Shown: in pieces, positions 1 to 64,000 of the stretch
Layout of the letters: each line of letters begins with the position of its first letter
Numbering within the stretch: the stretch's first letter is position 1
NCBI RefSeq assembly: GCF_007995015.1
Contig: NZ_VORB01000001.1
Coordinates: forward strand, 248,001 to 312,000
Direction: 5' to 3'
Origin: Luteibaculum oceani
GTDB taxonomy: Bacteria; Bacteroidota; Bacteroidia; Flavobacteriales_D; Luteibaculaceae
Length of the DNA: 64,000 nucleotides
Notes under the pieces: generated by a model
Seen by the model: only the letters and a program-made list of their open reading frames with translations
What the model was told of the DNA's origin: nothing
Database searches by the model: none
Translations under genes and position numbers: made by a program

Positions 1-2
1 TT

Positions 3-368
3 GGTGATCTTGCATATATGGAAACTCCGAAATATCCCAAAGGGCACCCACAACTAGCCAATGTGGCAATTAATCAAGCCCTTCTACTTGCCGAAAATCT
101 TAAAAAGAGACGGTTAGGAAAAAAACAAAAAGACTACGAGTACAAGGATCTTGGATCAATGGCTACAATTGGTAGAAACAAGGCTGTTGTAGATCTGCCG
201 TTTTTCAGATTTAACGGTTTTTTCGCATGGATAATTTGGATGTTTTTACATCTCATGCTCATCCTAACGGTACGAAACAAACTCATAATCTTTATTAACT
301 GGACTATTGCCTATTTCTCTAGAAATACCGCTTTGCGAATAATTCTAAAGGACCCATCCAAACCTTAA
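3..368 (+). CDS. ndh: Type II NADH dehydrogenase (NDH-2), C-terminal fragment
   Basis: This is the 3' part of a gene that enters from the left. The frame is open from base 3 and reads GDLAYME before the first internal ATG. NDH-2 is a single-subunit FAD enzyme that passes electrons from NADH to quinone at the cytoplasmic membrane face without pumping protons. The visible part begins at the GD-x-A FAD-binding motif, continues through the HPQLANVA stretch (the usual HPQxAxxA of the family), and ends with the ATIGR motif and a hydrophobic membrane-anchoring tail. It is convergent with the RiPP operon: its TAA and the neighbour's stop share the four bases TTAA at 365-368. A more general pyridine nucleotide-disulfide oxidoreductase is the only real alternative. 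Confidence 0.88.
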   Translation, partial: GDLAYMETPKYPKGHPQLANVAINQALLLAENLKKRRLGKKQKDYEYKDLGSMATIGRNKAVVDLPFFRFNGFFAWIIWMFLHLMLILTVRNKLIIFINWTIAYFSRNTALRIILKDPSKP

Positions 369-1363
369 CCAATTTGATCCAGAGTCTTTGATATCAAATG
401 TGCCAAATACGCCTCGTCCTTATTCTGAACTCCTATTCGGTTATTGGTCATGTGGACAAAACTCGAATACAAAGCCCATAAAGCAGCCTCTTCGGTATCT
501 ACCTGAATGCCCTTTACGGTTCTTATCCAACCTGGATCTTGTAATTCGCCATTTTTCTGTGCAGTTTGGAGCTTTTCTTTGGTCTCCCTACTCAATGTGT
601 ACCACTGAATCATATATGGCTCCAAAATGTCTTCAAACTCCTCCTCGGAAGCATTCCATAGGGTATTAATAAAAGGAATCAATTGATCCTTTTGTAACGC
701 GAATTGATCATCAAATGCCTTTACTATTCGATCGCGTTCCTTTTTCTGCTCATCTGTACTTAGCGCGTTCCAGTTTTCTGAGGCCCTTGGATACCAAGAC
801 AAAAACACAAAATGTAAAAACAACTGCGCCCGTTCTTTATCGAATCCTACCGCCCTCAAAAACAAAACATGTTGCTGGATGGAGCTGGTTAAACTATCGG
901 TGTAGGACCAATCGATATCTTCCTCTATTATCGATAAGCAAGTTCTAGAGCAATTCATAAACTGATCCTCGCAAATTGGTAGTGTTGCGGGGCCACCATA
1001 CCTTGCTGTTTCTGGTTCATAAGCAATCCACTGCAAGGAATTATTAGGGTACCAATCGGCACTTATTTTGGCCAAATCTTCGGGTTTCATCCCGTAGAAG
1101 GAGAAATCTGATGGGTTTTGTGTGCAGTAGGAGTAAAAGTCATTCTCTAATTTTTTAGATAGTCCCGAAAATCTATTATCCGAAACTTTAAATCTAAACC
1201 GAACATGAGGCCCCCTTTCCCAATATCGAATGAAAAAGTAAGGCTCTACACCCTCCTCGATATGGTTTTTTATCCAAGGAAATAGAAATTCCCGCATCAT
1301 TGTTTCCCATGGCTCGCCATAATATAAATGTGCTGCTCTCCACTTCGCGTTATCCTTACTCAT
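365..1363 (-). CDS. SpaB_C-type protein: thiopeptide/lantibiotic dehydratase C-terminal (elimination-type) domain as a free protein
   Basis: A 332-residue stand-alone member of the SpaB_C / thiopeptide-type bacteriocin biosynthesis family. In full-length LanB enzymes this domain removes glutamate from glutamylated Ser/Thr to give dehydroamino acids. In thiopeptide pathways free copies do the elimination step, or have become pyridine-forming [4+2] cyclases. The N-terminus shows the family signature: a WRAAHLYY start (residues 8-15) and FFIRYWERGPHVRFRF (residues 43-58) with Arg46, Arg50, His53, Arg55 and Arg57. Its start overlaps the end of the LanB N-domain gene by 8 nt, so the two are probably translationally coupled and act together. 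Whether it eliminates or cyclises cannot be told from sequence alone. The family call is firm; the exact chemistry is inference. Confidence 0.85.
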   Translation of the reverse strand: MSKDNAKWRAAHLYYGEPWETMMREFLFPWIKNHIEEGVEPYFFIRYWERGPHVRFRFKVSDNRFSGLSKKLENDFYSYCTQNPSDFSFYGMKPEDLAKISADWYPNNSLQWIAYEPETARYGGPATLPICEDQFMNCSRTCLSIIEEDIDWSYTDSLTSSIQQHVLFLRAVGFDKERAQLFLHFVFLSWYPRASENWNALSTDEQKKERDRIVKAFDDQFALQKDQLIPFINTLWNASEEEFEDILEPYMIQWYTLSRETKEKLQTAQKNGELQDPGWIRTVKGIQVDTEEAALWALYSSFVHMTNNRIGVQNKDEAYLAHLISKTLDQIG

Positions 1364-4103
1364 ACCACTGCATCATTAATTCGGTTACAAATCTACCTTC
1401 TTTGGTGGCTATCATTTCACCGGCGTTGGGTTTCATTTCAGAAATGGCCAACTGTATAGGCACCTTACTCAATAACTTTTTAAACAAATTACAAACCATA
1501 GGTAGTTGCCTAAAGTCCAAATATTGCGGCTTATAAGCATCTCTACCGATTTCTTTTACTACCTCGTAATCTAGAGTTTCTAACTCCTGGTGATTGGTTA
1601 TTTTAATAAACACTTCGTCGGGTAGCCGCAGCCTATTCTTCCAGTCTATAATGGCTTTGTAACATTCCGCTTCACCCCAGTGATTCGGTAATTCTGGAAG
1701 TTGATCTTTGGGGATTTTCCAAGATCGCCTATTCACACATACCGTGTCGTCTAACCAAACTTCTGGTTTCGGCTCCCCTTCTGGAATTGGATATACTTCA
1801 GAGAGCATTTCAAAAAGTGGATTTAGGCCTAGCATTTCGGCATCGGTAAATCGGGTTAAGAGTTGGTACAACTCCGATCTCCCTTTGTGCCCCTGAAAAC
1901 CTAAATCGAACAAACTTACCTCCTTATTTCGTTGGGAGTGTACCAATTTCAAGCCGCCCTCTGAATTGGGTGCTACAAGTAAATCGGTTACAGATATTTG
2001 CTGTTTGGGTTCTAAGGTATTGTGCCCTCCCGGTGTATTTATCTCGTATGGCATTAACGGTGGATGCAGATTGGCGTTAAAGTAAGATGCGTCGGTATTT
2101 TCCACATAAATCTTATTGCCTTCACCACTGGTATTTGCCTGAATTAAAGCCTCGGTAAGCTCAGATGGGAAAAGGTGCAAAAATCGACTGAACATCTTTC
2201 CATAACCCGGAAACATGCTATTCACCACCCCTTTTATCTTCTTATCGTCGTGATAAGGCTGGATAAACATGGCCATTGAAAAGGTTTTATCCTTTACATC
2301 CGCCGTATTAAGCCCCTCCGTATTTATATTAATTTTCCCATGCTCTAATTCGCTATTTTGCTTGAGCCATTCTACCAAAGCTGCCTTTGCTTTTTCTCTC
2401 TTTTTCGCGGTTTTTTCTGCCTTGTATTTTAGTTCTGGCGGCTTGGCATCTTTGTTTTTCTTTCGCTCCTCCTTAAACTGCTCCATTGCCTTGTGCTCGG
2501 GAACTTTCACATCGCGATAATATTGCTCATAAAACTCTAGCAGTGAAACCGGACCTTCTCCGAATTTTTCCTCGAAAAATGCAGCCATTCGCTCTTGCTC
2601 CGGTTCAAATCCCTCAAAATTTCTTAAGGCATGGCAAAGCCTACGCACAGGAGCCACGAGTGCTTGTGCATCATCATTACCAAGAGTAACATCGGCATTA
2701 GCCTCTACATCTTCGTATAAGAATTGCTCCTGCCTAAAATGAAAATAGGTGGTACTGGTATGTTTAAAAGGGGGGGAATCTGATTCTTCTTCCTTATTAT
2801 CTTCTTTTTCCTTCTTTTCTTGCTCGGCCTTAATTTTAGCTGCACGCTCATCAGCGTCCAAACGCTCGTCTTCCGGAAGCCCAGCCAACTCATGTAATTT
2901 TAGACAACGACCTTTGAATGCCTCAAAAGCTAACTTAAGCTCCTTGTATCGCTTCTCTGCTTGAATTTCACTAAAAGATTCCGCAAAAATTCGAGCTTCT
3001 ATCAATGCTTCTTTAGCAATATCTACAGCGGGTGTTTCAATATTCAACCCAGATAACCAAGTCACCAATTTTTTATCCCAGAACGGGTCTATTCCACTAA
3101 TTCCAAAATCCCACTCTAATAAACCGTAAGAAAATAGGCTTTGGATAAAACCTCTTAGCTCATCAGGGCCAGCATCTACGTACTCACCCTCTACAAGCTT
3201 AGCTATGGCATCACCCAAGGCTAATCCGTCAGGATATTCCTTACCAAAAAAGTCTGTAAACAATTCAATTAATGGGTTCTCCTCAATACGCTGAAAAGCT
3301 TCCACATTGTTGTTATTGGTTAGGTATAAAATCTGTCCATTGGTATACGTAACCGTTGGATTTAACCTAACATTTACACGGTCTGCTATCTCTGGTATCT
3401 CGACTAAAACAGATTTAAAAAAGCTGAGTAGATGATTGTTGAGCGTGGAATTTCCTTTTCCCATCCCATTTTTTTCCGCTATAAACCCTTCTCCATCCAC
3501 TTTTCCCATTGCCAGCTGGGTGAAAAAACTAAATGGAGAAGTTTTGGCGCTAGTACGCGTAAGGTATTTAAGGATGCTCTCCTCGGCTTTTAATTCCTTT
3601 TTTCTAAACGAGTCGGCTGGTCGTTTTACAATGCGCTCCAGGTTCGCAAGTAGAATATGACTGGATAGTGAAATTCCCAATTTCAGTGGCTCAGATGCAA
3701 CAGCTTTTTTTACACCTTCTCTTGCCTGTGCCATTTCGCCTGGAAAACTGCTTACATACGCTTCTTCAGCCTTTATCAATTTCTCTTGCGTGGCAATGTA
3801 CTGTCTGATTTTTCCTGCGGTTTTGTCGGAAATATGATCTATAGCGACAGGTAGCCCAATGTTTCTACCATTAAAAACACTGCGTTTTACATTGAGCAAT
3901 TCTTTCTGCAATTCCTCTTGTTCCAATGTTCCAATTTCTTCAAAAAGATCATCGGATATCTCCTTACCCAACTTCTCAATTTCCTGACTTAAAGCAGATA
4001 AATTTTCCGCTTTGGCATAGGCCTCGGGACGAGAAAGTTGTTCTAGTATTTCTATGGGTTCCCCACCAATTCTGGTAAGAAAATAAGGGAAAATGGTTGA
4101 CAT
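1356..4103 (-). CDS. Lantibiotic dehydratase (LanB) N-terminal, glutamylation-type protein
   Basis: A 915-residue Lant_dehydr_N protein. In class I lanthipeptide and thiopeptide pathways this module uses glutamyl-tRNA to glutamylate Ser/Thr of a precursor peptide in the cytoplasm. Visible family marks are RTSAKTSPFSFFTQLAMG at residues 183-200 (the conserved R-x-SPF-x-F block), PGYGKMFSRFL near 632-642, and the C-terminal PQYLDFRQLP near 859-868. The elimination domain is missing here and is encoded by the next gene, so this is a split dehydratase. Two very charged Lys/Glu-rich segments (about residues 405-445 and 540-580) look like insertions compared with NisB-type proteins. The start lies 5 nt behind the HlyD stop. 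No tRNA-binding or active-site residue was assigned by alignment. Confidence 0.88.
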   Translation of the reverse strand: MSTIFPYFLTRIGGEPIEILEQLSRPEAYAKAENLSALSQEIEKLGKEISDDLFEEIGTLEQEELQKELLNVKRSVFNGRNIGLPVAIDHISDKTAGKIRQYIATQEKLIKAEEAYVSSFPGEMAQAREGVKKAVASEPLKLGISLSSHILLANLERIVKRPADSFRKKELKAEESILKYLTRTSAKTSPFSFFTQLAMGKVDGEGFIAEKNGMGKGNSTLNNHLLSFFKSVLVEIPEIADRVNVRLNPTVTYTNGQILYLTNNNNVEAFQRIEENPLIELFTDFFGKEYPDGLALGDAIAKLVEGEYVDAGPDELRGFIQSLFSYGLLEWDFGISGIDPFWDKKLVTWLSGLNIETPAVDIAKEALIEARIFAESFSEIQAEKRYKELKLAFEAFKGRCLKLHELAGLPEDERLDADERAAKIKAEQEKKEKEDNKEEESDSPPFKHTSTTYFHFRQEQFLYEDVEANADVTLGNDDAQALVAPVRRLCHALRNFEGFEPEQERMAAFFEEKFGEGPVSLLEFYEQYYRDVKVPEHKAMEQFKEERKKNKDAKPPELKYKAEKTAKKREKAKAALVEWLKQNSELEHGKININTEGLNTADVKDKTFSMAMFIQPYHDDKKIKGVVNSMFPGYGKMFSRFLHLFPSELTEALIQANTSGEGNKIYVENTDASYFNANLHPPLMPYEINTPGGHNTLEPKQQISVTDLLVAPNSEGGLKLVHSQRNKEVSLFDLGFQGHKGRSELYQLLTRFTDAEMLGLNPLFEMLSEVYPIPEGEPKPEVWLDDTVCVNRRSWKIPKDQLPELPNHWGEAECYKAIIDWKNRLRLPDEVFIKITNHQELETLDYEVVKEIGRDAYKPQYLDFRQLPMVCNLFKKLLSKVPIQLAISEMKPNAGEMIATKEGRFVTELMMQWYE

Positions 4104-4108
4104 GGTAA

Positions 4109-5404
4109 TTAGTTTTTTACTACCGATCGTAGCTCGTTAAAGATTCGATCGAAAAGGCTCAATTCTTTGGTTAAAATTTCTCCGGTTCCCAGCATTTCTT
4201 GTCGGAATGCCAGCTCCACATTATAGGTAGTCTTTAGCCCCTCTGGTAGGGCAATTAAAAGTCGGTATACATTGTTGTTTGGAAGTGCGGTAATTTGTTC
4301 CACCCTACCAATTAACATCCCGTATTCTTTGTAAGGATAACTCTGTAGTTTAATATTAACTTTCTGCCCTACCTGAATTTTTCCAGCTCCTACTAGCGGT
4401 ACTTCGGCCCAAACCTGGATGTTTTTATTCTGGGAAATGATGGCAAAAACCTGTTCTCCAGCGGCGACTAAATCATTATCACTAAAAAACCTGTAGTAGG
4501 ATAGCAGTCCATCGTTGGGCGCAACAAGTGCATAATTGTAAAACCACTCATTTATAGCTACCTCCAAATAGGAAAGCGATTGGTATAGATTAGATCTAAT
4601 TGCGAGTAGTTGCTCACCTAAATTCTGTTCAAAATCCAAGAGCAATTTGTTGTACTCCTCGGTTTGAATTTGATTATTAATAAGGGTGAGATCCAAATCA
4701 TCGACCTGACGTTGCTTACCCAGATAAATTGCAGATTTATTTTCAAACTCTGATTGAGAAATCACCCCCTGCTCAAACAGTTTCTGATTTCGTTCGAAAT
4801 CTTGAGCAGCCAAATTTAGCTCCTTGATTATAGCTCTTTTCTGCCTGTTTAATTTGTCGTTTAACGCTTTCAGTGACTTTAATTGTGCCTGAATATTTTC
4901 AATTTTTCTATCGGTGTACTTATCTCTGATCTTATAAACCGCCTCTCTGTAATCCTCGGCAAAGCGCAAATAAGCAGATTGAGCCGAACCTAAAAGTAAC
5001 TGGGGCAATAAAGGATTTATGAGCGAGTCCACCGAAGTATTTCGGATAGAATCGGCAATAAAGCGCGCTTTTAAAATATCTTCCGTTATGGCCGGATTTT
5101 CAATAACCGCAAGCACTTGGCCCTTGCTTACTTTAACGTTATTATTAACCCTAATTTTTATTCTCCCGCCACTTTTGGCAACAATTTTTGCCGCTGGTGT
5201 TGTGCTTTGTACCACCACTTTGGCTGGAATAATTTCGGGATAGCGAATAAAGTAGGACCCTACCAACATTAAAATAATGGTGGCCGCAATAATCGTACTT
5301 CCCCAGCGCACCAAAACGTGAGGAACATAACTGAGAATTTCGTGCACCTGTTCGCTGTGCAACTCCTCGTTAATCTCCGGTATATTTTGCTGATTATCAG
5401 GCAT
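4109..5404 (-). CDS. HlyD-family periplasmic adaptor (membrane fusion) protein
   Basis: This 431-residue protein is the likely adaptor linking the ABC exporter encoded just upstream to the outer membrane. It has a short cytoplasmic N-terminus, one membrane helix (about residues 33-51), a biotinyl-lipoyl-like half (PAAKIVAKSGGRIKIRV and KVSKGQVLAVIENP, about 70-108), a long coiled-coil hairpin (about 140-260), then the second lipoyl half (APNDGLLSYY) and the beta-barrel (VGQKVNIKLQSYP). Its start overlaps the ABC gene's stop by 8 nt, and the LanB gene follows after 5 nt. It therefore belongs to the RiPP export operon. No dedicated TolC-type outer membrane gene is present nearby, so a chromosomal one is presumably used. 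Confidence 0.9.
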   Translation of the reverse strand: MPDNQQNIPEINEELHSEQVHEILSYVPHVLVRWGSTIIAATIILMLVGSYFIRYPEIIPAKVVVQSTTPAAKIVAKSGGRIKIRVNNNVKVSKGQVLAVIENPAITEDILKARFIADSIRNTSVDSLINPLLPQLLLGSAQSAYLRFAEDYREAVYKIRDKYTDRKIENIQAQLKSLKALNDKLNRQKRAIIKELNLAAQDFERNQKLFEQGVISQSEFENKSAIYLGKQRQVDDLDLTLINNQIQTEEYNKLLLDFEQNLGEQLLAIRSNLYQSLSYLEVAINEWFYNYALVAPNDGLLSYYRFFSDNDLVAAGEQVFAIISQNKNIQVWAEVPLVGAGKIQVGQKVNIKLQSYPYKEYGMLIGRVEQITALPNNNVYRLLIALPEGLKTTYNVELAFRQEMLGTGEILTKELSLFDRIFNELRSVVKN

Positions 5405-7583
5405 CTAATTCCAATTGATTTTTAACTAGGTTAAAGTAATAACCCTGTTTTGCGACTAATTCTTTATGGGTACCGATTTCCATAATCTTGCCCTTATCCA
5501 TAACAACAATCTGATCGGCATTTTTAACGGTACTTAATCGGTGTGCAACCACTATAGCCGTTTTCCCTTTAAAGAATTCATCGAGCTTTTGCATAATTAC
5601 ACGCTCATTCTTTGCATCCAGGGCATTTGTGGCCTCATCGAAATAAATGAACTGAGGATTTTTATAGGCTGCTCTGGCAATTAATATTCTTTGCTTTTGC
5701 CCTTGACTTAAACCAACTCCTTCTTGTCCAACCTTTGTATTATAACCAAGCGGCAACTGCTCTATAACATCGCGTATATTGGCAATTTCACTCGCTTCCT
5801 TCACGCGATTAAAGTCCATGAGTTCGTCGCTAATAGCTATGTTGTGAGCAATGGTATCAGAAAAAATAAATCCATCCTGCATTACCACCCCACAATTACG
5901 TCTCCACTCAGCGTTATCAATATTATCAAGGCGGGCATCTCCTACCCAAACCTCACCCTGCTCAACAGGGTAAAATTTCAAAAGCAGTTTTAAAAGGGTC
6001 GTTTTCCCACTTCCACTCATCCCCACTATTGCTGTTGTTTTTCCAGCTGGAATAGTGAGCGAAATATCCTCTAAAACCCAGGGTGAATTCCTTCCGCCAT
6101 ATCTGAAGAACACCCGATCTAGACGAATATCTGCAGATCTATCCACATGCATTAGCTGATCTCCTGAAGGTCTGGTTTCTTCCTCTAAATCATGGATTTC
6201 ACCCATACGCTCCAAACTAATTTTTGCGTCTTGCGCACTTTGGATAAAGCCGATGAATTGGTTTATAGGCCCATCCAACTGCCCTAAAATATAGGTGATG
6301 GCCAACATCATACCCAGCGTTAGTTCTCCTTCTAGAACAAGCTTTGCTGCAATAAATGTGATGAGTATATTCTTTAACTCATTGATAAAGGAAGCCCCCG
6401 CAGTTTGATACTGGTTAAGGGATAAACTCTTTACAGAAAGCTTAAATAATAATGCTTGGATATGCTCCCACTCCCAACGCTTTTGCTTTTCGCAATTGTT
6501 CAGTTTAATCTCTGGCATCCCAACAATAAGCTGATACAGGGAGTTTTGATTATTACTCAACTCGGCAAAGCGCTTATTATCTAGTTCTCGGCGTTTTTTC
6601 ATGAAGAGAACCACCCAAATCACGTAAAGACTGGTGCCAGCCAAAAACAATCCAAAAATGGTACTGCTATAAATGAGTAACACCACCCCAAAAACAATAA
6701 AATTTAAAAAAGAGAAGAGGATGGTTAAACTGTTACCCGTTAAAAAGGCAGAGATTCTTTGATGGTCTCCAATGCGTTGCATGATGTCCCCAATCATTTT
6801 CTGATTGAAAAATGAAATGGGCAGTTTCATCAATTTAATAAGAAAATCGGAAAGGATGTTGATGTTAATTCGGGTACCGAGATGCAGTAATATCCAACTG
6901 CGAATTACCTCAACCGATGTCCTACTGATAAACAACATCATTTGGGCAGCCAAAACCGTGTATATAAATCCTAGATTTTGATTAGCGATTCCTTGATCTA
7001 CTAAAGCCTGTGTAAGGAAAGGGAAAATTAATTGTAGTAAAGAACCGACCAATAATCCAAGAAATACCTGGATGACAAACTTTTTGTATTGCCAGAGGTA
7101 GCCCAACAGAAAACCAAAGCCTTTGTAGCTAACCTTATCGTCTTCCTCTTCATAAAATGCCGGTGAAGGCTCCATAAGAAGGACAATTCCCTCCTCGTTG
7201 GCATTGGCCTTCCACCCTCTTAAAAATTCCTCTTTAGTAAACTTAATAATCCCTTTGTCTGGATCGGCCACATGTACCTTCCCCTTGCGGTAGTCGTACA
7301 CTACAATAAAGTGGTTTTGCTGCCAATGGGCAATTAGCGGCATAGGGGCCTCTTCCACCATTTTATCAAAGGGAATTTTGGCAGATAGGGTTCTAAATCC
7401 AAGGGATTCGGCGGCATCGGAAATTCCTAACAAGGAGACACCATCTCTTCCGATTGAAGATCGCTCTCTAAGTTTTTGAAGGGAAAAACGCTTCCCATAA
7501 TATTTGGCAATCATCCGAATACAAGTTGGACCACAATCCATGGTGTCCAATTGCTTGTAGTGGGGAAATGATTTTATTCGCAT
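5397..7583 (-). CDS. Peptidase C39-containing ABC exporter (leader-cleaving bacteriocin/RiPP transporter)
   Basis: A 728-residue three-domain exporter that should cut a double-glycine-type leader and export the peptide. The N-terminal C39 protease has its active-site set in place: Gln11, Cys17 (in TMDCGPTC), His91 (in QQNHFIVVY) and Asp107 (in ADPDKG). A six-helix membrane domain follows (about 160-440), then the ATPase with Walker A GMSGSGKTT, signature LSQGQKQR, Walker B IYFDEATNALD and the switch His in VVAHRLS. A start 14 codons further upstream (7625) is possible, but MRIKSFPHYKQ fits the usual C39 N-terminus, so 7583 is chosen. It is the first gene of the operon. The intact triad implies a precursor with a GG/GA leader, but none was found alongside. 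Confidence 0.93.
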   Translation of the reverse strand: MRIKSFPHYKQLDTMDCGPTCIRMIAKYYGKRFSLQKLRERSSIGRDGVSLLGISDAAESLGFRTLSAKIPFDKMVEEAPMPLIAHWQQNHFIVVYDYRKGKVHVADPDKGIIKFTKEEFLRGWKANANEEGIVLLMEPSPAFYEEEDDKVSYKGFGFLLGYLWQYKKFVIQVFLGLLVGSLLQLIFPFLTQALVDQGIANQNLGFIYTVLAAQMMLFISRTSVEVIRSWILLHLGTRININILSDFLIKLMKLPISFFNQKMIGDIMQRIGDHQRISAFLTGNSLTILFSFLNFIVFGVVLLIYSSTIFGLFLAGTSLYVIWVVLFMKKRRELDNKRFAELSNNQNSLYQLIVGMPEIKLNNCEKQKRWEWEHIQALLFKLSVKSLSLNQYQTAGASFINELKNILITFIAAKLVLEGELTLGMMLAITYILGQLDGPINQFIGFIQSAQDAKISLERMGEIHDLEEETRPSGDQLMHVDRSADIRLDRVFFRYGGRNSPWVLEDISLTIPAGKTTAIVGMSGSGKTTLLKLLLKFYPVEQGEVWVGDARLDNIDNAEWRRNCGVVMQDGFIFSDTIAHNIAISDELMDFNRVKEASEIANIRDVIEQLPLGYNTKVGQEGVGLSQGQKQRILIARAAYKNPQFIYFDEATNALDAKNERVIMQKLDEFFKGKTAIVVAHRLSTVKNADQIVVMDKGKIMEIGTHKELVAKQGYYFNLVKNQLELDA

Positions 7584-8004
7584 TGGAAAAATTTGGAGCC
7601 GGAAGTTAGCCAAAATCACCCTCAATTTCCGCTTGCATAAATGGGATATTTTACTCTAACACCCCCTATAGTAAAGCATTTGCATGCTATATCGGAATCC
7701 TAAATCAAGATCATTACTCCACTTTTATTTCCTTTTAGATTTGGCGAAATCCACGGAAGGCAAACCTATGAACCCAATTGAAAAAAAACCAGGGGGAAAT
7801 TATTGGGTGAACACGAAACTTTTCAAACATAATTCCCTGACTAAGAATTGATTAGCACCGAATCTCCTGGGGCACATTACACAATTCAATTCTCTTTTTG
7901 GGAGAATGATATTTGAACGCCATTATGAAAATGAAAGTAAAAAAGCCCTTTTAAAGCCATAAAAGCTTGGAACTTTTCCTTTCAAAAAACCAAAGTGAAA
8001 TACT
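7584..8004. other. Intergenic region upstream of the RiPP export operon
   Basis: About 420 bases between the MscS gene and the first RiPP operon gene, both on the minus strand. I looked in all frames for a precursor peptide (short leader ending GG/GA/GS, then a Ser/Thr/Cys-rich core). I found only short, Cys-poor reading frames such as 7684-7851 on the plus strand. A TAnnTTTG-like -7 box on the minus strand lies at 7824-7831, but it has no clear TTG partner. A weak terminator-like hairpin for the MscS gene sits at about 7939-7967. No other signal was seen. Confidence 0.6.
7939..7967 (-). terminator. Possible weak terminator of the MscS gene
   Basis: Read on the minus strand, an imperfect hairpin (AAG/CTT with CTTTTA pairing TAAAAG) is followed by GGGCTTTTTTAC. 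It lies about 40 bases behind the MscS stop. The stem is AT-rich and has a two-base bulge, so the call is tentative. Confidence 0.35.
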
Positions 8005-8925
8005 TTAATCCTTCTCCTTTGAAAGTACCCGAACCGACATTTGAGAAAGGTCTGCACCTCCTTTAATCCCAAAATCCAAGGTTCTGATTGGAAAAGGAAT
8101 GGTAATCTCATTTTTATCGAAAGCTTTCTTAACTGCCTTAATTGCTTTATTTCTCATTTCAAGAAAACCAGGGTGGTCGGGATATTCAATCCAAAATTTA
8201 ATTTCAAAATCCACCGACGAACTCCCGAAACCAGTATAAGTAAATATCATATCCTCATGACGAATTACTCCGTCAAGATTTTTTATCGTATCTATCACAA
8301 GTTCTTCAACCTTTTCTAAGTCATCTCCGTACGAAACCCCCACGGCTAAATCAATTCTATACTGTCCAAGAATGGAGTAATTGGTAATAGGATTTTGTAA
8401 GACATCTTTATTTGGAATGTATACCTCTTGACCTTGAAATGTTGTAATTACGGTGACTCTTAAATTGGTTCTTGACACCGTACCCATAACGCCTCCAATT
8501 TCCACTATTTGGTCCACCTGAAAAGGCCTTCTAAAAGCTAAAATAATTCCGGAAATAAAATTGGCAGCTATATCTTGAAAGGCAAAACTTAAGGCCAAAC
8601 CAATTACTCCTACCCCTGCTAGTAACGAAGTAACTGTTTTCTCAAGCTTAAGAATTTCGAGAACTACAAAAAATCCCAACCCTAAAACAGAGTAATAAGC
8701 AATGGTGGTAAATAGGTTTTGTAAAACTTTGTTGTCGGAATATTTACCCATGGCTTTACCCAGAATCCTTTTAACAGCCCGAGCAACCAACCAAAAAAAC
8801 AAGTAACAGACCGCCCCTGCTAATAAGTTAGGAAGCATAGTAATGGCTTCAGTTATCCAGCCCTGTAACTTTTCACCTACCTTTTGTAGAGGCTGGGTAA
8901 TTTGACTTGCGATAGAAAATTCCAT
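8005..8925 (-). CDS. MscS-family small-conductance mechanosensitive channel
   Basis: A 306-residue inner membrane channel that opens on hypo-osmotic shock to release solutes. It shows N-terminal membrane helices (about residues 25-50 and 70-95), then the pore helix region LLAGVGVIGLALSFAFQD with small residues packed as in MscS TM3, the linker AANFISGIILAFRRPFQVDQ, and the soluble beta domain with VYIPNKDVLQNPITNYS. The C-terminal alpha/beta domain follows (DHPGFLEMRNKAIKAV). The length is close to E. coli MscS (286). It appears to be a single-gene unit, separated from its neighbours by more than 80 bases on either side. Confidence 0.93.
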   Translation of the reverse strand: MEFSIASQITQPLQKVGEKLQGWITEAITMLPNLLAGAVCYLFFWLVARAVKRILGKAMGKYSDNKVLQNLFTTIAYYSVLGLGFFVVLEILKLEKTVTSLLAGVGVIGLALSFAFQDIAANFISGIILAFRRPFQVDQIVEIGGVMGTVSRTNLRVTVITTFQGQEVYIPNKDVLQNPITNYSILGQYRIDLAVGVSYGDDLEKVEELVIDTIKNLDGVIRHEDMIFTYTGFGSSSVDFEIKFWIEYPDHPGFLEMRNKAIKAVKKAFDKNEITIPFPIRTLDFGIKGGADLSQMSVRVLSKEKD

Positions 8926-9007
8926 GGCAGAAATCTAAACAATTGTAATGGAACCCCAAACTTTGCATAGGGCAGAATTTGATATCAAAACGCTAGAAAA
9001 TGGAGTC

Positions 9008-9382
9008 TTATAATGGAAAGCCTTTATTCAAGGAGTTATCGATAAAAATTGCAGTTTGCACCAATTCAGCAATGAGCGGCTGGGTAAGCTCACTAGTTGT
9101 TCTAAGAATAATTCCACCAACCTGAGACCGTTTCCCAAAATTCAACTTTTCTTGTAAACCATTCATTAAATAGGCATTCGGAAATGCCAACTCCACTCCT
9201 CCGTCGGCCTGTGGATTAATATAACAAAGCCAATGTTTCCTTCGGTAAAATGGCACCCCTAAATGTATGCTTGCAGAAATTCCAGGTAACCGAATGAGAT
9301 AATTATGAAGTTTTCCAATTAATTCTGCATCCCCCTTTGCGTGATGGTCAATGAAACTTGCAATTCTCTCGTCTATTTTCAT
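9008..9382 (-). CDS. DUF1801 (YdhG-like) domain protein
   Basis: A 124-residue small cytoplasmic protein of the DUF1801 family. The family's spread is wide but its function is not settled. The sequence shows the usual pattern: an acidic N-terminal helix (DERIASFIDHHAKGDAELIG), the LIRLPGISASIHLGVPFYRRKHWLCYI core and the VELAFPNAYLMNG block, where family members carry a conserved aromatic or Gly segment. It stands alone, with 82 bases to the MscS gene and a divergent thioredoxin gene on the other side. There is no operon partner to suggest a role. The family call is good; function is unknown. Confidence 0.75.
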   Translation of the reverse strand: MKIDERIASFIDHHAKGDAELIGKLHNYLIRLPGISASIHLGVPFYRRKHWLCYINPQADGGVELAFPNAYLMNGLQEKLNFGKRSQVGGIILRTTSELTQPLIAELVQTAIFIDNSLNKGFPL

Positions 9383-9540
9383 TTAGATATATGACAATTT
9401 CGCAATTAACAAGAGGGAATTGAACTCCAAATAAACTCTGTTCATCGATAAAAATCAATGATTAAGACCTATATCAGGTTAGTTCGTTAAATAAATCTTG
9501 AAATCAATAACAAAATCAGGGGTTTCAATACCTTAGCATC

Positions 9541-9831
9541 ATGAGTAAATTTCAAGAGTTAATAAAAGGAGAAACTCCTGTATTAGTTGACTTTTACGCC
9601 GATTGGTGTGGACCTTGTAAAACACTAGCTCCAATATTAGATACGCTTAAAACCGATCTTGGAAATAAAATAAAAATCTTAAAAATTAATGTGGATAAAA
9701 ACCCAAAAGCTGCCGCGGCATATAACGTAAGAGGGGTGCCAACACTAATTTTTTACCACAGAGGTGAAATAAAATGGCGAAAAAGTGGCGTTATTCCACT
9801 TCCAGAATTAAAAAAAATGGTTTCCATTTAA
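9541..9831 (+). CDS. trxA: Thioredoxin
   Basis: A 96-residue cytoplasmic thioredoxin that reduces disulfides in target proteins. The active site WCGPCK is at about residues 22-27 after VDFYADW, and the cis-proline is in RGVPTLIFY (about 66-74). The C-terminal helix is present but short. The protein is slightly shorter than E. coli TrxA (109) and has no signal peptide. The CNNM/CorC-like gene starts 9 bases downstream, so the two are probably co-transcribed. The organism may have other thioredoxins; the gene symbol reflects family membership only. Confidence 0.92.
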   Translation: MSKFQELIKGETPVLVDFYADWCGPCKTLAPILDTLKTDLGNKIKILKINVDKNPKAAAAYNVRGVPTLIFYHRGEIKWRKSGVIPLPELKKMVSI

Positions 9832-9840
9832 ATTACACCT

Positions 9841-10899
9841 ATGCTATTACTCGTTCTTTATCTACTTCTTGCCGTGGTAGTTTCCTTTCTCTGCTCCATT
9901 ATGGAAGCGGTGCTATTAAGTACTCCATCCTCTCACATTCTAATAGCTCTAGAAAGTGAAACCCCCAAACCATGGGCACTTAAATTTAACCGGTTTAAGG
10001 ATGATATAGACAGACCACTATCTGCGATTTTATCACTAAATACCGTGGCCCACACCATTGGTGCAGCTGGCGTGGGAGCCCAGGCCGTTGCAGTTTTTGG
10101 CGAAGCTTATTTCGGAGTGATCTCGGCCATTCTAACCATTATTATTCTGCTATTCACGGAAATCATTCCCAAAACGCTGGGGGCAATTTATTGGAAATCG
10201 CTTGGGAAAATTGCCGTAATGCTAATCCAATTTACCATTTGGATTACCTATCCTTTAGTTCTTGTTTCATCGGTTATCACAAAAATCCTATCGGGTGGCA
10301 AAAAGGAACAAACCACAAGCCGAGAAGAAATTTCTGTGCTTACTTCCATTGCCGCCAAGGAAGGAATTTTTAATCCTGAAGAACATAAAATTTTACAAAG
10401 TGTACTTAGACTTAAATCAGTTGTAGTTGGTGAAATTATGACACCACGAACCGTAGTTTCTTGTGCAAATGCATTCACCACCGTTATAGAGTTTGCTAAA
10501 AATAAAGAGCACTATAATTTTTCAAGAATACCGGTTTTCGAAAAGGTAAAAGACAACATAGTAGGGTACGTAGTAAAGCAAAGAATTTACGAAACCATTG
10601 CTGATGAAAAGCCACAAGTAGAGCTTCAGGATATTAAGCGCGACATTGCCATTGTAACAGAAGAAACTCCCGTTTTTGAATTGTGGAATATCCTTCTGAA
10701 AAGAAAAGAACACATCGCCTTGATTGTGGACGAATATGGCGGTTGGAGTGGAATTGCTACTATGGAAGACATCATTGAAACCATACTAGGGTTTGAAATA
10801 ATTGATGAGCGAGATAAAATTACCAACATGCGCGCATACGCAAAACAACGTTGGGAAGCCCGTAAACAAATGAACGAGCAACGAGAGAAGTTTGGGTAA
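9841..10899 (+). CDS. CNNM/HlyC/CorC-family transporter-like membrane protein (DUF21 + CBS pair)
   Basis: A 352-residue membrane protein. Residues 1-160 form the DUF21/CNNM domain with about four hydrophobic segments and the conserved PKTLGAIYW stretch after FTEIIPK. A pair of CBS domains follows (about 195-315), with VVGEIMTPRTVV at its start and the VDEYGGWSGIATMEDI signature. The C-terminal CorC_HlyC domain of longer homologues is absent. Relatives are linked to Mg2+ or other divalent cation transport. It follows the thioredoxin gene by 9 bases. The substrate cannot be read from the sequence, and the old name hemolysin is not supported by function. Confidence 0.88.
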   Translation: MLLLVLYLLLAVVVSFLCSIMEAVLLSTPSSHILIALESETPKPWALKFNRFKDDIDRPLSAILSLNTVAHTIGAAGVGAQAVAVFGEAYFGVISAILTIIILLFTEIIPKTLGAIYWKSLGKIAVMLIQFTIWITYPLVLVSSVITKILSGGKKEQTTSREEISVLTSIAAKEGIFNPEEHKILQSVLRLKSVVVGEIMTPRTVVSCANAFTTVIEFAKNKEHYNFSRIPVFEKVKDNIVGYVVKQRIYETIADEKPQVELQDIKRDIAIVTEETPVFELWNILLKRKEHIALIVDEYGGWSGIATMEDIIETILGFEIIDERDKITNMRAYAKQRWEARKQMNEQREKFG

Positions 10900-10971
10900 T
10901 CAACCATTGTGAATTAATAAAATTGATTGCCCCACTAAGATTGGCTAAAATTGCACTTTTAGTATTTACAC

Positions 10972-11346
10972 ATGGAAATTAGCGGAAAAGTAGTAGAGCT
11001 ACTAGACGAAAAAAGAGGTAGTGGTAGAAACGGAGAATGGAGAAAGTTAGACTTCATTCTAGAAACCCAGGATCAATACCCTAAAAAGGTATGTATATCT
11101 GTATGGGGTGATAAGATAGATCAATACGCCCTTAATGTTGGTGACCAAATCAACGCTGGAATTAATCTTGAAAGTAGAGAATTTAACGGCAGATGGTACA
11201 CAGACGTACGTGCTTGGAAGGTAGATAAAATGGGTGCTGGAGATACTGGTTCTCAGGGTGAAAGCCAAATTCCAACTCCTCCAATGGAAGCCCCTGCAGC
11301 TGGAATGCCACAGGAAGATAACGATGCTAACGACCTTCCATTCTAA
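10972..11346 (+). CDS. DUF3127 domain protein (OB-fold-like)
   Basis: A 124-residue protein of the DUF3127 family, common in Bacteroidota. It begins with a beta-rich domain (ISGKVVELLDEKRGSGRNG, then RKLDFILETQDQYPKKVCI and NVGDQINAGINLESREFNG). The tail is disordered, with Gly, Pro and acidic residues and ends NDANDLPF. A small beta-barrel with an acidic tail ending in DLPF is reminiscent of single-stranded DNA-binding proteins, whose C-terminal tip recruits partners. I infer a nucleic-acid-linked role, not a proven one. It stands as a single gene; a near-consensus -7 box (TAAAATTG) lies about 20 bases upstream. Confidence 0.8.
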   Translation: MEISGKVVELLDEKRGSGRNGEWRKLDFILETQDQYPKKVCISVWGDKIDQYALNVGDQINAGINLESREFNGRWYTDVRAWKVDKMGAGDTGSQGESQIPTPPMEAPAAGMPQEDNDANDLPF

Positions 11347-11416
11347 TATCAGACTTGGTTTTTTAAACTAAATAGCATAGATTGAGTAGGATAAAATTTA
11401 CTTAACCTACCCAATC

Positions 11417-12064
11417 ATGAAAAATTCTACTAAGTTATTTCTGGGGGTGTTATGCCCCCTTTTTTGTTTCCTAGCTTGTAAAAAGGAGGGAATGAAAATT
11501 ACCACCAATGAGTCTAAGCCCACCCCTCAAAATCAAGTATTCATTGGTAATGATACCGTAAATCTTACACGAGCCGTTGTTAGTTATTACGGATACGACA
11601 GCACGGATGAAAATTACTTCACCGTAATTCTTCTGTACAATGGAGAAGATTTTTTTCCAAATGGAGAGTATAACGACTCCGTGAGCAACATTGCCGATCT
11701 ACTCTGGATTGCAATTTCCTTATATGACCCCGGCCTTCCAAAACCTGGAAAATATTCGCTTATGTATAGCACGGGCCAAGGCGAGGAATACCTTGAATTC
11801 GAAATGGCTCGCAATCAAGATCTTGGGGTGGATACCACAGAAAGTTACTATTTCTCTGATGATATGGTACACCTTGAAATTCTAAATTTAGATGAACAAA
11901 GGGTAGATTTAAAAGTATCCGGCACCGCATTAAACACCGCAACCGAAGAAACTATTTTTCTAAGTGCTGCCTATTCCGGAAACCATCATTATGAAGATTC
12001 TGTTGCAAGCAATAGCTGGGCAATACGGTACTTGGATCCAAAATTAGAACGCCTTCGCAAATAA
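11417..12064 (+). CDS. Predicted lipoprotein, unknown function
   Basis: A 215-residue protein with a lipoprotein signal peptide ending FLACKKEG (lipobox LAC, Cys about 21). The KKE after the Cys differs from the acidic export signal seen in some Bacteroidota surface lipoproteins, so the location (periplasmic or surface) is open. The mature part appears to be all-beta, with acidic residues and aromatic strands (DTVNLTRAVVSYYGYDST, KPGKYSLMYSTG). Its general plan resembles the lipoprotein at 12904-13509: a Cys-KKE start, a GKY/GVY turn and a late SGTA block. The two may be diverged relatives. A terminator follows directly at 12070-12092. I do not recognise a named family. Confidence 0.7.
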   Translation: MKNSTKLFLGVLCPLFCFLACKKEGMKITTNESKPTPQNQVFIGNDTVNLTRAVVSYYGYDSTDENYFTVILLYNGEDFFPNGEYNDSVSNIADLLWIAISLYDPGLPKPGKYSLMYSTGQGEEYLEFEMARNQDLGVDTTESYYFSDDMVHLEILNLDEQRVDLKVSGTALNTATEETIFLSAAYSGNHHYEDSVASNSWAIRYLDPKLERLRK

Positions 12065-12069
12065 ATTTA

Positions 12070-12092
12070 AAGCCTCTTTGAGGCTTTTTTTT
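12070..12092 (+). terminator. Intrinsic terminator after the lipoprotein gene
   Basis: A 7-bp stem, AAGCCTC (12070-12076) pairing with GAGGCTT (12080-12086), with a TTT loop, is followed by a run of T to 12092. It starts 6 bases behind the stop codon. Confidence 0.9.
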
Positions 12093-12129
12093 ATACGCAC
12101 TTTAACGAATTTGCCGTTAAGGGAATAGG

Positions 12130-12137
12130 TAAATTTG
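12130..12137 (+). promoter_or_regulatory. Bacteroidota-type -7 box upstream of the START-domain gene
   Basis: TAAATTTG matches TAnnTTTG exactly, 13 bases before the ATG at 12150. A TTTG at 12110-12113 could serve as the -33 element, with a short 16-base spacer. The leader would be very short. Confidence 0.5.
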
Positions 12138-12149
12138 TAGTTTTAGCCA

Positions 12150-12782
12150 ATGTCGAAACGTAACATTCGTTCCTCTTATATTTTAATAGGGCTGTTGGCT
12201 CTATTTTTTATTCCCGCACCATCCTCCGCTCAGCTAGACACCAGCTGGACATTAAAACGTGATAAGAAAAATGTAAAAGTATATACCCGCTCCCACCCCG
12301 ATTTTGGACTGGATGAATTTAAAGGAGAAAGCATAATCCCCTTTCATATCGATAAGGTATTGAAAGTCCTAAAGTCGCCCGAAAAAATGCCCCAATGGGT
12401 TCCAGATTGCGAATATGCAAAACTGGAAGAGAAAACTGTGGAAGGCCAACTTCATTACACGGTTACCGATCTTCCTTTCCCTTTATCCAACCGAGACGCC
12501 TACATTGAAATGGTTTTCCACATTACAAAAGATGGATACCTGATTCGAGTAGAAGGGCTCCCCAAATACAAACCAGAAGAAAATGGCTTGGTGCGCATTC
12601 CCTATTTAAAAGGGTTTTGGAAATTAACGATGTTAGAAGGAAATAAAACTAAGGTTACCTATCAAATCCAAGCCGATCCAGGTGGGGCCATACCAACCTG
12701 GCTAGCCAATGCCACGGCTGTTAGCACCCCATACAACACCATATTAAATCTTCAAGAGTTTATTAAATCTGAATTCGATTAG
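12150..12782 (+). CDS. START (StAR-related lipid transfer) domain protein, secreted
   Basis: A 210-residue protein with an N-terminal signal peptide (hydrophobic segment then PSSAQ, cut around residue 28) and a single START-like domain. Visible features are the opening strand SWTLKRDKKNVKVYTRSHP, the MPQWVPDCEYAKLEE segment typical of START domains (W-V-P-D-C block), LPFPLSNRDAYIEM, and the C-terminal helix (TWLANATAVSTPYNTILNLQEF). START domains bind lipids or other hydrophobic ligands in a closed pocket. In bacteria their ligands are mostly unknown. The signal peptide suggests a periplasmic role, perhaps lipid handling. It is transcribed alone behind a terminator. Confidence 0.85.
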   Translation: MSKRNIRSSYILIGLLALFFIPAPSSAQLDTSWTLKRDKKNVKVYTRSHPDFGLDEFKGESIIPFHIDKVLKVLKSPEKMPQWVPDCEYAKLEEKTVEGQLHYTVTDLPFPLSNRDAYIEMVFHITKDGYLIRVEGLPKYKPEENGLVRIPYLKGFWKLTMLEGNKTKVTYQIQADPGGAIPTWLANATAVSTPYNTILNLQEFIKSEFD

Positions 12783-12846
12783 GAGTTTTCTACTCTCTAG
12801 ACAAAAGTTCAACAAACGGTATATAAAATAAAAACCCACCCTGTTT

Positions 12847-12878
12847 TTGAATGTAGTATGTTTTTTAGTCTATCTTTA
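12847..12878 (+). promoter_or_regulatory. Probable promoter of the lipoprotein gene at 12904
   Basis: TTG at 12847-12849 and TATCTTTA at 12871-12878 (7 of 8 bases of TAnnTTTG) are spaced by 21 bases, the usual distance in Bacteroidota. The likely leader is about 20 bases before the ATG at 12904. Confidence 0.5.
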
Positions 12879-12903
12879 AGTGCTAAACATTACATTCATT
12901 ATT

Positions 12904-13509
12904 ATGAAAAACATTTTAAAATTAGCCTTACCTGTGCTTGCGTGCGTGGTAATTATCGCCTGTAAAAAAGAGGATAAAGAAGAAACACCAGCACCTAATA
13001 AGGGATCGGTAACATACGATGGGAAAACCTATACAATGAATAGGGTAATTATTGAAGATAACGGTTTAGATACTAGTGTGGGACTAACTAACATTGATAT
13101 AATAATGCTTACAGAAGGAGTTGTAACCCATGAATCGAATGGTCAAATTGACTCAGTATCAGGATCGGGCTCAGTTTTAGTTTTAGAGCTGTACAGTGAT
13201 TTTAATGGAGCTTTAAAAACAGGGGTTTACAATTTCGCTGATACCACCGTTTCCATAAACAGCATAGGAGATGCCTATATAATTGCGGATTATAATTTTA
13301 CAACCGACGAGGGTGGGTCTTACACTCAATTTGAATCTGGATCTGCAAACATTACTTCTGCTTCTAGCTCAAGAGTTGCATTTAACTTTAGTGGCACCGC
13401 AGCACAATTACCAATTTCAGGTAGTTTTTCAGGTACCTTTTCTTTTTATGTTGACAATTCAGCTACTGCTAAAATTTCCGAAAGCTTTCCTGCGCTGACA
13501 GTTAATTAG
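12904..13509 (+). CDS. Predicted lipoprotein, unknown function
   Basis: A 201-residue protein with a lipoprotein signal ending VVIIACKKED (Cys about 20). I chose the ATG at 12904, not the in-frame codon at 12880, because the signal peptide starts MKNILKLALP and the promoter lies just upstream. The mature protein is rich in Ser, Thr, Gly and short beta strands (GSVTYDGKTYTMNRVII, then GALKTGVYNFADT, then FNFSGTAAQL), and ends in a beta-rich SGSFSGTFSFYVDN segment. The layout parallels the lipoprotein at 11417-12064. It is closed by a strong terminator. I do not recognise a named family; export to the envelope is the only firm statement. Confidence 0.7.
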   Translation: MKNILKLALPVLACVVIIACKKEDKEETPAPNKGSVTYDGKTYTMNRVIIEDNGLDTSVGLTNIDIIMLTEGVVTHESNGQIDSVSGSGSVLVLELYSDFNGALKTGVYNFADTTVSINSIGDAYIIADYNFTTDEGGSYTQFESGSANITSASSSRVAFNFSGTAAQLPISGSFSGTFSFYVDNSATAKISESFPALTVN

Positions 13510-13542
13510 TGATTGCTACTTAATGAACACATCCCTTTTCTT

Positions 13543-13572
13543 AAAGCCACCAATTGGGTGGCTTTATTTTTT
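13543..13572 (+). terminator. Intrinsic terminator of the lipoprotein gene
   Basis: A 9-bp stem, AAAGCCACC (13543-13551) with GGTGGCTTT (13557-13565), is followed by ATTTTTT. Its right arm overlaps the last codons of the convergent VOC gene. Confidence 0.9.
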
Positions 13573-13980
13573 AAACATCCTGCTTAAATCGGCAAAGGCC
13601 TTAAACTCCAAGGCATTACCACTAGGATCATTAAAAAACATAGTTGCCTGCTCTCCCGGCTGCCCTTTAAATCGAACATAGGGTTCTATTTCAAAACGCA
13701 CTCCTTTTGCTTTAAGCCTAGTTGCTAACTCCTCCCATTCTTCCATACTCAGAACTACACCAAAATGAGGGACGGGAACACCATGACCATCCACGTGGTT
13801 CTTTATGGTTGCATTTAAGACTTGCGATAGATGGATAACCAGTTGATGACCAAAAAAATTGAAATCTACCCATTGTTCTGAGCTGCGGCCTTCTTCGCAA
13901 CCCATTATTTCTCGATAAAAAGTTCTAGTTTCATCTAAATCTTTAACCGGAATAGCAAGGTGAAAAGGTTGTAGCGACAT
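13564..13980 (-). CDS. Glyoxalase / extradiol dioxygenase-type VOC protein
   Basis: A 138-residue protein of the vicinal oxygen chelate superfamily, with two beta-alpha-beta-beta-beta modules. The first opens with [19 protein letters not shown], whose His is the usual metal ligand. The second starts [20 protein letters not shown] and ends with [16 protein letters not shown], whose Glu is the usual last ligand. Members act as glyoxalase, dioxygenase, or drug-binding proteins; the substrate cannot be told. The gene is convergent with the lipoprotein gene, whose terminator stem overlaps its 3' end. It is transcribed on its own, divergent from tspO. Confidence 0.85.
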
Positions 13981-14034
13981 GCGTTTATACTTTTATCAAA
14001 TGCGCTTCGAAAATAATCTTGAAATGTACAATCT

Positions 14035-14493
14035 ATGTGGAAGACCTACTTTATTTTTCTATTCATCAATTTTTCAGGACTAGCCATAGGTTCCTTTTTT
14101 ACCGGAGCTGAAGTAATGAGTTCATGGTATATAAACCTAGAAAAGGCTCCCTGGACTCCTCCCGGCTGGGTCTTTGGTGCAGCATGGACGACCATAATGA
14201 TTTTCTTTTCTGCCACTTGTGCCGCAGCCTGGCATGCCGTGCCTGGTAAATCTCAATTCCTAAAACTTTTCATCCCGGCTTGGACATTCAACGTGCTATG
14301 GAATTTCGTTTTTTTCGGCATACACTTGCCTCTTTGGGGATTAGTGGACCTTTTGGTTTTATTCATCTTGTTGTGTCTGATCTGGAGGCAAGTTGCCAGT
14401 GTTCAGCCCTGGGCAAAATTAGCGCTTTTACCCTATGGTATTTGGATGCTATTGGCCATTTCGCTCAACGCCTATATCCTAGTGTATAATTAA
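14035..14493 (+). CDS. tspO: TspO/MBR family tryptophan-rich sensory protein
   Basis: A 152-residue five-helix membrane protein of the TspO/peripheral benzodiazepine receptor family, which binds porphyrins and other tetrapyrroles and modulates stress or photosynthesis-related responses. The signature LEKAPWTPPGWVFGAAWTTI (about 37-56) is plain, followed by further Trp-rich helices (FNVLWNFVFFG, LLVLFILLCLIWRQ). The length matches bacterial TspO (about 160). The ATG at 14035 lies about 14 bases behind a TAATCTTG motif close to the -7 consensus. There is no operon partner. The cellular role of TspO in this organism is unknown. Confidence 0.9.
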   Translation: MWKTYFIFLFINFSGLAIGSFFTGAEVMSSWYINLEKAPWTPPGWVFGAAWTTIMIFFSATCAAAWHAVPGKSQFLKLFIPAWTFNVLWNFVFFGIHLPLWGLVDLLVLFILLCLIWRQVASVQPWAKLALLPYGIWMLLAISLNAYILVYN

Positions 14494-14527
14494 CGGTTTT
14501 CGTGTTAAAAAATTGATTTTCAGGCTG

Positions 14528-14545
14528 TTTTTTTTTTTTTTTTTT
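14528..14545. repeat. 18-base T homopolymer upstream of the secreted-protein gene
   Basis: A continuous run of 18 T lies between tspO and the gene at 14595, about 50 bases before its ATG. No stem was found in front of it, so it is not a standard terminator. Such a tract could vary in length through replication slippage, or it could be an assembly-sensitive spot. Confidence 0.9.
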
Positions 14546-14594
14546 GCACTATTACTGACCAGCCATTCCATTTATCTGGAACCAACCGAAATCG

Positions 14595-15212
14595 ATGTTT
14601 AAAAAAGTTCTTTTCCCCCTTATTTTCCTCTTACTAATTACACCAATTTTAGCTCAGGCAGCGCCTAAATATCCAGACAAAAACAAATTAAGAAAGGAAC
14701 TTAAAATAGCAGGATTAAAGAAAGTATTACAGCTAAAAGAAGGAATATTAATCTTTCGGTTTCAAACCAAGAAACTCGCCATAGAGAGCCTTGAAAGAAA
14801 GGGGAGGGTAGAAGCTGCTACCAAATTAAGGCAAGAGGTATCCACCAGGAATAAATTTATAGTAGAGCGCTTTAAACGCAATTTTAACTTTTGTGAGGTT
14901 CATTTTATCTATAGCCATCAATCTAACATAGTTAGAAAAGATTATAGCCAGGCTCAATTTATAGACATGAGCTTTAACCCCACCCAAGCACCAAAGGGTG
15001 GACAATTTTTCCTTACCGCCGATTTTTCAGAGGCAAATACCTTTGATGAAATAAATGAGTTAACTCCTCCTGGTGTTATCTTAAGAGATCAAAATTTCCA
15101 ACAAATTAAGCGCCCCATTAAAGCCCATAGTTTTACGGTGGAAAAATTTAATAGACGCTTAAAGCGCATGTACAGAAAAGCCAAACGCAAACAGAGAAAA
15201 GGCAAATTATAA
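14595..15212 (+). CDS. Predicted secreted protein, unknown function
   Basis: A 205-residue protein with a clear N-terminal signal peptide (FKKVLFPLIFLLLITPILA then QAAPK, cut about residue 22). The mature part is strongly basic and ends in a Lys/Arg-rich helix (RRLKRMYRKAKRKQRKGKL). Its middle carries hydrophobic strands and an Asp/Asn-rich stretch (FFLTADFSEANTFDE). I do not recognise a family. The gene follows an 18-T tract and precedes the ebfC gene by 52 bases. Localisation to the periplasm is inferred from the signal peptide only. Confidence 0.65.
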   Translation: MFKKVLFPLIFLLLITPILAQAAPKYPDKNKLRKELKIAGLKKVLQLKEGILIFRFQTKKLAIESLERKGRVEAATKLRQEVSTRNKFIVERFKRNFNFCEVHFIYSHQSNIVRKDYSQAQFIDMSFNPTQAPKGGQFFLTADFSEANTFDEINELTPPGVILRDQNFQQIKRPIKAHSFTVEKFNRRLKRMYRKAKRKQRKGKL

Positions 15213-15241
15213 GCTCCATACTACTATTTCCCTGTAAGCCT

Positions 15242-15249
15242 TATTTTTG
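15242..15249 (+). promoter_or_regulatory. -7 box upstream of the YbaB/EbfC gene
   Basis: TATTTTTG fits TAnnTTTG exactly, 15 bases before the ATG at 15265. No convincing TTG -33 box was seen. Confidence 0.45.
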
Positions 15250-15264
15250 CACAAAATTTAAGTC

Positions 15265-15582
15265 ATGGGGATGTTTGGAAAGCTTGGGGATATGCAAAAA
15301 ATGATGTCGCAACTAAAAGAAATGAAAGCAGCGGCAGACGAGGCAAAGAAGAAACTCGATGAGATTGTTCTCGAAGGAAAATCTAAATGCAAGCGAGTGG
15401 TAATAAGAATTACTGGAAACCAGCACATCACCAAATTAGAAATAGATCACAATGCTTTTGAAAGCACCCAGGAGCTCGACGAAGTTTTATTGGACACCTT
15501 TAACCGAGCATTAGACGCATCTAAAAAAAGGCAAGAAAAAGAGATGGCCGATTCGGCTAAGGGGATGCTGCCAGGGATGTAA
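15265..15582 (+). CDS. YbaB/EbfC family nucleoid-associated protein
   Basis: A 105-residue DNA-binding protein of the YbaB/EbfC family, forming homodimers that bind the nucleoid. It shows the N-terminal helix MFGKLGDMQKMMSQLKEMKA, the beta core VVIRITGNQHITKLEIDHNA and the C-terminal helix DEVLLDTFNRALDASKKRQEK, ending GMLPGM as is typical of the family. The length is usual (about 100-110). In many bacteria it sits next to dnaX-recR, but here it stands alone, convergent with the LytTR regulator gene. Confidence 0.92.
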   Translation: MGMFGKLGDMQKMMSQLKEMKAAADEAKKKLDEIVLEGKSKCKRVVIRITGNQHITKLEIDHNAFESTQELDEVLLDTFNRALDASKKRQEKEMADSAKGMLPGM

Positions 15583-15594
15583 ACCCATTATAAT

Positions 15595-16245
15595 TTACCC
15601 TAAAGAAATGGCTTTAGTGATGGGGATAATCTGCTCATTTATTTTCGCCTCAGTTTTATTGTAACTCTGCACGTGATGCAGGTTCACCATATAGCTCCTA
15701 TGACATCTAACCACCGATGTGTCTTCAAACTCTGGTTCTAAAGACTTTAAGCTCGTCCGCACTAAAATTCGCCCTTTCGATTTAGTATGAATTTCACAAT
15801 AAACATTGTCCGATTTTATAAAAAGAATATCACTTACAGATAACTTATGAGTTTCGGAGCCTGATTTTACGGTAATTGAGGAGTTTTCAAGTAGGCCTGA
15901 AACCGTTATTAAACTTGCTTTGATTTGAGCTCGGTTAAACGGCTTTGTAAGGTAGCCTACCGGTTTTAACCGCGACGCTTGCGAAAGCGTATTAACGTCG
16001 CTATGTGCGCTTACAAACATAAACGGAATATGTTTTTGCTGCAATTCCGTTGCTATTCTAAACCCACTGTCTTCGGTATCCATTCTTATATCAAGGAGTG
16101 CCAGATCTATCTTTTCTCCCACTAAGCGATCTAGAAATTTCTTGGTATTATGTTCCACAAAAACAACCTTGCACCCAAAATTCTCTACAATTTTTCTTAG
16201 TTGTTCGGCTACTATAAAATCGTCTTCAGCAATGGCTATTTTCAT
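15595..16245 (-). CDS. LytTR-family response regulator
   Basis: A 216-residue response regulator of the LytR/AlgR type. The N-terminal receiver shows the acidic pair (AEDDF), the phospho-acceptor Asp in LALLDIRMD (about residue 54) and the Lys in LTKPFNRAQ (about 105). The C-terminal LytTR DNA-binding domain includes SVSDILFIKSDNVYCEIHT and VVRCHRSYMVNLHHVQSYN. Its start overlaps the sensor-kinase stop by 4 nt (ATGA type), so the two genes form one unit. It presumably binds a direct-repeat operator, possibly in its own promoter region. Target genes are unknown. Confidence 0.92.
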   Translation of the reverse strand: MKIAIAEDDFIVAEQLRKIVENFGCKVVFVEHNTKKFLDRLVGEKIDLALLDIRMDTEDSGFRIATELQQKHIPFMFVSAHSDVNTLSQASRLKPVGYLTKPFNRAQIKASLITVSGLLENSSITVKSGSETHKLSVSDILFIKSDNVYCEIHTKSKGRILVRTSLKSLEPEFEDTSVVRCHRSYMVNLHHVQSYNKTEAKINEQIIPITKAISLG

Positions 16246-18014
16246 CCCTCTAGCTTAAATTTAAATGCATACATAAACCCTTTTCCCTCCTGACTAACCA
16301 CTTGACCATCCAATCGTTTTAAAGCAATTTCAATCAACTTTAACCCCAAGCTTTGGGGCGATTTTCCCTTTAATTTCAGGATTTTTCCGTTGTCGCAATA
16401 AGAATAAACACCGGTATTTCCCTGAACCTTGAAGTCTAAGTTTATTTCCAATTGGCCTTCTGGTACTGCGTGCTTAAAGGAATTGGTTATTAACTCATTT
16501 GTAATAATCCCTACACATATAGCTTGGTCGAAATTAAGGGGGATAGGAGCAATTTCTAATTTAGTATTCACCTTTCGTTCCGCTAATTCCTCGCTATTGA
16601 TGATTTCCGAAATCAGTTTTGTAATGTACTTCTTTGCTTTAACTGAATCTAATTCCTCATTGTTGTAAAGCATGGAGTGGGTTAAAGAAATGGCGTTCAC
16701 CCTTCGATAAACATTTTGCAATAACTTTTTTTGCTCCTCAGAGTCTAAATAATCAATTTGTAAACTCAACAGTCCTCCCAACGATTGAAGGTTGTTTTTA
16801 ACGCGATGGTGAACCTCTCTTAATAGAAACTCTTTCTCCTTAGCCTGTTTTTTCTGTTTCCTTAAATTTAAAGACAAGTGGAAAACAAATGCCACAATTA
16901 CAATTAGCACAGAGGCTATTGAATAAATTATCCACTGATTTAACTGCCTTTCTTTTTTGGCCAGCTTTAACCTAGACTCCAGTGCTTCTTGCTCCAACCT
17001 CAGGTTTTCGAGGTATCGTTCTCTAGAAGCTAGCTCCAGCTCCTTGTAATATGCATTTATTCGGCTTTGCCAGTCCTCCGAAAAATAATATTTATCCAAT
17101 TCATCTTTACGGCGCAGGTTCTCATATGCTTCTTTATACATACCAAGGTCCGCGCAACTTCGCGACATAAATAAATAGCCCCACATTAAGGTTTCCTTAA
17201 AGTCGTACTCCCTACTCTTGATTATTAATTCTTTGGCTATTTGTTTAAGCTCATTTGGCCTTTTTAAAGCCATATAATTATTGCCAAGATTTATCAACAC
17301 CTCAACAATTCCCCTTTCATCATTTACACTCTCATAAGCCGATTTGGCCATATGATTTAGTTTCAAGGCTTTATCAGATTCTCCCCAATGTCCCTGAATA
17401 TTTGCCAATTCACGGTACAACAATGCAACCCCGGAAGAATCTCCAATAAACCTAGTTTTCTCCAAGGCAATCAATAAGGTTTTATAGATGCTGTCTCTAG
17501 GAAATTGATTGGCCGAGTGTATGGCCACTAAACGGTTGTAGAGCCTGGCTGTAACCTCTTTATTCAGCTCATTTTCCCGAGAATAATTCAAGGCCTCATT
17601 AATCCGGTCTAGTGCTGCAACAAACTGTTGATTTGCCCTTAATACCTCGGCATAACTTATAATTATGTTGCCATTAAAATTAGGATCCCAGTTATTTCGA
17701 ATAACCAAATTATACGAGGTGTCGAGGTGAAATATTCCTTCAGCATTTATCTCTAAGTACTGGACTAAAATACCATAGCGCTCATGTACCATTGCGAGAA
17801 TGGAATCATTACACGTTTGACAGTGCTGGAATGTAGAATCTAAATAATGGACGGCGGATTTAAAATCATTTTGCTCATATGCCCTTTGCGATTTTTCGAA
17901 CATCTTAAACCATGCTCTACTTGCATAGCCACTTGGCTTTTGTGCAGAACATAAAAGGTTTAATAAAAACAAACAGGTCGCCAGGGTTAGCTTATAGGTG
18001 AGCCGACATTGCAT
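16242..18014 (-). CDS. TPR-containing sensor histidine kinase (HisKA_2 type), partner of the LytTR regulator
   Basis: A 590-residue sensor. It has a signal peptide (about 1-24), a periplasmic region of tetratricopeptide repeats (for example AKSAYESVNDERGIVEVLIN and MALKRPNELKQI), one membrane helix (about 363-385), and a cytoplasmic kinase with the HisKA_2 dimerisation motif LREVHHRVKNNLQSL, whose His is the phosphorylation site. The ATPase has NELITNSFKHA as the N box and SYCDNGKILKL, with a degenerate G box (SPQSLGLKLIEIAL). It overlaps the LytTR gene by 4 nt. TPR sensors of this plan are common in Bacteroidota; the stimulus is unknown. The upstream region carries a TGTCCCTAA direct repeat. 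Confidence 0.9.
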   Translation of the reverse strand: MQCRLTYKLTLATCLFLLNLLCSAQKPSGYASRAWFKMFEKSQRAYEQNDFKSAVHYLDSTFQHCQTCNDSILAMVHERYGILVQYLEINAEGIFHLDTSYNLVIRNNWDPNFNGNIIISYAEVLRANQQFVAALDRINEALNYSRENELNKEVTARLYNRLVAIHSANQFPRDSIYKTLLIALEKTRFIGDSSGVALLYRELANIQGHWGESDKALKLNHMAKSAYESVNDERGIVEVLINLGNNYMALKRPNELKQIAKELIIKSREYDFKETLMWGYLFMSRSCADLGMYKEAYENLRRKDELDKYYFSEDWQSRINAYYKELELASRERYLENLRLEQEALESRLKLAKKERQLNQWIIYSIASVLIVIVAFVFHLSLNLRKQKKQAKEKEFLLREVHHRVKNNLQSLGGLLSLQIDYLDSEEQKKLLQNVYRRVNAISLTHSMLYNNEELDSVKAKKYITKLISEIINSEELAERKVNTKLEIAPIPLNFDQAICVGIITNELITNSFKHAVPEGQLEINLDFKVQGNTGVYSYCDNGKILKLKGKSPQSLGLKLIEIALKRLDGQVVSQEGKGFMYAFKFKLEG

Positions 18015-18131
18015 AGGACAAAATTAACTTGCACTGGGTTTAACCTCCTTCTTTTTGATGTGTAATTCCTCATTTTTGTAGTAAAACCCTATGTTATACC
18101 CCTGTATCATCCTATAGTTCGACAAATCAAG

Positions 18132-18159
18132 TGTCCCTAAAGAATTTTATTGTCCCTAA
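18132..18159. repeat. TGTCCCTAA direct repeat, candidate operator
   Basis: Two identical 9-base copies on the same strand with a start-to-start distance of 19 bases lie about 120 bases upstream of the kinase ATG. LytTR regulators usually bind paired direct repeats about two helix turns apart. The match here is to that architecture, not to a known consensus. Confidence 0.4.
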
Positions 18160-18261
18160 GGTATTGCCAAATAACTTGTTATAAAAAGGATAGAAATTAG
18201 TATTTCAATTGGCTAGGTCTAGGCCAAAAATATCGGTTGCCCCAAGAACAGGACACAGAGA

Positions 18262-18290
18262 AAACAAAAAAGCCTCCTTCGGAGGCTTTT
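18262..18290 (-). terminator. Intrinsic terminator of the outer-membrane protein gene
   Basis: A 10-bp stem, AAAAGCCTCC (18268-18277) with GGAGGCTTTT (18281-18290), has a TTC loop. On the minus strand it is followed by TTTTTTGTTTT. It ends about 20 bases behind the stop at 18310. Confidence 0.9.
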
Positions 18291-18309
18291 GTCAAAGAAT
18301 AAATTTATC

Positions 18310-18972
18310 CTAGAAGTAGAAGTTTAGCGATACCCGGGTAAATGTTGGACTGAAGCTTACATTTGTTTCGGTCTCACTTCTAAGGGTAACCGTTTCATTT
18401 TGCTGGGTATCTTGGTTGAAATACGTTTCCTCTCTTTCTGAATTCTCCTTGTATTTCGCATGGAATCCCCTTAGACCAAACTCTCCGCCAAGGCTGAAAT
18501 TCTCGTCAAAAAAGTACTCTACCCCAAAACTTAATTCTCCTCCCCAAATTGAGAGTTTCTCTAAATCCTCTTTAATGGTTTCATCTTCTACCCCGTCATC
18601 CTCTATTTTGGCAGAAAGGAAGGGTTTGGTGAAGGCTCCCTGAATGTAACTTTTCAATTTGCCTTTGCTACTCACAAAGTACTTAGCTCCAATGGATGGA
18701 ATAAAAATGGTGCCCTTAGCCAAATGCTCCGAAGAATAAGATTCTGTACCTGTACTGGCGTCATTTATTCTAGTTCCCGACTCATCGATAGTTATTCTGC
18801 TACTTAGATATTGAAAACTTATATACGGAATCAATTTAGAATTTACCCGATACCCTAACTGAGCTCCATTTAGGGCAAAACCTGGTGAAACTGAAAAAGT
18901 TGCTTGCGCTTGTCCTTCGTATATAAAGCAAAAGGAAAGCACTACTACTGCAATTAATTGTTTAATTTTCAT
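18310..18972 (-). CDS. Outer-membrane beta-barrel protein
   Basis: A 220-residue protein with a signal peptide (MKIKQLIAVVVLSFCFIYEG, cut after GQA) and an eight-strand-type barrel pattern of alternating hydrophobic residues (FSVSPGFALNGAQLGYRV, KLIPYISFQYLSS, SIGAKYFVSSKGKLKSYIQG, GGELSFGVEYFFDENFSLG). It ends in FTRVSLNFYF, the aromatic terminal strand recognised by the BAM complex. It is similar in size to OmpW or OmpX-type proteins. Function is unknown. It is followed by a strong terminator and seems to be a single-gene unit. Confidence 0.8.
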   Translation of the reverse strand: MKIKQLIAVVVLSFCFIYEGQAQATFSVSPGFALNGAQLGYRVNSKLIPYISFQYLSSRITIDESGTRINDASTGTESYSSEHLAKGTIFIPSIGAKYFVSSKGKLKSYIQGAFTKPFLSAKIEDDGVEDETIKEDLEKLSIWGGELSFGVEYFFDENFSLGGEFGLRGFHAKYKENSEREETYFNQDTQQNETVTLRSETETNVSFSPTFTRVSLNFYF

Positions 18973-19044
18973 GGTTGATGGTTAAAATTTGACCATAAAC
19001 CTATATTATTATTACAATTATTCAAACAAATTGATAATTTTATT

Positions 19045-19911
19045 CTACGATGGCAATGGAATATAACTTTCATCGCCCGGAACTTTAGGGAATTTTTTAG
19101 CTGCCCAATCTTTTTTGGCTTGTTCCAGTTTTTCCTTACTGCTAGAAACAAAATTCCAGTACAGAAAGCGCTCCTCGGGTAAGGGTTCACCTCCAAAAAA
19201 CAACAATTTAGTTCCACCCGAAATTTTTAGTGGACAAGAACTAATTTCGGTCGACACCAACATTTGGCCATTACCAATTTTTTGTTTCTCAATTTCAACT
19301 TCACCCGATACCACCACAATGGCAATTTCACCTTGCAAGTGCTTAGACAAATCCACCTCTACATCTTCTCTTGCCTCCGCCCTTACCATAAACAGTGGAC
19401 TGCTAACTTTAAGTGGAGATTTCATTCCAAATGCCTCACCAGCGGCGATGCACAACTTTAATCCATCCTTTTCACATTGTGGTAGTTGCTTTGCTGGGAT
19501 GTACTGGAAGTGCGGATTGCTATCCTCCTCTTCCCTTGGTAATGCCACCCATATTTGATAACCGTGCATTGTTCTTTCTCCAGTTCTTAAATGGGCTGGT
19601 GTTCTTTCTGTGTGAGAAACGGCCTTTCCGGCGTGCATATAACCAATGTCTCCCGCCTTAATAACTTGAGTGGCGCCTGTAGAATCTCTATGCTCTACTT
19701 CTCCCTCAAACAAATAGGTCAAAGTTGCCAAACCAATGTGCGGATGCTGATCCACATCCAACCATTTTCCATTACCCAGGTAAGCAGGTCCCATATGATC
19801 TATAAAGGTAAATGGCCCAACTTGACGTTTTTTCCGGAAGGGCAACAACCGTCCCACCATAAATTGGCCAATATCACGAGATCGCTCCTCTACCAGATAA
19901 GTATTATTCAT
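19045..19911 (-). CDS. Pirin family protein
   Basis: A 288-residue bicupin of the pirin family. The metal-binding set is present: DQHPHIGLATLTY (two His), then AVSHTE (His and Glu), as in human pirin, where they hold iron and give quercetin 2,3-dioxygenase activity or signalling roles. The N-terminal half also has VGPFTFIDHMGPAY and the central GYQIWVALP signature; the C-terminal half is the second cupin. I chose the ATG at 19911, just after the PspC-type stop, over an in-frame codon at 19935 because it starts MNNTYLVEERSRDIG. It follows the 49-residue PspC gene with a 1-base gap. The substrate is unknown. Confidence 0.9.
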   Translation of the reverse strand: MNNTYLVEERSRDIGQFMVGRLLPFRKKRQVGPFTFIDHMGPAYLGNGKWLDVDQHPHIGLATLTYLFEGEVEHRDSTGATQVIKAGDIGYMHAGKAVSHTERTPAHLRTGERTMHGYQIWVALPREEEDSNPHFQYIPAKQLPQCEKDGLKLCIAAGEAFGMKSPLKVSSPLFMVRAEAREDVEVDLSKHLQGEIAIVVVSGEVEIEKQKIGNGQMLVSTEISSCPLKISGGTKLLFFGGEPLPEERFLYWNFVSSSKEKLEQAKKDWAAKKFPKVPGDESYIPLPS

Positions 19912-19912
19912 A

Positions 19913-20062
19913 CTACTTCGAAAGTAATTTAACAATCCAGAGAATTAGATATAACCCCAATCCCGTTCCGAAAAATAGAGCCGCTATTACAAAACCAACC
20001 CGTAAAAGTCTTACATCCCAACCAAGTTTTTCACTTAACCAAGAACATACTCCAAGTATCAT
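19913..20062 (-). CDS. PspC-domain small membrane protein
   Basis: A 49-residue reading frame, short enough to be missed by length-limited gene calling, reads MILGVCSWLSEKLGWDVRLL then RVGFVIAALFFGTGLGLYLI then LWIVKLLSK. This is a complete PspC domain: GVCSWLSEKLGWDV, a basic pair, then one hydrophobic helix with GTGLGLYLILW. PspC domains are found in phage-shock-type envelope stress proteins and in stand-alone Bacteroidota membrane proteins. It sits 1 base upstream of the pirin start and is transcribed with it. The family call is strong by eye; its role is unknown. Confidence 0.85.
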   Translation of the reverse strand: MILGVCSWLSEKLGWDVRLLRVGFVIAALFFGTGLGLYLILWIVKLLSK

Positions 20063-20117
20063 AGTAAATGTTTTGGTTGAAGATAAAAGAATTTTTAGGC
20101 TTTGGCCTAACTAGCTT

Positions 20118-20747
20118 CTAACTGCGCATGCTGAGCAGCAATCCCAAGGCGATCGCAATTAAAATGCCAATTTTCAGCCACTTGGTAATGCTCCAAAACA
20201 CAGGTTTTTGAACATAGCTTGTGAGTGTTCCAGCCAAAATCGATATCAGCGAGAAAATCAACAGCCCCTGAGCCATAAAAATCAATCCAAGTACTACCAT
20301 TTGCCCCCAAATGGGTAACACCGCTTCTGGATTCACAAATTGTGGCAAGAGGGCTATAAAAAACAGAGAAACTTTAGGATTTAGCACATTCATAAAAAAG
20401 CCTTTTCTAACCAGAAAAAAAGCTTCTTGAGAAGCGCTGTCCGAACTCATTTCTAAAGCAATAGGTTTTTCGCGACTAGCCCCATAGGCAAGGTAAAGGA
20501 GATAGGCAGCACCAGTTATACAAAGTGCGTTATAGGCCCATGCCGATTGTTTAAAAATAATGGATAGGCCAAAAGCGGCAAGAAAGGTGTGTACCAGTAC
20601 GCCAGTTATTAACCCTATAGAAATAAGAACTCCCTGTTTTGCCCCTTTGCTGATACTCTCGGTGAGAACGTACAAATTATCAGGACCGGGCATTATCGTT
20701 AGTAAAATGGCGGCCAGCAAAAAGGATAGCATTAAGGCTAGGTCCAT
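20118..20747 (-). CDS. LysE/RhtB-family amino acid exporter
   Basis: A 209-residue membrane protein with six predicted helices. The N-terminus LLAAILLTIMPGPDNLYVLTE carries the family's conserved PGPDNL motif, followed by SISKGAKQGVLISIGLITGV. The middle shows FFMNVLNPKVSLFFIALLPQFV, the second conserved block (NPK). Members export Lys, Thr, homoserine lactones and related compounds; the substrate is not known here. The gene abuts the hydrolase gene: the hydrolase stop TAA (20750-20748) is followed at once by this ATG at 20747, so the two are co-translated. Confidence 0.9.
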   Translation of the reverse strand: MDLALMLSFLLAAILLTIMPGPDNLYVLTESISKGAKQGVLISIGLITGVLVHTFLAAFGLSIIFKQSAWAYNALCITGAAYLLYLAYGASREKPIALEMSSDSASQEAFFLVRKGFFMNVLNPKVSLFFIALLPQFVNPEAVLPIWGQMVVLGLIFMAQGLLIFSLISILAGTLTSYVQKPVFWSITKWLKIGILIAIALGLLLSMRS

Positions 20748-21308
20748 TTACAACTCCTTTATAAGATTACTCAAATAACCTTGGCCATCATCCCAGGATG
20801 CTAAATTGGCGTCGGAACCAATATGCCCCACATTTCCGGCATTAATAGCTTTACAACCCCAGTTTTTGGCCATCTCCAAGCTGGCTTTCATTGTTGCATA
20901 TTCATCACTTTCACTGTACACCAATACGGACTTGATAGTTGATTTTTCCATTGGGAACGGTGTGAAGCCCACCCAAGATCCATCGTGAAATTCACTCCTT
21001 TTTTCCTCTGGTGGTGCAACTAATAGGCCCGCTTTTACTCCAGTAATTTTTCCTTGAATATCGGCATTGTATAAGGTGTGAGCTCCTAAGCTATGGCCTA
21101 TGGCAATTACAGGTTTATCAGAAACTGCCACTTTTTTTTGTAGGGAATCTATCCAATCCTCAAGCACTGGGTTTTGAAAATCCTTTTGTTTTACAATACT
21201 AACATTGGGTAAGACCCGCATCCAGTGACGCATCCAATGTTTCATTTCAATTCCCCCATATCCGGGAATTAAAACGTAGTTATATATATCTGGAAAATGC
21301 TGCTCCAT
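20748..21308 (-). CDS. RBBP9/YdeN-family alpha/beta hydrolase
   Basis: A 186-residue serine hydrolase. The N-terminal strand YVLIPGYGGIEMKHWMRHW carries the family's conserved GxxG-x-x-HW start. The nucleophile elbow is GHSLGA (about residues 104-109), and a His in AGNVGHIGSDANL is the probable catalytic base; the Asp is likely in SESDEY. No signal peptide is present. Relatives are small esterases of uncertain substrate. The gene starts with the ATG at 21308 and its stop directly abuts the LysE-type gene, so an amino-acid or acyl-derivative substrate could be shared; this is inference. Confidence 0.85.
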   Translation of the reverse strand: MEQHFPDIYNYVLIPGYGGIEMKHWMRHWMRVLPNVSIVKQKDFQNPVLEDWIDSLQKKVAVSDKPVIAIGHSLGAHTLYNADIQGKITGVKAGLLVAPPEEKRSEFHDGSWVGFTPFPMEKSTIKSVLVYSESDEYATMKASLEMAKNWGCKAINAGNVGHIGSDANLASWDDGQGYLSNLIKEL

Positions 21309-21393
21309 AGACTTATAAGAAAAGTCTCAAAGATATTATTATGCCCCAAAACCGCTGATCTTTCATCACAGCAATAATTGCGTAATTCGCAGT

Positions 21394-21600
21394 ATGAATG
21401 AGGGAACAAAAAGGAGTAATATAAAAATTGGGCAGGAAGTAGCGGTGGTACAAAAGCATCACCAAAAAACGGGCGAACTAACCGAAGGTTTTGTAAAGCG
21501 CATCTTAACAAAATCACCTCAGCACCATCATGGAATTAAGGTAATGTTAGAGGATGGAACCGTAGGCCGGGTTAAACAGATTTTAGAGGAAGAGGCATAA
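21394..21600 (+). CDS. YwbE-family protein (DUF2196)
   Basis: A 68-residue small basic protein of the YwbE family. It has a beta-barrel-like pattern: RSNIKIGQEVAVVQKHHQKT, then GELTEGFVKRILTKSPQHHH, then GIKVMLEDGTVGRVKQIL. The GxxVxVxxKxHQxTGxLTxGxVxxILTxSxxHPxGIKV pattern is the family hallmark. It is divergent from the hydrolase gene and followed by a strong terminator. The function is not known; a KOW/Tudor-like nucleic-acid role has been guessed for such small domains. Confidence 0.9.
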   Translation: MNEGTKRSNIKIGQEVAVVQKHHQKTGELTEGFVKRILTKSPQHHHGIKVMLEDGTVGRVKQILEEEA

Positions 21601-21602
21601 AA

Positions 21603-21628
21603 AAACCCCAGCCATGGCTGGGGTTTTC
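21603..21628. terminator. Bidirectional terminator between ywbE-like gene and the lipoprotein gene
   Basis: The near-perfect palindrome AACCCCAGCC ATGGCTGGGGTT, flanked by A on the left and T on the right, serves the plus gene (stop 21600) and the convergent lipoprotein gene (stop 21649). Confidence 0.9.
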
Positions 21629-21648
21629 TATAAAACTAGTTTTTCAAA

Positions 21649-22233
21649 TTATGGTTTAGCCTCAGCTTTTCCATGTATAGTAAAATTCAGTTTCAGCGTG
21701 TAGGGTGCACCTGAAGTGTTAGCCGCATTTCCATTTACTTCAGTTACAAAAGTTACACCAGTACTTGCTAAAGTACTAATCAAATCAGATACTTGGTCTA
21801 CATTAGTTGAGGTAACTTTTGAAGTTCCTGAATTCATTAATTGGTCTAGAGAGATTTGACCAGATCCTCCATTTCCAACAAGCAATTCTAGCAGCTTATT
21901 CTGATTAGCAATACTTCCGGAGAAGCTCTTAATTTCACCAGAGAATGTAGCATCCGATCCGTTACCACCATTTCCTCCAGATAGGTCTGAGAAATTGTAA
22001 GTGATGCTGTCTACGGTAATCTTTTCTAGCTTATCAGCATAATCTTTTAAATCACTGATCGCCTCAATTGTCTGTTCTTTATTGTACACAAAGGAAGTGT
22101 CTCCTTCAGGTATATCAATACCAACGCTAATCTCCTTGTTTAGAGGGATTTCAATACTTGGAATGGCATCGTCACAAGCCACAAAAGCTACAGAAACCAA
22201 TAGGCACGTAGCTACATTTAAAAACTTCTTCAT
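21649..22233 (-). CDS. Predicted lipoprotein, unknown function
   Basis: A 194-residue protein with a lipoprotein signal: MKKFLNVATCLLVSVAFVAC then DDAIPSIE, lipobox VAC. The Asp-Asp after the Cys is an acidic start that in some Bacteroidota favours surface exposure. The mature part has short beta strands (KEISVGIDIPEGDTSFVYNK), a GGNGGNGSDATFSGE Gly-rich segment and a lipocalin-like C-terminus (YTLKLNFTIHGKAEA). I chose the ATG at 22233 because an upstream in-frame start at 22302 would bury the signal peptide. No family is recognised. It is closed by the bidirectional terminator. Confidence 0.7.
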   Translation of the reverse strand: MKKFLNVATCLLVSVAFVACDDAIPSIEIPLNKEISVGIDIPEGDTSFVYNKEQTIEAISDLKDYADKLEKITVDSITYNFSDLSGGNGGNGSDATFSGEIKSFSGSIANQNKLLELLVGNGGSGQISLDQLMNSGTSKVTSTNVDQVSDLISTLASTGVTFVTEVNGNAANTSGAPYTLKLNFTIHGKAEAKP

Positions 22234-22400
22234 TGTTATGGTAATTTTTTTACTAAAAATAGAATCTTTTTTAATTGATTCAACAACGATGTTGCGAATC
22301 ATGGCAAAATTGCGGTAAGAGGTCCGTTAGAACCCAATTATGGGTTTCAATCCTGAAGTAAGGATTGCGCTTTTTCCTTTCCTGGAAAGAATGGGAAACA

Positions 22401-22430
22401 AAAAAGCCCCACGCTGTGGCGTGGGGCTTT
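22401..22430 (-). terminator. Terminator of the CAU tRNA gene
   Basis: A 12-bp stem, AAAGCCCCACGC (22403-22414) with GCGTGGGGCTTT (22419-22430), has a TGTG loop and a minus-strand T-run. It lies 14 bases beyond the tRNA 3' end. Confidence 0.9.
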
Positions 22431-22444
22431 CAGAGGTTCACATG

Positions 22445-22518
22445 TGGTCCCACCTGGGCTCGAACCAGGGACCCCTTGATTATGAGTCAAGTGCTCTAAC
22501 CAGCTGAGCTATAGGACC
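22445..22518 (-). tRNA. tRNA with CAU anticodon (Ile2 or elongator Met)
   Basis: A 74-nt tRNA on the minus strand. The acceptor stem is GGTCCTA/TGGGACC with discriminator A73. The D arm is GCTC...GAGC, the anticodon stem CTTGA/TCAAG with loop CTCATAA (anticodon CAU), and the T arm CCTGG-TTCGAGC-CCAGG. CCA is not encoded. The initiator-type GGG/CCC anticodon stem is absent, so it is not initiator tRNA. The acceptor has C4-G69 and C5-G68, which in E. coli are positive determinants for lysidine synthase TilS, favouring tRNA-Ile2 over elongator Met. The choice is not certain. Confidence 0.9.
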
Positions 22519-22650
22519 AATCTTATTTTTTCCTTTCGTAAGGCCCTAGCCTTGACAAACAATTATTTTTGTTTCGTCAATGCCAATGAGCTTTAGGACC
22601 TCCTTATAAAAGGTTGGCAAATGTAATTGTTAACACCTAAAAAAACAACT
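22519..22650. other. Intergenic, no feature beyond tRNA promoter space
   Basis: The 130 bases between the tRNA 5' end and the barrel gene's 3' end hold no reading frame and no clear signal other than room for the tRNA promoter. Confidence 0.5.
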
Positions 22651-23760
22651 TTAAAATGCCTCGCCAAACGTAATGTAAAATCCAGATCGGTTTTGCATCC
22701 CTATGGCGTAATCCAATCGTGCATTCAATTGATCGGTTAACCTTATTCTTAACCCCAATCCTGAAGATATTTGGGTATTTTTTATATGAAAAGTTTCACC
22801 AGGTCTAAATCCGTTTCCAGCCCCGAAAAATGCCGCAAACCCTAATCTTTTCCATACCATTCTCCTGGCTTCAGCCTGCCAAGCAAAAATATGTTCTTGT
22901 AATATGGAACCCTCGAAATAGCCTCTCAATTTTTTGGTGCCTCCAAGTTTGGGCATGGCCGTAAATGGTGCTTCTCCAAATAAAGATTGTCCAAAAAGGT
23001 TAATGGCAAAAGTTCCTTTATTAGACCATGGAAAATACTTGGTAAAATCCATCATTAATGTGGTGTACTTATAATCTGGATTTATCGATTGATCTATACT
23101 TAACGCTCCATAATATCCGCTGGTAGGAAATAAGTTATTATCCCTTTTGTCTACAATGCCTCCAACTCCAATGGTACCGACAAAATGATCTTCAGACCCC
23201 GGTACATCCATATTTCGCAACCTCCCCTCAGGGTTAAAGGTGCTGAAGCTGAACTTATCATAAACCAACCTAGGCCCCACAAATACCCCGTCTGCTATCT
23301 GTGCAAACGCATTTATCCGTACACGAGGAAAATTAGCGCGGTAAAATTCTATGGAGTCTCGCTTTGTACCATTAGTGATTCCAAAATATCGAAATGTATA
23401 ATCGAAATAGCCCAATTCTCCCTGCAAATACATTTTTTGACGAAACGTATACAAACTAAAAGGCACGTACATCAGTAATTGCTTTAGACTGGTATAGGCA
23501 AAGCCAAAGGTTAACTGCGATTTTCTGGGCATAAAATCGCCCCCCTTAGTTTTAACTACAGAAGTTACTCCTGCCCCCAACCCTAAACCTGTTTCTGGGG
23601 TGTAAAACGCAATGGGTATTGGAAAAATCTTAGCGTTTTTCTCTTTTTCCAAATCAGTTTCTAAACTGTCTTGACCACGGGTTATTAGCGTTAAACTACC
23701 CAAAACAAGAGTAAACAGAAAGGGAATAAATAGACACTTAAGGTTGAGATGTAGGTGCAA
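22651..23760 (-). CDS. Omp85/BamA-TamA family outer-membrane barrel without POTRA
   Basis: A 369-residue protein with a signal peptide (hydrophobic stretch about 8-28, ending TRGQD) and a 16-strand Omp85-type barrel. Markers are PIPIAFYTPETGLGLGAGVT at the start, GTIGVGGIVDKRDNNLFPTSG, LGGTKKLRGYFEGSILQ (the conserved GGxxxLRGY lid-lock motif), and a final strand ending FYITFGEAF. No POTRA domain is seen, so this is the short bacterial surface antigen type and not BamA itself. Its role (protein or lipid insertion) is unknown. It appears to be a single gene. Confidence 0.85.
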   Translation of the reverse strand: MHLHLNLKCLFIPFLFTLVLGSLTLITRGQDSLETDLEKEKNAKIFPIPIAFYTPETGLGLGAGVTSVVKTKGGDFMPRKSQLTFGFAYTSLKQLLMYVPFSLYTFRQKMYLQGELGYFDYTFRYFGITNGTKRDSIEFYRANFPRVRINAFAQIADGVFVGPRLVYDKFSFSTFNPEGRLRNMDVPGSEDHFVGTIGVGGIVDKRDNNLFPTSGYYGALSIDQSINPDYKYTTLMMDFTKYFPWSNKGTFAINLFGQSLFGEAPFTAMPKLGGTKKLRGYFEGSILQEHIFAWQAEARRMVWKRLGFAAFFGAGNGFRPGETFHIKNTQISSGLGLRIRLTDQLNARLDYAIGMQNRSGFYITFGEAF

Positions 23761-23854
23761 AACAGATGCTTGGTTGTAACCTTAACAACGAATTTTGTCC
23801 AAAAGCAGATTTTTTACCCAACCCTATTAAAGAAATTTGTCAATCTTCGCTTGC

Positions 23855-24490
23855 ATGTACAGTTTCCAAAAAGACCGCATAAAAATATTCGATCTCGGTG
23901 GTGTTATTATTAATATCCATCCACCCCTTACTTTCAACGCCATGAAAGATCGGTTGCACCCCTCGAGAGATCCTGCTTTAGCTGAAGCTCATTTCCAAAA
24001 GCTTTTTACCAAATTCGAAATCGGATCCTTCGATAGATTAGCCCTTCTCGAGCAAATTAACCCCTGGCTTAATCAACAACTTAAATATCCCGAATTCGAA
24101 AAAATTTGGAATGAACTTCTTCTCGATGTTCCTAAACACCGACTACAATGCCTGTTAAAACTGAAGGAAAAAGAGGAAATCTACCTCCTGTCTAATACCA
24201 ACGAAATACATATCCAGGCTATAAACCAATACTTGAGAAATGAATTTGGCGTGGACGGACTGGAAGCTATTTTTACCAAGTGTTTTCTCTCTTACGAAAT
24301 GAACCAACGCAAACCAGATGCATCCATTTATCAATCGGCAATGCGCCAAATCCCCGGGAATGCAGATTCGTATATCTTTTTTGATGATACATTTGAGAAT
24401 GTCGAAGGTTCTAATTCCGCTGGATTACCTGCAGTTCATGTACCCAACGAAAAGAACAAAGAATTTTGGGATTACCTGTGCTCCCAATAA
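23855..24490 (+). CDS. HAD-superfamily hydrolase (YihX-like, IA type)
   Basis: A 211-residue phosphatase-type HAD protein. Motif I is IFDLGGVIINI, with the nucleophile Asp but Gly where many HADs have a second Asp, as also seen in YihX-type proteins (FDLGNV). Motif II is LLSNTNE, motif III the Lys in NQRKPDASIYQ, and motif IV SYIFFDDTFENVEGS. Such proteins dephosphorylate sugar phosphates. I use the ATG at 23855; the codon at 23837 is a TTG. Its last 19 bases overlap the convergent monooxygenase gene's 3' end. The substrate is not known. Confidence 0.85.
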   Translation: MYSFQKDRIKIFDLGGVIINIHPPLTFNAMKDRLHPSRDPALAEAHFQKLFTKFEIGSFDRLALLEQINPWLNQQLKYPEFEKIWNELLLDVPKHRLQCLLKLKEKEEIYLLSNTNEIHIQAINQYLRNEFGVDGLEAIFTKCFLSYEMNQRKPDASIYQSAMRQIPGNADSYIFFDDTFENVEGSNSAGLPAVHVPNEKNKEFWDYLCSQ

Positions 24491-24795
24491 TGCCCACCTT
24501 TAACCTCGGCAATCTTTATATTGTAGTATTCAAACCACTCCTTCCGGCTCCTTTCTATTGCCGCATGATGGTCGGGATGATTTCTCCATTTTTTAATCGA
24601 CTCCATATCTTTCCAATATGAAATGGTAATGGAAGGATCCTGTCCTACTGTCTCATGACCTAAATATCCCTCCTGTTTAACAACGATTTCATCCAAATAA
24701 TCGGAAACTTTGGTAAACTCAGGATCATTATTTCTTTTCTTGCTACTGAAAATAACCGCCCAATAAGGTGGTGTTATTTTTTTAGGAATTTCCAT
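24472..24795 (-). CDS. Antibiotic biosynthesis monooxygenase (ABM) family protein
   Basis: A 107-residue dimeric ferredoxin-like fold protein of the ABM family. Typical features are PPYWAVIFSSKKRNND at the start, a EGYLGHETVGQDP turn, ITISYWKDMESIKKWRNHPDH with the conserved W-x-x-HPxH segment, and WFEYYNIKIAEV at the end. Members are co-factor-free oxygenases or small detoxifying proteins; no substrate can be inferred. It overlaps the HAD gene by 19 bases at the 3' ends and is divergent from mtnA. Confidence 0.85.
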   Translation of the reverse strand: MEIPKKITPPYWAVIFSSKKRNNDPEFTKVSDYLDEIVVKQEGYLGHETVGQDPSITISYWKDMESIKKWRNHPDHHAAIERSRKEWFEYYNIKIAEVKGGHYWEHR

Positions 24796-24838
24796 CTAAG
24801 TCTTATCAATTACCACCGAAAACTACTATTTTAAATCC

Positions 24839-25954
24839 ATGAAATTAAATGGCCGTTCTGGAAGAACCATTTGGTTCGACGATAACAAGAAACATACGAT
24901 CTACACCTACGATCAACGAAAGTTCCCTCACAAAACGGAGGTTTACGAAATAAAAGATTCCGAAACTGCAGCAAAAGCCATAGAGAAAATGGTCGTGCGC
25001 GGTGCTCCTTTAATTGGAATTACTGCCGCATTCGGAGTTTATTTGGCTTGTTTCGAAACTCAGGGTGATCAAACTTTTACCTACGTACAGGAAAGAATTA
25101 ATCGCCTACGTCAAACGCGCCCAACTGCTGTGAATCTGTTTTGGGCGCTCAACGAGCAAGAAAAGGTGCTATTAGAAAATAAAGATTTAGGCCACTATGA
25201 GTTGGCCGATTTGCTTTTCGATAATGCAGTTAGGATGATGAAGGAAGACGAGGCTGCCTGCAAAGCAATTGGCGAATACGGTCTTTCTATAATAGAAGAA
25301 TTAGCTGCTACAAAAGAAGATGGCGAACCCGTTCACATTCTTACGCATTGCAACGCGGGTTGGTTGGCCTGTATAGACTGGGGTACTGCGACATCGCCCA
25401 TCTACCAAGCTCATGAAAAGGGTATAAACGTACATGTTTGGGTGGATGAAACCCGACCCCGAAATCAAGGAGCCAATCTAACGGCTTTCGAATTGCAACA
25501 ACAGGGAGTGCCACACCATTTAATTACCGATAACGCCGGTGGACTGCTTATGCGAAACGGCATGGTAGACTTGGTTATTGTTGGAGCAGATAGGGTAAGC
25601 AGAAATGGTGACGTTGCCAACAAAATTGGCACCTACTTAAAAGCCCTGGCCGCCAACGACAACCATATTCCATTTTATGTTGCACTGCCTAGCTCAACCA
25701 TAGATACAGCCATTGCTTCTGGGGATGAGATTAAAATTGAAAATCGTTCTGATAAAGAAGTGAAGTACGTTTACGGTAAAAACAAAGCAGGAGCCATGGA
25801 TAAGGTGTTAATTTGCCCCGAAGAAACTCCTGGATACAACCCTGGATTTGACATCACTCCTGCACATCTTATTTCGGGATTGATTACAGAAAATGGAATT
25901 AAAACCGCTTCGGAAGAAGGGGTTTCACAATGCTTTATGAGCGTAGAATTATGA
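24839..25954 (+). CDS. mtnA: S-methyl-5-thioribose-1-phosphate isomerase
   Basis: A 371-residue MtnA that converts 5-methylthioribose-1-phosphate into 5-methylthioribulose-1-phosphate in salvage of methylthioadenosine from polyamine and S-adenosylmethionine turnover. Key signatures are VVRGAPLIGITAAFG, LTHCNAGWLACID with the catalytic Cys, VDETRPRNQGANLTAFE, and IVGADRVSRNGDVANKIGTY with the catalytic Asp. The eIF2B-like fold gives the usual length (about 350-370). Its TGA overlaps the next ATG by 4 bases (ATGA at 25951-25954), coupling it to the aldolase-type gene. No mtnK or mtnC/D is in the window. Confidence 0.95.
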   Translation: MKLNGRSGRTIWFDDNKKHTIYTYDQRKFPHKTEVYEIKDSETAAKAIEKMVVRGAPLIGITAAFGVYLACFETQGDQTFTYVQERINRLRQTRPTAVNLFWALNEQEKVLLENKDLGHYELADLLFDNAVRMMKEDEAACKAIGEYGLSIIEELAATKEDGEPVHILTHCNAGWLACIDWGTATSPIYQAHEKGINVHVWVDETRPRNQGANLTAFELQQQGVPHHLITDNAGGLLMRNGMVDLVIVGADRVSRNGDVANKIGTYLKALAANDNHIPFYVALPSSTIDTAIASGDEIKIENRSDKEVKYVYGKNKAGAMDKVLICPEETPGYNPGFDITPAHLISGLITENGIKTASEEGVSQCFMSVEL

Positions 25955-26556
25955 TAGACGAAGGGTACATCAAGTTTGATATAGACTGGAAACAATCACC
26001 AGATAAAGTAGTAAAAGCAAACCATCCCATTTTTCATCATCGCGATCGCATGTTCGATTTGGGATTTATTGGTCATGACACAACCCATGACGTAGGTTTT
26101 GGGAATATTTCCTTTCGAGAATCGGGCAATCAGTTTATCATAAGTGGCACCCAAACTGGACATTTCGTTAGAATAGCTCCAGAACATTTTTGTAGAGTTA
26201 CGCACTACCATATTGCCGGCAACAAACTAAGCTGCGAGGGTCCAATTAAGGCTTCTAGCGAAAGTTTAACCCACGCCGCCATTTACGAGCTAGATCCTGA
26301 TATTAATGCCGTAATCCATATCCACAACAACGATATGTGGCAACACTACATGGATTTATTGCCCACCACCAAAGCAGAAATTCCCTACGGAACGCCGGAA
26401 ATGGCTCGAGAAATTTTTCGCTTGTGGCGCCTTCCCGATTTGCCACAACACAAAATATTAATCATGGCCGGGCACGAAGGCGGTATCATTTCCTTTGGCA
26501 AGGACTTTAACGAAGCCTCGGAAAGGTTAGAGCACTACTACGAAGCTATGCCTTAA
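25951..26556 (+). CDS. Class II aldolase/adducin family protein (MtnB-like or methylthioribulose-phosphate aldolase)
   Basis: A 201-residue zinc enzyme of the class II aldolase/adducin family. The likely catalytic Glu is in KASSESLTHAAIYE; metal ligands are the two His of AVIHIHNNDMW and a later His in MAGHEGGIISFG. I use the ATG at 25951, which forms ATGA with the mtnA stop, in preference to 25930. Coupling to mtnA suggests the substrate 5-methylthioribulose-1-phosphate. Family members either dehydrate it (MtnB, methionine salvage) or split it to DHAP and methylthioacetaldehyde (DHAP shunt aldolase). No downstream mtnC/D gene is near to decide. Its stop overlaps the convergent mce stop by four bases. 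Confidence 0.85.
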   Translation: MIDEGYIKFDIDWKQSPDKVVKANHPIFHHRDRMFDLGFIGHDTTHDVGFGNISFRESGNQFIISGTQTGHFVRIAPEHFCRVTHYHIAGNKLSCEGPIKASSESLTHAAIYELDPDINAVIHIHNNDMWQHYMDLLPTTKAEIPYGTPEMAREIFRLWRLPDLPQHKILIMAGHEGGIISFGKDFNEASERLEHYYEAMP

Positions 26557-26954
26557 GCATCCTGGCATAGCTCTACTAAAACCCCCGCGGTATACTTAGG
26601 GTGAAGAAAACAGATTAATTTTCCATCCGCTCCTGGTTTGGGCTCATCAGAAAGCAATTCAAACCCCTCAGATTTTAATCTTGCCATTTCAGCTTTAATA
26701 TCATCGGTATAAAATGCCACGTGGTGCATTCCGCCTCCCTTTTTGGCAATAAACTTCGCAATGGGGCTTTCTTCCTTACTCGCTTCCAATAACTCCACCT
26801 GGCTCTCTCCCACTTTAAAAAAAGATGTGGTTACACCCTCTCTCTCTACCGCTTCTTCTTTATATGGTTGGATGTTTAGGATTTTGGCAAAAACCTCATT
26901 CCCCTTTTCAAGGTTATCTACTGCTATTCCTAAATGCTCAATTCTTTTTATCAT
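26553..26954 (-). CDS. mce: Methylmalonyl-CoA epimerase
   Basis: A 133-residue VOC-fold enzyme that interconverts (S)- and (R)-methylmalonyl-CoA in propionyl-CoA metabolism. It starts MIKRIEHLGIAVDNLEKGNE, whose His is a metal ligand; the second half has GGGMHHVAFYTDDIKAEMAR with the next His, and ends VLVELCQ with the final Glu ligand. The length matches the family (about 135). It overlaps the upstream oxidoreductase gene by 17 nt. Other genes of propionyl-CoA carboxylase or mutase are not seen here, so the pathway is completed elsewhere. Confidence 0.93.
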   Translation of the reverse strand: MIKRIEHLGIAVDNLEKGNEVFAKILNIQPYKEEAVEREGVTTSFFKVGESQVELLEASKEESPIAKFIAKKGGGMHHVAFYTDDIKAEMARLKSEGFELLSDEPKPGADGKLICFLHPKYTAGVLVELCQDA

Positions 26955-27969
26955 AATGCTTTTTTAAAAATCGATCGATAGCTACTTCCCTATCTATTTC
27001 TTTTCCATTGCAAATATGCTCCGAAAACTGTTCTGCAAAAAATGGTGCATTTAACACCCCTTTTGTTCCCAAGCCTCCAAAAATTCCGATGTTCTTTGTT
27101 TCTGGATGAAAACCCATTACCGGAGCTCTATCCTTACTGGTAGGCCTTATTCCTACCGTTATATTATTAATGGATAAGCGCTCTTTCAAAGCCTTTTCAA
27201 TAGGTTCTTTTATTTCATCGGCAGCTCCATCTATTGGAGTTAATTGCTCATTCTCGGGAACATAAACTGATCCTGCTTTCCATACGCCATTTGGTGCTTT
27301 AAAAAGGAATTTTCCGCAGTTTAGAATATTTGAGCTATTCCAGTTCTGAGGATCTTTAATTTCCAGAATTTCACCGTGATTCGCACCTATGGGTACCCAA
27401 TTAAAATATGGGTTATTTCGGGTTGCATAGCCCTCACATGAAATAATCAGTTCATCGTCAGGCAATGGCTCATTCCAGCTGAATTCCCCCATACAATAGG
27501 CATCCTGATTAATAAAAAATCGCTTCGTTTTTTCTAAAAAAAGGGGAATATCCAACACACCACAAGATGGTATTATCCCGTATCCGTTTGGCCAATTCAT
27601 CGCATCGGCCTCTGCTAGAGAAGCTTTTAGATCGGAGTACTTTTGCAGCTTCTCTTCTTGATTTTTCCACAGTTTTCTGGAAGCTTCATCGGGAATACGT
27701 CTAATTAAATGCTTTTGGTGTAGCAATTTTACATCGAGCTCACTTTCTAATTCAGAGAAGAATTTTAGCATGGAGGGAAGCAGATCCTCAACTCTCCAAC
27801 CTGGAATCATCCTACGAAAGTTTACCGGATTCCACATTCCGGCAGCAACTTTACTGGCTGCATTTTTCCAGTTATTATCTACAATGCGAACTTGTACACC
27901 ACGCTTATAAAGAGAAAAGGCAAGAACCGACCCTGCCAATCCTTGCCCTATTATAGTTACTCTTTTCAA
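26938..27969 (-). CDS. FAD-dependent oxidoreductase (DAO/glycine oxidase-like)
   Basis: A 343-residue flavoprotein. The Rossmann motif is TIIGQGLAGSVLAFSL near the N-terminus; later parts follow the D-amino-acid oxidase/sarcosine oxidase plan, with the FAD-contact GIRPTSKDRAPVMGFHPE and the GGLGTKGVLNAPFFAEQF C-terminal segment. No TAT or signal peptide is present. The substrate (glycine, sarcosine, or a tRNA-linked compound) cannot be assigned. The 17-nt overlap with mce and 2-base spacing from the Hpt gene show an operon. Confidence 0.85.
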   Translation of the reverse strand: MKRVTIIGQGLAGSVLAFSLYKRGVQVRIVDNNWKNAASKVAAGMWNPVNFRRMIPGWRVEDLLPSMLKFFSELESELDVKLLHQKHLIRRIPDEASRKLWKNQEEKLQKYSDLKASLAEADAMNWPNGYGIIPSCGVLDIPLFLEKTKRFFINQDAYCMGEFSWNEPLPDDELIISCEGYATRNNPYFNWVPIGANHGEILEIKDPQNWNSSNILNCGKFLFKAPNGVWKAGSVYVPENEQLTPIDGAADEIKEPIEKALKERLSINNITVGIRPTSKDRAPVMGFHPETKNIGIFGGLGTKGVLNAPFFAEQFSEHICNGKEIDREVAIDRFLKKHYDKKN

Positions 27970-27971
27970 GT

Positions 27972-28319
27972 TTATTCCATGGATTTAAGATGCTGCTCTA
28001 CCTCTTTAAGACTTACCTTAAATTTAGCCAGCAGATCTTCACTTAATTCTAATGCTTTATCCAACTTAGCTTCGGGACTCAGACAATAGTTCTCGGCGTC
28101 TCTAAGTTCGGCACAAAAATTTTTATACCCCAACACAGACGCAGCAGATTTAACACGGTGCAGTCTGGAAGCCATTTCTTCGAGATTTTTTTCTTTAATG
28201 GCCTGTTCTAGGGTATCGTGATACTCTGGAAACCTTCTGATATAAACCTCCATCAATTCCTTTAGGAACTCCGGATCTTGTCCGCCTATTTCGTCGGCAT
28301 TTGATAAATCTAAACCCAT
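27972..28319 (-). CDS. Hpt (histidine phosphotransfer) domain protein
   Basis: A 115-residue single-domain phosphotransfer protein. It folds as a four-helix bundle, with the phosphorylation site in SRLHRVKSAASVLGYKNFC (about residue 53), matching the HxLKGSAxxLG rule with small changes. Such proteins relay phosphate between hybrid kinases and response regulators. It starts with TAATG overlap on the DUF3078 stop and lies in one operon with a LytTR regulator, but no hybrid kinase is near. The partners are therefore unknown. Confidence 0.88.
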   Translation of the reverse strand: MGLDLSNADEIGGQDPEFLKELMEVYIRRFPEYHDTLEQAIKEKNLEEMASRLHRVKSAASVLGYKNFCAELRDAENYCLSPEAKLDKALELSEDLLAKFKVSLKEVEQHLKSME

Positions 28320-29245
28320 TAGAATTTGTGTTGTATTCCCAAACTAATTACTTGTTTTAACTGCGTTCTTGGTGCCGTATAATCGGTTACTCCGTCATCA
28401 TTGGCATCTACAGGCAGTTTTATATCATCGTCGTAAATCAGTGTCCAAGCAATGCTAGCAGACAAAAATTTATTGATTTGAAACGCTACAATGTTATCCC
28501 AATTTACATCAATATTTTGAGGATTTTCAGTGTAATTAGAAAACAGCTCCAACGCCGATTTATAATTCACATTTTCCATTATAGTAGCGTCTATTCCTAT
28601 CTTTAATATACCCCCCAGTTCATATCTATAATTTTCTCCAGCCTCCACACCAAAGGAACCTTTGGCAGATAATTCCTCATCCATTACCAAAGTTAACTTA
28701 GATGAAAAAGGAGAAAAATAAATATCCAACCAATCAAATGGATGATTCGATAAACCCACAGAAAAGTTAACGTATCCTGGTGCGAGCCAATTCGAGATTT
28801 TTACTTTGGTAGTATCATTTGGGAATTGGAAACCCGGTTGAAACTGAGACCGGAAATTCAATATAGAGGTATATCTCCACTTGCGATATGCTGGAGTTCC
28901 GAATTTAGAGTTAAACTCTAATTTGTCATCGGTTTTCCGAGTACCGTTTTCCTCTGTATTTTGAATACCATAACCAAGGTTTAAGGTGTTTTCCCATTTG
29001 GTTTTACCCTTGGCATAAGTCGCGGAGTAGTTACCTAAGGCATTTGCCGATACAGCAGAATTACCCCCTCCATTCCAATTGGAAAGCGCAACTTGGGTAA
29101 AGTTAAGGCTGGACAATCCTTTAAATTTCCAAACTCCTCCTTTTTTTTCTGATTGTTCCCCTGATTTTTGAGTTGCTTGATTTTGTCCTAAAAGCAAAGA
29201 GCCACTCAATAGAATGGCTCCCGATAATAACAATGTTCTAATCAT
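28319..29245 (-). CDS. DUF3078 outer-membrane-type protein
   Basis: A 308-residue protein with a signal peptide (MIRTLLLSGAILLSGSLLLG, cut about residue 20) and the DUF3078 domain. Its early part WKFKGLSSLNFTQVALSNWN followed by GGGNSAVSANAL is the domain hallmark, and the repeating aromatic beta strands suggest an outer-membrane barrel. The C-terminus IKLPVDANDDGVTDYTA, then VISLGIQHKF, ends in an aromatic strand. The family is widespread in Bacteroidota with unknown role. It shares the operon with the Hpt and LytTR genes (gaps of 3 bases or less). Confidence 0.88.
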   Translation of the reverse strand: MIRTLLLSGAILLSGSLLLGQNQATQKSGEQSEKKGGVWKFKGLSSLNFTQVALSNWNGGGNSAVSANALGNYSATYAKGKTKWENTLNLGYGIQNTEENGTRKTDDKLEFNSKFGTPAYRKWRYTSILNFRSQFQPGFQFPNDTTKVKISNWLAPGYVNFSVGLSNHPFDWLDIYFSPFSSKLTLVMDEELSAKGSFGVEAGENYRYELGGILKIGIDATIMENVNYKSALELFSNYTENPQNIDVNWDNIVAFQINKFLSASIAWTLIYDDDIKLPVDANDDGVTDYTAPRTQLKQVISLGIQHKF

Positions 29246-29248
29246 TGA

Positions 29249-29932
29249 TTAAAGCATCTTTAGATGATTCATTAAATTTTCTTTGTACGAACGCGAAACC
29301 GGAATTAGTTTCTCCCCCATTACAATGGTATTGTCCTCTATTTCTTTAATTCTATCTATACGAACTATGTAGGACCTATGCACACGAACAAACTGCTCGT
29401 CGGGCAACTTGGCCTCAATAGCTTTCATAGTTGAAAGAATAGTATGACGTTTAGATTCTAGATAAATGTTCACATAATCGGCTAAAGCCTCTATGTAGAA
29501 AATATCTTCTAATCTTATTTTGATATATCTAGAATCTTGTTTTATAAATACGTGATCAGAATGTACCTCTGCACTGGCTTTATTATCGTGAATTTCTTTG
29601 GCCTTATTAACCGCCTTTAAAAATCTGGGAAGCTCTACCGGCTTAACAATGTAATCTGTTACGTCTAGCTCAAAAGCTTCAGATGCAAACTCACTCTTAC
29701 TGGTAATGAAAATGATTTGTGGAACCTCGAAGTTCTTCACTAAATCTATACCACTCATATTCGGCATTTCTATATCTAAAAACACCAAATCTATCTGCTC
29801 GGATTGCAGTAACTCCGTAGCCTCCAGCGCATCGTTACAAATCCCGACCAAGTTTAAAAAAGAAGTCTGTTCTACACACTTCTTTATTGCCAAGCGGCTT
29901 AACTCTTCGTCATCTACTATTATACAATTCAT
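29249..29932 (-). CDS. LytTR-family response regulator
   Basis: A 227-residue regulator. The receiver shows IVDDEELSR at the start, the phospho-acceptor in LVFLDIEMPNMSGID (about 54) and the Lys in YIVKPVELP (about 105). The C-terminal LytTR DNA-binding domain has VFIKQDSRYIKIRLEDIFYI and RVHRSYIVRIDRIKEIEDN. It lies 3 bases ahead of the DUF3078 gene and 33 bases behind the antiporter gene. With the Hpt gene in the same operon it may take phosphate from it, but a cognate kinase is not in the window. Confidence 0.92.
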   Translation of the reverse strand: MNCIIVDDEELSRLAIKKCVEQTSFLNLVGICNDALEATELLQSEQIDLVFLDIEMPNMSGIDLVKNFEVPQIIFITSKSEFASEAFELDVTDYIVKPVELPRFLKAVNKAKEIHDNKASAEVHSDHVFIKQDSRYIKIRLEDIFYIEALADYVNIYLESKRHTILSTMKAIEAKLPDEQFVRVHRSYIVRIDRIKEIEDNTIVMGEKLIPVSRSYKENLMNHLKML

Positions 29933-29965
29933 GCGAACGGGGATTTTTCTACCAATATATAAATT

Positions 29966-31267
29966 CTAATCATTCAGTTTCGACTCATCGCTATCCTTCT
30001 GCACTTCATCCTGATTTATATCATTCTCAACTGCAGGTTTTAAATCTTCCTCTTCCATAAAACCAACTGCGCCTATAGCGCCTTCATGGCCTTTTTTACG
30101 CGAATCATTCACCAGCGAAATACTCATGATAATACTGGTTGATAAAATAGCGAAAAGCAATATACTTTCGGAAAACTCTGGGGACTTATACTCGGTGGGT
30201 ATAGCGTAAAATAATAAGATGGTAATCAACCCCCTTGGAGCAATAAACAATTGAGGAAGAATATCATTTCCAACAAACACCTTCAACATCAAATATCTAA
30301 CTCCATAAAGACCGGCCACAATAAGTACCGAAATAAGTGCAAACTTTAGGTTTAGCAAAGAAACTAATACAATGCTCATCCCAAAAATCACAAAGAAAAA
30401 GGTTCGTACCACAAACGCTGTTTCTATAGTAATGAGATGAAAGTTATTTAAGATTTCCTGTACCGCCGGCTTATCCACCCATCGGTCTAAAACTCCCTTA
30501 AAGAAGATCCTCCTGTTATTCAGCACCAAACCAAAAACCAGGATAATTAACAGCGATGAAAGGTGGAATTTTTTTCCAATGGCATACAACATGGTTAAAA
30601 CCGCAATCAATAAAAACAGTTTTACTTGAGTTTTAATCTTTTGGAAAACGAGAACAAGCAGGTAACTAATTAATACAGATAGGATGATGGTAAGTACAAT
30701 ATTTCCAACTACATCGATCACTACGGCTTGGGTATCTTCCACACCTGCATTTCCAACCAAGAAGTAGAAAAACATTATTCCCATGATATCGGAAAAGGTG
30801 CTCTCGTATACCATAAACTCTTTCTTATCTTCCTCCAAAGAAACAACCGATGGAATGATAATGGCACTGCTCATTATTGAGAGTGGAATGGCATAAACCA
30901 AAGAGGTGAATGGATCGCTGATTAGGAAATAATTAATAACAAAGGCACAGACAAAGCTACTAACGATTAAAGCTAATAAGGCTACCACCATGGATCGCCA
31001 AATGATAGGCCATTTTTCCTTTTTAAGTTCTAGGTCTAAAGCTGCCTCAAGAACAATCATGATCAGCCCAACATTCCCAAGAATTTCGAGAACGGGCATC
31101 AGTCGACTGCTATTTGCAGCACCGCTGGGGGCAAATTGCTGAATAATCAACCCCAACCCGATTAACATCAGTACCGAAGGGACGTTAGTCCGCTTTGCAA
31201 GGATGTTAAAGAAATACGACAGTATGATTACTGCCGACGCGACAATAATGAGGGTAAAAGAATCCAT
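29966..31267 (-). CDS. Cation/proton antiporter (CPA1-like, NhaP type)
   Basis: A 433-residue membrane transporter with about twelve helices. It exchanges Na+ or K+ for protons. The helix around VYESTFSDIMGIMFFYFLVG aligns with the usual ESxxNDG motif, but here the Asn is replaced by Ser (SD in place of ND). The C-terminal tail (about 390-433) is cytoplasmic and rich in Asp, Glu and Lys. It may be co-transcribed with rseP, 21 bases upstream. The ion cannot be read from the sequence. The ND to SD change may bear on the electroneutral mechanism. Confidence 0.88.
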   Translation of the reverse strand: MDSFTLIIVASAVIILSYFFNILAKRTNVPSVLMLIGLGLIIQQFAPSGAANSSRLMPVLEILGNVGLIMIVLEAALDLELKKEKWPIIWRSMVVALLALIVSSFVCAFVINYFLISDPFTSLVYAIPLSIMSSAIIIPSVVSLEEDKKEFMVYESTFSDIMGIMFFYFLVGNAGVEDTQAVVIDVVGNIVLTIILSVLISYLLVLVFQKIKTQVKLFLLIAVLTMLYAIGKKFHLSSLLIILVFGLVLNNRRIFFKGVLDRWVDKPAVQEILNNFHLITIETAFVVRTFFFVIFGMSIVLVSLLNLKFALISVLIVAGLYGVRYLMLKVFVGNDILPQLFIAPRGLITILLFYAIPTEYKSPEFSESILLFAILSTSIIMSISLVNDSRKKGHEGAIGAVGFMEEEDLKPAVENDINQDEVQKDSDESKLND

Positions 31268-31288
31268 GCCACGAATATAACTTTTATC

Positions 31289-32623
31289 CTATCCGAATAT
31301 ACCCTTTATGATATCGTTGATGTTTGCGAATAAGAGTAGTGCAAGAAGAAGAACCATTCCTATGGTTTGGGCTACTTCTAGCACCTTTTGAGGTGGCTTT
31401 TTACCTGAAATAATCTCCCAAAGCAAGAAAATTACATGCCCACCGTCGAGTGCAGGAATAGGTAACACATTCATAAAAGCCAAAACAATGGATATAAAGG
31501 CCGTTAATCTCCAAAATGACTCCCAGTCCCATGTGGCCGGAAATAGGTTCCCTATACTCCCAAATCCACCAATACTAGATGCTCCTGCTTTTGTGCCTAA
31601 AAGTTTTAAGGAACGTACATAATTAGTTAAGGTAGAAATGCACAGATTAAATCCTGCTGGAATAGCTTCTGCAAAAGAATAATTTACTTTTTCCACCTCT
31701 AAAAAACGGGTAGGTGGAGCCATAAATACGCCTATTGTTCCACTGGTGTCTGGAGTAACTTTAAGTTGTCGGTAGTCTCCAGAACTTGATATCACTCCTA
31801 AAAGAATAGTATCGCCCTTTGCTTTGCCAATTCTTTCGCGCACTTCCATAAGCATAAGTGCACTGTCGCTGTCAGCTTTTACAATTCTATCTCCTTTCAA
31901 TAGCCCAGCTTTACTGGCCAGGCTGTTAGGCAATACCGAATCAATTAAAAATGGAATTCTAGGCTGCAATACTGGTGAACGCGGGTTGGCCTCTATTAAT
32001 TTTTCCTTAAAATCTGGTGCTATTTCTATCTCTTGAATAGTTCCATTTCGCTCTACGGTAACGGAGTTATAATCTTCGATGATCAGCGCTGCATTTACCT
32101 CACTGAAATACTTTACCTCTTTATCACCAATCTTTACCAGTTTATCTCCATTAACAAATCCTTGTTCTTGTAACAATTCGGCATATTCCATACCGAACTC
32201 AGCGGATTTCAGGGGTAACTTATCTGATCCATAGGCAAATAGAACCATAGCGTAAATAAAGAATCCCAGAATAAGATTTACCGTAACCCCCCCTAGCATA
32301 ATAATTAATCGCTGCCATGCTGGCTTACTTCTAAATTCATAGGGTTCTGGATCCTTGGCTAGTTGTTCTTTATCCATGGATTCATCTATCATCCCTGAAA
32401 TTTTAACATAGCCTCCAAGTGGAATCCAGCCAATTCCATATTCTGTATCTCCCTTCTTGAATTTTAGTAAGGAAAATTTCCAATCGAAAAAGAGGTAAAA
32501 CTTCTCAACCCGAGTACCAAATAGTCTAGCTGGGATAAAATGTCCCAGTTCGTGAAGTACAATTAAAATTGAAAGTGAAAGTATTAGTTGAGCGGCCTTA
32601 ATAAGGATAACCGAAAATTCCAT
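31289..32623 (-). CDS. rseP: RseP-type site-2 protease (M50)
   Basis: A 444-residue inner-membrane zinc protease that cleaves membrane-bound anti-sigma factors and signal peptide remnants. The active site HELGH is in IVLHELGHFIPARLFG near the N-terminus; the second metal motif is NVLPIPALDGGH at the C-terminal helix pair. One or two PDZ domains lie between (GKAKGDTILLGVIS, SVLPNSLASKAGLLKGDRI). It lies 8 bases behind dxr, the usual bacterial neighbour pair with isoprenoid synthesis, so the two are co-transcribed. The domain order agrees with RseP; the substrate (an anti-sigma factor) is not in the window. Confidence 0.92.
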   Translation of the reverse strand: MEFSVILIKAAQLILSLSILIVLHELGHFIPARLFGTRVEKFYLFFDWKFSLLKFKKGDTEYGIGWIPLGGYVKISGMIDESMDKEQLAKDPEPYEFRSKPAWQRLIIMLGGVTVNLILGFFIYAMVLFAYGSDKLPLKSAEFGMEYAELLQEQGFVNGDKLVKIGDKEVKYFSEVNAALIIEDYNSVTVERNGTIQEIEIAPDFKEKLIEANPRSPVLQPRIPFLIDSVLPNSLASKAGLLKGDRIVKADSDSALMLMEVRERIGKAKGDTILLGVISSSGDYRQLKVTPDTSGTIGVFMAPPTRFLEVEKVNYSFAEAIPAGFNLCISTLTNYVRSLKLLGTKAGASSIGGFGSIGNLFPATWDWESFWRLTAFISIVLAFMNVLPIPALDGGHVIFLLWEIISGKKPPQKVLEVAQTIGMVLLLALLLFANINDIIKGIFG

Positions 32624-32631
32624 ATGGTGAT

Positions 32632-33801
<1,170 letters not shown>

Positions 33802-33821
33802 TGCAATTTGGCATATAACAA

Positions 33822-33846
33822 AAAACCCCACGCCAAGCGCGGGGTT
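33822..33846 (-). terminator. Intrinsic terminator of the OmpA/PD40 gene
   Basis: Read on the minus strand the sequence AACCCCGCGCTTGGCGTGGGGTT is followed by a T-run (TTTTGTT). It starts 20 bases behind the stop at 33867 and just upstream of the dxr ATG. Confidence 0.85.
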
Positions 33847-33866
33847 CACATTATCCTACATTATTG

Positions 33867-35915
33867 TTATTTCTCGTTTTCGAAACGATACTCTAATACC
33901 TTAAATTCAGTTCTTCTATTGATCTGACGGTTTGCCTCATTATCCGATCCATCAGGATTGGTATTTGGAACCTTAGGCATGGATTCACCATAACCTCTCG
34001 CAACAATCATAGATTTATTAATACCCTGCGAAATAAGAAAATCAACAACCGATTGAGACCTTCTATTGGAAAGATCAAAATTGTACTTATCAGATCCTAT
34101 ATTGTCCGTATGAGAACCTATTTCGATCACTAAGTATGGATACTTCTTAAGCTGTCTAGCTAGCTTTGCAAGAACCTCTTTAGAAGATTCTCTTAAAGTG
34201 GCCTTTCCAAAATCGTAATAGATGTTTTCCAACTTAACCGCTCTACCCACTTCTGTAGTAATCAATTTTACAACTCCAAGATCTGTTGTATCATTAGGAT
34301 AGATAAGTGCGGTTGAAATAAACATCTCATCCTCAAGGAAATTATCCTTATTGTAGATTACTTTATAATTTCTTCCCTTAGTAACTGGCAAAGTATACTT
34401 ACCCAAATCATCGGTGTAAGCAATTGCAACTTCTAACCCGTTAGAATCTATTAGAGTTACTTTAACATTCTGTAGGTAAGTGTCGTCTACAGCATCAAGA
34501 ACTGTACCTCCAACAAAGTAGTAGGCCATTTCGAAACTATACAACTGATAACAACAAGTATTTCTTCCACGGTCTGAAGAAACATAACCAATATTTACAT
34601 CGCTCGCAGTGATGAAGTACGCATCGTCTTTTGAAGAATTCAATGGGTAACCCATATTCTGAGCCTTACCGAATCCATTGCTTCTTTTTTCAGCCATGAA
34701 GACGTCCAATCCTCCCATTCCAATCCATCCTTTTGAAGAGAAATATAGGATTTGTCCTACCTCATCAAAGAAAGGTGTTTCTTCGTCGCGTTCTGTGTTC
34801 ACGTTATCACCAGCGTTTAATGCTCTTCCAAATGGTTGTCCCATTTCATCAAGCCTAACGTAGTAGATATCAAAACCACCAAAACCTTCTTTTCGATCGC
34901 TGGCAAAATATAACATTCTTCCATCCTTAGTTACCGAAGGCTGCTTAGCATTTGTTCCAGGTAGGTTTACGATAGAATTTAGAGGCTTTGGCTCCTCCCA
35001 AATAGAGTCATTTAATGGGCGAGACATGTAAATCTTTAATTGTGGATTCTCCTCGTCGTTAGACCAAGAAGTAAAGTACATAGCAGTTGCATCTCCATTA
35101 ACTGCAGGAGCAGCCGCATTACGATCTAATCCAAAACCAAACTCTAGCGGTGTAAGTGAAGAGTCGATAAGGTTATAAGTCATTATCGAGTTTCTATACG
35201 CACCGTATTTTTTCGAACTTGGATTATCCACAATAGTTCTTGTAGTTGTGAATGCCATTTTATCATTTGGCATAAGACTAGCCGCATAATTAGAAGCATC
35301 TTCCACATTTAGAACCAGGGTATCTAGTTTTTCCGGAACAAAAGCCGAGTTAACTTTAAGTTGCTCTTGAGCGAATTTCGCACAAGCCAATTCAAACTCA
35401 ATACGCTTGTACATGCCTTTAGTGCTTTCGCTTTCAACAAGCTTACCACCGTCGTTTTCTATGTACTTAGGACGATATTGTTGTTTTGCTTTGTTGAGCA
35501 TGATAACAGCCTCATCAAAATTTTCATTTGCTCTAAGGCAAATTCCATAATTGATTAGGTTTTCGATGTCACTGTATTCATCTAGAGAAACCGTTTTTGC
35601 ATACCAAGCTTCTGCTTTCGGGTAGTCTTTGTAGAAGTAATAACTTCTAGCTAACTGCCCAATTACATACTTGTATGTATTGAACTCCTCATTTTTTTTC
35701 TTCGGGGTAGCTCCTCCATAAGGGAACGCAGTTTTTTCTGGCTCCTTCAGTTCTTGGAACACCTCGTGATAGTACTGCGCAGCAGTGTAGTAATTTCCTT
35801 GATTGTAAGCCAAATCGGCTAACTCAAGAGAGCTTCTAAAACTTTGAGCGGAAGTGTTAACCGCTAAACCGCTTATAACGGTTAATAATAAAAGCTGAAA
35901 CGCTTGACGGATCAT
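33867..35915 (-). CDS. OmpA-family protein with TPR and PD40 beta-propeller repeats (PorE-like)
   Basis: A 682-residue protein with a signal peptide (cut near SAQSF, residue 24), tetratricopeptide repeats (for example AYNQGNYYTAAQYYHEVFQE), a PD40-type propeller (KQPSVTKDGRMLYFASDRKE and GFGGFDIYYVRLDEMGQPFG), a carboxypeptidase regulatory-type segment (GGTVLDAVDDTYLQNVKVTL), and a C-terminal OmpA domain (ENIYYDFGKATL, IEIGSHTDNIGSDKYN) that binds peptidoglycan. This domain order is that of the T9SS accessory PorE. It is the last of three genes after the type B adhesin and PorP/SprF. PorE function is inferred from architecture; it may be a paralogue tied to this adhesin. Confidence 0.88.
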   Translation of the reverse strand: MIRQAFQLLLLTVISGLAVNTSAQSFRSSLELADLAYNQGNYYTAAQYYHEVFQELKEPEKTAFPYGGATPKKKNEEFNTYKYVIGQLARSYYFYKDYPKAEAWYAKTVSLDEYSDIENLINYGICLRANENFDEAVIMLNKAKQQYRPKYIENDGGKLVESESTKGMYKRIEFELACAKFAQEQLKVNSAFVPEKLDTLVLNVEDASNYAASLMPNDKMAFTTTRTIVDNPSSKKYGAYRNSIMTYNLIDSSLTPLEFGFGLDRNAAAPAVNGDATAMYFTSWSNDEENPQLKIYMSRPLNDSIWEEPKPLNSIVNLPGTNAKQPSVTKDGRMLYFASDRKEGFGGFDIYYVRLDEMGQPFGRALNAGDNVNTERDEETPFFDEVGQILYFSSKGWIGMGGLDVFMAEKRSNGFGKAQNMGYPLNSSKDDAYFITASDVNIGYVSSDRGRNTCCYQLYSFEMAYYFVGGTVLDAVDDTYLQNVKVTLIDSNGLEVAIAYTDDLGKYTLPVTKGRNYKVIYNKDNFLEDEMFISTALIYPNDTTDLGVVKLITTEVGRAVKLENIYYDFGKATLRESSKEVLAKLARQLKKYPYLVIEIGSHTDNIGSDKYNFDLSNRRSQSVVDFLISQGINKSMIVARGYGESMPKVPNTNPDGSDNEANRQINRRTEFKVLEYRFENEK

Positions 35916-35925
35916 GTTAGGGCTT

Positions 35926-36915
35926 TTATAGTCTTGGACAAATATATTCTTGACGATACTTATTCTTTCTGTTGGTATAAGTTAACGAGAACTCTACCGC
36001 GTTTTTGAAAGTTCCAACATCAGAAAGAGAAGAAACATTTACATCGAAAGTTGCTCCAAACAAAAAGTCTTTGTACAACATTCCAATGTATGGTATTACC
36101 GCATCATTAACACGATAGGATACACCTCCTTCTAACCTTGTTTCTGTATCTATTAATGCATAGCTAAAATTGGTTCCAATGATAGCATTGTATGCCATAC
36201 GCTGATACATAATTTGCGCGTGAGGAGTAATGTCTAAACCATTATCGGTTCTAATACGAGCCCCACCATGAACCATATATCTTCTTGGCAACTTAACATT
36301 TCCCCCTCCAAAGTCATCATTAGGCTCAAGAAGGTGGAAAACAGCAGCACCTGCGAAAGGAGCTACTCTAACTTTAGCAGAACCATTAAACCACATAAAA
36401 CCAAAGTTTATGTCTGGCATAATGGAGCTTAATCCACCAAAGTCTTCTCCTAAATCTCCTGTACCACCACCGGTAGCAGGATCCCATTGAGAAGGAGTGG
36501 TAATATCACCTGTGCGGTACGACTTATATAACACACCAGCTTGTACACCAAAAATAAAGTGATGCGGAGTATTGCTTTTGGCTGCTATATCATAAGATGC
36601 CGAAACCATTCCATTTAGCGTACCGAAGTTGTTATTGCTTGATAATTCATCAATAATACTAACTCCTAGACCCCAAGCATCTTTTCGCGTATCTGCACTG
36701 ATTGAAGCTGTGGTAAAAGAATTACCAAATGCTTGCCATTGCGAACGATACAATGCGGTTACACGGTAGTTACCATTTAGCTGCCCCGTTAAAGCAGGGT
36801 TGGTGTATAAAGGCGCCTGGAAATACTGCGAAAAATGTGGATCCTGAGCCTTTGCGCTTAAGCAGCTAAGTAATACTACCAGCGCTATCAAATATGATTG
36901 AAAATTGCGATTCAT
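35926..36915 (-). CDS. PorP/SprF-family type IX secretion membrane protein
   Basis: A 329-residue outer-membrane barrel protein of the PorP/SprF family. It has a signal peptide (LVVLLSCLSAKAQ, cut near 24), then the family opening DPHFSQYFQAPLYTNPALTG and NYRVTALYRSQWQAFGNSFT, followed by alternating strands to the end. Family members help attach or secrete type B cargo and often lie next to it. It lies 10 bases upstream of the OmpA gene and 22 bases downstream of the large type B cargo gene, so the three make a module. The specific partner is likely the adjacent cargo. Confidence 0.93.
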   Translation of the reverse strand: MNRNFQSYLIALVVLLSCLSAKAQDPHFSQYFQAPLYTNPALTGQLNGNYRVTALYRSQWQAFGNSFTTASISADTRKDAWGLGVSIIDELSSNNNFGTLNGMVSASYDIAAKSNTPHHFIFGVQAGVLYKSYRTGDITTPSQWDPATGGGTGDLGEDFGGLSSIMPDINFGFMWFNGSAKVRVAPFAGAAVFHLLEPNDDFGGGNVKLPRRYMVHGGARIRTDNGLDITPHAQIMYQRMAYNAIIGTNFSYALIDTETRLEGGVSYRVNDAVIPYIGMLYKDFLFGATFDVNVSSLSDVGTFKNAVEFSLTYTNRKNKYRQEYICPRL

Positions 36916-36937
36916 TTTGCGTTGGTATAATTCTTAA

Positions 36938-39900
36938 TTATTTACGGATTAGGTTAATGGTTCCTTCCCTTACTAGTTTCTGACCAATGCTGTCGAAAAC
37001 TACCAAGGTATAGTAATACGTTCCCATTGGGGCTGGCTCTCCTTCGTAAGTACCATCCCAAATCTGATCTAATTCTCTAGATTCAAAAACAACGTTTCCA
37101 TAGCTGTTGAATATCTTAACACTGTATCCTTCTTGGTCTAGGTTTCTACCAAATACTCTCCATTCGTCGTTTGCACCATCTCCATTTGGAGTAAAGGTGT
37201 TTGGAACAAATAGATCCGGAATACTGGTTACTATAACCTCAGCCTCAGCAGAAGCAGGACATGCAAATTCACCTGCGTTAACCTTGTTGATCTCCAGTTT
37301 TACAGTATAAACTCCGTCGTCTTGGTATTTGTGAACTGGGTTCTTCTCGTTAGAAGTATTACCATCTCCAAAATCCCAGCTCCAAGTTTTATCTCCACCT
37401 CTAAAGTCTGCGATGAATTGATACTCTTGAATCTTACCACCAATTACTGCAGGATCTAGCGCAATCACTGTGATCTTACCTTCTGGAGTAGGAGAAACTC
37501 TAATTACTACTGGTACATCAACAGGATCACAACCATTAGCATTTGGCAATGACACAGTGAAGTTCACGATTTGTGTAATGTCTAATTCACTTGGATTATC
37601 CGCCGCGGTAACCACTGCAGAATAATTTCCGCTTCCGTTGTTTATAGCTGGTTGACCTAATACAGTTACTACTGCATCGCTTGGTACACCAGAAATTCCA
37701 ACAGTAACATTCTCACCCTCACAAGCTTGGTAAAATGCTTGTTGTGGAGATAAATTATCTAACCCACACTCGTTACTTACACAAGTCTTAAAGGTTTGAT
37801 CCGAAGTTTGGCAGTTAAGCTGACCCAATGCTCTAAGGTTAAACTCAACAATAGAGTTTGGTTGTAATCCAGAAACTGTATAGCTCGTGTTAGTCGTTGT
37901 TCCCGTCTGAGGAGCTTGTTGGTTACCATCAACGGTAATGTTAATCTCGTATTGGTACTCAGTTGCTCCAGGTATAGAGTTCCATGTATAAGTTACGTTG
38001 TTGTTATCTGCAACACACTTATCATTTAATCTTGGAGTAGCTAGTTTTGGAAGCACGTCTACATTAACTTCTGTTCTTCCTCTACCCTTACAAACATTTG
38101 TATCTGCCAACTCTAATTGTGCATAATACTTCTTGCTACTGTTTAGGTTTGGAGTTGAGAAGCTTGCAGTAGTGCTTACTCTATTTCCACCGTTAACTGC
38201 ATCCCACCAAGAGTAATTTACTAACTCTGGCACTAGTCTTGGCTGGATATTAAAGGTAATTGACTGACCAACACAGATAGCGGTGTCCATTGGCATTACC
38301 ACTGGCTCCTGACGGTCTGTAATGTTCTCTACCTTAATCAATGATCTTGCAGAAGATTTACATTGATCAATAACCGCTTGAACATAGACATCCTTCTCGT
38401 CACCTGTTGTAAAGTCAGGGCTATAGTTAAATGGGTTATCAGAAGAAAGTTTATTTCCCGCCCCAAAAACTGGGTTGTTGTACCAGTCAAAAGTAGCTCT
38501 GTTATCAGATGAAGTCGCAGTTAAAATCACAACATCACCCTCACAAGCATATCTCAATGTTTGGTTAACCAAAATATCTGGAGGAGAAACTGTATCTACC
38601 TGTACTTGGAAACGGTTTTGACAGCTCGCGTTACTTACTTCTAAGAAGTATGTTCTTGGAGCAGTTGCAGGAGGAGTTACGAAACTATCTCCAACAAATA
38701 CTGGGAAACCACCAGTTGCCTGAGTATACCACTCATAAGTGGACCCTTCTGCAAGAGGATAACCAGCATCTGTTAAGTCTATAACCGCAGTGCTATCTCC
38801 ACAAGTTATTACGCTTAGGTTTTCAAAAGGATTTCCTATGCTGCTTAACGGTACAATTCTTACCGTATCTCTACCTGGAGAAGTACAGAAGCTACCATAT
38901 CCACCCTCAACATACAGAGTATCTTCCGTCATAGGAGCAGGAATTGTGATACTTGTTCCGATATACAATGGAGATCCACCTACAGGCTTATCGTACCAAT
39001 AATAGTATTGGAAAGGTTGAGGATTATTAACGGTTAAAGTAACGTTTTCTCCTTCGCAGGCATAAACATCGTCTGCATCTGGAATAACCGTACTTGGCTC
39101 AACACCAATTAAAATAATTTTTTGTTTGTTCTTAGATTCAGTACATGGACCAGAAACTGCGTCCACAAAAATGGAGTCTACCGCTCCAACACTGTTTATT
39201 GCAAACTGAGAAATTGGAAGTAAAACAGAATCCCCAAAAACGAATTCAGCAGGACTTCCCCCTCCTACACCGATTAACACTCTATTTCTATTATAAACTC
39301 TGTAGGTAGTCCCAAGATTTCTTGGTGACTCATCTAACACAGAAACAGGAAGGAAACTGTTAATTGGTTGTCCAGATGGATTCAAACAAATTCCGATTGT
39401 ATCCACTACCTGAGCAACAACAGGTTCCTTGTATAAAACGATATTTGCTGCAACTAGATTTTCAGAACCACATCGCCCATTAACAGTGTTCTGCACTAGA
39501 ATGGTAGTATCAGATAGCACATTAGGAATTGTAAAATTAGATGCTGTTATAATTCTAGTGGTATCTGTAGTATAGAATGTGAATACATTCCCCTCTGGTT
39601 TTGGAGCAATGGTATATGGCTCATTAAAACATGCAACCAATGTTCCATTAAATGGATCCGCAGCTGGAGGAGTTGGAGTTACATCGATAGCAAAGGAATC
39701 TCTAAAAGAAGACACACAACCTGCAGCACCAGGAATAAACCCTTCAAAATAGATGACCGTATCTTGAGTTAATGGTCCGGTTTGGTAGTTATCCCCTGTA
39801 AAAACAGGAGTTCCACCGGTTCTTTGCGTGTACCATCTCGCAGTTTCGTTGTTATAAGGAACTGTTTGAAGAAGAATTCCTTCACCAAAACAAACCGTTA

Positions 39901-40936
39901 AATTTCTTTGATCATTAAGGGGTTGCGGAGGTGTTACACGTTTCATGCAAATTGCGTAAACACGGATAGAAGCATTGTTAAACCCACCCCCTACAGACAC
40001 CTCTACTTGAACCGCATTGAACGGAACGCCAGGATGAATGTAGTACTCAGCTTTACCTGTACCAAGTGCAGTAATAGTTCTTGTCCCCACTACTGCTCCG
40101 GCATCACCGGGATTATCTTTCTGAAGTGCACGGATAGTAATTGTAGCATTTGCTGGGGCATTATTGGATTGAAGAAGAATTCTTGCTGAATCTTGGCTAC
40201 AACCAAGTTGGTTCCAGAACCCAGTTAATTCCGCGGTTCCTGCCAACAGCCCTGCAGTAACATTGATAGTAGCAAAATCATCTTCGCTCTCTGTTAAAAT
40301 AGCGTCGGGATTTTGAACCTCACAGAAGTTAGCGGTACAAGTACCTCCCAGGGAGTTGGTTTGAACGTTTGGCTCTTCACAAATCGTTTCCCGAACAACA
40401 CCGCTAGATTTTAAAACGTGGGCCTTGGCAACATCAAGCGTAAAGTTTCCACCACCATTTTGGGCGTTAGAATTTAAACGCACCCCAGTAAATGGAGATT
40501 CAGGGAAAAATCTAACTCGTAGTAGATCGCCCTGCATTACGATAGATAGTTGTGCCAATGTTTTACCATCGGGGTTTTCCTGGATCATTCCAGTTCCATC
40601 GGTTCCAAATGAACTTACTGTTGTTCCGCTTAACGCAGAATTGTTAGATGCTGCCACATACAGTTCAACCGTATCACCTGTTGCTCCAGTGTAGCCATCG
40701 AAAAACAAATCCAATGTGGCTCCACCCGAAAGTAGAAGGTTTGCGGTAATGGTAGCGCGAGAGTCAAGATTACAATCTGCTGCACTGTCGGGGTTGTTTA
40801 CCCCACATCCAATACAAGACGCATCTGTACTTACTTCGGCTCTGTTGGCGCAAATATTTTGCGCGGTGGCATTAATTGCAAATAAGCTGATTACTAGACA
40901 GCTAATAAAATGTAATGGTCTCTTGAGCTTTATCAT
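36938..40936 (-). CDS. Large T9SS type B cargo protein with Ig-like repeats, FN3-like and PKD domains
   Basis: A 1332-residue secreted protein. Signal peptide: hydrophobic stretch ending FAINATAQ. The N-terminal part has a Cys-rich CIGCGVNNPDSAADC motif. At least six Ig-like repeats of about 80-90 residues follow, each with a Cys-x-G/N-E start and a WY...GG...Y/F pattern (for example WYDKPVGGSPLYIGTSI). Then come an FN3-like segment, a PKD domain (WSWDFGDGNTSNEKNPVHKY) and the type B sorting domain (FVPNTFTPNGDGANDEW through MGTYYYTLVVFD). It is probably a surface adhesin. I chose the start at 40936 because a promoter lies at 40972-41004 within the longer frame. The ligand is unknown. Confidence 0.92.
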   Translation of the reverse strand: MIKLKRPLHFISCLVISLFAINATAQNICANRAEVSTDASCIGCGVNNPDSAADCNLDSRATITANLLLSGGATLDLFFDGYTGATGDTVELYVAASNNSALSGTTVSSFGTDGTGMIQENPDGKTLAQLSIVMQGDLLRVRFFPESPFTGVRLNSNAQNGGGNFTLDVAKAHVLKSSGVVRETICEEPNVQTNSLGGTCTANFCEVQNPDAILTESEDDFATINVTAGLLAGTAELTGFWNQLGCSQDSARILLQSNNAPANATITIRALQKDNPGDAGAVVGTRTITALGTGKAEYYIHPGVPFNAVQVEVSVGGGFNNASIRVYAICMKRVTPPQPLNDQRNLTVCFGEGILLQTVPYNNETARWYTQRTGGTPVFTGDNYQTGPLTQDTVIYFEGFIPGAAGCVSSFRDSFAIDVTPTPPAADPFNGTLVACFNEPYTIAPKPEGNVFTFYTTDTTRIITASNFTIPNVLSDTTILVQNTVNGRCGSENLVAANIVLYKEPVVAQVVDTIGICLNPSGQPINSFLPVSVLDESPRNLGTTYRVYNRNRVLIGVGGGSPAEFVFGDSVLLPISQFAINSVGAVDSIFVDAVSGPCTESKNKQKIILIGVEPSTVIPDADDVYACEGENVTLTVNNPQPFQYYYWYDKPVGGSPLYIGTSITIPAPMTEDTLYVEGGYGSFCTSPGRDTVRIVPLSSIGNPFENLSVITCGDSTAVIDLTDAGYPLAEGSTYEWYTQATGGFPVFVGDSFVTPPATAPRTYFLEVSNASCQNRFQVQVDTVSPPDILVNQTLRYACEGDVVILTATSSDNRATFDWYNNPVFGAGNKLSSDNPFNYSPDFTTGDEKDVYVQAVIDQCKSSARSLIKVENITDRQEPVVMPMDTAICVGQSITFNIQPRLVPELVNYSWWDAVNGGNRVSTTASFSTPNLNSSKKYYAQLELADTNVCKGRGRTEVNVDVLPKLATPRLNDKCVADNNNVTYTWNSIPGATEYQYEINITVDGNQQAPQTGTTTNTSYTVSGLQPNSIVEFNLRALGQLNCQTSDQTFKTCVSNECGLDNLSPQQAFYQACEGENVTVGISGVPSDAVVTVLGQPAINNGSGNYSAVVTAADNPSELDITQIVNFTVSLPNANGCDPVDVPVVIRVSPTPEGKITVIALDPAVIGGKIQEYQFIADFRGGDKTWSWDFGDGNTSNEKNPVHKYQDDGVYTVKLEINKVNAGEFACPASAEAEVIVTSIPDLFVPNTFTPNGDGANDEWRVFGRNLDQEGYSVKIFNSYGNVVFESRELDQIWDGTYEGEPAPMGTYYYTLVVFDSIGQKLVREGTINLIRK

Positions 40937-40971
40937 AAAGCCATATTTTGTGGCGTGGTTTGACTGCATTG

Positions 40972-41004
40972 CAAACCTATAAAAATTAATGGTTTGGAAT
41001 TCAA
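40972..41004 (-). promoter_or_regulatory. Promoter of the T9SS adhesin operon
   Basis: On the minus strand TAGGTTTG (40979-40972), a TAnnTTTG match, is preceded by TTG (41004-41002) with a 22-base spacer. It places the start of transcription near 40965, about 30 bases before the ATG at 40936. It sits inside the longer open frame, arguing for the shorter start. Confidence 0.55.
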
Positions 41005-41087
41005 CTAAAAATTTTCGCATTGCAAATAAATAAACTAGTAGTGGAAATCTAATTCGATAAACTTATTTTTATTTTCTTGGAAACAAC

Positions 41088-42608
41088 CTAAAAATTAGAT
41101 GAGGCAATTGTTTTAACCGACCAAGCCTTTAGTTCATCAGCAATTTTGCGGTCGTTAGCCAACCTCGGAATTTTATTTTGCCCTCCCAACTTGCCTCGTT
41201 TTTTCATAAACTCTTGGAATCCATCCTTTTCCACCAAAGTAATTTTTAGCGGAGATAGCACTTTCCCCTCTATTAAATCGCGGTAATACGGGTTTTTATT
41301 TTGTAATGCCGTATCTAAATTCTCGATAAACACATTCCAATCCTTCGGTTCGCGATTGAATTCTATAAACCATTCGTGGTATGGTAATCCTGACTCGGGT
41401 GTAATTTGGGGCGCCAAAGTAAATTCTGTTACCGCGGCAACATCCTTTTTCAAGGTCTCGCTGAGAGCCCCCTCAACCTCCTCCGCAATTACATGTTCTC
41501 CAAATGCAGAGGTATAATGTTTTATCCTCCCCGTTACCCTTATCTTAAATGGACTCAGGGATGTAAACTTTACAAGGTCTCCTATGTTGTACCTCCAAAG
41601 TCCGGCATTAGAACTAATTACCAGTGCGTAATTTACATTTAGCTCCACCTCACTTAAAGAGAGGGTTTTTGGATGTGGCTTATCTAATTCTTCCTGCGGA
41701 ACAAACTCGTAATACATTCCAGCATTAGTATTTAGCAATAGCCCTGTATCATCCTGCCTATCTTGAAATGCAAAAAACCCCTCCGATGCGGGAAATAATT
41801 CAACCGTTGGCATTTCCTTACCAATTAATTCTCTAAACCGAGCTGCATAGGGTTCGAAATTAACTCCACCGTACACCAGTAAAGAGAAATTCGGAAATAT
41901 TTCTGCAACCGTTTTCTTACCCGTCTTCTCAATTAATTTCTCAAAATACATTTGAACCCAAGCGGGAATTCCACTAATAAGTCGCATATCCTCCTTAAGG
42001 GTTTCCTCCACTATTGCATCCACCTTAGTTTCCCAGTCCTCAATACAATTCACCTCAAAAGACGGCATTCGGTTTTTCTGCAAATACCCAGGAACGTGGT
42101 GCGCAACAATTCCACTTAACCTACCTGTAGGAATTGCTTTACTATTATCGAGCACAGGGGAACCCTGTAAGAATATCATTTTGCCATCAACAAAAGCGGC
42201 GTTTCCAGTATTATTTATATAGGATAACAGCGCATTTCTGGCAGCACTAATATGCTCTGGAATAGACTCCTTAGTTATTGGGATGTATTTTGCACCACTA
42301 GTTGTACCAGAGGTCTTACTCAAATATACCGGCTGCCCCGGCCACAATACCGAAGTTTCGCCCTTTACAACACGGTCGAAATAATTACGCAAGCCCTCGT
42401 AATCTCTTACAGGTATTTTTTGAGTAAAATCTGTGTGGGATTTTATAGCATGAAAATGATGGTCCCTACCAAACTCGGTTTTCACACCTTTATCCACCAA
42501 GTAGCTTAAAATTTGCTCCTGATGCTGGACGGCCATAGCAGCATCATCGTACATTTTTTGCACGACCCGCTTAGCGAACAGCTTTGAAAACCAAGATTTT
42601 AAACCCAT
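41088..42608 (-). CDS. GH3-family acyl-adenylating/acid-amido synthetase-like protein
   Basis: A 506-residue protein of the GH3 family, first known from plants, where members join amino acids to auxin or jasmonate through acyl-adenylates. Motifs are YLSKTSGTTSGAKYIPITKE (nucleotide-binding phosphate loop), ELFPASEGFFAFQD and YNIGDLVKFTSLSPFKIRVTGR, followed by the C-terminal domain. Bacterial GH3 members have no settled substrate. The gene starts with TAATG overlap on the M23 peptidase stop, so both are one unit. No nearby gene identifies an acid substrate. Confidence 0.9.
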   Translation of the reverse strand: MGLKSWFSKLFAKRVVQKMYDDAAMAVQHQEQILSYLVDKGVKTEFGRDHHFHAIKSHTDFTQKIPVRDYEGLRNYFDRVVKGETSVLWPGQPVYLSKTSGTTSGAKYIPITKESIPEHISAARNALLSYINNTGNAAFVDGKMIFLQGSPVLDNSKAIPTGRLSGIVAHHVPGYLQKNRMPSFEVNCIEDWETKVDAIVEETLKEDMRLISGIPAWVQMYFEKLIEKTGKKTVAEIFPNFSLLVYGGVNFEPYAARFRELIGKEMPTVELFPASEGFFAFQDRQDDTGLLLNTNAGMYYEFVPQEELDKPHPKTLSLSEVELNVNYALVISSNAGLWRYNIGDLVKFTSLSPFKIRVTGRIKHYTSAFGEHVIAEEVEGALSETLKKDVAAVTEFTLAPQITPESGLPYHEWFIEFNREPKDWNVFIENLDTALQNKNPYYRDLIEGKVLSPLKITLVEKDGFQEFMKKRGKLGGQNKIPRLANDRKIADELKAWSVKTIASSNF

Positions 42609-43477
42609 TAATTAAATATTATATACTCCTTGGGGTTGATTGGAGCCCCTTCTTTCCACAACTCAAAATGTAAATGAGGTCCAGATGTTAACTCTCCCGA
42701 ATTTCCAATAATTGCAATAGACTCTCCCGCTTTAACCTTGTCCCCAGCTTTCTTGAGTAATACCGAATTGTGCTTGTACACCGAAATTAGATTGTCATTA
42801 TGCTGAACGGAAATTACGTAACCACCATCGCTTGTCCAGGTAGCGCTGATTACCGTTCCATCTAAAACAGATTTCACCATTTCATTTTCAGCAGCAACTA
42901 CATCCACCGCGTAATGATTATTTTCTGGCTCGAACTCTGCCGTAATGATTCCTTTAACCGGTGGAAAAAAATATTTTACCTCTCCAGTCTTAGATTTGAG
43001 AGAAGCCCCCAGACTATACTGGTCGCTAGTTTCGAATTCCAACCTAAATAGGGAGTCCTTTTTACTGTTTTCGAAATCTAAATTCTTAAAAGCTTCACCA
43101 GTTTCGGAATCGTATTTAACGCTATCGATATTTGGGTTTCCATTGAGAATGGATACCAAGTTATCTACATATCTTGATTTCACCTTTAATTCACGGTGCA
43201 GCGAATCTACCAACAAAGCATTTTGCATTGCTTGTTGTCTAACCTCCGTATCGGTATATCCAGGAATAAACTCGCGCAAGGGAGTAAATACCACAATAGA
43301 AATAAAAGCGAAGCCTAAGAATAAAAAACTAGAGACAAATGCCACCAATACATTCATGGGTGTCAATCTAAATGACATACGCTCCTCGAATGTGCTGTCT
43401 TTAATTATGGACAATCGATATCTATTCCTCAGCTTTTTAATGAGCTGCTTTTTTTCCTTTTCCTTATCGTTAACCAT
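42608..43477 (-). CDS. M23-family peptidase, membrane-anchored
   Basis: A 289-residue zinc metallopeptidase of the LytM type. It has a cytoplasmic basic N-terminus (KEKEKKQLIKKLRNRYRLSI), one membrane helix (about 46-68), a coiled region, and the catalytic domain with NHYAVDVVA (His and Asp ligands) and GPHLHFELWKEGAPINPKEY (HxH ligand motif). It likely trims peptidoglycan cross-links, or is a partner-activated protein; the catalytic ligand set looks complete. It leads the two-gene unit with the GH3 gene, divergent from sprE. Confidence 0.9.
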   Translation of the reverse strand: MVNDKEKEKKQLIKKLRNRYRLSIIKDSTFEERMSFRLTPMNVLVAFVSSFLFLGFAFISIVVFTPLREFIPGYTDTEVRQQAMQNALLVDSLHRELKVKSRYVDNLVSILNGNPNIDSVKYDSETGEAFKNLDFENSKKDSLFRLEFETSDQYSLGASLKSKTGEVKYFFPPVKGIITAEFEPENNHYAVDVVAAENEMVKSVLDGTVISATWTSDGGYVISVQHNDNLISVYKHNSVLLKKAGDKVKAGESIAIIGNSGELTSGPHLHFELWKEGAPINPKEYIIFN

Positions 43478-43509
43478 TTCTTCTTTCTACATCGCAAATA
43501 TTACATTTT

Positions 43510-43620
43510 TCATTGAGCCCACGCGTTTATTAATGCAGATGTTAGTACCAACCACAAAATAATTTGAATATTTGCGAGTTGTTGTTCCAAAGCAATTTCA
43601 TTGAGGCGTATATCTTCCAT
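43510..43620 (-). CDS. Possible small membrane protein, divergent to sprE/porW
   Basis: A 36-residue frame reads MEDIRLNEIALEQQLANIQI then ILWLVLTSALINAWAQ. It contains an amphipathic start and one hydrophobic helix. It overlaps the sprE start by 20 bases and ends 32 bases upstream of the M23 start. A longer frame from 43728 runs further into sprE. No homologue was recognised by eye; the support is the membrane-helix pattern and the position between two genes. It may be spurious. Confidence 0.25.
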   Translation of the reverse strand: MEDIRLNEIALEQQLANIQIILWLVLTSALINAWAQ

Positions 43621-46237
43621 TTTATTTATCTGTTTTGTAGTTGTAGGATGCTCTACCAAAAAGAAGGCATTCTTAAACAGGGCGTACCATAATACTACAG
43701 CGCGATACAATGGGTATTTTAACGCCAAGGAAAAAATAAAGGAATCTCTAAGGAGCTATAAGGAGGCTCGAGAAGAAAATTTCGATGAAACCCTTCCCAT
43801 TTTTCCTGCCCCCACAGAAGAAGAAAGAAGTGCTCTACTTCCTAACATGAATAAGGCCATTGAAAAAACTGAAAAAGTTATTTCAAGGCATAGTATGGAA
43901 ATTGGCGGAAAGGAGTACTGTAAATGGATAGACAACAATTACCTAGCAAAAGGGATAGGCCATTTTTACAAAGGGGAGTTCGACCAGGCTGCATCAACGT
44001 TCAACTTTATTGCTAAAAAATACAAGGAGGGAGATGCCAAGCCCTTGGCTTTGGCCTGGCTAGTTAGAACACACATAGAACAGGAAGAAATGCAAAAGGC
44101 TAATTTGGTCTTAGGTATTTTAAACAAAGAGCAAGAACTAAAGCGAAAAAGCGCTCTAATGCGACAAAAGGTAAATGCGCTTTACCATATTAAGTCGAAA
44201 GCCTACCCCGAAGCCATTTCTCGAATTTCAAATGCCATAGGATTAGAGAAAAAAAAGGATGAGCGGATGCGCATGTATTTTATCAAGGCGCAATTGCATC
44301 AACGACTAGGAAACGCCAATGAGGCCATAGCCGATTTTAGAAAAGTTGTGCAGAAAAGTCCCAATTATGAACTTGCTTTTAATGCGGGAATTAGTCAGGC
44401 CACTGCGGTACAGGGGAGTGCAAATTCATTTTCCGTTAAAAAGGACCTTGAAAAACTGCTTAAAGACGACAAGAACATTGAGTATCAAGATCAGATTTAC
44501 TATGCTTTAGCTGAGATAGAATTCACAGAAAGAAATTATCCCGAAGCAGTGGAATTCCTTCAGAAATCTATTAAGAGTAGCATAAACAACAATCGGCAAA
44601 AGGGAAAGTCGTTTTATCGCTTAGCACGATATTACTTTAACGAAAAACTATACCAACCTGCATCTATCTATTACGATAGTACCCTAGCGATTTTACCAAA
44701 AACACATCCTGAATTCGAAGAAATTGAAAACAAGTCGAATAACCTACAGGAATTGGTAGTTCACCTTAACTTAATTCAGAAGAACGATAGCATTCTTGAA
44801 ATTGCTAACCTAGCTCCCGAAGAACAGGATAAGAAGTTGGAGGACATTATTCAGAAGGAACGCGAACGACTTTTAAAGGAACAGAGGGAAAAGGAGATAA
44901 AGGCCCAAAAGATATTGGCCAGCAAAGCTGGTAAAAAAGAAAGCAGCGGTAGTTGGTACTTCTATAATGCCAAGGCCAAGCTTCAGGGATACAAAGAATT
45001 TAAAGATAAGTGGGGCGATAGAACCCTGCAGGACAACTGGCGCATTGGCGGAAATAGCGGGCCTGCAACCACAGGGACTGCAAAAGACAGTTTAAGCGTA
45101 GAAACCAAACCTGTTGGCGAACTGAAAGGACTTCCTAGCTACGCCCAATTGCGGAAAGATTTACCTAAAACAGATAAAGAGAAACAGAAGTTGGTGCAGG
45201 AAACTAAATCTGCATTGTACCAATCTGGTTTAGTGTACAAAGAAAATTTCGAGGACGTAGATAATGCCATTGAATCTTTTGAGAATCTATTAGCTCGCTA
45301 CGACTCTACCGTTTATAGATTACCCGCTTATTACCAGTTATATCGTCTGTACCTAGCAAAAGAGACCAATTCGGAAAAGGAATTTTTCTCTTTTGACACC
45401 AAAAGTAGTAGCTACTATTACAAAGATTTAATCCTATACGAATACCCAGATTCTGAATTTGCTAGGATTATTAAAAACCCGGATAGAGTTGCCAGCAAAC
45501 AAGCCAATGAGAAAGAAGCTCAAAGCCATTACAGCAAAGCTTATTTAGCCTACCAAATAGATAGTTTGGATAGATCTATGAAAATAACCTTGGAGGGCAT
45601 TTCCAAATATTCCGCATCGGATTTACTCCCTAAGTTTTACTTTTTAAAGGCAAGAATTCATTCGGAACAAAGAGAAATTGGTGAATTTGAGCAAACCCTA
45701 TCCTTTTTAGCTAAGCAATTTAGGGGTACTCCAGAAGGGAAAGAAGCGGAACGCTTGCTAGCATTATTGCGCAAAGCTATGGCTAACAGTAAAACATCTA
45801 ACTCAAATACCGACAGCACTTCTACCGCTGCAGAAAAGGAAAAGAAGGAACCAGAATTGGCTGCAACAACTTCGAACTACACCGATACACCTAATTCAGC
45901 CCATTACTATTTGGTGGTAATACCCAAGGGAGCGATGAATACCACTAGAGCCAAGGTGGAAGTTGCTAACTTTAACGGGCGCTTTTTCTCGAATAAAAAA
46001 ATGGATGTAAGCGTAAGCTTTTTAACCAACGAACTACCAATTTTATTAGTACGAGGATTAGACAACAAGGAACAGGCAAAGCTATACCACCAAGCATTTA
46101 TAAAGGATAAAAATGAATTAAGAGTGATCTCGCGCAATAATTTCCAACAATTCGCGATATCAGAGGAAAACTTTAAAATGCTGTTTGTTAATAAGGATAT
46201 CGAAAATTACCTTAAGTTCTTCGAAAATAATTATTAA
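43601..46237 (+). CDS. sprE: Type IX secretion lipoprotein SprE/PorW-like (TPR)
   Basis: An 878-residue lipoprotein with TTG start: RRISSILFICFVVVGC then STKKKAF gives the lipobox. Tetratricopeptide repeats run through the body (for example GHFYKGEFDQAASTFNFIAK, HQRLGNANEAIADFRKVVQK and ERNYPEAVEFLQKSIKSS). The start CSTKKKAFLNRAYHNTTARY with NGYFNAKEKIKESL matches the SprE/PorW family, a periplasmic lipoprotein needed for T9SS energy transfer and gliding. The size fits the F. johnsoniae SprE (about 870). The next gene is a bactofilin, then the ATP synthase operon. The TTG start is required because no ATG lies in frame before the signal peptide. Confidence 0.85.
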   Translation: MRRISSILFICFVVVGCSTKKKAFLNRAYHNTTARYNGYFNAKEKIKESLRSYKEAREENFDETLPIFPAPTEEERSALLPNMNKAIEKTEKVISRHSMEIGGKEYCKWIDNNYLAKGIGHFYKGEFDQAASTFNFIAKKYKEGDAKPLALAWLVRTHIEQEEMQKANLVLGILNKEQELKRKSALMRQKVNALYHIKSKAYPEAISRISNAIGLEKKKDERMRMYFIKAQLHQRLGNANEAIADFRKVVQKSPNYELAFNAGISQATAVQGSANSFSVKKDLEKLLKDDKNIEYQDQIYYALAEIEFTERNYPEAVEFLQKSIKSSINNNRQKGKSFYRLARYYFNEKLYQPASIYYDSTLAILPKTHPEFEEIENKSNNLQELVVHLNLIQKNDSILEIANLAPEEQDKKLEDIIQKERERLLKEQREKEIKAQKILASKAGKKESSGSWYFYNAKAKLQGYKEFKDKWGDRTLQDNWRIGGNSGPATTGTAKDSLSVETKPVGELKGLPSYAQLRKDLPKTDKEKQKLVQETKSALYQSGLVYKENFEDVDNAIESFENLLARYDSTVYRLPAYYQLYRLYLAKETNSEKEFFSFDTKSSSYYYKDLILYEYPDSEFARIIKNPDRVASKQANEKEAQSHYSKAYLAYQIDSLDRSMKITLEGISKYSASDLLPKFYFLKARIHSEQREIGEFEQTLSFLAKQFRGTPEGKEAERLLALLRKAMANSKTSNSNTDSTSTAAEKEKKEPELAATTSNYTDTPNSAHYYLVVIPKGAMNTTRAKVEVANFNGRFFSNKKMDVSVSFLTNELPILLVRGLDNKEQAKLYHQAFIKDKNELRVISRNNFQQFAISEENFKMLFVNKDIENYLKFFENNY

Positions 46238-46249
46238 CCAATGTTTTCA

Positions 46250-46278
46250 TTGGTAGTATAGCATTTTACATAACTTTG
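46250..46278 (+). promoter_or_regulatory. Promoter of the bactofilin-ATP synthase region
   Basis: TTG at 46250-46252 and TAACTTTG at 46271-46278 (an exact TAnnTTTG match) are 18 bases apart. Transcription should begin near 46285, about 11 bases before the ATG at 46296. Confidence 0.65.
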
Positions 46279-46295
46279 CAAACAAATTTGTTCGA

Positions 46296-46730
46296 ATGTT
46301 CGGGAACAAAAAAACGTCAAACATGGCTAAAGGATCGGAAAACGGTAACCCAGAAAAGCTTAACCGCATAGTAGAGGGTACTGTAATTGAAGGGGAAATT
46401 AAATCTGAAAGCAACATCCGTATCGACGGAATTGTTAAAGGAGTAACAACTACTCAGGGAAGACTGGTAATTGGTCCTAATGGAGTAATCGAGGGAGAGG
46501 TTGTTTGTCGCAACGCTGATATCGAGGGTACACTAAACGGAAAAATTACAGCTTCAGAATTATTAAGTTTAAAGAGCACAAGTAAATTAACTGGTGATAT
46601 TGTTTCAAGAAGATTGGCTATAGAGCCAGGAGCAGTATTTACAGGTACTTGTACAATGGGTGCTAAGGTTAAAGACCTACTTCAGGATCCTAGCAGCAAC
46701 ACAGAACCCAAGCTTGCAAGAGCCAAATAA
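46296..46730 (+). CDS. Bactofilin (polymer-forming cytoskeletal protein)
   Basis: A 144-residue protein with a short disordered N-terminus and the right-handed beta-helix bactofilin domain: IVEGTVIEGEIKSESNIRID, then IVKGVTTTQGRLVIGPNGVI, then EGEVVCRNADIEGTLNGKIT, with repeats of about 17 residues. Bactofilins polymerise without nucleotide and scaffold envelope or polar complexes. Its 3' end overlaps the downstream AtpZ gene. A second ATG at 46323 is possible as a start. Why it leads into the ATP synthase genes is not known; the arrangement is known in other Bacteroidota. Confidence 0.92.
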   Translation: MFGNKKTSNMAKGSENGNPEKLNRIVEGTVIEGEIKSESNIRIDGIVKGVTTTQGRLVIGPNGVIEGEVVCRNADIEGTLNGKITASELLSLKSTSKLTGDIVSRRLAIEPGAVFTGTCTMGAKVKDLLQDPSSNTEPKLARAK

Positions 46731-46941
46731 GGAAAAGGAAGATAAGCGCAAACTTCAAGCGAAGTTTGCTACCTATACTGGCTCCGCCTTTAAAGTGGTT
46801 GGAGCCATTTTACTTTTTTTCTATTTCGGCAGGTGGTTGGATGAAAAGTTCGGTTTCGAAAAACCATGGCTTGCCATGACTGGGAGCCTTGTGGGGGTTG
46901 CCGCAGGCATTTACTCCTTAATCAAGGATCTCAATCGCTAG
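46714..46941 (+). CDS. AtpZ/AtpI family protein
   Basis: A 75-residue membrane protein with two helices (about 22-42 and 52-70): FKVVGAILLFFYFGRWLDEK, then KPWLAMTGSLVGVAAGIYSL. The GRWLDEKFGxxKPWL segment is the AtpZ/AtpI hallmark; these proteins assist ATP synthase assembly or Mg2+ uptake. No ATG lies upstream in frame. I chose the TTG at 46714, with 17-nt overlap with the bactofilin stop; a GTG at 46660 would add 18 residues (LRLKTYFRILAA...) that lie in the bactofilin gene. The start is uncertain. Confidence 0.85.
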   Translation: MQEPNKEKEDKRKLQAKFATYTGSAFKVVGAILLFFYFGRWLDEKFGFEKPWLAMTGSLVGVAAGIYSLIKDLNR

Positions 46942-46953
46942 TTTCATCAATTC

Positions 46954-47319
46954 ATGACTAAGCCTTCTCAACTGTTTCTAACCGGAGGAATTGCTTGGAT
47001 TTCTCTTAGTGTTTTATTGAGCGCTATTTTCCTTCCCGCTATACTTTGGCCTCAATTGGCCATTGCCAGTTTTTTCTACTTGTATGGTATAAGCAAGAAT
47101 TTCGGGTTAACAAGACTGCACAAAAAAGGAATAAACACACCATTAGTAGTTTTAGCTTTTCAAGGATTCTATTTTCTTATTGCATTGTTTCTGGTGGCAT
47201 TAACCATGCTAATAATACCCGAACAAAAAAAAACATACCTACCTCTAATCTTGCTTAATTCCTTGCTGTATTTAGCACTCGACCTGGTTCAAATGCTAAA
47301 ACAAAAACCCAATAATTAA
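46954..47319 (+). CDS. Small hydrophobic membrane protein of the ATP synthase region
   Basis: A 121-residue protein with about four membrane helices (FLTGGIAWISLSVLLSAI, PQLAIASFFYLYGISKNFG, LVVLAFQGFYFLIALFLVAL and PLILLNSLLYLALDLVQML). It sits between atpZ and atpB, 12 bases behind the former, in the place of AtpI in other genomes. I could not find a family signature; it may be a diverged AtpI-like assembly factor. Assignment to ATP synthase rests on position only. Confidence 0.6.
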   Translation: MTKPSQLFLTGGIAWISLSVLLSAIFLPAILWPQLAIASFFYLYGISKNFGLTRLHKKGINTPLVVLAFQGFYFLIALFLVALTMLIIPEQKKTYLPLILLNSLLYLALDLVQMLKQKPNN

Positions 47320-47360
47320 ACAAATTAGGTAAAGCGCATCTTTTTTAAGCATTTATTGCC

Positions 47361-47368
47361 TACTTTTG
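47361..47368 (+). promoter_or_regulatory. -7 box of the atpB operon
   Basis: TACTTTTG is an exact TAnnTTTG match, 27 bases before the atpB ATG at 47396. No TTG was seen at the expected -33 distance, so the promoter may depend on other contacts. Confidence 0.5.
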
Positions 47369-47395
47369 CGACCGATTTTAAGCCCATCTTAAGGA

Positions 47396-48481
47396 ATGTT
47401 AAGAAGACCAGTATCATTTAAAATCCTTTTCAGCTTTTTAAGCTTGTTTGTTGGACTTAGCGCTGTGAGCGCGTCTTCATCGACTGAAGGTGACCATGGT
47501 TCAGAGGAGTTTAACCCGAAGGACATGATTCTTCACCACATCGCCGATGCACACGAATGGCATTTCTGGGATGTGAAAGACGAAGAAGGAAACTTACACC
47601 CTGTAAGTATGCCATTACCGGTAATTCTATACCACAATGGTAACCTTGACATTTTCATGTCATCTGAGTTTCATCACGGAACTACACCCGTTACAAAAGG
47701 TAACAACACCTATGTTATGAATCACGGTAAGATTTATATCGCTGATGAAAATGGTGAGTTAATTCCAGATGGCCACGGACATTACCTAAACGCTAAGCCT
47801 TTAGATCTTTCCATAACCAAGAACGTAGCTTCTATGTGGTTATCTATCATTCTGTTAATTCTTATAATGGGTACTGTAGCCCGTACATACAAGAAAAACG
47901 GATTAGTACCTAGAGGATTTGCAGGTGTTATAGAACCTATCGTTCTTTTTGTAAGGGACGAAATTGCAAGACCAAACATTTCTGGAGACAAGTACAAGAG
48001 ATTCCTTCCTTTCTTGTTAACCGTATTCTTCTTTATCTGGATTAACAACCTCCTAGGATTGATTCCAATTCTAGCGCCTAACTTAACAGGTAACATTTCA
48101 GTTACTTTGGTATTAGCGCTTTTCACTTTAATCATTACCAATGTATCTGGTAACAAAGGATACTGGGGTCACATTTTAGCACCACCAGTTCCGATACCAA
48201 TGTGGGTAATTATGATTCCAGTGGAGTTAATTGGTATTTTCACCAAGCCATTTGCACTTATGGTTCGTTTGTTTGCGAACATCACTGCAGGTCACATTCT
48301 AATCTTAAGCTTAGTATCCCTAATATTTATTTTCAAGTCGGTGTATATGTCGGCACTTTCTATTCCATTTATGGTATTTATGAATGTGCTTGAGTTATTA
48401 GTAGCGGCGCTACAAGCTTACATATTCACCTTATTATCTGCGTTATTCATCGGTATGGCTACCGAAGAAGCGCACCACTAA
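47396..48481 (+). CDS. atpB: F-type ATP synthase subunit a
   Basis: A 361-residue F0 stator subunit with five or six membrane helices that forms the proton half-channels. It has a signal-like N-terminus (cut near SAVSAS) and then a long periplasmic His/Asp/Glu-rich extension to about residue 140 (EGDHGSEEFNPKDM, HHIADAHEWHFWDV), as known in Bacteroidota. The essential Arg is in KPFALMVRLFANITAGH. The rest is conserved (FFIWINNLLGLIPILAPNLT). It is the first of six atp genes and has its own -7 box. The extension makes it longer than the E. coli subunit (271). Confidence 0.94.
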   Translation: MLRRPVSFKILFSFLSLFVGLSAVSASSSTEGDHGSEEFNPKDMILHHIADAHEWHFWDVKDEEGNLHPVSMPLPVILYHNGNLDIFMSSEFHHGTTPVTKGNNTYVMNHGKIYIADENGELIPDGHGHYLNAKPLDLSITKNVASMWLSIILLILIMGTVARTYKKNGLVPRGFAGVIEPIVLFVRDEIARPNISGDKYKRFLPFLLTVFFFIWINNLLGLIPILAPNLTGNISVTLVLALFTLIITNVSGNKGYWGHILAPPVPIPMWVIMIPVELIGIFTKPFALMVRLFANITAGHILILSLVSLIFIFKSVYMSALSIPFMVFMNVLELLVAALQAYIFTLLSALFIGMATEEAHH

Positions 48482-48512
48482 AATTGGATTTATAAACAAC
48501 AAATAACAGTAA

Positions 48513-48725
<213 letters not shown>

Positions 48726-48738
48726 GAAAACTTACAAA

Positions 48739-48761
48739 GCCTGTAACGATTGGTTACAGGC
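48739..48761 (+). promoter_or_regulatory. RNA hairpin between atpE and atpF (attenuator or 3' stabiliser)
   Basis: A perfect 9-bp stem, GCCTGTAAC (48739-48747) with GTTACAGGC (48753-48761) and loop GATTG, is followed by a weak T-rich segment (CTTGTTTACTTT). It stands in the widest gap of the atp operon. It could act as a leaky terminator or mRNA stabiliser for the c subunit, needed in many copies. Confidence 0.7.
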
Positions 48762-48804
48762 CTTGTTTACTTTAAACTGTTAAGACACAACAACTCAGAA
48801 TATC

Positions 48805-49299
48805 ATGGAATTAGTTACTCCAGAATTAGGATTATCGATTTGGACCGCAGTAGCATTCATTATCCTTTTAGTAATCTTGCGTGTTTTTGCTTGGAAGCCA
48901 ATTCTTGAAGCAGTTAACGCTAGAGAAGAAAGTATTAGTTCTGCACTAGCAGCAGCTGAGGAAGCTAAAAAGGAAATGGCTTCTTTAAAGGCAAGCAATG
49001 AAGAACTTCTGAGAGAAGCCAACGAGGAGCGTCAAAAGATTATTACTCAGGCTAAGGCATTACAAGATAAGATGATCACTGAAGCTAAAGACAAAGCTAA
49101 AAGTGAGGCAGAAAAAATCGTAGCTGATGCTAAAGAAAGCATCACTATGGAAAAAGCTGCTGCAATGACTGAGTTGAAAAACCACATTGCAAGTCTTTCT
49201 ATCGAAATCGCCGAGAAAATTGTACGCGAGCAATTAAGCAGCAGCGATAAACAGAAGGCGTTAGCAGAAAATTTAGCATCAGAAGTTACCCTTAACTAA
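48805..49299 (+). CDS. atpF: F-type ATP synthase subunit b
   Basis: A 164-residue stator stalk subunit. It has one N-terminal membrane helix (LSIWTAVAFIILLVILRVFAW) then a long charged coiled coil (KEMASLKASNEELLREANEE, KAKSEAEKIVADAKESIT) reaching F1. The sequence FAWKPILEAVNAREESISSA is the usual family join. The length is typical (about 160). It lies behind the hairpin gap and is followed by atpH after 6 bases. Confidence 0.93.
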   Translation: MELVTPELGLSIWTAVAFIILLVILRVFAWKPILEAVNAREESISSALAAAEEAKKEMASLKASNEELLREANEERQKIITQAKALQDKMITEAKDKAKSEAEKIVADAKESITMEKAAAMTELKNHIASLSIEIAEKIVREQLSSSDKQKALAENLASEVTLN

Positions 49300-49305
49300 A
49301 CCATT

Positions 49306-49860
49306 ATGGGTCAAATAAAAGTTGCAAGTAGATACGCAAAATCACTTTTAGATCTTGCTCAAGAAAACAAGGCATCGGAAGCTGTAAAAGCAGATGTTTT
49401 GCTAGTAGCTAGCGCTATTACTGAGAACAAAGATTTAGAGTTGCTTTTGAAAAGCCCAATTATCCGTGAGGATAAGAAGGTTAAGATATTGTCGGAAATT
49501 TTCAATGAGAAGATTTCTCCACTTACGTTGCAATTCATCCAATTGTTGGCAAAAAAAGGCAGAGAGTCATTGCTTTTAGAAATATGCAATTCCTTCACTA
49601 ACCTTTACAGAAAGGCTAATGACATCCAGAAATTAACCATTATTTCTGCGGTAAAACTGGATGAGAGCACGAAAAAAGAAATTCTATCTAGGGTACAACC
49701 TGATGGAATGACGCTTGAAATCGAGGAGCAAATAAATCCAGAGTTAATTGGTGGATTTATCGTAAAACTTGACGACAAGCAAATAGATGCCAGCGTACTG
49801 GGATCTTTTAGAAAATTAAAAAAGGATTTTAAAAACAACCCCTTCGTTGCTAACTTTTAA
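49306..49860 (+). CDS. atpH: F-type ATP synthase subunit delta
   Basis: A 184-residue F1 stator subunit joining b to alpha. It starts [19 protein letters not shown], the delta N-terminal signature, and has [17 protein letters not shown] and the C-terminal [25 protein letters not shown], all usual. It lies 6 bases behind atpF and 14 bases ahead of atpA. Confidence 0.93.
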
Positions 49861-49874
49861 ATAAGCAAAGAATT

Positions 49875-51455
49875 ATGGCAGAGGTTAAACCAGCAGAAGT
49901 TTCGAATATTTTACGCGAACAGCTTTCGGGCTTCAAATCTGAAGCGCAATTAGAAGAAGTGGGTACTGTACTTCAGGTTGGAGACGGTATTGCACGTATT
50001 TATGGACTAACCGGAGTAGAATCTGGAGAGCTTATCGAGTTTGAATCAGGATTAAGAGGTATTGTACTTAACCTTGAGGAGGACAACGTTGGAGCTGTAT
50101 TATTAGGTCCATCTAAAGGAATTAAAGAAGGTGATACAGTTAAAAGAACTAAGCAAATTGCTTCTATTAAAGCAGGTGAAGGTTTAGTTGGAAGGGTTGT
50201 AAACACGCTTGGTCAACCTATCGATGGTAAAGGACCTATCGAAGGTGAAACTTTCGAAATGCCTATCGAGAGAAAAGCTCCTGGTGTAATTTACCGTCAG
50301 CCGGTAAATGAGCCACTTCAAACGGGTATCAAAGCAATCGATGCAATGATTCCAATCGGAAGAGGACAGCGTGAGTTAATTATTGGGGATAGACAAACGG
50401 GGAAAACTACCGTGGCTATCGATACAATTATTAACCAAAAAGAATTTTACGACAGAGGCGAGCCTGTATTCTGTATCTATGTAGCTATTGGCCAAAAAGG
50501 TTCAACCGTTGCAGGTATCGTTAAAACATTAGAAGATGCTGGAGCTATGGATTACACCGTAGTTGTTGCAGCAAATGCTTCTGACCCATCTCCAATGCAG
50601 TTCTACGCTCCATTTACGGGTGCTGCAATTGGTGAGTATTTCAGAGATACTGGTCGTCCAGCATTAATTATCTATGATGATTTATCTAAGCAAGCAGTAG
50701 CTTACCGTGAGGTTTCTCTACTTCTTAGACGTCCTCCAGGACGTGAGGCATACCCTGGAGATGTATTCTACCTTCACTCTCGTCTTCTTGAGCGTGCTGC
50801 TAAGGTGATTGCATCCGATGAGATTGCTGCTCAAATGAACGACTTACCTGAGTCTCTAAAAGGAAAAGTAAAAGGAGGTGGATCACTTACTGCTCTTCCA
50901 ATTATCGAAACTCAAGCGGGTGACGTTTCTGCATATATCCCAACCAACGTAATTTCTATTACCGATGGACAGATATTCCTTGAGTCTGGATTATTCCTTT
51001 CTGGAGTTAGACCAGCGATTAACGTAGGTATCTCTGTTTCTCGTGTAGGTGGATCTGCGCAGATTAAATCAATGAAAAAAGTAGCGGGTACACTTAAGTT
51101 AGATCAAGCACAATACCGTGAGCTTGAAGCTTTCGCTAAGTTTGGATCTGATCTTGATGAAGCTACAAAAGCAGTACTTAATAAAGGAGAAAGAAACGTT
51201 GAGATTCTTAAGCAAGCTCAAAACTCTCCTCAGTCTGTAGAACATCAAATTGCAATTATTTACTGTGGTACTAAAGGTTTGATTAACCACGTACCAGTAA
51301 ACAAGGTAAAAGAGTTCGAAAAAGACTACTTAAATGTTCTTGAATTAGAACACCGCAGCACTCTAGATCAGCTTAAGGCTGGTAAGTACACAGATGAACT
51401 AACTTCTGTGCTAGAGAAAGTTGCAAAAGAAGTTTCAGCGAAGTACAAAAAATAA
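49875..51455 (+). CDS. atpA: F-type ATP synthase subunit alpha
   Basis: A 526-residue F1 alpha subunit, the non-catalytic nucleotide-binding subunit. Walker A is [13 protein letters not shown]; other blocks are [20 protein letters not shown] and [20 protein letters not shown] with the signature [19 protein letters not shown]. The length matches (about 513-526). The gene lies between atpH and atpG. The catalytic beta subunit gene is absent from this operon. Confidence 0.97.
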
Positions 51456-51472
51456 GATAAAAGCCTAACCGT

Positions 51473-52351
51473 ATGGCTAACTTAAAAGAAGTAAGGACCA
51501 GAATTACATCGGTAAACTCTACTAAGCAGATTACCTCTGCCATGAAAATGGTATCGGCAGCAAAGCTTAAGAGAGCGCAGGATGCAATTACGCAAATGCG
51601 TCCTTATGCCAATAAGTTAAAGGAGATTATTGGAAATGTTTCCGCAACTCTTGATATCTCCGAAGGTGCATTATCTGTTGAGCGTCCTAAAAACAAAATC
51701 ATCGTTGTAGCTATTACTTCGAATAGAGGTTTATGTGGTGCTTTTAACAATAATGTCATCAAAACAACAAAGAGTGTTATCGAAGCAAACGCTCATGCCG
51801 AAGTGAAGGTGTTGCCTTTAGGTAAAAAAGCAAACGATTTCTTTTCTAAGACTCCGTTTAAGCTTTCTACCGAGGAATTTAACTACGACCCTATCGCTAT
51901 CTTCGACGAGCTTACCTTTGAAAATGCAGCGGATATCTGCCAGCAACTAATGGATGCATTCCAAGCTGAAAAAGTGGATGAAGTAAGAGTAATCTACAAT
52001 CAGTTTAAAAATGCAGCTACACAATACGTGCAAGACGAAACACTTCTTCCAATGCAACCGGAAGAAAAGTCTGACGAGAGCTTATCTAGTGCAGAGTACA
52101 TTTTTAATCCAAGCAAAGAAGAAATTATTACTTCTTTAATACCTCAAGCGATTAAATTACAACTCTTTAAAGCACTTTTAGATTCTCATGCAGCTGAACA
52201 CGGTGCACGTATGACCGCGATGCATAAAGCAACCGATAACGCTGGTGAATTACTTAAAGAACTTAAGTTACAGTATAACAAAGCAAGACAAGCAGCCATT
52301 ACCAACGAAATCCTTGAGATTTGTGCTGGTGCCGAGGCACTTAACGGCTAA
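51473..52351 (+). CDS. atpG: F-type ATP synthase subunit gamma
   Basis: A 292-residue rotor shaft subunit. The N-terminal helix VRTRITSVNSTKQITSAMKMVSAAK and the C-terminal helix AEHGARMTAMHKATDNAGEL are both highly conserved; VVAITSNRGLCGAFNNNV is the middle signature. It ends the atp operon, and a strong terminator follows. atpD (beta) and atpC (epsilon) do not follow, as in other Bacteroidota where they are kept at a second locus. Confidence 0.95.
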   Translation: MANLKEVRTRITSVNSTKQITSAMKMVSAAKLKRAQDAITQMRPYANKLKEIIGNVSATLDISEGALSVERPKNKIIVVAITSNRGLCGAFNNNVIKTTKSVIEANAHAEVKVLPLGKKANDFFSKTPFKLSTEEFNYDPIAIFDELTFENAADICQQLMDAFQAEKVDEVRVIYNQFKNAATQYVQDETLLPMQPEEKSDESLSSAEYIFNPSKEEIITSLIPQAIKLQLFKALLDSHAAEHGARMTAMHKATDNAGELLKELKLQYNKARQAAITNEILEICAGAEALNG

Positions 52352-52375
52352 TTTCTTTGCTTAACATCTTTTTCG

Positions 52376-52410
52376 ACCGCTAATCAATTAATCTTTGATT
52401 AGCGGTTTTT
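52376..52410 (+). terminator. Terminator of the atp operon
   Basis: A 12-bp stem, ACCGCTAATCAA (52376-52387) with TTGATTAGCGGT (52395-52406), is followed by TTTTG. It lies 25 bases behind atpG and closes the operon, confirming that atpD and atpC are not downstream. Confidence 0.92.
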
Positions 52411-52444
52411 GTTTATAGATATTCGCACCACAAAATTCGATAAC

Positions 52445-53515
52445 ATGAAGAGACTTTTACTTTTATCTGCCGTATTTGGTGCGTTCACCTCACTAAATGC
52501 ACAATTCATCATTAACCCATCCACCACGTTCAGTGCTGGAGATGTACAATATCTATCTATAGACACCCTACCTAATAGCGGAATTTCTGCTGGACAGTCT
52601 GGAAGCGGTCAGTCTTACGATATTTCTGATTTCGATTTAAACTTCGAAAACATTACCAATTTCAGAGAAGCTGAGCTTATTAGAAACAACGAGAACTTCC
52701 CTACAGCTACCATTGGTATTGAGCAACAAGGTGGCCCAGGTGGTGGAACCGTTCAAGTATTCTTTAGAAAAGATGCTAATGGTATCTTTTTAGAAGGAGT
52801 TGTAGCTCAGGATAGCATCGTAATTGAATATTCTGATGAGCAAACTTTGGTTGAGTTCCCATCTGCATTTAACTCTAGCTATAACGATACGTATTACGCA
52901 CAAGCTACTTTTTATGTAGGACAAAACTTCCAAGGAACTCAAATCGATTCTGGTAGAATTACTATTGACGGAAACAGACAAGCCGCTTTTGATGGGTCTG
53001 GTACATTAAAGTCTATCACTGGTTTGTTTAACGATGTGCTTAGAGAAAGAGCTACGGTAACAGAAACCCAAACTTTTGAGCTTTGTATTAACCCAGGTAT
53101 CCCAGGATTTCCATGTGCTTGGCAAGAATTTAACTCTGAGACTTCTACAAATGTAGAGTATAACTTCTACGGTGCAGAATCTAAATTCCCACTAGGAAGC
53201 CTTACTTACAACGCGGCTGAAGATACTTTACAAGAAGTTAACACCAACACAGATCCAACCATTACCTCTATTACAGAGTACGATGGTCCTAACGTAATTG
53301 AAGGTGGAATCTATCCTAACCCAGTAAAAACTACAGCTACCTTTACCAAGCCAGTTCAGTCTGTAATCCTCATGGATGCTTCAGGAAAGCAGCAAGAGAT
53401 AAAACTAGTTAACAACAGCATTGACCTTACTGAAGTGAGCAACGGTAATTACATTGTTATTGCGGTTAATCAAGCAGGATTTGTTGAGCACCACCCGATT
53501 GTGGTAGCACACTAA
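52445..53515 (+). CDS. T9SS type A cargo protein, unknown function
   Basis: A 356-residue secreted protein with a signal peptide (KRLLLLSAVFGAFTSLNAQ) and a C-terminal type A sorting domain starting GGIYPNPVKTTATFTKPVQS and ending YIVIAVNQAGFVEHHPIVVA. The middle (residues 20-270) is beta-rich with many Thr/Ser and no recognised enzyme motif. I use the ATG at 52445; the earlier frame start at 52409 lies inside the terminator of the atp operon. The sorting domain routes it through T9SS to the cell surface or outside. A strong terminator follows. Confidence 0.85.
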   Translation: MKRLLLLSAVFGAFTSLNAQFIINPSTTFSAGDVQYLSIDTLPNSGISAGQSGSGQSYDISDFDLNFENITNFREAELIRNNENFPTATIGIEQQGGPGGGTVQVFFRKDANGIFLEGVVAQDSIVIEYSDEQTLVEFPSAFNSSYNDTYYAQATFYVGQNFQGTQIDSGRITIDGNRQAAFDGSGTLKSITGLFNDVLRERATVTETQTFELCINPGIPGFPCAWQEFNSETSTNVEYNFYGAESKFPLGSLTYNAAEDTLQEVNTNTDPTITSITEYDGPNVIEGGIYPNPVKTTATFTKPVQSVILMDASGKQQEIKLVNNSIDLTEVSNGNYIVIAVNQAGFVEHHPIVVAH

Positions 53516-53539
53516 TTCTACTAAATAAATTTATTTTAG

Positions 53540-53568
53540 AGGGGTTGATTCTGTCAACCCCTTTTTTT
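53540..53568 (+). terminator. Terminator whose T-tract meets the kinase start codon
   Basis: A 9-bp stem, AGGGGTTGA (53540-53548) with TCAACCCCT (53554-53562), has loop TTCTG and then T to 53568. The next three bases are the ATG of the NtrY-like kinase. Confidence 0.9.
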
Positions 53569-56500
53569 ATGCCTAAATCCAAACAAATACTACTGTTTCC
53601 AATTGCCATTTCCATTTTGTGGATGGCATTCTATTTGGGCATCCTCGGCACCCAAAATAATCAACAGCCGAAAGATCTTTCCAACTTATTAGAACAAGAA
53701 ATTACAAGTGGCTATTTAATAATTAATAACGGCCGTATTAGCTCTTGGAGTGGGAATTTCATCCCAACAGATATTGCTAATTATAAAACGGGTTTTGCGG
53801 AAACCAGCAATGGACTTTTTTTCCTGTACCCTCCAGTTGCATCGGACCAAAACGGTGTTAAAATACCCTTTCTCACCCTTTCTAGAAATTTCACTGTTTC
53901 AAACCGCCATACGGAACAAATCAAACACGACACTCCCTATTACCGGGCATCGCTAGAATCCTTCCCATATTCAAAACCACTTACCTTTAATAATCAGACA
54001 GTATATGTTCAGGAAATTAACAATAACCAGGTTAACCATACATGGATCTTCCTGTGCAGTCTATTATTAATAATCGCAAAGATCATTTTAGCAAAATGCT
54101 TTCGAAATGACATCCTTCTTTTCCTTTTTTTGATCCTCAATTGGATTGTCTATGCGCGATGCATACCTGATTATCTGTTGGAGAACGCGGGCTACTTTTT
54201 TCAACCCATTTCCTATGCTTCTTCCTCATGGTTCACCTCTATAGCTGATGTTTGGTACGCGCTGTTTTTAATGTGTTTATTAATTCGCTATTCAATAAAT
54301 AAATGGTCCACCAAATTTATTGCCTGTGCAATTGCTATTACGGTACCTCTTGCCTTTCCATCTTTGATAAAAGACGGTGAACTATTTCCCGAGGTAAACA
54401 TACCCGTGGTAATCGCCCAGGAAGGGGTTAACTTTTGGATTACAATTCTTCTGCTGGCCCTGATTTTCTACCTAATTGTCAAAAAACTAAGAGGACTGCA
54501 AAGTACACCCCGCACTAACAGAGTTTTCGTAGTGGTTACCACCATGCTTACAACAGTGATCAACGATTATTATGGATTTGTAGATATGCTACATGTTCTA
54601 TGGACCATATTAGCCCTGATAGCAGTTTTATACATACCAAAGCAGGGATGGGCTACTGCCGCCTACATTATAATTTTAGGACTAGGCATGGGTTACAGTA
54701 GTACCAAATACGCCCAAAAGAAGTTAGACAACAAAGGACAGGTTGCTTCAGAGTATTTATCCCAGTATAATGAGACACCACTAAGCTGGTATTTGCTTCA
54801 GGAAGAGTGGAAAAGGAAAAAACATCTGGCTAAAACCCTTGAAAATGAAACAGACTGTGAATCGTTTCTTCGTTCAGAAATCCTAGTAGCTTATCTGGAT
54901 AAATACGAACCCGTTAAAGCACCTAACAAGGGTGTTGATGGTCCCTTTTTATCTGGCGATTCAATATTTATCTCCCTGCCAAGTTGCACTTATTGGCTTG
55001 AAGATCAATCCTCTTTTACCAGAACAGGATTCCCCGATTTACTTGCAGATGAAAGTTGGCAACTTAATCTAGACAATAGATTTTCTTTTGCCAGTTATAA
55101 CAATAATATACTAGAGGATTGCTCCCCTTACTACAATCCGCCAACAGTTATAGATAAGCTTGCCTTGGAACGATTTAAAGGTAAAATGGAATCATCTGAC
55201 CATAAATTCCTGGTAAACCGATACCAAAGCAGAACAACCTTTGTATCCTACCCAAAGGCGATTACTACACTCGTTCAGCTTGCGTTATCCATATTTCTGA
55301 TTCTCTTCTTTATAAATTTTATCGGCAATTTTATACTATCCAAAAGCCAAACAAAATTAGCCCAGCGCATAGGATACTCGCTTATTGCCATCTGTGTTAT
55401 AACCAGCTTATTAATAGGCTACTTGGGCTACCAAAACCTTACTCGCCAATTTGATGATGAAAACAGAACTGCTCTTTTACAGCAGGCTCAAGTGGCAAAG
55501 CAGGCTTTTAACCAACGCCCCGAATGGAGAAGTAAAATCCTAGCTGGAAATAACATTAAGTTAGAAAATTGGCTTACCAAAATTGCTCAAGAACACAAAA
55601 CCGATTATACCCTTTACAATACGCAAGGGGCCCTAATCGCTAGTAGTGAACCCTTGTTGTACAAAGAAGGTTTTCGATCTTCACTACTTAATTTTAATAC
55701 CCTTAAAACTGTTATTGAGGAACAACGAATTGTAATTCAAGACGAAATTATAGGAGAATTAGATTACAAAAATGCCTATGTACCCCTGTACGGTAAAGGA
55801 AAAGTTCTTATTGCTATTTTAAATATCCCACTGTTCGAGCAACAACAAATTTTAGAAAAAGAACTTCAGGGGTACTCTGCATCCTACTTAAATACCCTTC
55901 TAATTACTCTAACGCTTGCTTTGTTAATTGGTCAAATTCTTTCATCGCGAGTTACGCGCTCATTCACTTGGGTAGAAAATGCATTAATGAACCAAAATTC
56001 TACAGACGAGCTTACCACCCTGCACTATGACAAGTCTGATGAAATTGGTTCTCTGGTAGAGGCATACAACCAAAAAGTTTCGAGGATAAATACCCTGTTA
56101 GATAAAATTGCGGAAAAGGAAAGAGAGGGTGCTTGGCGCGAGATGGCAAAACAAGTTGCCCATGAAATTAAAAATCCGCTTACGCCGTTAAAATTGAAAG
56201 CTCAGTGGTTGCAAATGAAGCTAAGTCAATTGGAGCAAAATGAGGCTAAACTAAAAACCGAAGAACTCATTGTAACAGTTTTAGATCAAACGGAATTACT
56301 TAAGAACATCGCAAATGAGTTTTCCAACTATGCCTCTTTGGAAAAAAGCAATCCAGAAATCATTGCGTTAAAACCCGAGATGGAAAAAATTGCAGCGCTT
56401 TACAGCGAAAGCATGGATGTTATAATTGATTTAGAAATTCCAGATCACCTACAGGTTTATCAAGATAGGAACCATTTTAAAAGGATTTATTCCAACCTTT

Positions 56501-56805
56501 TTAAAAATGCCATTCAAGCCAAGCGAGAAGACCAAAACTCCATAATTAAGATCGTTGCGAAAGAAATAGACAATGAAATTTCCATTTCGATAACGGACAA
56601 TGGTGTGGGAATATCCGCTGAATTAATACAACGAATATTCGAACCGAATTTCACTACCAAAACATCGGGAATGGGGCTTGGACTCGCCATGGTTAAAAAC
56701 ATGCTAAATATGGTAGATGCTAAGATTAGTGTAATTTCGACCCCGAATAAAGGAAGCAAGTTTACAATAACCTATACAAATAACCATATTGATGGAATAC
56801 AATAA
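53569..56805 (+). CDS. NtrY-like membrane sensor histidine kinase
   Basis: A 1078-residue sensor kinase. It has a first membrane helix (about 7-27), a periplasmic part, a second cluster of helices (about residues 160-390), a large extracytoplasmic domain and another helix pair, then a HAMP-like segment (about 800-855). The kinase follows with KQVAHEIKNPLTPLKLKAQW (phospho-His 865), N box NLFKNAIQAKRE, and ITDNGVGI and GMGLGLAMVKNML. HEIKNPLTPLKL places it with NtrY-type kinases. No response regulator is next to it. Its ATG abuts the terminator hairpin of the gene upstream. The stop overlaps the crotonase start by 14 bases. Confidence 0.88.
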   Translation: MPKSKQILLFPIAISILWMAFYLGILGTQNNQQPKDLSNLLEQEITSGYLIINNGRISSWSGNFIPTDIANYKTGFAETSNGLFFLYPPVASDQNGVKIPFLTLSRNFTVSNRHTEQIKHDTPYYRASLESFPYSKPLTFNNQTVYVQEINNNQVNHTWIFLCSLLLIIAKIILAKCFRNDILLFLFLILNWIVYARCIPDYLLENAGYFFQPISYASSSWFTSIADVWYALFLMCLLIRYSINKWSTKFIACAIAITVPLAFPSLIKDGELFPEVNIPVVIAQEGVNFWITILLLALIFYLIVKKLRGLQSTPRTNRVFVVVTTMLTTVINDYYGFVDMLHVLWTILALIAVLYIPKQGWATAAYIIILGLGMGYSSTKYAQKKLDNKGQVASEYLSQYNETPLSWYLLQEEWKRKKHLAKTLENETDCESFLRSEILVAYLDKYEPVKAPNKGVDGPFLSGDSIFISLPSCTYWLEDQSSFTRTGFPDLLADESWQLNLDNRFSFASYNNNILEDCSPYYNPPTVIDKLALERFKGKMESSDHKFLVNRYQSRTTFVSYPKAITTLVQLALSIFLILFFINFIGNFILSKSQTKLAQRIGYSLIAICVITSLLIGYLGYQNLTRQFDDENRTALLQQAQVAKQAFNQRPEWRSKILAGNNIKLENWLTKIAQEHKTDYTLYNTQGALIASSEPLLYKEGFRSSLLNFNTLKTVIEEQRIVIQDEIIGELDYKNAYVPLYGKGKVLIAILNIPLFEQQQILEKELQGYSASYLNTLLITLTLALLIGQILSSRVTRSFTWVENALMNQNSTDELTTLHYDKSDEIGSLVEAYNQKVSRINTLLDKIAEKEREGAWREMAKQVAHEIKNPLTPLKLKAQWLQMKLSQLEQNEAKLKTEELIVTVLDQTELLKNIANEFSNYASLEKSNPEIIALKPEMEKIAALYSESMDVIIDLEIPDHLQVYQDRNHFKRIYSNLFKNAIQAKREDQNSIIKIVAKEIDNEISISITDNGVGISAELIQRIFEPNFTTKTSGMGLGLAMVKNMLNMVDAKISVISTPNKGSKFTITYTNNHIDGIQ

Positions 56806-57568
56806 CGTTTTAGTAGAAATTGAAGATAAGGTAGCTCTAGTTACCATAAACAGACCAAAACAACTTAATGCCCTAAATGCTGAAACCATTTCTGAATTAA
56901 GTAACTGTTTTGAAACCTTGGAGCAAAACAAATCGGTAAGAGCAATATTATTAACGGGAAGCGGAGAGAAGAGCTTTGTAGCTGGAGCCGACATTAAAGA
57001 ATTTGCCTCTTTTGGAAAAGAGCAAGGTGCAGAACTAAGCCGTAGAGGGCATAACCAATTGTTTAACAAGGTGGAAAACCTTACAAAACCTGTTATCGCA
57101 CTTATTAATGGATTTGCACTAGGTGGTGGGTTAGAACTAGCTATGAGCTGTCATTACCGATTTGCTTCGGAAAATGCCAAACTAGGTTTACCAGAGGTTG
57201 GATTAGGCGTAATACCGGGTTACGGTGGAACCCAAAGGCTTCCTCAACTTGTTGGTAAAGGAAGAGCGATGGAAATGATCTTTACAGCTAAAATGGTGAG
57301 CGCCAAAGAAGCTTGCGAAATGGGCTTGGTAAATGATGTTGTTGCTCCAGATGACCTTTTGGAACTAGGTAAGAAATCTGCAAAAGCAATTACCAGAAAT
57401 TCAGGAAACGCAATTGCCGAAGCAATTAAAGCGGTTAATGCCGGATATGAGTTTCAAAACCACGGTCTAGAAAAAGAAATTGAACACTTTGGAAATTGTT
57501 TTGGCACCCCAGAATTTAAGGAGGGAACGGGTGCATTTTTAGAAAAACGCAAGCCTAATTTCGACTAA
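56792..57568 (+). CDS. Enoyl-CoA hydratase/isomerase (crotonase)
   Basis: A 258-residue crotonase-fold enzyme that hydrates 2-enoyl-CoA in fatty acid or short-chain acyl-CoA degradation. The oxyanion hole is formed by SFVAGADIKEF and GFALGGGLELAM. The two catalytic Glu are likely in LPEVGLGVIPGYGGTQRLPQ and AMEMIFTAKMVSA, as in ECH. I use the ATG at 56792. It overlaps the kinase stop by 14 bases and lies 6 bases ahead of the flippase gene. It is close to short-chain enoyl-CoA hydratases, but substrate choice is inference. Confidence 0.93.
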   Translation: MEYNNVLVEIEDKVALVTINRPKQLNALNAETISELSNCFETLEQNKSVRAILLTGSGEKSFVAGADIKEFASFGKEQGAELSRRGHNQLFNKVENLTKPVIALINGFALGGGLELAMSCHYRFASENAKLGLPEVGLGVIPGYGGTQRLPQLVGKGRAMEMIFTAKMVSAKEACEMGLVNDVVAPDDLLELGKKSAKAITRNSGNAIAEAIKAVNAGYEFQNHGLEKEIEHFGNCFGTPEFKEGTGAFLEKRKPNFD

Positions 57569-57574
57569 AACTAC

Positions 57575-59050
57575 ATGTCGGTTGTAAGAAAACTTGCAAA
57601 ACAAACTGCAATTTATGGGGTTCCGAATATTCTTTCGAGAACCCTTAATTTCCTGCTTACATACGTACATGTTGGTGTTTTCATGCCCGATAGCTACGGG
57701 GTAATTACCGAGTTATACGCATATGTTGCCTTCATTTTGGTGGTTCTGCTTTACGGTATGGAAACCGCCTACTTTAGGTTTGTTCAAGAAAACGACCAAA
57801 AAAAGGTTTTTCACACCCTGCAATCGGGTTTATACGCCAGTACCAGCCTGTTTTTAATTTTAGTTTTTGCCTTTCAATCTAGTATTTCGAGTGGCATAGG
57901 CTATGCTGGTAATCCAGAATTTATTGGTTGGATTGCCCTAATTATTGCTTTTGATGTGCTCTCAGCCATTCCATTGGTGAAGCTGAGGCATAAAGAAAAA
58001 CCCCTTGTTTTTGTCGCTATTAACACCGTAGGTATCCTTACCAACATTGGATTAAACCTTTTCTTTTTTCTCTATTGGTTCCCAGAGTACCAAAACGGAA
58101 ATTCTGACATGTTCTTAGGAGAATGGTTTAACCCAGGCATTGGGGTGGGTTACGTGTTTATTGCGAATATCCTCTCGTCGGGTATTAAATGGCTATTACT
58201 AAGCCTCAGAGGATTGCCCAATCCACTAGATTGGGATAAAAATTTGTGGATTAACGCCTTCAAATACTCGTGGCCATTGGTAATCGCTGGATTTGCTGGT
58301 TTAATTAATGAGGTGGCCGATAGGGCTATGCTAAAATCTATACTGGCACCTCAAATTGGAATGAAAGCCGCTTTGTACCAGCTTGGTATTTATGGAGCTT
58401 GTTACAAACTATCCTTGCTTATAAACATTTGCGTGCAGGCATTTCGCTATGCGGCAGAACCTTTGTTTTTTAAGCAGATTAAGGATAGAAGTGATGATTC
58501 CATGGTTAAAATTCTCAATTACCTGGTAGGATTCGTTTTGCTTGTTTTTATCGTGGTGAGTATTTACATCGATTATTTTAAATGGTTTATCCGCACCGAG
58601 GAATATTGGGCTGGATTACATATAGTTCCCATCCTACTTCTAGCAAATTGCTTTTTAGCCCTGCACATTCAGATCTCCATGTGGTATAAACTTTCTGATA
58701 AAACAAAATTGGGTGCAGGAATTGCTCTTGTTGCTGCGGTTATAACCCTACTTGGTAATATTGCTTTGGTGCCAATTTTCGGATATTTGGGAGCTGCTAT
58801 AACAACCTTAATTGTCTATGCATTTTTACCAATCGCCTCCTTCACCATTTCCAAAAAGCATTATTTCGTCCCCTATCAGATTAAAAAAATAGGAGTCAAT
58901 TTCACTTTAGCAATAATTATCGTTTTAATTGGACATTATATCCTTCCCGATCTCCATTTTGCTTTGAAGGGATTATTATTATTGGTTTTTATTGCCGTTT
59001 TTTGTTTTCAAGAAAAGTTGATTTTTAGACATGGAAATAAGCGTAATTAA
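57575..59050 (+). CDS. Polysaccharide flippase (MOP/Wzx-like)
   Basis: A 491-residue membrane protein with about twelve to fourteen helices of the polysaccharide biosynthesis / MOP superfamily. It starts [20 protein letters not shown], the typical Wzx-like opening, and includes [33 protein letters not shown] and the conserved KPL type loops. It likely flips a lipid-linked sugar or peptide precursor across the inner membrane. It is followed by dut with a 20-nt overlap. Within Bacteroidota it often stands in this order, dut then a nucleotidyltransferase. The substrate is unknown; MurJ is another possibility. Confidence 0.88.
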
Positions 59051-59462
59051 TAAATCGAATAACCCATTACCAAAGTTCGAAACCGAAAGTAGTGCGGGTA
59101 TGGATTTAAGGGCCTCTTTAGATAGCCCCATAACGCTAAATCCAGGTGAAAGAGCCTTAATACCCACAGGTCTTTATATGGCACTGCCCTCTGGGTACGA
59201 AGCGCAAATTAGACCGCGAAGCGGCTTGGCATTTAAGCACGGCATTACCGTTCTTAACAGTCCAGGCACCATAGATGCCGACTATCGTGGAGAAATTAAG
59301 GTGCTACTTATAAATCATGGGGAAGCTTCTTTTGAAATTAATTCGGGAGAGCGAATTGCACAGATGGTAATTGCGCAATACCAACAGTTTAACTGGAAAG
59401 AAACACAATCATTAGACGAAACCCAACGCGGAAGTGGTGGGTTTGGACATACTGGAAAATAA
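59031..59462 (+). CDS. dut: dUTP diphosphatase
   Basis: A 143-residue trimeric dUTPase that removes dUTP and supplies dUMP. All five motifs are present: [40 protein letters not shown] and [10 protein letters not shown]. The length matches the family (about 145). It overlaps the flippase gene by 20 nt, and is followed by the nucleotidyltransferase gene after 10 bases. The link to envelope genes is one of operon structure only. Confidence 0.96.
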
Positions 59463-59472
59463 CCCTATAACA

Positions 59473-60477
59473 ATGAAAATTATAGTACCAATGGCAGGGC
59501 GCGGAAGCCGCCTTAGACCACACACTTTAACTGTTCCAAAACCACTTATACCCATAGCAGGAAAACCAATTGTACAGCGATTGGTAGAAGATATTGCAGG
59601 AGTTTGCGCTGAAAAAATAACGGAAATTGCCTTTATAATTGGGGACTTCGGGAAAGAAGTAGAGGAAAAACTAATTGGAGTAGCCGAATCTCTGGGGGCT
59701 AAAGGATCTATTTATTACCAAGATCAACCTCTAGGTACTGCACATGCAATAATGTGCGCCGCCGATTCACTTGATGGGCCCGTTATTGTTGCCTTTGCCG
59801 ATACATTATTTAAGGCAGATTTTAAATTGGATAGCGACTCGGATGGTATAATCTGGGTTAACAAGGTTGATAATCCTTCCGCTTTTGGAGTGGTAAACCT
59901 AGACCAAGATGGCGTAATTAGAGAATTTGTAGAAAAGCCAGAAACCTTTGTTTCGGACCTAGCCATAATAGGAATCTATTTCTTTAAGGATGGAGCATAC
60001 CTAAAGAGCGAATTGCAGTACCTGCTCGATAACGACATAAAAGATCGTGGCGAGTATCAAATTACCGATGCCCTTGAAAACATGAAAAAGAAGGGCACCA
60101 AATTTAAGCCAGGAAAAGTAGATCACTGGTTAGACTGTGGTAATAAAGATGTAACGGTTGCTACCAATGAACAATACCTTGAATTTATAAAGGATCAAAA
60201 GCTAATTGACAGCTCCGTTAGCACAAAAAATAGCGTGATTATAGAACCTTGCTATATTGCTCCTGGAGTTTCGATAGAAAACAGTGTTGTTGGACCGCAT
60301 GTTTCAATCGGTGCAAACACTAAGATTATAAATTCTGTTATTCGCAAGAGTATTATTCAAGAAAATGCGTTGATTGAAAACAAAACACTTTCGAATTCCA
60401 TGGTAGGTAATCATGCCAAAATACATGGAAGAGAAGAAGACCTTTCGGTTGGGGACTATAATGTTATTAAGCACTAG
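59473..60477 (+). CDS. Sugar-phosphate nucleotidyltransferase
   Basis: A 334-residue NTP-transferase. The nucleotide signature IVPMAGRGSRLRPHTLTVPK followed by PLIPIAGKPI is complete; YYQDQPLGTAHAIMCA and IIWVNKVDNPSAFGVV follow. A left-handed beta-helix repeat at the C-terminus (IEPCYIAPGVSIENSVVGPH, VSIGANTKIINSVIRKSIIQ) is typical of thymidylyl- or mannose-1-P guanylyltransferases. I use the ATG at 59473. The product (dTDP-glucose, GDP-mannose or similar) cannot be told. It overlaps the TPR gene by 17 bases. Confidence 0.9.
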   Translation: MKIIVPMAGRGSRLRPHTLTVPKPLIPIAGKPIVQRLVEDIAGVCAEKITEIAFIIGDFGKEVEEKLIGVAESLGAKGSIYYQDQPLGTAHAIMCAADSLDGPVIVAFADTLFKADFKLDSDSDGIIWVNKVDNPSAFGVVNLDQDGVIREFVEKPETFVSDLAIIGIYFFKDGAYLKSELQYLLDNDIKDRGEYQITDALENMKKKGTKFKPGKVDHWLDCGNKDVTVATNEQYLEFIKDQKLIDSSVSTKNSVIIEPCYIAPGVSIENSVVGPHVSIGANTKIINSVIRKSIIQENALIENKTLSNSMVGNHAKIHGREEDLSVGDYNVIKH

Positions 60478-62206
60478 ACTTTTACTTAAATCTATATTAA
60501 TAGTTGGTTTGGGAGCATGTATTTTGCTTCCAAGCACAGCTATTTTGGCTCAAAAATCGGAGCGCGGAGAGGATCTTTCCCTTAAAGATGAAAGAAAGTT
60601 TCAATCGCTATTTTTTGAGGCCATAAAAGATAAAAGTTTGGGGAATAACAGAAGAGCTATTTCTGCCCTTGAAGAGTGTATTAAAATAACCGAAGACGAG
60701 GCAGCTGTTTGGTACGAATTGGCGCGGCTAAAGGCTTTTGAAGGAAGCTTTTACGATGCTATAAGAGATATAGAAAAAGCAATAGAGTTAGAAGACAACA
60801 ATGTATTCTACCTCGAACTCGCTGCACAATTATATCGAGAAACAGAGGAATACAAAAAGGCGCTTAATCACCTTGAAAAAATTGTTGCTTTAAAACCTGG
60901 CGATGCAAATGCGTATCTAGATCAGGCCGAGATTTACGAAGAGCTTGGTGACCTTAGCAAAACAGAAAAACTTTACGCAAAGGCAATAGAGATTACTGGA
61001 GAAAGCTTAGAAATTTCTTACCGGAAAATTCAAGCCTTTGTACGTGCTGGTAAGCTTAATAAAGCGATACAAGAAACGGATTTGTTAATTGAAAAATTTC
61101 CAACCGTTCCGGAAATCAGAGAAATGAAGGCCGATTTCTATCTGATGCAGAATAATCTGAAAGAAGCCATATCTACCTTAAATAAACTCGCAGAAAGCAA
61201 TCCTTTTTACACTAAAACCTTCCTGAAATTAGCGCTTATCTACGTTAACCAAGGAAACTTTGGGAAAGCTATTGAATACGCTAAACCAGCTTTTGCTTCC
61301 AAGGATTTAAACATCGACGATAAAATGCGTTTGATGTTGGTGTTTTACGAATCGAGTAACTTGGATAAAACCCATGTAGATAGCTATATAGATTTGGCCC
61401 AATCCCTTACCGAAGCCCATCCCCAAGATGGAAAATCATGGGCGGTTTACGGTGATATCCTATACAGGGAGGACCAAATAGAAAAAGCCCTCGAAAATTA
61501 TAGAATCGTTACTCAATTAGCACCCGAAAAGCAACTGATTTGGGAGCGTGTTCTCGACGTGGAGTCGAGATTGGGCATGGTAGACTCATTGCTAAAACAC
61601 GCTGTAAAATGCACTAAATTATTTCCATCCCAGCCTATTTTCTACCTGTACAGCGGCTTAGCGCACATTCAAATTGAAAATCACGACGACGCCACTTTTA
61701 TCCTGGAGTCTGGTTTAGCACTGGTTATTAATAACCCCGCTATGCGCGTGCAGTTTCTGAACCTAATTGGTGATGCGTACACCGCGCTTAGAAAATTTAA
61801 TAAAGCAGACAAGATTTACGAGGAAGCCCTATCAATAGCTCCCAATAACCCCCTTGTTCTCAACAATTACAGTTACAGCTTAAGTGAGAGAAATCAGAAC
61901 TTAAAAGAGGCGAAAAAAATGATAGAGGCGGCACTTTCTGCCGACCCCAAAAATCCTAGCTACCTAGACACCTATGCATGGATACTATTTAAGCTAAACG
62001 ATTACGACAAAGCAAGATTATACATCCAGCGTGCGGTAGATGCTGGTGGTGAAGACTCGGGAACCATATTAGAACACTATGGCGATATCCTCTTTAAAAT
62101 GGGAGAAACCGAAAACGCTGTAGAGTATTGGTTAAAGGCGAAGTCGAAAGAAGGATATTCGGACAAATTAGACGAGAAGATTGAGAAGAAGAAGTGGTTG
62201 GAATAA
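60461..62206 (+). CDS. TPR repeat protein, exported
   Basis: A 581-residue protein of tandem tetratricopeptide repeats after a signal peptide (RLLLKSILIVGLGACILLPS then TAILAQ). Repeats of 34 residues run from about residue 45 to the end, such as AVWYELARLKAFEGSFYDAI, AYLDQAEIYEELGDLSKTEK and VLNNYSYSLSERNQNLKEAK. I use the ATG at 60461, since the frame from 60413 lies inside the nucleotidyltransferase. TPRs scaffold protein complexes. It forms part of the flippase-dut-nucleotidyltransferase operon and may act on cell envelope biogenesis; the partner is unknown. Confidence 0.88.
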   Translation: MLLSTRLLLKSILIVGLGACILLPSTAILAQKSERGEDLSLKDERKFQSLFFEAIKDKSLGNNRRAISALEECIKITEDEAAVWYELARLKAFEGSFYDAIRDIEKAIELEDNNVFYLELAAQLYRETEEYKKALNHLEKIVALKPGDANAYLDQAEIYEELGDLSKTEKLYAKAIEITGESLEISYRKIQAFVRAGKLNKAIQETDLLIEKFPTVPEIREMKADFYLMQNNLKEAISTLNKLAESNPFYTKTFLKLALIYVNQGNFGKAIEYAKPAFASKDLNIDDKMRLMLVFYESSNLDKTHVDSYIDLAQSLTEAHPQDGKSWAVYGDILYREDQIEKALENYRIVTQLAPEKQLIWERVLDVESRLGMVDSLLKHAVKCTKLFPSQPIFYLYSGLAHIQIENHDDATFILESGLALVINNPAMRVQFLNLIGDAYTALRKFNKADKIYEEALSIAPNNPLVLNNYSYSLSERNQNLKEAKKMIEAALSADPKNPSYLDTYAWILFKLNDYDKARLYIQRAVDAGGEDSGTILEHYGDILFKMGETENAVEYWLKAKSKEGYSDKLDEKIEKKKWLE

Positions 62207-63083
62207 GGCTTTTGCATTTTTAGGATGCCTTTTATTTTTAGCGAGTTGTGGAGTAAAAAAAGAACTTGCCAAGATTAATCGTATCCCCTGCAAGGAACTT
62301 ATTGAGAAGGTAGAAAAGGGGGGAGACTTTCCAGAGGTGTTTGCTGCGAAGTACGCTTGCGAAGTATCCTTTGCCGATGGGAAAAATCAAAAATTTGGGG
62401 CCATCCTACGCTCAGAAAAAAATCGTGGTGCGAGTATTTCCATTTCACCACTTTTGGGCATAGAAATATTTAAAATCTACCTGTTTGAAGACAGTGTGGT
62501 TTTCTTGGATAAAATTGAAAAAACTTATTACTCAGGAACCTATAACTACTTGAGTGAAAAAATGGGAACTCCTATTAACCTGGATCTCATTCAAGACTTG
62601 GTTTCTGCCAAACCCCTTAAATACAAAGACAGCGACAAATATCGTTGCGATAAGGACAAGGACTTTTACATCGTAAAAAACGTTCCATCCAGAAAACTGC
62701 GGAAAGGTTTAGGTATTACAAAGGGAGAGAACTACGACAACGAGGCAGACTCGGTTTATTTGTACAACACAGTAAACAGGAAGTTAGCCAAAGCCCTAAA
62801 AAAGGACGATGACATTTTTGTTAAGCGCTATTTTGCCGATGGTGACTTTAATTTAAAACGCGTAGTTATTCACGAGGTAGAAAACAATCGTCTCCTCGAG
62901 ATTAAATACGATGAACTACAAAACTTCTCAGGAACCTTTATCCCAAGACTCATAGAACTAGAGCTTACCAGTGCTGAACAAAACCTTAAGATTACCATCA
63001 ACCCATCAAAATTTAAAGTGATGGATAGTTATGATGAATCGGTAAACATCCCAGAAAAATATGAACGCATCTCTATGGATTAG
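62181..63083 (+). CDS. DUF4292 lipoprotein
   Basis: A 300-residue lipoprotein with a TTG start: RRRSGWNKAFAFLGCLLFLA then SCGVKKEL gives the lipobox. The body is a beta-rich domain with DUF4292 marks (AAKYACEVSFADGKNQKFGA, SISISPLLGIEIFKIYLFED and NYLSEKMGTPINLDLIQDLV). Its shape resembles lipoprotein-handling LolA/LolB-like folds, but that is inference. It overlaps the TPR gene by 26 nt and the EnvC-like gene by 23 nt. There is no ATG available, so the TTG is the best start. Confidence 0.85.
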   Translation: MRRRSGWNKAFAFLGCLLFLASCGVKKELAKINRIPCKELIEKVEKGGDFPEVFAAKYACEVSFADGKNQKFGAILRSEKNRGASISISPLLGIEIFKIYLFEDSVVFLDKIEKTYYSGTYNYLSEKMGTPINLDLIQDLVSAKPLKYKDSDKYRCDKDKDFYIVKNVPSRKLRKGLGITKGENYDNEADSVYLYNTVNRKLAKALKKDDDIFVKRYFADGDFNLKRVVIHEVENNRLLEIKYDELQNFSGTFIPRLIELELTSAEQNLKITINPSKFKVMDSYDESVNIPEKYERISMD

Positions 63084-64000
63084 GGCTTTCACGATATTTT
63101 TTCTGGCCCTCCCTCTTACTATTTCTGCCCAGTCGAAAAAAGAACTAGAGCAACAGCGCAAGGCGTTAAACGAGAAAATAAATCTTACGAGTAAACTCAT
63201 AAGTAAAAACCAGTCTACGGCTAAAAAACAGCAGTCAGAATTGGTTATTCTAGATCGTCAGATAGAATTTAGAAACGACCTTATTAATACTATCCACGAG
63301 GAGGTAGAGAAACTTCAAATCCAGATTAAGGAAAAAGAGGATAGCCTTTCCGTTAAAGAAAAAGAGCTTAAAAAATTAAAGGACGATTACGCAGATTTGA
63401 TTCGTCATGCCTATAAAACCAGGAACATTCAGAATAAAATGATGTTCATCTTCGCCTCTAGAAGTATAAACCAGGCATATAATAGAATCAATTATTTAAG
63501 AAGACTTGCAGAGTACCGTAGATCACAGGCCGAGAAAATAGAGGCCAAGAAAAATGAAATTGTTAGGGATTTATCCATTCTAGCTGCTAAAAAGGATGAA
63601 AAAGAAATCTTGTTAAGCTCGCAACAGGTTGAGAAGAGCAGGCTCCTATCTGATAAAACTTATAAGGACCAGACCTTAAAATCGATAGAAAAGGAAACTG
63701 GAAAACTGAGAAAAGAACTGCGGGAGCAAGAACGAAGGAAAGAGCAAATAGCAAAACAAATAGAGCGACTAATTGCGGCGGAGATTGCAGAAAACAGAAA
63801 AAAGAGTTCAACCGGAAAATTCACACTATCTCCAGAGGCAACAGCCCTATCCTCAAACTTCGAATCCAACAAAGGTAAACTGCCCTGGCCGGTAGAAAAA
63901 GGGATAATTACCCGAAAATTTGGTCGCCAACCCCACCCCTATGTTAGTGGAGTATACATTAACAACGATGGATTAAACTTTAACACCGAGAAAAATGCCG
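63061..64000 (+). CDS. EnvC-like murein hydrolase activator (M23), partial
   Basis: Open to the window end; 313 residues visible. It starts MNASLWIRAFTIFFLALPLT with a signal peptide (cut near SAQSK), then a long coiled coil (KELEQQRKALNEKINLTSKL; KLQIQIKEKEDSLSVKEKEL; RKELREQERRKEQIAKQIER) and the start of an M23 domain (KLPWPVEKGIITRKFGRQPH). This order matches EnvC/NlpD-type activators, which position amidases at division. The M23 active site lies beyond the window, so catalytic competence is unknown. It overlaps the DUF4292 gene by 23 nt. Confidence 0.9.
   Translation, partial: MNASLWIRAFTIFFLALPLTISAQSKKELEQQRKALNEKINLTSKLISKNQSTAKKQQSELVILDRQIEFRNDLINTIHEEVEKLQIQIKEKEDSLSVKEKELKKLKDDYADLIRHAYKTRNIQNKMMFIFASRSINQAYNRINYLRRLAEYRRSQAEKIEAKKNEIVRDLSILAAKKDEKEILLSSQQVEKSRLLSDKTYKDQTLKSIEKETGKLRKELREQERRKEQIAKQIERLIAAEIAENRKKSSTGKFTLSPEATALSSNFESNKGKLPWPVEKGIITRKFGRQPHPYVSGVYINNDGLNFNTEKNA

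Follow-up and report, generated by a model that had tools for sequence, protein, structure and literature searches.

The four-gene operon at the left end of the window is very probably the enzyme-and-export half of a complete class I lanthipeptide system of the pinensin type, with a split LanB and, as its most likely output, about 17 ringed products. The window is the whole analysed stretch of 64,000 nucleotides of Luteibaculum oceani (G000:C1:248001-312000), from a draft genome of 2.92 Mb in 42 contigs that is 99.93% complete. The rest of the system lies beyond its edge: LanC and a tandem run of 16 precursor genes are found 1.0-6.2 kb to the left, and a further precursor gene stands on another contig (Table 1). 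The system is ordinary in kind and unusual in number, with 17 precursors for one enzyme set, a feature not visible from the window. Positions in the surrounding locus, L003 (C1:240001-257000), become window coordinates when 8000 is subtracted.

Table 1. Features of the putative lanthipeptide system and its surroundings. Locations given as bare numbers are window coordinates; the others are contig coordinates.
Feature	Location	Strand	Description
LanC, whole gene	C1:241785-243617 (left of window base 1)	-	610 aa
Precursor array, A1-A16	C1:243817-247004 (ends ~1 kb before window base 1)	+	16 tandem small genes, NF038180
17th precursor, A17 (orphan)	C11:22392-22628		alone, flanked by two large frames of other kinds on the minus strand
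NDH-II-like NADH dehydrogenase, 3' end	1..368	+	whole protein 419 aa, PF07992 3.5e-40, PF22366
Free glutamate-elimination lyase (LanB C-terminal part, SpaB_C type)	365..1363	-	332 aa, PF14028 1.1e-41
LanB glutamyl-transfer part	1356..4103	-	915 aa, PF04738 1.5e-27
HlyD-type adaptor of exporter	4109..5404	-	431 aa, TIGR01843 8.3e-29, under curated cut-off
C39 peptidase ABC exporter	5397..7583	-	728 aa, PF03412 2.6e-34, PF00664, PF00005

Gene calls and profile matches, which establish the identities of the genes, bear out the four consecutive minus-strand genes at 365-7583 described in the initial annotation, with junctions, as claimed, of an 8-nt overlap, a 5-nt gap and a second 8-nt overlap that couples the HlyD adaptor to the exporter. 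Its reading of them as a RiPP operon was right, and so was the split LanB, with PF04738 and PF14028 on separate, overlapping genes. The comparison that it drew with the pinensins also held. Its statement that LanC, YcaO and a precursor were all missing was correct for YcaO, which a search found nowhere in the genome, but not for the other two; 'no precursor, no cyclase' was true inside the window alone, because the window edge falls short of LanC and the array. The wider search that it proposed recovered 17 precursors and one LanC in the genome, and among relatives genome G1082 keeps its precursors beside the exporter, HlyD, LanB and lyase. With LanC and the precursors found, the basis has gone for the suggested linear dehydropeptide, thiopeptide-like macrocycle or product cyclised by an unlinked enzyme. 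The idea of an undescribed system with neither precursor nor cyclase was wrong: this is a complete pinensin-type class I set, and what the annotation had named as evidence against its own idea, adjacent precursors and LanC or placement in a known family, applies both in this genome and in G1082.

Genome-wide searches found a single copy of each modification enzyme: one PF04738 protein, one PF14028 protein and one LanC. The LanB part has matches in PDB 6ec7 and 9jhq, which are likewise glutamyl transferases separate from a lyase. Alignment identifies the catalytic residues of the lyase, with Arg55, Glu118, Arg121 and His304 falling on NisB Arg784, Glu823, Arg826 and His961 (numbered as in the PDB chain in the alignment). 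An Arg at the 826 position and a His base are marks of anti-eliminating lyases (PMC9486935), and the lyase, having both, is therefore expected to give ordinary (Z)-Dhb and Dha.

The only LanC match in the genome search is at C1:242349-243470 (PF05147, 5.9e-55), about 4.5 kb left of the window. From left to right the region holds a TraB/PrgY/gumN family gene (-), LanC (-), the 16 precursors (+), the NDH-II-like gene (+) and the operon (-), so that a single gene, the NDH-II-like one, separates array from operon. The best NCBIfam match of this LanC is the LanM model TIGR03897 and its best PDB match is LicM2; a closest relationship to LanM cyclase domains is also reported for the LanCs of family I 17, the precursor family to which pinensin belongs (PMC7268733). 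The zinc-ligand motifs WCHG and LCHG, which give Cys, Cys and His, are kept in all five aligned relatives. LanC residues ~425-610 (L003:1785-2342, -) form a C-terminal extension that is also present in the five relatives, weakly conserved over several hundred bases, and has no Pfam family match; we considered it as a possible leader-binding part. The TraB/PrgY/gumN gene (L003:923-1783, -; C1:240923-241783; PF01963 2.4e-58) starts 1 nt past the stop codon of LanC, with which it may share a transcript. It was not seen next to LanC in G1082 or at G831:C10. We identified neither an immunity nor a regulator gene next to the cluster. Matches in a scan for sigma-70 promoters were fewer than in shuffled sequence, a result that says little for this organism.

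The precursors are tied together by their leaders. All 17 pass the NF038180 model leader_pinensin ('pinensin family lanthipeptide'), scoring 31.7-44.5 bits against a curated cut-off of 24. A1-A16 each start M[KNG]KK[LV] and have SFVT around residue 14, and the pattern common to the precursors is MKKKLxLxxxxVxSFVT. Mean identity is 67% over the first 18 residues and 28% in the cores, shuffled cores giving 21%. Leaders contain no Cys; cores contain 2-6 Cys and 4-12 Ser/Thr. Five precursors end their leader in GQG, GKG, GLG or GQR rather than a plain GG, and their cleavage is therefore less sure. The cores fall into three loose types, whose motif groups were picked after viewing the sequences: C[FL]TGxYP in A1-A3; [ST]Cx(2-3)Y[VIM][ST]Cx4C in A7-A15, found in none of 2000 shuffled sets; and A5, A6 and A17, which group with cores of G1082. 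Only the between-genome comparison is free of that bias, and in it FxSAYDACxTxRGCT is common to the A5 core and one G1082 core, a score reached by none of 300 shuffles of both sets.

Substitution patterns suggest that this diversity is of long standing. For codons 1-18, pS is 0.71 against a pN of 0.23, a comparison that demonstrates purifying selection on the leaders. The ten core pairs closest to each other likewise have a lower pN than pS, and all 17 reading frames are intact. The copies are thus old and apparently maintained by selection. A recent expansion of the array was rejected, synonymous sites being near saturation, and diversifying selection on the cores is unsupported by those ten pairs.

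Gaps between the array genes run from -8 to +24 nt, except that A1 is followed by 40 nt and A4 by 63 nt. Within the gap after A4 lies a hairpin of 13 pairs with a T run behind it (L003:4589-4617, +; -14.8 kcal/mol, z -4.7), and a hairpin of the same kind follows A16 (-19.2 kcal/mol, z -5.5). We read both as putative terminators because of their fold strength and position, not their count, as the four terminator-like patterns in the region are no more than chance (3.6 expected). This suggests that the array forms two transcription units, A1-A4 and A5-A16. The hairpin after A4 may grade precursor expression.

These parts can be placed in a single proposed pathway. The 16-gene array and at least one distant gene would supply the precursors. 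LanB, probably held by the shared leader, would glutamylate Ser and Thr of the core, and the separate lyase would eliminate the glutamate to give Dha and Dhb, to which LanC would add core Cys, closing lanthionine rings. The exporter, which over residues 6-721 aligns with the C39-containing bacteriocin transporter PDB 4ry2 (4.8e-114), is predicted to remove the leader and secrete the product; together with HlyD it would cut behind the GG-type leader end. The most likely result is a mixed set of some 17 peptides with thioether rings, which supposes that all the precursors are substrates of one promiscuous enzyme set.

Among 399 sampled genomes of the order, this one alone has the leader family, and in the class sample 7 of 395 genomes match, six of them over the cut-off. 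Six-frame genome searches found a close lyase homologue (31-40% identity) in three class genomes besides this one; neither the lyase nor LanB found relatives in genome_contigs, nor did LanB in viral_contigs. G1082 has the exporter, HlyD, LanB, lyase, four tandem precursors and LanC all together. In G816, LanB and the lyase are on C23 and LanC is on C10, while the 12 precursors over the cut-off are spread over eight contigs (C1, C4, C5, C6, C7, C10, C13 and C24), with none on C23. In G831 the seven precursors are spread over six contigs; an exporter/HlyD pair lies ~6 kb from one lyase, and a second lyase adjoins a precursor and LanC (C10). Precursors are thus mostly unlinked to the enzymes in G816 and G831, compared with one of 17 here (on C11), although, these being draft genomes, linkage may be greater than contig membership shows. 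A dispersed layout is sensible only for enzymes that work on leaders in trans, and so lends support to leader-driven tolerance in this genome as well.

The relatives have features of their own. The second G831 lyase (C10, L044:9538-10515, -) keeps the His and has Leu in place of NisB Arg826, a residue that marks syn-eliminating lyases (PMC9486935); it lies near LanC, a precursor and a luciferase-like oxidoreductase. Several of the scattered G816 precursors (C4, C6, C10, C13 and C24) have long cores of ~90-100 aa with common stretches such as SAVVSATTA and ASALVGTLTAVPTAQPATPG, whereas the cores here are short. In G1082 C1 (L043:14651-18260, +) an MvdD-type ATP-grasp ligase gene (PF21068), a second similar gene and a C39-VKOR-thioredoxin fusion come after the lanthipeptide cluster and may form a graspetide neighbourhood.

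The reading that most needs weighing against a set of about 17 products is that few of the precursors are true substrates, the rest being decayed or unexpressed, so that the locus is an ordinary pinensin-like cluster with leftovers. Against it, every frame is intact despite near-saturated synonymous sites, and non-synonymous change lags behind in the leaders and in the closest core pairs. The low similarity between core types (28%, shuffled 21%) fits leftovers better, as does the strong hairpin and T run after A4, which could silence the later genes. An A5-type core held in common with G1082 again speaks against leftovers. We therefore think this explanation unlikely, though it is the most serious of those considered.

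Two others are much weaker. If the array and operon were unrelated neighbours and the precursors served another enzyme, the intervening NDH-II gene would be explained, and A16 does weakly match a radical-SAM target model (E 0.75, below cut-off). All the precursors, however, score well on the pinensin leader model, LanC directly adjoins the array, the same leader accompanies LanB, lyase and LanC in G1082 and a lyase with LanC at G831:C10, and no other sampled genome of the order has the leader family; such a coincidence is very improbable. Still less credible is a thiopeptide-like or other non-lanthionine product, with the free SpaB_C-type protein as a cycloaddition enzyme and not a glutamate lyase. 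The protein does exceed the cut-off of TIGR03891, 'thiopeptide-type bacteriocin biosynthesis protein', but its match to the pyridine-synthase (TbtD/PbtD) equivalog is weak, 47.6 bits against a cut-off of 325. As the sole PF14028 protein in the genome it must serve elimination, and it keeps the two Arg and the His of NisB. The YcaO and second PF14028 protein, as pyridine synthase, that mark a thiopeptide system are both absent, and LanC is present. On these grounds we set aside the thiopeptide reading and that of a linear dehydropeptide, and keep to a pinensin-type lanthipeptide system.

The pinensin cluster of Chitinophaga pinensis (BGC0001392) consists of pinA, the split pinB1/pinB2, pinC and pinT (gene list in PMC10112250). 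The present system resembles it in its NF038180 leader, split dehydratase, transporter and LanC, which is LanM-like as in family I 17 (PMC7268733). All the pinensin-type class I sequence features that we looked for were found: the leader model, the split LanB, a LanM-related LanC in the locus and the lyase Arg and His. Pinensin-type perception/import and separate export genes (PMC10112250) were not identified beside this operon. Unlike pinensin, the system here has 16 tandem precursors and a distant one.

The use of one enzyme set on many substrates is best known from the class II synthetases of marine cyanobacteria, and is the basis of their use for peptide libraries. The system described here is like the prochlorosins and synechococsins (class II, ProcM/SyncM) in having one enzyme set, many precursors, a conserved leader and a variable core, and in having precursors unlinked to the enzymes; prochlorosin and synechococsin precursors may stand in tandem groups of as many as 16 or be scattered (PMC10783134). 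It is not a prochlorosin system proper. Prochlorosin-type LanM is a class II enzyme with a CCC zinc site (PMC11251773) and acts with Nif11-type leaders, whereas here we find a split LanB with LanC, CCH-type motifs and a pinensin-type leader.

Large class I clusters have been described. A survey of more than 100,000 genomes, its search limited to seven genes from LanC, names 10 precursors as the largest, and the Tumebacillus flagellatus cluster has 10 distinct ones (PMC7268733); likened by description, this cluster also has many precursors, though fewer than here and in another phylum. PedA15.2 of Pedobacter lusitanus NL19 is, like the present precursors, from a Bacteroidota class I system and has a GG-type leader, removable by the C39 protease LahT150 (PMC12328550). 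In the literature that we searched we found no class I multi-precursor system in Bacteroidota, the primary work on Pedobacter lusitanus (Caetano 2020; Bothwell 2021) lying outside that search. We keep our claim of novelty modest because those systems may show similar multiplicity.

It is an evenly balanced question whether this is the class I counterpart of the prochlorosins, in which, in one lineage of the class, a single split LanB together with a LanM-like LanC would serve in trans a large number of hypervariable precursors, arrayed here and dispersed singly or in pairs in relatives. Surveys restricted to the neighbourhood of LanC miss dispersed class I precursors. A class I set handling about 17 cores here, 12 in G816 and seven in G831 would be a second, separate case of one enzyme set with many substrates. 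Natural combinatorial synthesis of lanthipeptides would in that case have a separate origin, based on glutamyl-transfer enzymes and lacking a CCC zinc site, and a class I case would allow promiscuity to be tied to the type of zinc site, the leader or the split dehydratase.

Follow-up and report, generated by a model that had tools for sequence, protein, structure and literature searches.

The hairpin located between atpE and atpF in Luteibaculum oceani is real and far better than chance would produce. It belongs to something larger, an RNA element, sharply defined and covarying, that stands at the right place, just after the gene for ATP synthase subunit c, in most sampled Bacteroidia (a class name that rests on named relatives), and that is absent from the gaps sampled outside this class. 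It is probably a control element that helps to make many copies of subunit c per enzyme. A single operon has to yield about ten copies of subunit c for each copy of most other subunits, and how this stoichiometry is reached is an old question that has been answered mainly in Escherichia coli. The new part is the loop, which is conserved on a freely changing stem. The element offers a testable handle both on operon stoichiometry and on the RNA-binding proteins of the phylum, few of which are to our knowledge known, and its conserved loop invites a pull-down of the partner.

The hairpin in the window

The window, i.e., the whole 64-kb stretch of DNA analysed, carries an atp gene cluster identified by the Pfam families ATP-synt_A, ATP-synt_C, ATP-synt_B, OSCP, ATP-synt_ab and ATP-synt. 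Upstream, between an AtpI-like gene (Pfam ATPase_gene1) and atpB, a 121-aa protein with no Pfam match at E 0.001 is predicted at 46954-47319. The original prediction had placed a perfect 9-bp hairpin at 48739-48761, in what it described as the only large gap between atp genes downstream of atpE. Both claims hold. Read directly, the sequence is GCCTGTAAC-GATTG-GTTACAGGC, in which five loop nucleotides cap a perfect 9-bp stem, and the atpE-atpF gap (48726-48804) measures 79 nt, compared with 6 nt for atpF-atpH, 14 nt for atpH-atpA and 17 nt for atpA-atpG. The stem is longer than had been claimed: it reaches beyond the core to 14 positions, with one A.C mismatch on the + strand at pair 10, and its foot stands 8 nt past the atpE stop. 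The features are the following:

48516..48725, + strand: atpE, encoding the 69-aa subunit c of ATP synthase, immediately before the hairpin (Pfam)
48734..48766, + strand: entire hairpin: 13 pairs and one A.C mismatch (mRNA strand) over 14 stem positions, with a 5-nt loop
48739..48761, + strand: perfect 9-bp core
48748..48752, + strand: pentaloop GATTG with C-G closing pair (83 of the 110 related loci have GGTTG or GATTG here)
48767..48804, + strand: A+T-rich stretch of 38 nt from hairpin to atpF start (the relatives' median is also 38 nt)
48805..49299, + strand: atpF, encoding the 164-aa subunit b of ATP synthase, immediately after the gap (Pfam)

The 79-nt gap folds with -18.2 kcal/mol versus -9.42 for shuffles (z -3.66), and one of 200 shuffles is as good; for the 33-nt stem alone z is -6.83, with none of 200 shuffles as good. 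The fold persists in a 381-nt context, and the pattern, with up to three mismatches allowed, occurs once in the 64 kb, where 0.01 occurrences are expected.

Conserved loop and covarying stem

The family of the window is represented by one genome; in its order, an atpF match is present in 334 of 355 genomes. A first set of 110 loci, picked by AtpF protein match and not by hairpin, comprises the 30 best matches in the order (window included) and the best 80 named ones. An atpE-atpF gap is measurable in 109 of them; the remaining locus, L097, shows the hairpin but lost its gap when gene ends were called anew, and is counted as a miss or left out. A G[GA]TTG pentaloop flanked by at least seven of eight possible pairs is found in 83 of the 110 loci, while shuffled gaps give such a hairpin in 0.145 of 109 cases on average and in two at most. 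It occurs neither on the antisense strand of the atpE-atpF gaps, nor on either strand of 108 atpB-atpE gaps, nor in 13 atpF-atpH gaps. Named holders include Flavobacterium, Kordia, Aquimarina, Wenyingzhuangia, Myroides, Mucilaginibacter (L080), Draconibacterium (L099) and Belliella (L101, L109). The loop, absent from the original prediction, is the most conserved part of the hairpin: the 83 loci with this loop contain 60 distinct 33-mers, mean identity at stem positions 4-9 is 0.36 among 56 distinct arms, and stem length varies from 8 to 19 bp (median 15).

Covariation of the stem, which the original prediction had named as a test, is found. Among 43 hand-picked distinct stems, for which pairs 1-8 were used in row selection, 95.3% of the cells are paired and 222 are changed on both sides, compared with 62.9 in shuffles; the covariation score is 1.048, whereas shuffles give 0.244 and slid partners no more than 0.201, and none of 500 shuffles scores as high. 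The four outermost pairs, which had no part in row selection, are paired in 150 of 172 cells, with 97 cells changed on both sides. That all 12 pairs show at least one double change is not telling, because 50 of the 500 shuffles also reach 12. Folding energies agree with a structured gap, with a median z of -5.12 for the atpE-atpF gaps (104 of 109 at or below -3), compared with +0.79 for the atpB-atpE control gaps (2 of 87 at or below -3). As for the strand, pairs 9-14, unused for selection, hold 29 G-U and 14 A-C cells, and this G-U excess in the relatives therefore favours the mRNA strand as the folding strand. In the window alone the 33-nt stem folds as well or better on the - strand (-20.3 kcal/mol versus -17.7 on the + strand), the window itself being the exception at its A.C pair; it is thus the relatives that settle the question, and their sequences suggest that the mRNA strand folds.

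The element is also specific to its place. In its own genome it gives one R1 match at E 2.3e-6, followed by matches at 4.39 and 6.43 (150 of 570 first-look candidates scored), and both strands of 464 kb of own sequence contain 35 pentaloop 9-bp stems with at least four G-C pairs, of which the one at atpE alone has a GRTTG loop. Across related loci totalling 594 kb, the sense strand of the gap carries 80 perfect 8-bp GRTTG hairpins, and only five are located elsewhere. Unlike the malE-malF repeats, which are multi-copy, and unlike REP/BIME-type elements, characterised by many copies per genome, the element has a single match with E below 1 in its own genome. With laxer filters, the R1 search gives a match with E of at most 1 in 29 of 38 genomes, and in 26 of these 29 the best match adjoins the listed position of atpE or atpF; G302 and G698 have their sole match elsewhere, and G252 has no listed atp position. 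Weaker further matches occur in ten genomes. Fifteen matches, in 12 of the 38 genomes, lie away from atpE. Eight of them, and also L300, were examined in context: L143, L299, L301, L302 and L304 fall in reading frames, the other four (L297, L298, L300, L303) between genes. One more R1 match, in G361, is known from the alignment alone. Outside the class there are six R1 matches, four of which have the best listed atpE match on another contig; around those of G380 and G688 the reading frames are unlike atp genes. These data support a single copy in each genome tested. R1 is unfit as a prevalence tool, because known elements are missed: under the strict filter it finds 51 of 392 genomes and misses G201, and with the laxer filters it gives no match in nine of the 38 genomes, including G432, G566 and G447, whose elements were read directly, and it misses the own element of G698.

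Inverted repeats are common in bacterial gaps, and one of the matches between genes, L298 of G004, is itself a GGTTG-loop hairpin, oriented against its flanking genes. Chance, or a plain repeat family without function, is nevertheless contradicted by the covariation, the fixed place and the near-zero controls, and is extremely improbable.

Spread and loop types

A wider, atpE-centred survey covered 94 loci, 78 from the same class and 16 from other classes of the phylum; one of them, L180, shares its genome with L003 from the first set. It scored as positive a dominant predicted hairpin with a 5-nt loop ending in G and a C-G or G-C closing pair, a loop class that was defined after the loops had been seen and applied identically to the controls. 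Such a hairpin is present in 102 of the 109 gaps of the first set and in 68 of the 74 class gaps of at least 30 nt in the wider survey, 17 of which had been pre-picked by their R1 match (L202-L208, L223-L228, L231, L242, L249, L254); without these 17 the count is 51 of 57. It is found in none of 14 gaps outside the class, where two more loci have short gaps, and in none of 88 atpB-atpE gaps. The 170 loops comprise 113 GGTTG, 22 GATTG, 10 AAAGG, nine ACAGG and four AGAGG, and nine other types occur once or twice each. Of the 13 class gaps scored as misses, four display the motif on visual inspection (L058, L081, L232, L253), two have a pentaloop that does not end in G (L007, AAATA; L032, GTTTA), three have other hairpins (L049, L078, L104), one folds with a triloop (L250), and the three of family f19 have tetraloops (L233, L235, L236).

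In L233 and L235, i.e., two of the three f19 genomes, a long stem with a C-TTCG-G tetraloop occupies the pentaloop site, possibly as a replacement of the pentaloop. UNCG-type loops are unusually stable, and the loop could be kept solely for an unusually stable fold, with a 3'-terminal G after a C-G closing pair as in UNCG, and have no reader. The shared C...G-G pattern and the f19 tetraloops speak for this explanation; yet GGTTG is by far the commonest loop of the element, and of the 35 pentaloop 9-bp stems sampled in the own genome, 34 carry some loop that is not GRTTG; fold stability as the sole reason is very unlikely.

A variant architecture is that of family f14, which is equated with Chitinophagaceae because named loci share the loop. 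It combines a 10-bp stem with a 3x3 internal loop, two fixed pairs (GC/GC cap) and a loop NNAGG. Among 20 such sequences 99.2% of the cells are paired and 10 of 12 pairs covary, the inner two (the GC cap) never varying. A model of this form, with at most 150 candidates scored per genome, matches every one of 12 f14 genomes exactly once and does not match any of four others; the absence of a second match is the informative part of this result, because the 12 genomes supplied the training sequences. An f14-type element together with a close AtpF also appears in L071, a record with the alphaproteobacterial name Beijerinckiaceae that is probably a mislabelled bin.

Four class genomes of families f21 and f22 (L196, L230, L247, L255) have gaps of 12-15 nt and no hairpin, which represents natural loss or the original state; the operon can therefore work without the element. 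Outside the class, five of the 14 gaps have strong folds with unrelated loops. Strong hairpins with such loops are seen in L211, L213, L216 and L218 (z -3.2 to -4.5), and a hairpin at this place may therefore predate the loop.

Possible roles in the atp operon

Two roles had originally been proposed for the hairpin, a limit on downstream transcription and protection of the atpE message. The first would correspond to an internal partial terminator, at which some transcripts end after atpE, leaving more atpE than atpFHAG mRNA. The window has the stable hairpin of an intrinsic terminator (-17.7 kcal/mol, 33 nt), and a simple terminator scan lists the site as terminator-like (5 T in 8). A U-tract right after the stem is missing in the window, where the T-run after the hairpin is 3, and the relatives are mixed, with runs of at most 3 in 18 of 83 and of at least 6 in 30 of 83. 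The median run after the last G-C pair is 5 for the 83 atpE hairpins versus 8 for 20 hairpins at atpG ends (Mann-Whitney p 3e-7), the latter from 19 relatives and the window, one further relative having no hairpin there. Given this weak U-run, plain termination is unlikely as the shared function; given the 30 longer runs, partial termination is possible in some species. Many stems also have A-rich 5' feet and T-rich 3' feet. In Clostridia, internal intrinsic terminators set the stoichiometry of ABC transporters and, like the element, have long stems and U-poor tracts inside operons; of the lower U content, longer stems and paired U-tracts described for them, the first and last fit many of the loci (PMC9045158, available text). 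Unlike these terminators, the element has a very weak U-run in the window, stems that are not especially G+C-rich, and a conserved loop, which terminators do not need: the atpG-end hairpins of the 19 relatives have varied loops, none of them GRTTG. Partial termination is thus a possible but rather unlikely explanation, and the original interpretation stands in part, strengthened by the covariation and weakened in its transcription-limiting role. In the window, a terminator-like hairpin and then TTTTTGTTT stand at 52375-52407, right after atpG, where the six-gene cluster atpBEFHAG therefore appears to end; atpD and atpC are not the next genes after atpG.

The stem foot lies a median of 8 nt past the atpE stop (range 1-27) and 38 nt ahead of atpF, and in the window the gap is far longer than the 6-17 nt of the other downstream atp gaps. 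Such spacing would also suit translational insulation, in which the hairpin keeps ribosomes that finish atpE out of atpF and uncouples both genes. Insulation needs no conserved loop, however, and a long unstructured gap might do as well, so this role is quite unlikely.

The explanation that we favour, and hold with about even confidence, is a cis-acting intercistronic element of the atp mRNA that forms a boundary after the subunit c message and whose loop is read by a putative partner. In the mechanism that we infer from the observed structure, a hairpin of the pentaloop form C-N4G-G after the atpE stop would mark where the heavily needed subunit c message gives way to the remaining genes of the operon, block 3'-to-5' decay and possibly direct cleavage; atpE mRNA would thereby outlast or outnumber atpFHAG mRNA, and the loop would be kept because a protein or RNA partner reads it. 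Position, strength and conservation are those expected of an element that sets the subunit c message apart, and protection of the atpE message would likewise fit the position and conservation. A loop that is kept on a free stem suggests, moreover, that something reads it. Against the favoured explanation, simple decay blockers need no conserved loop, and the loop is accounted for only by the putative partner. Neither of the roles first proposed accounts for it, and neither the conserved loop nor the class-wide spread had been foreseen.

Precedents for such a boundary exist in other bacteria. Stem-loops at the 3' ends of abundant operon genes set stoichiometry, and in Clostridium they separate messages through mRNA stability (PMC4423207, PMC8219983, in the text available); the abstract of PMC8219983 names ATP synthases among the predicted cases. 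The SRPS stem-loop of these papers follows the most needed gene of a multi-subunit operon, and the hairpin described here likewise follows the gene whose product the complex needs in most copies. Free energy is stressed as the SRPS determinant in the available text, where one legend shows conserved sequences in orthologous stem-loops; unlike SRPS, the present element keeps a short loop over the class and rewrites the stem. Differential mRNA stability within one operon is also linked to the intercistronic decay-blocking stem-loops of puf and malE-malF, to judge by titles cited in PMC5927463. The L17 downstream element (RF01708) is another conserved structured RNA just 3' of a coding gene, suggested in the available text to act from the 3' side (PMC2864571); it concerns another gene and other taxa, has no Rfam match here, and is likened by position only. 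In the E. coli atp operon, to judge by a title cited in PMC6544118, differential expression arises by segmental mRNA stability; the atpE-atpF gap of E. coli MG1655, of 61 nt, has an imperfect fold and none of the loops seen here. Rfam 15 reports no family at gathering score at the hairpin site of the window and 14 relatives; its best below-threshold match, Thr_leader (25.0 bits on the - strand and 19.9 on the + strand versus 55), was taken as chance. A literature search, with most subscription papers outside its scope, found nothing on the element among the papers listed; the terms atpE and ATP synthase are absent from the main text of a 2010 survey of 104 motifs, and 'ATP synthase' is absent from the transcriptome papers of Flavobacterium psychrophilum and Bacteroides thetaiotaomicron, supplements apart.

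A bolder reading, which we regard as tentative and somewhat below even in likelihood, would make the hairpin a class-wide RNA switch or processing element of the Bacteroidia. Its C-N4G-G pentaloop would dock a putative RNA-binding protein or nuclease that sets the subunit c level relative to the other parts of the enzyme, and loop and partner would co-diverge from lineage to lineage (GGUUG, GAUUG, NNAGG, NUUAG); the partner might perhaps even be an ATP synthase subunit acting as a feedback sensor.

Two further candidates were set aside. In 42 of 72 GGTTG loci, versus 9.5 expected, the loop complement CAACC is present no more than 300 nt away; because 35 of 46 hits fall at atpE codons 32-37, presumably the Gln-Pro motif of subunit c, this enrichment is read as a coding constraint and not taken as evidence of loop pairing with nearby mRNA, which may nevertheless occur. 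An internal promoter for atpF was sought through TAnnTTTG, which we take to be the Bacteroidota -7 box and which is present in 3 of 109 gaps versus 5.4 expected. Elsewhere in the window, a further strong, terminator-like palindrome lies at 53538-53564 and a perfect 13-bp inverted repeat without a loop at 21602-21627.
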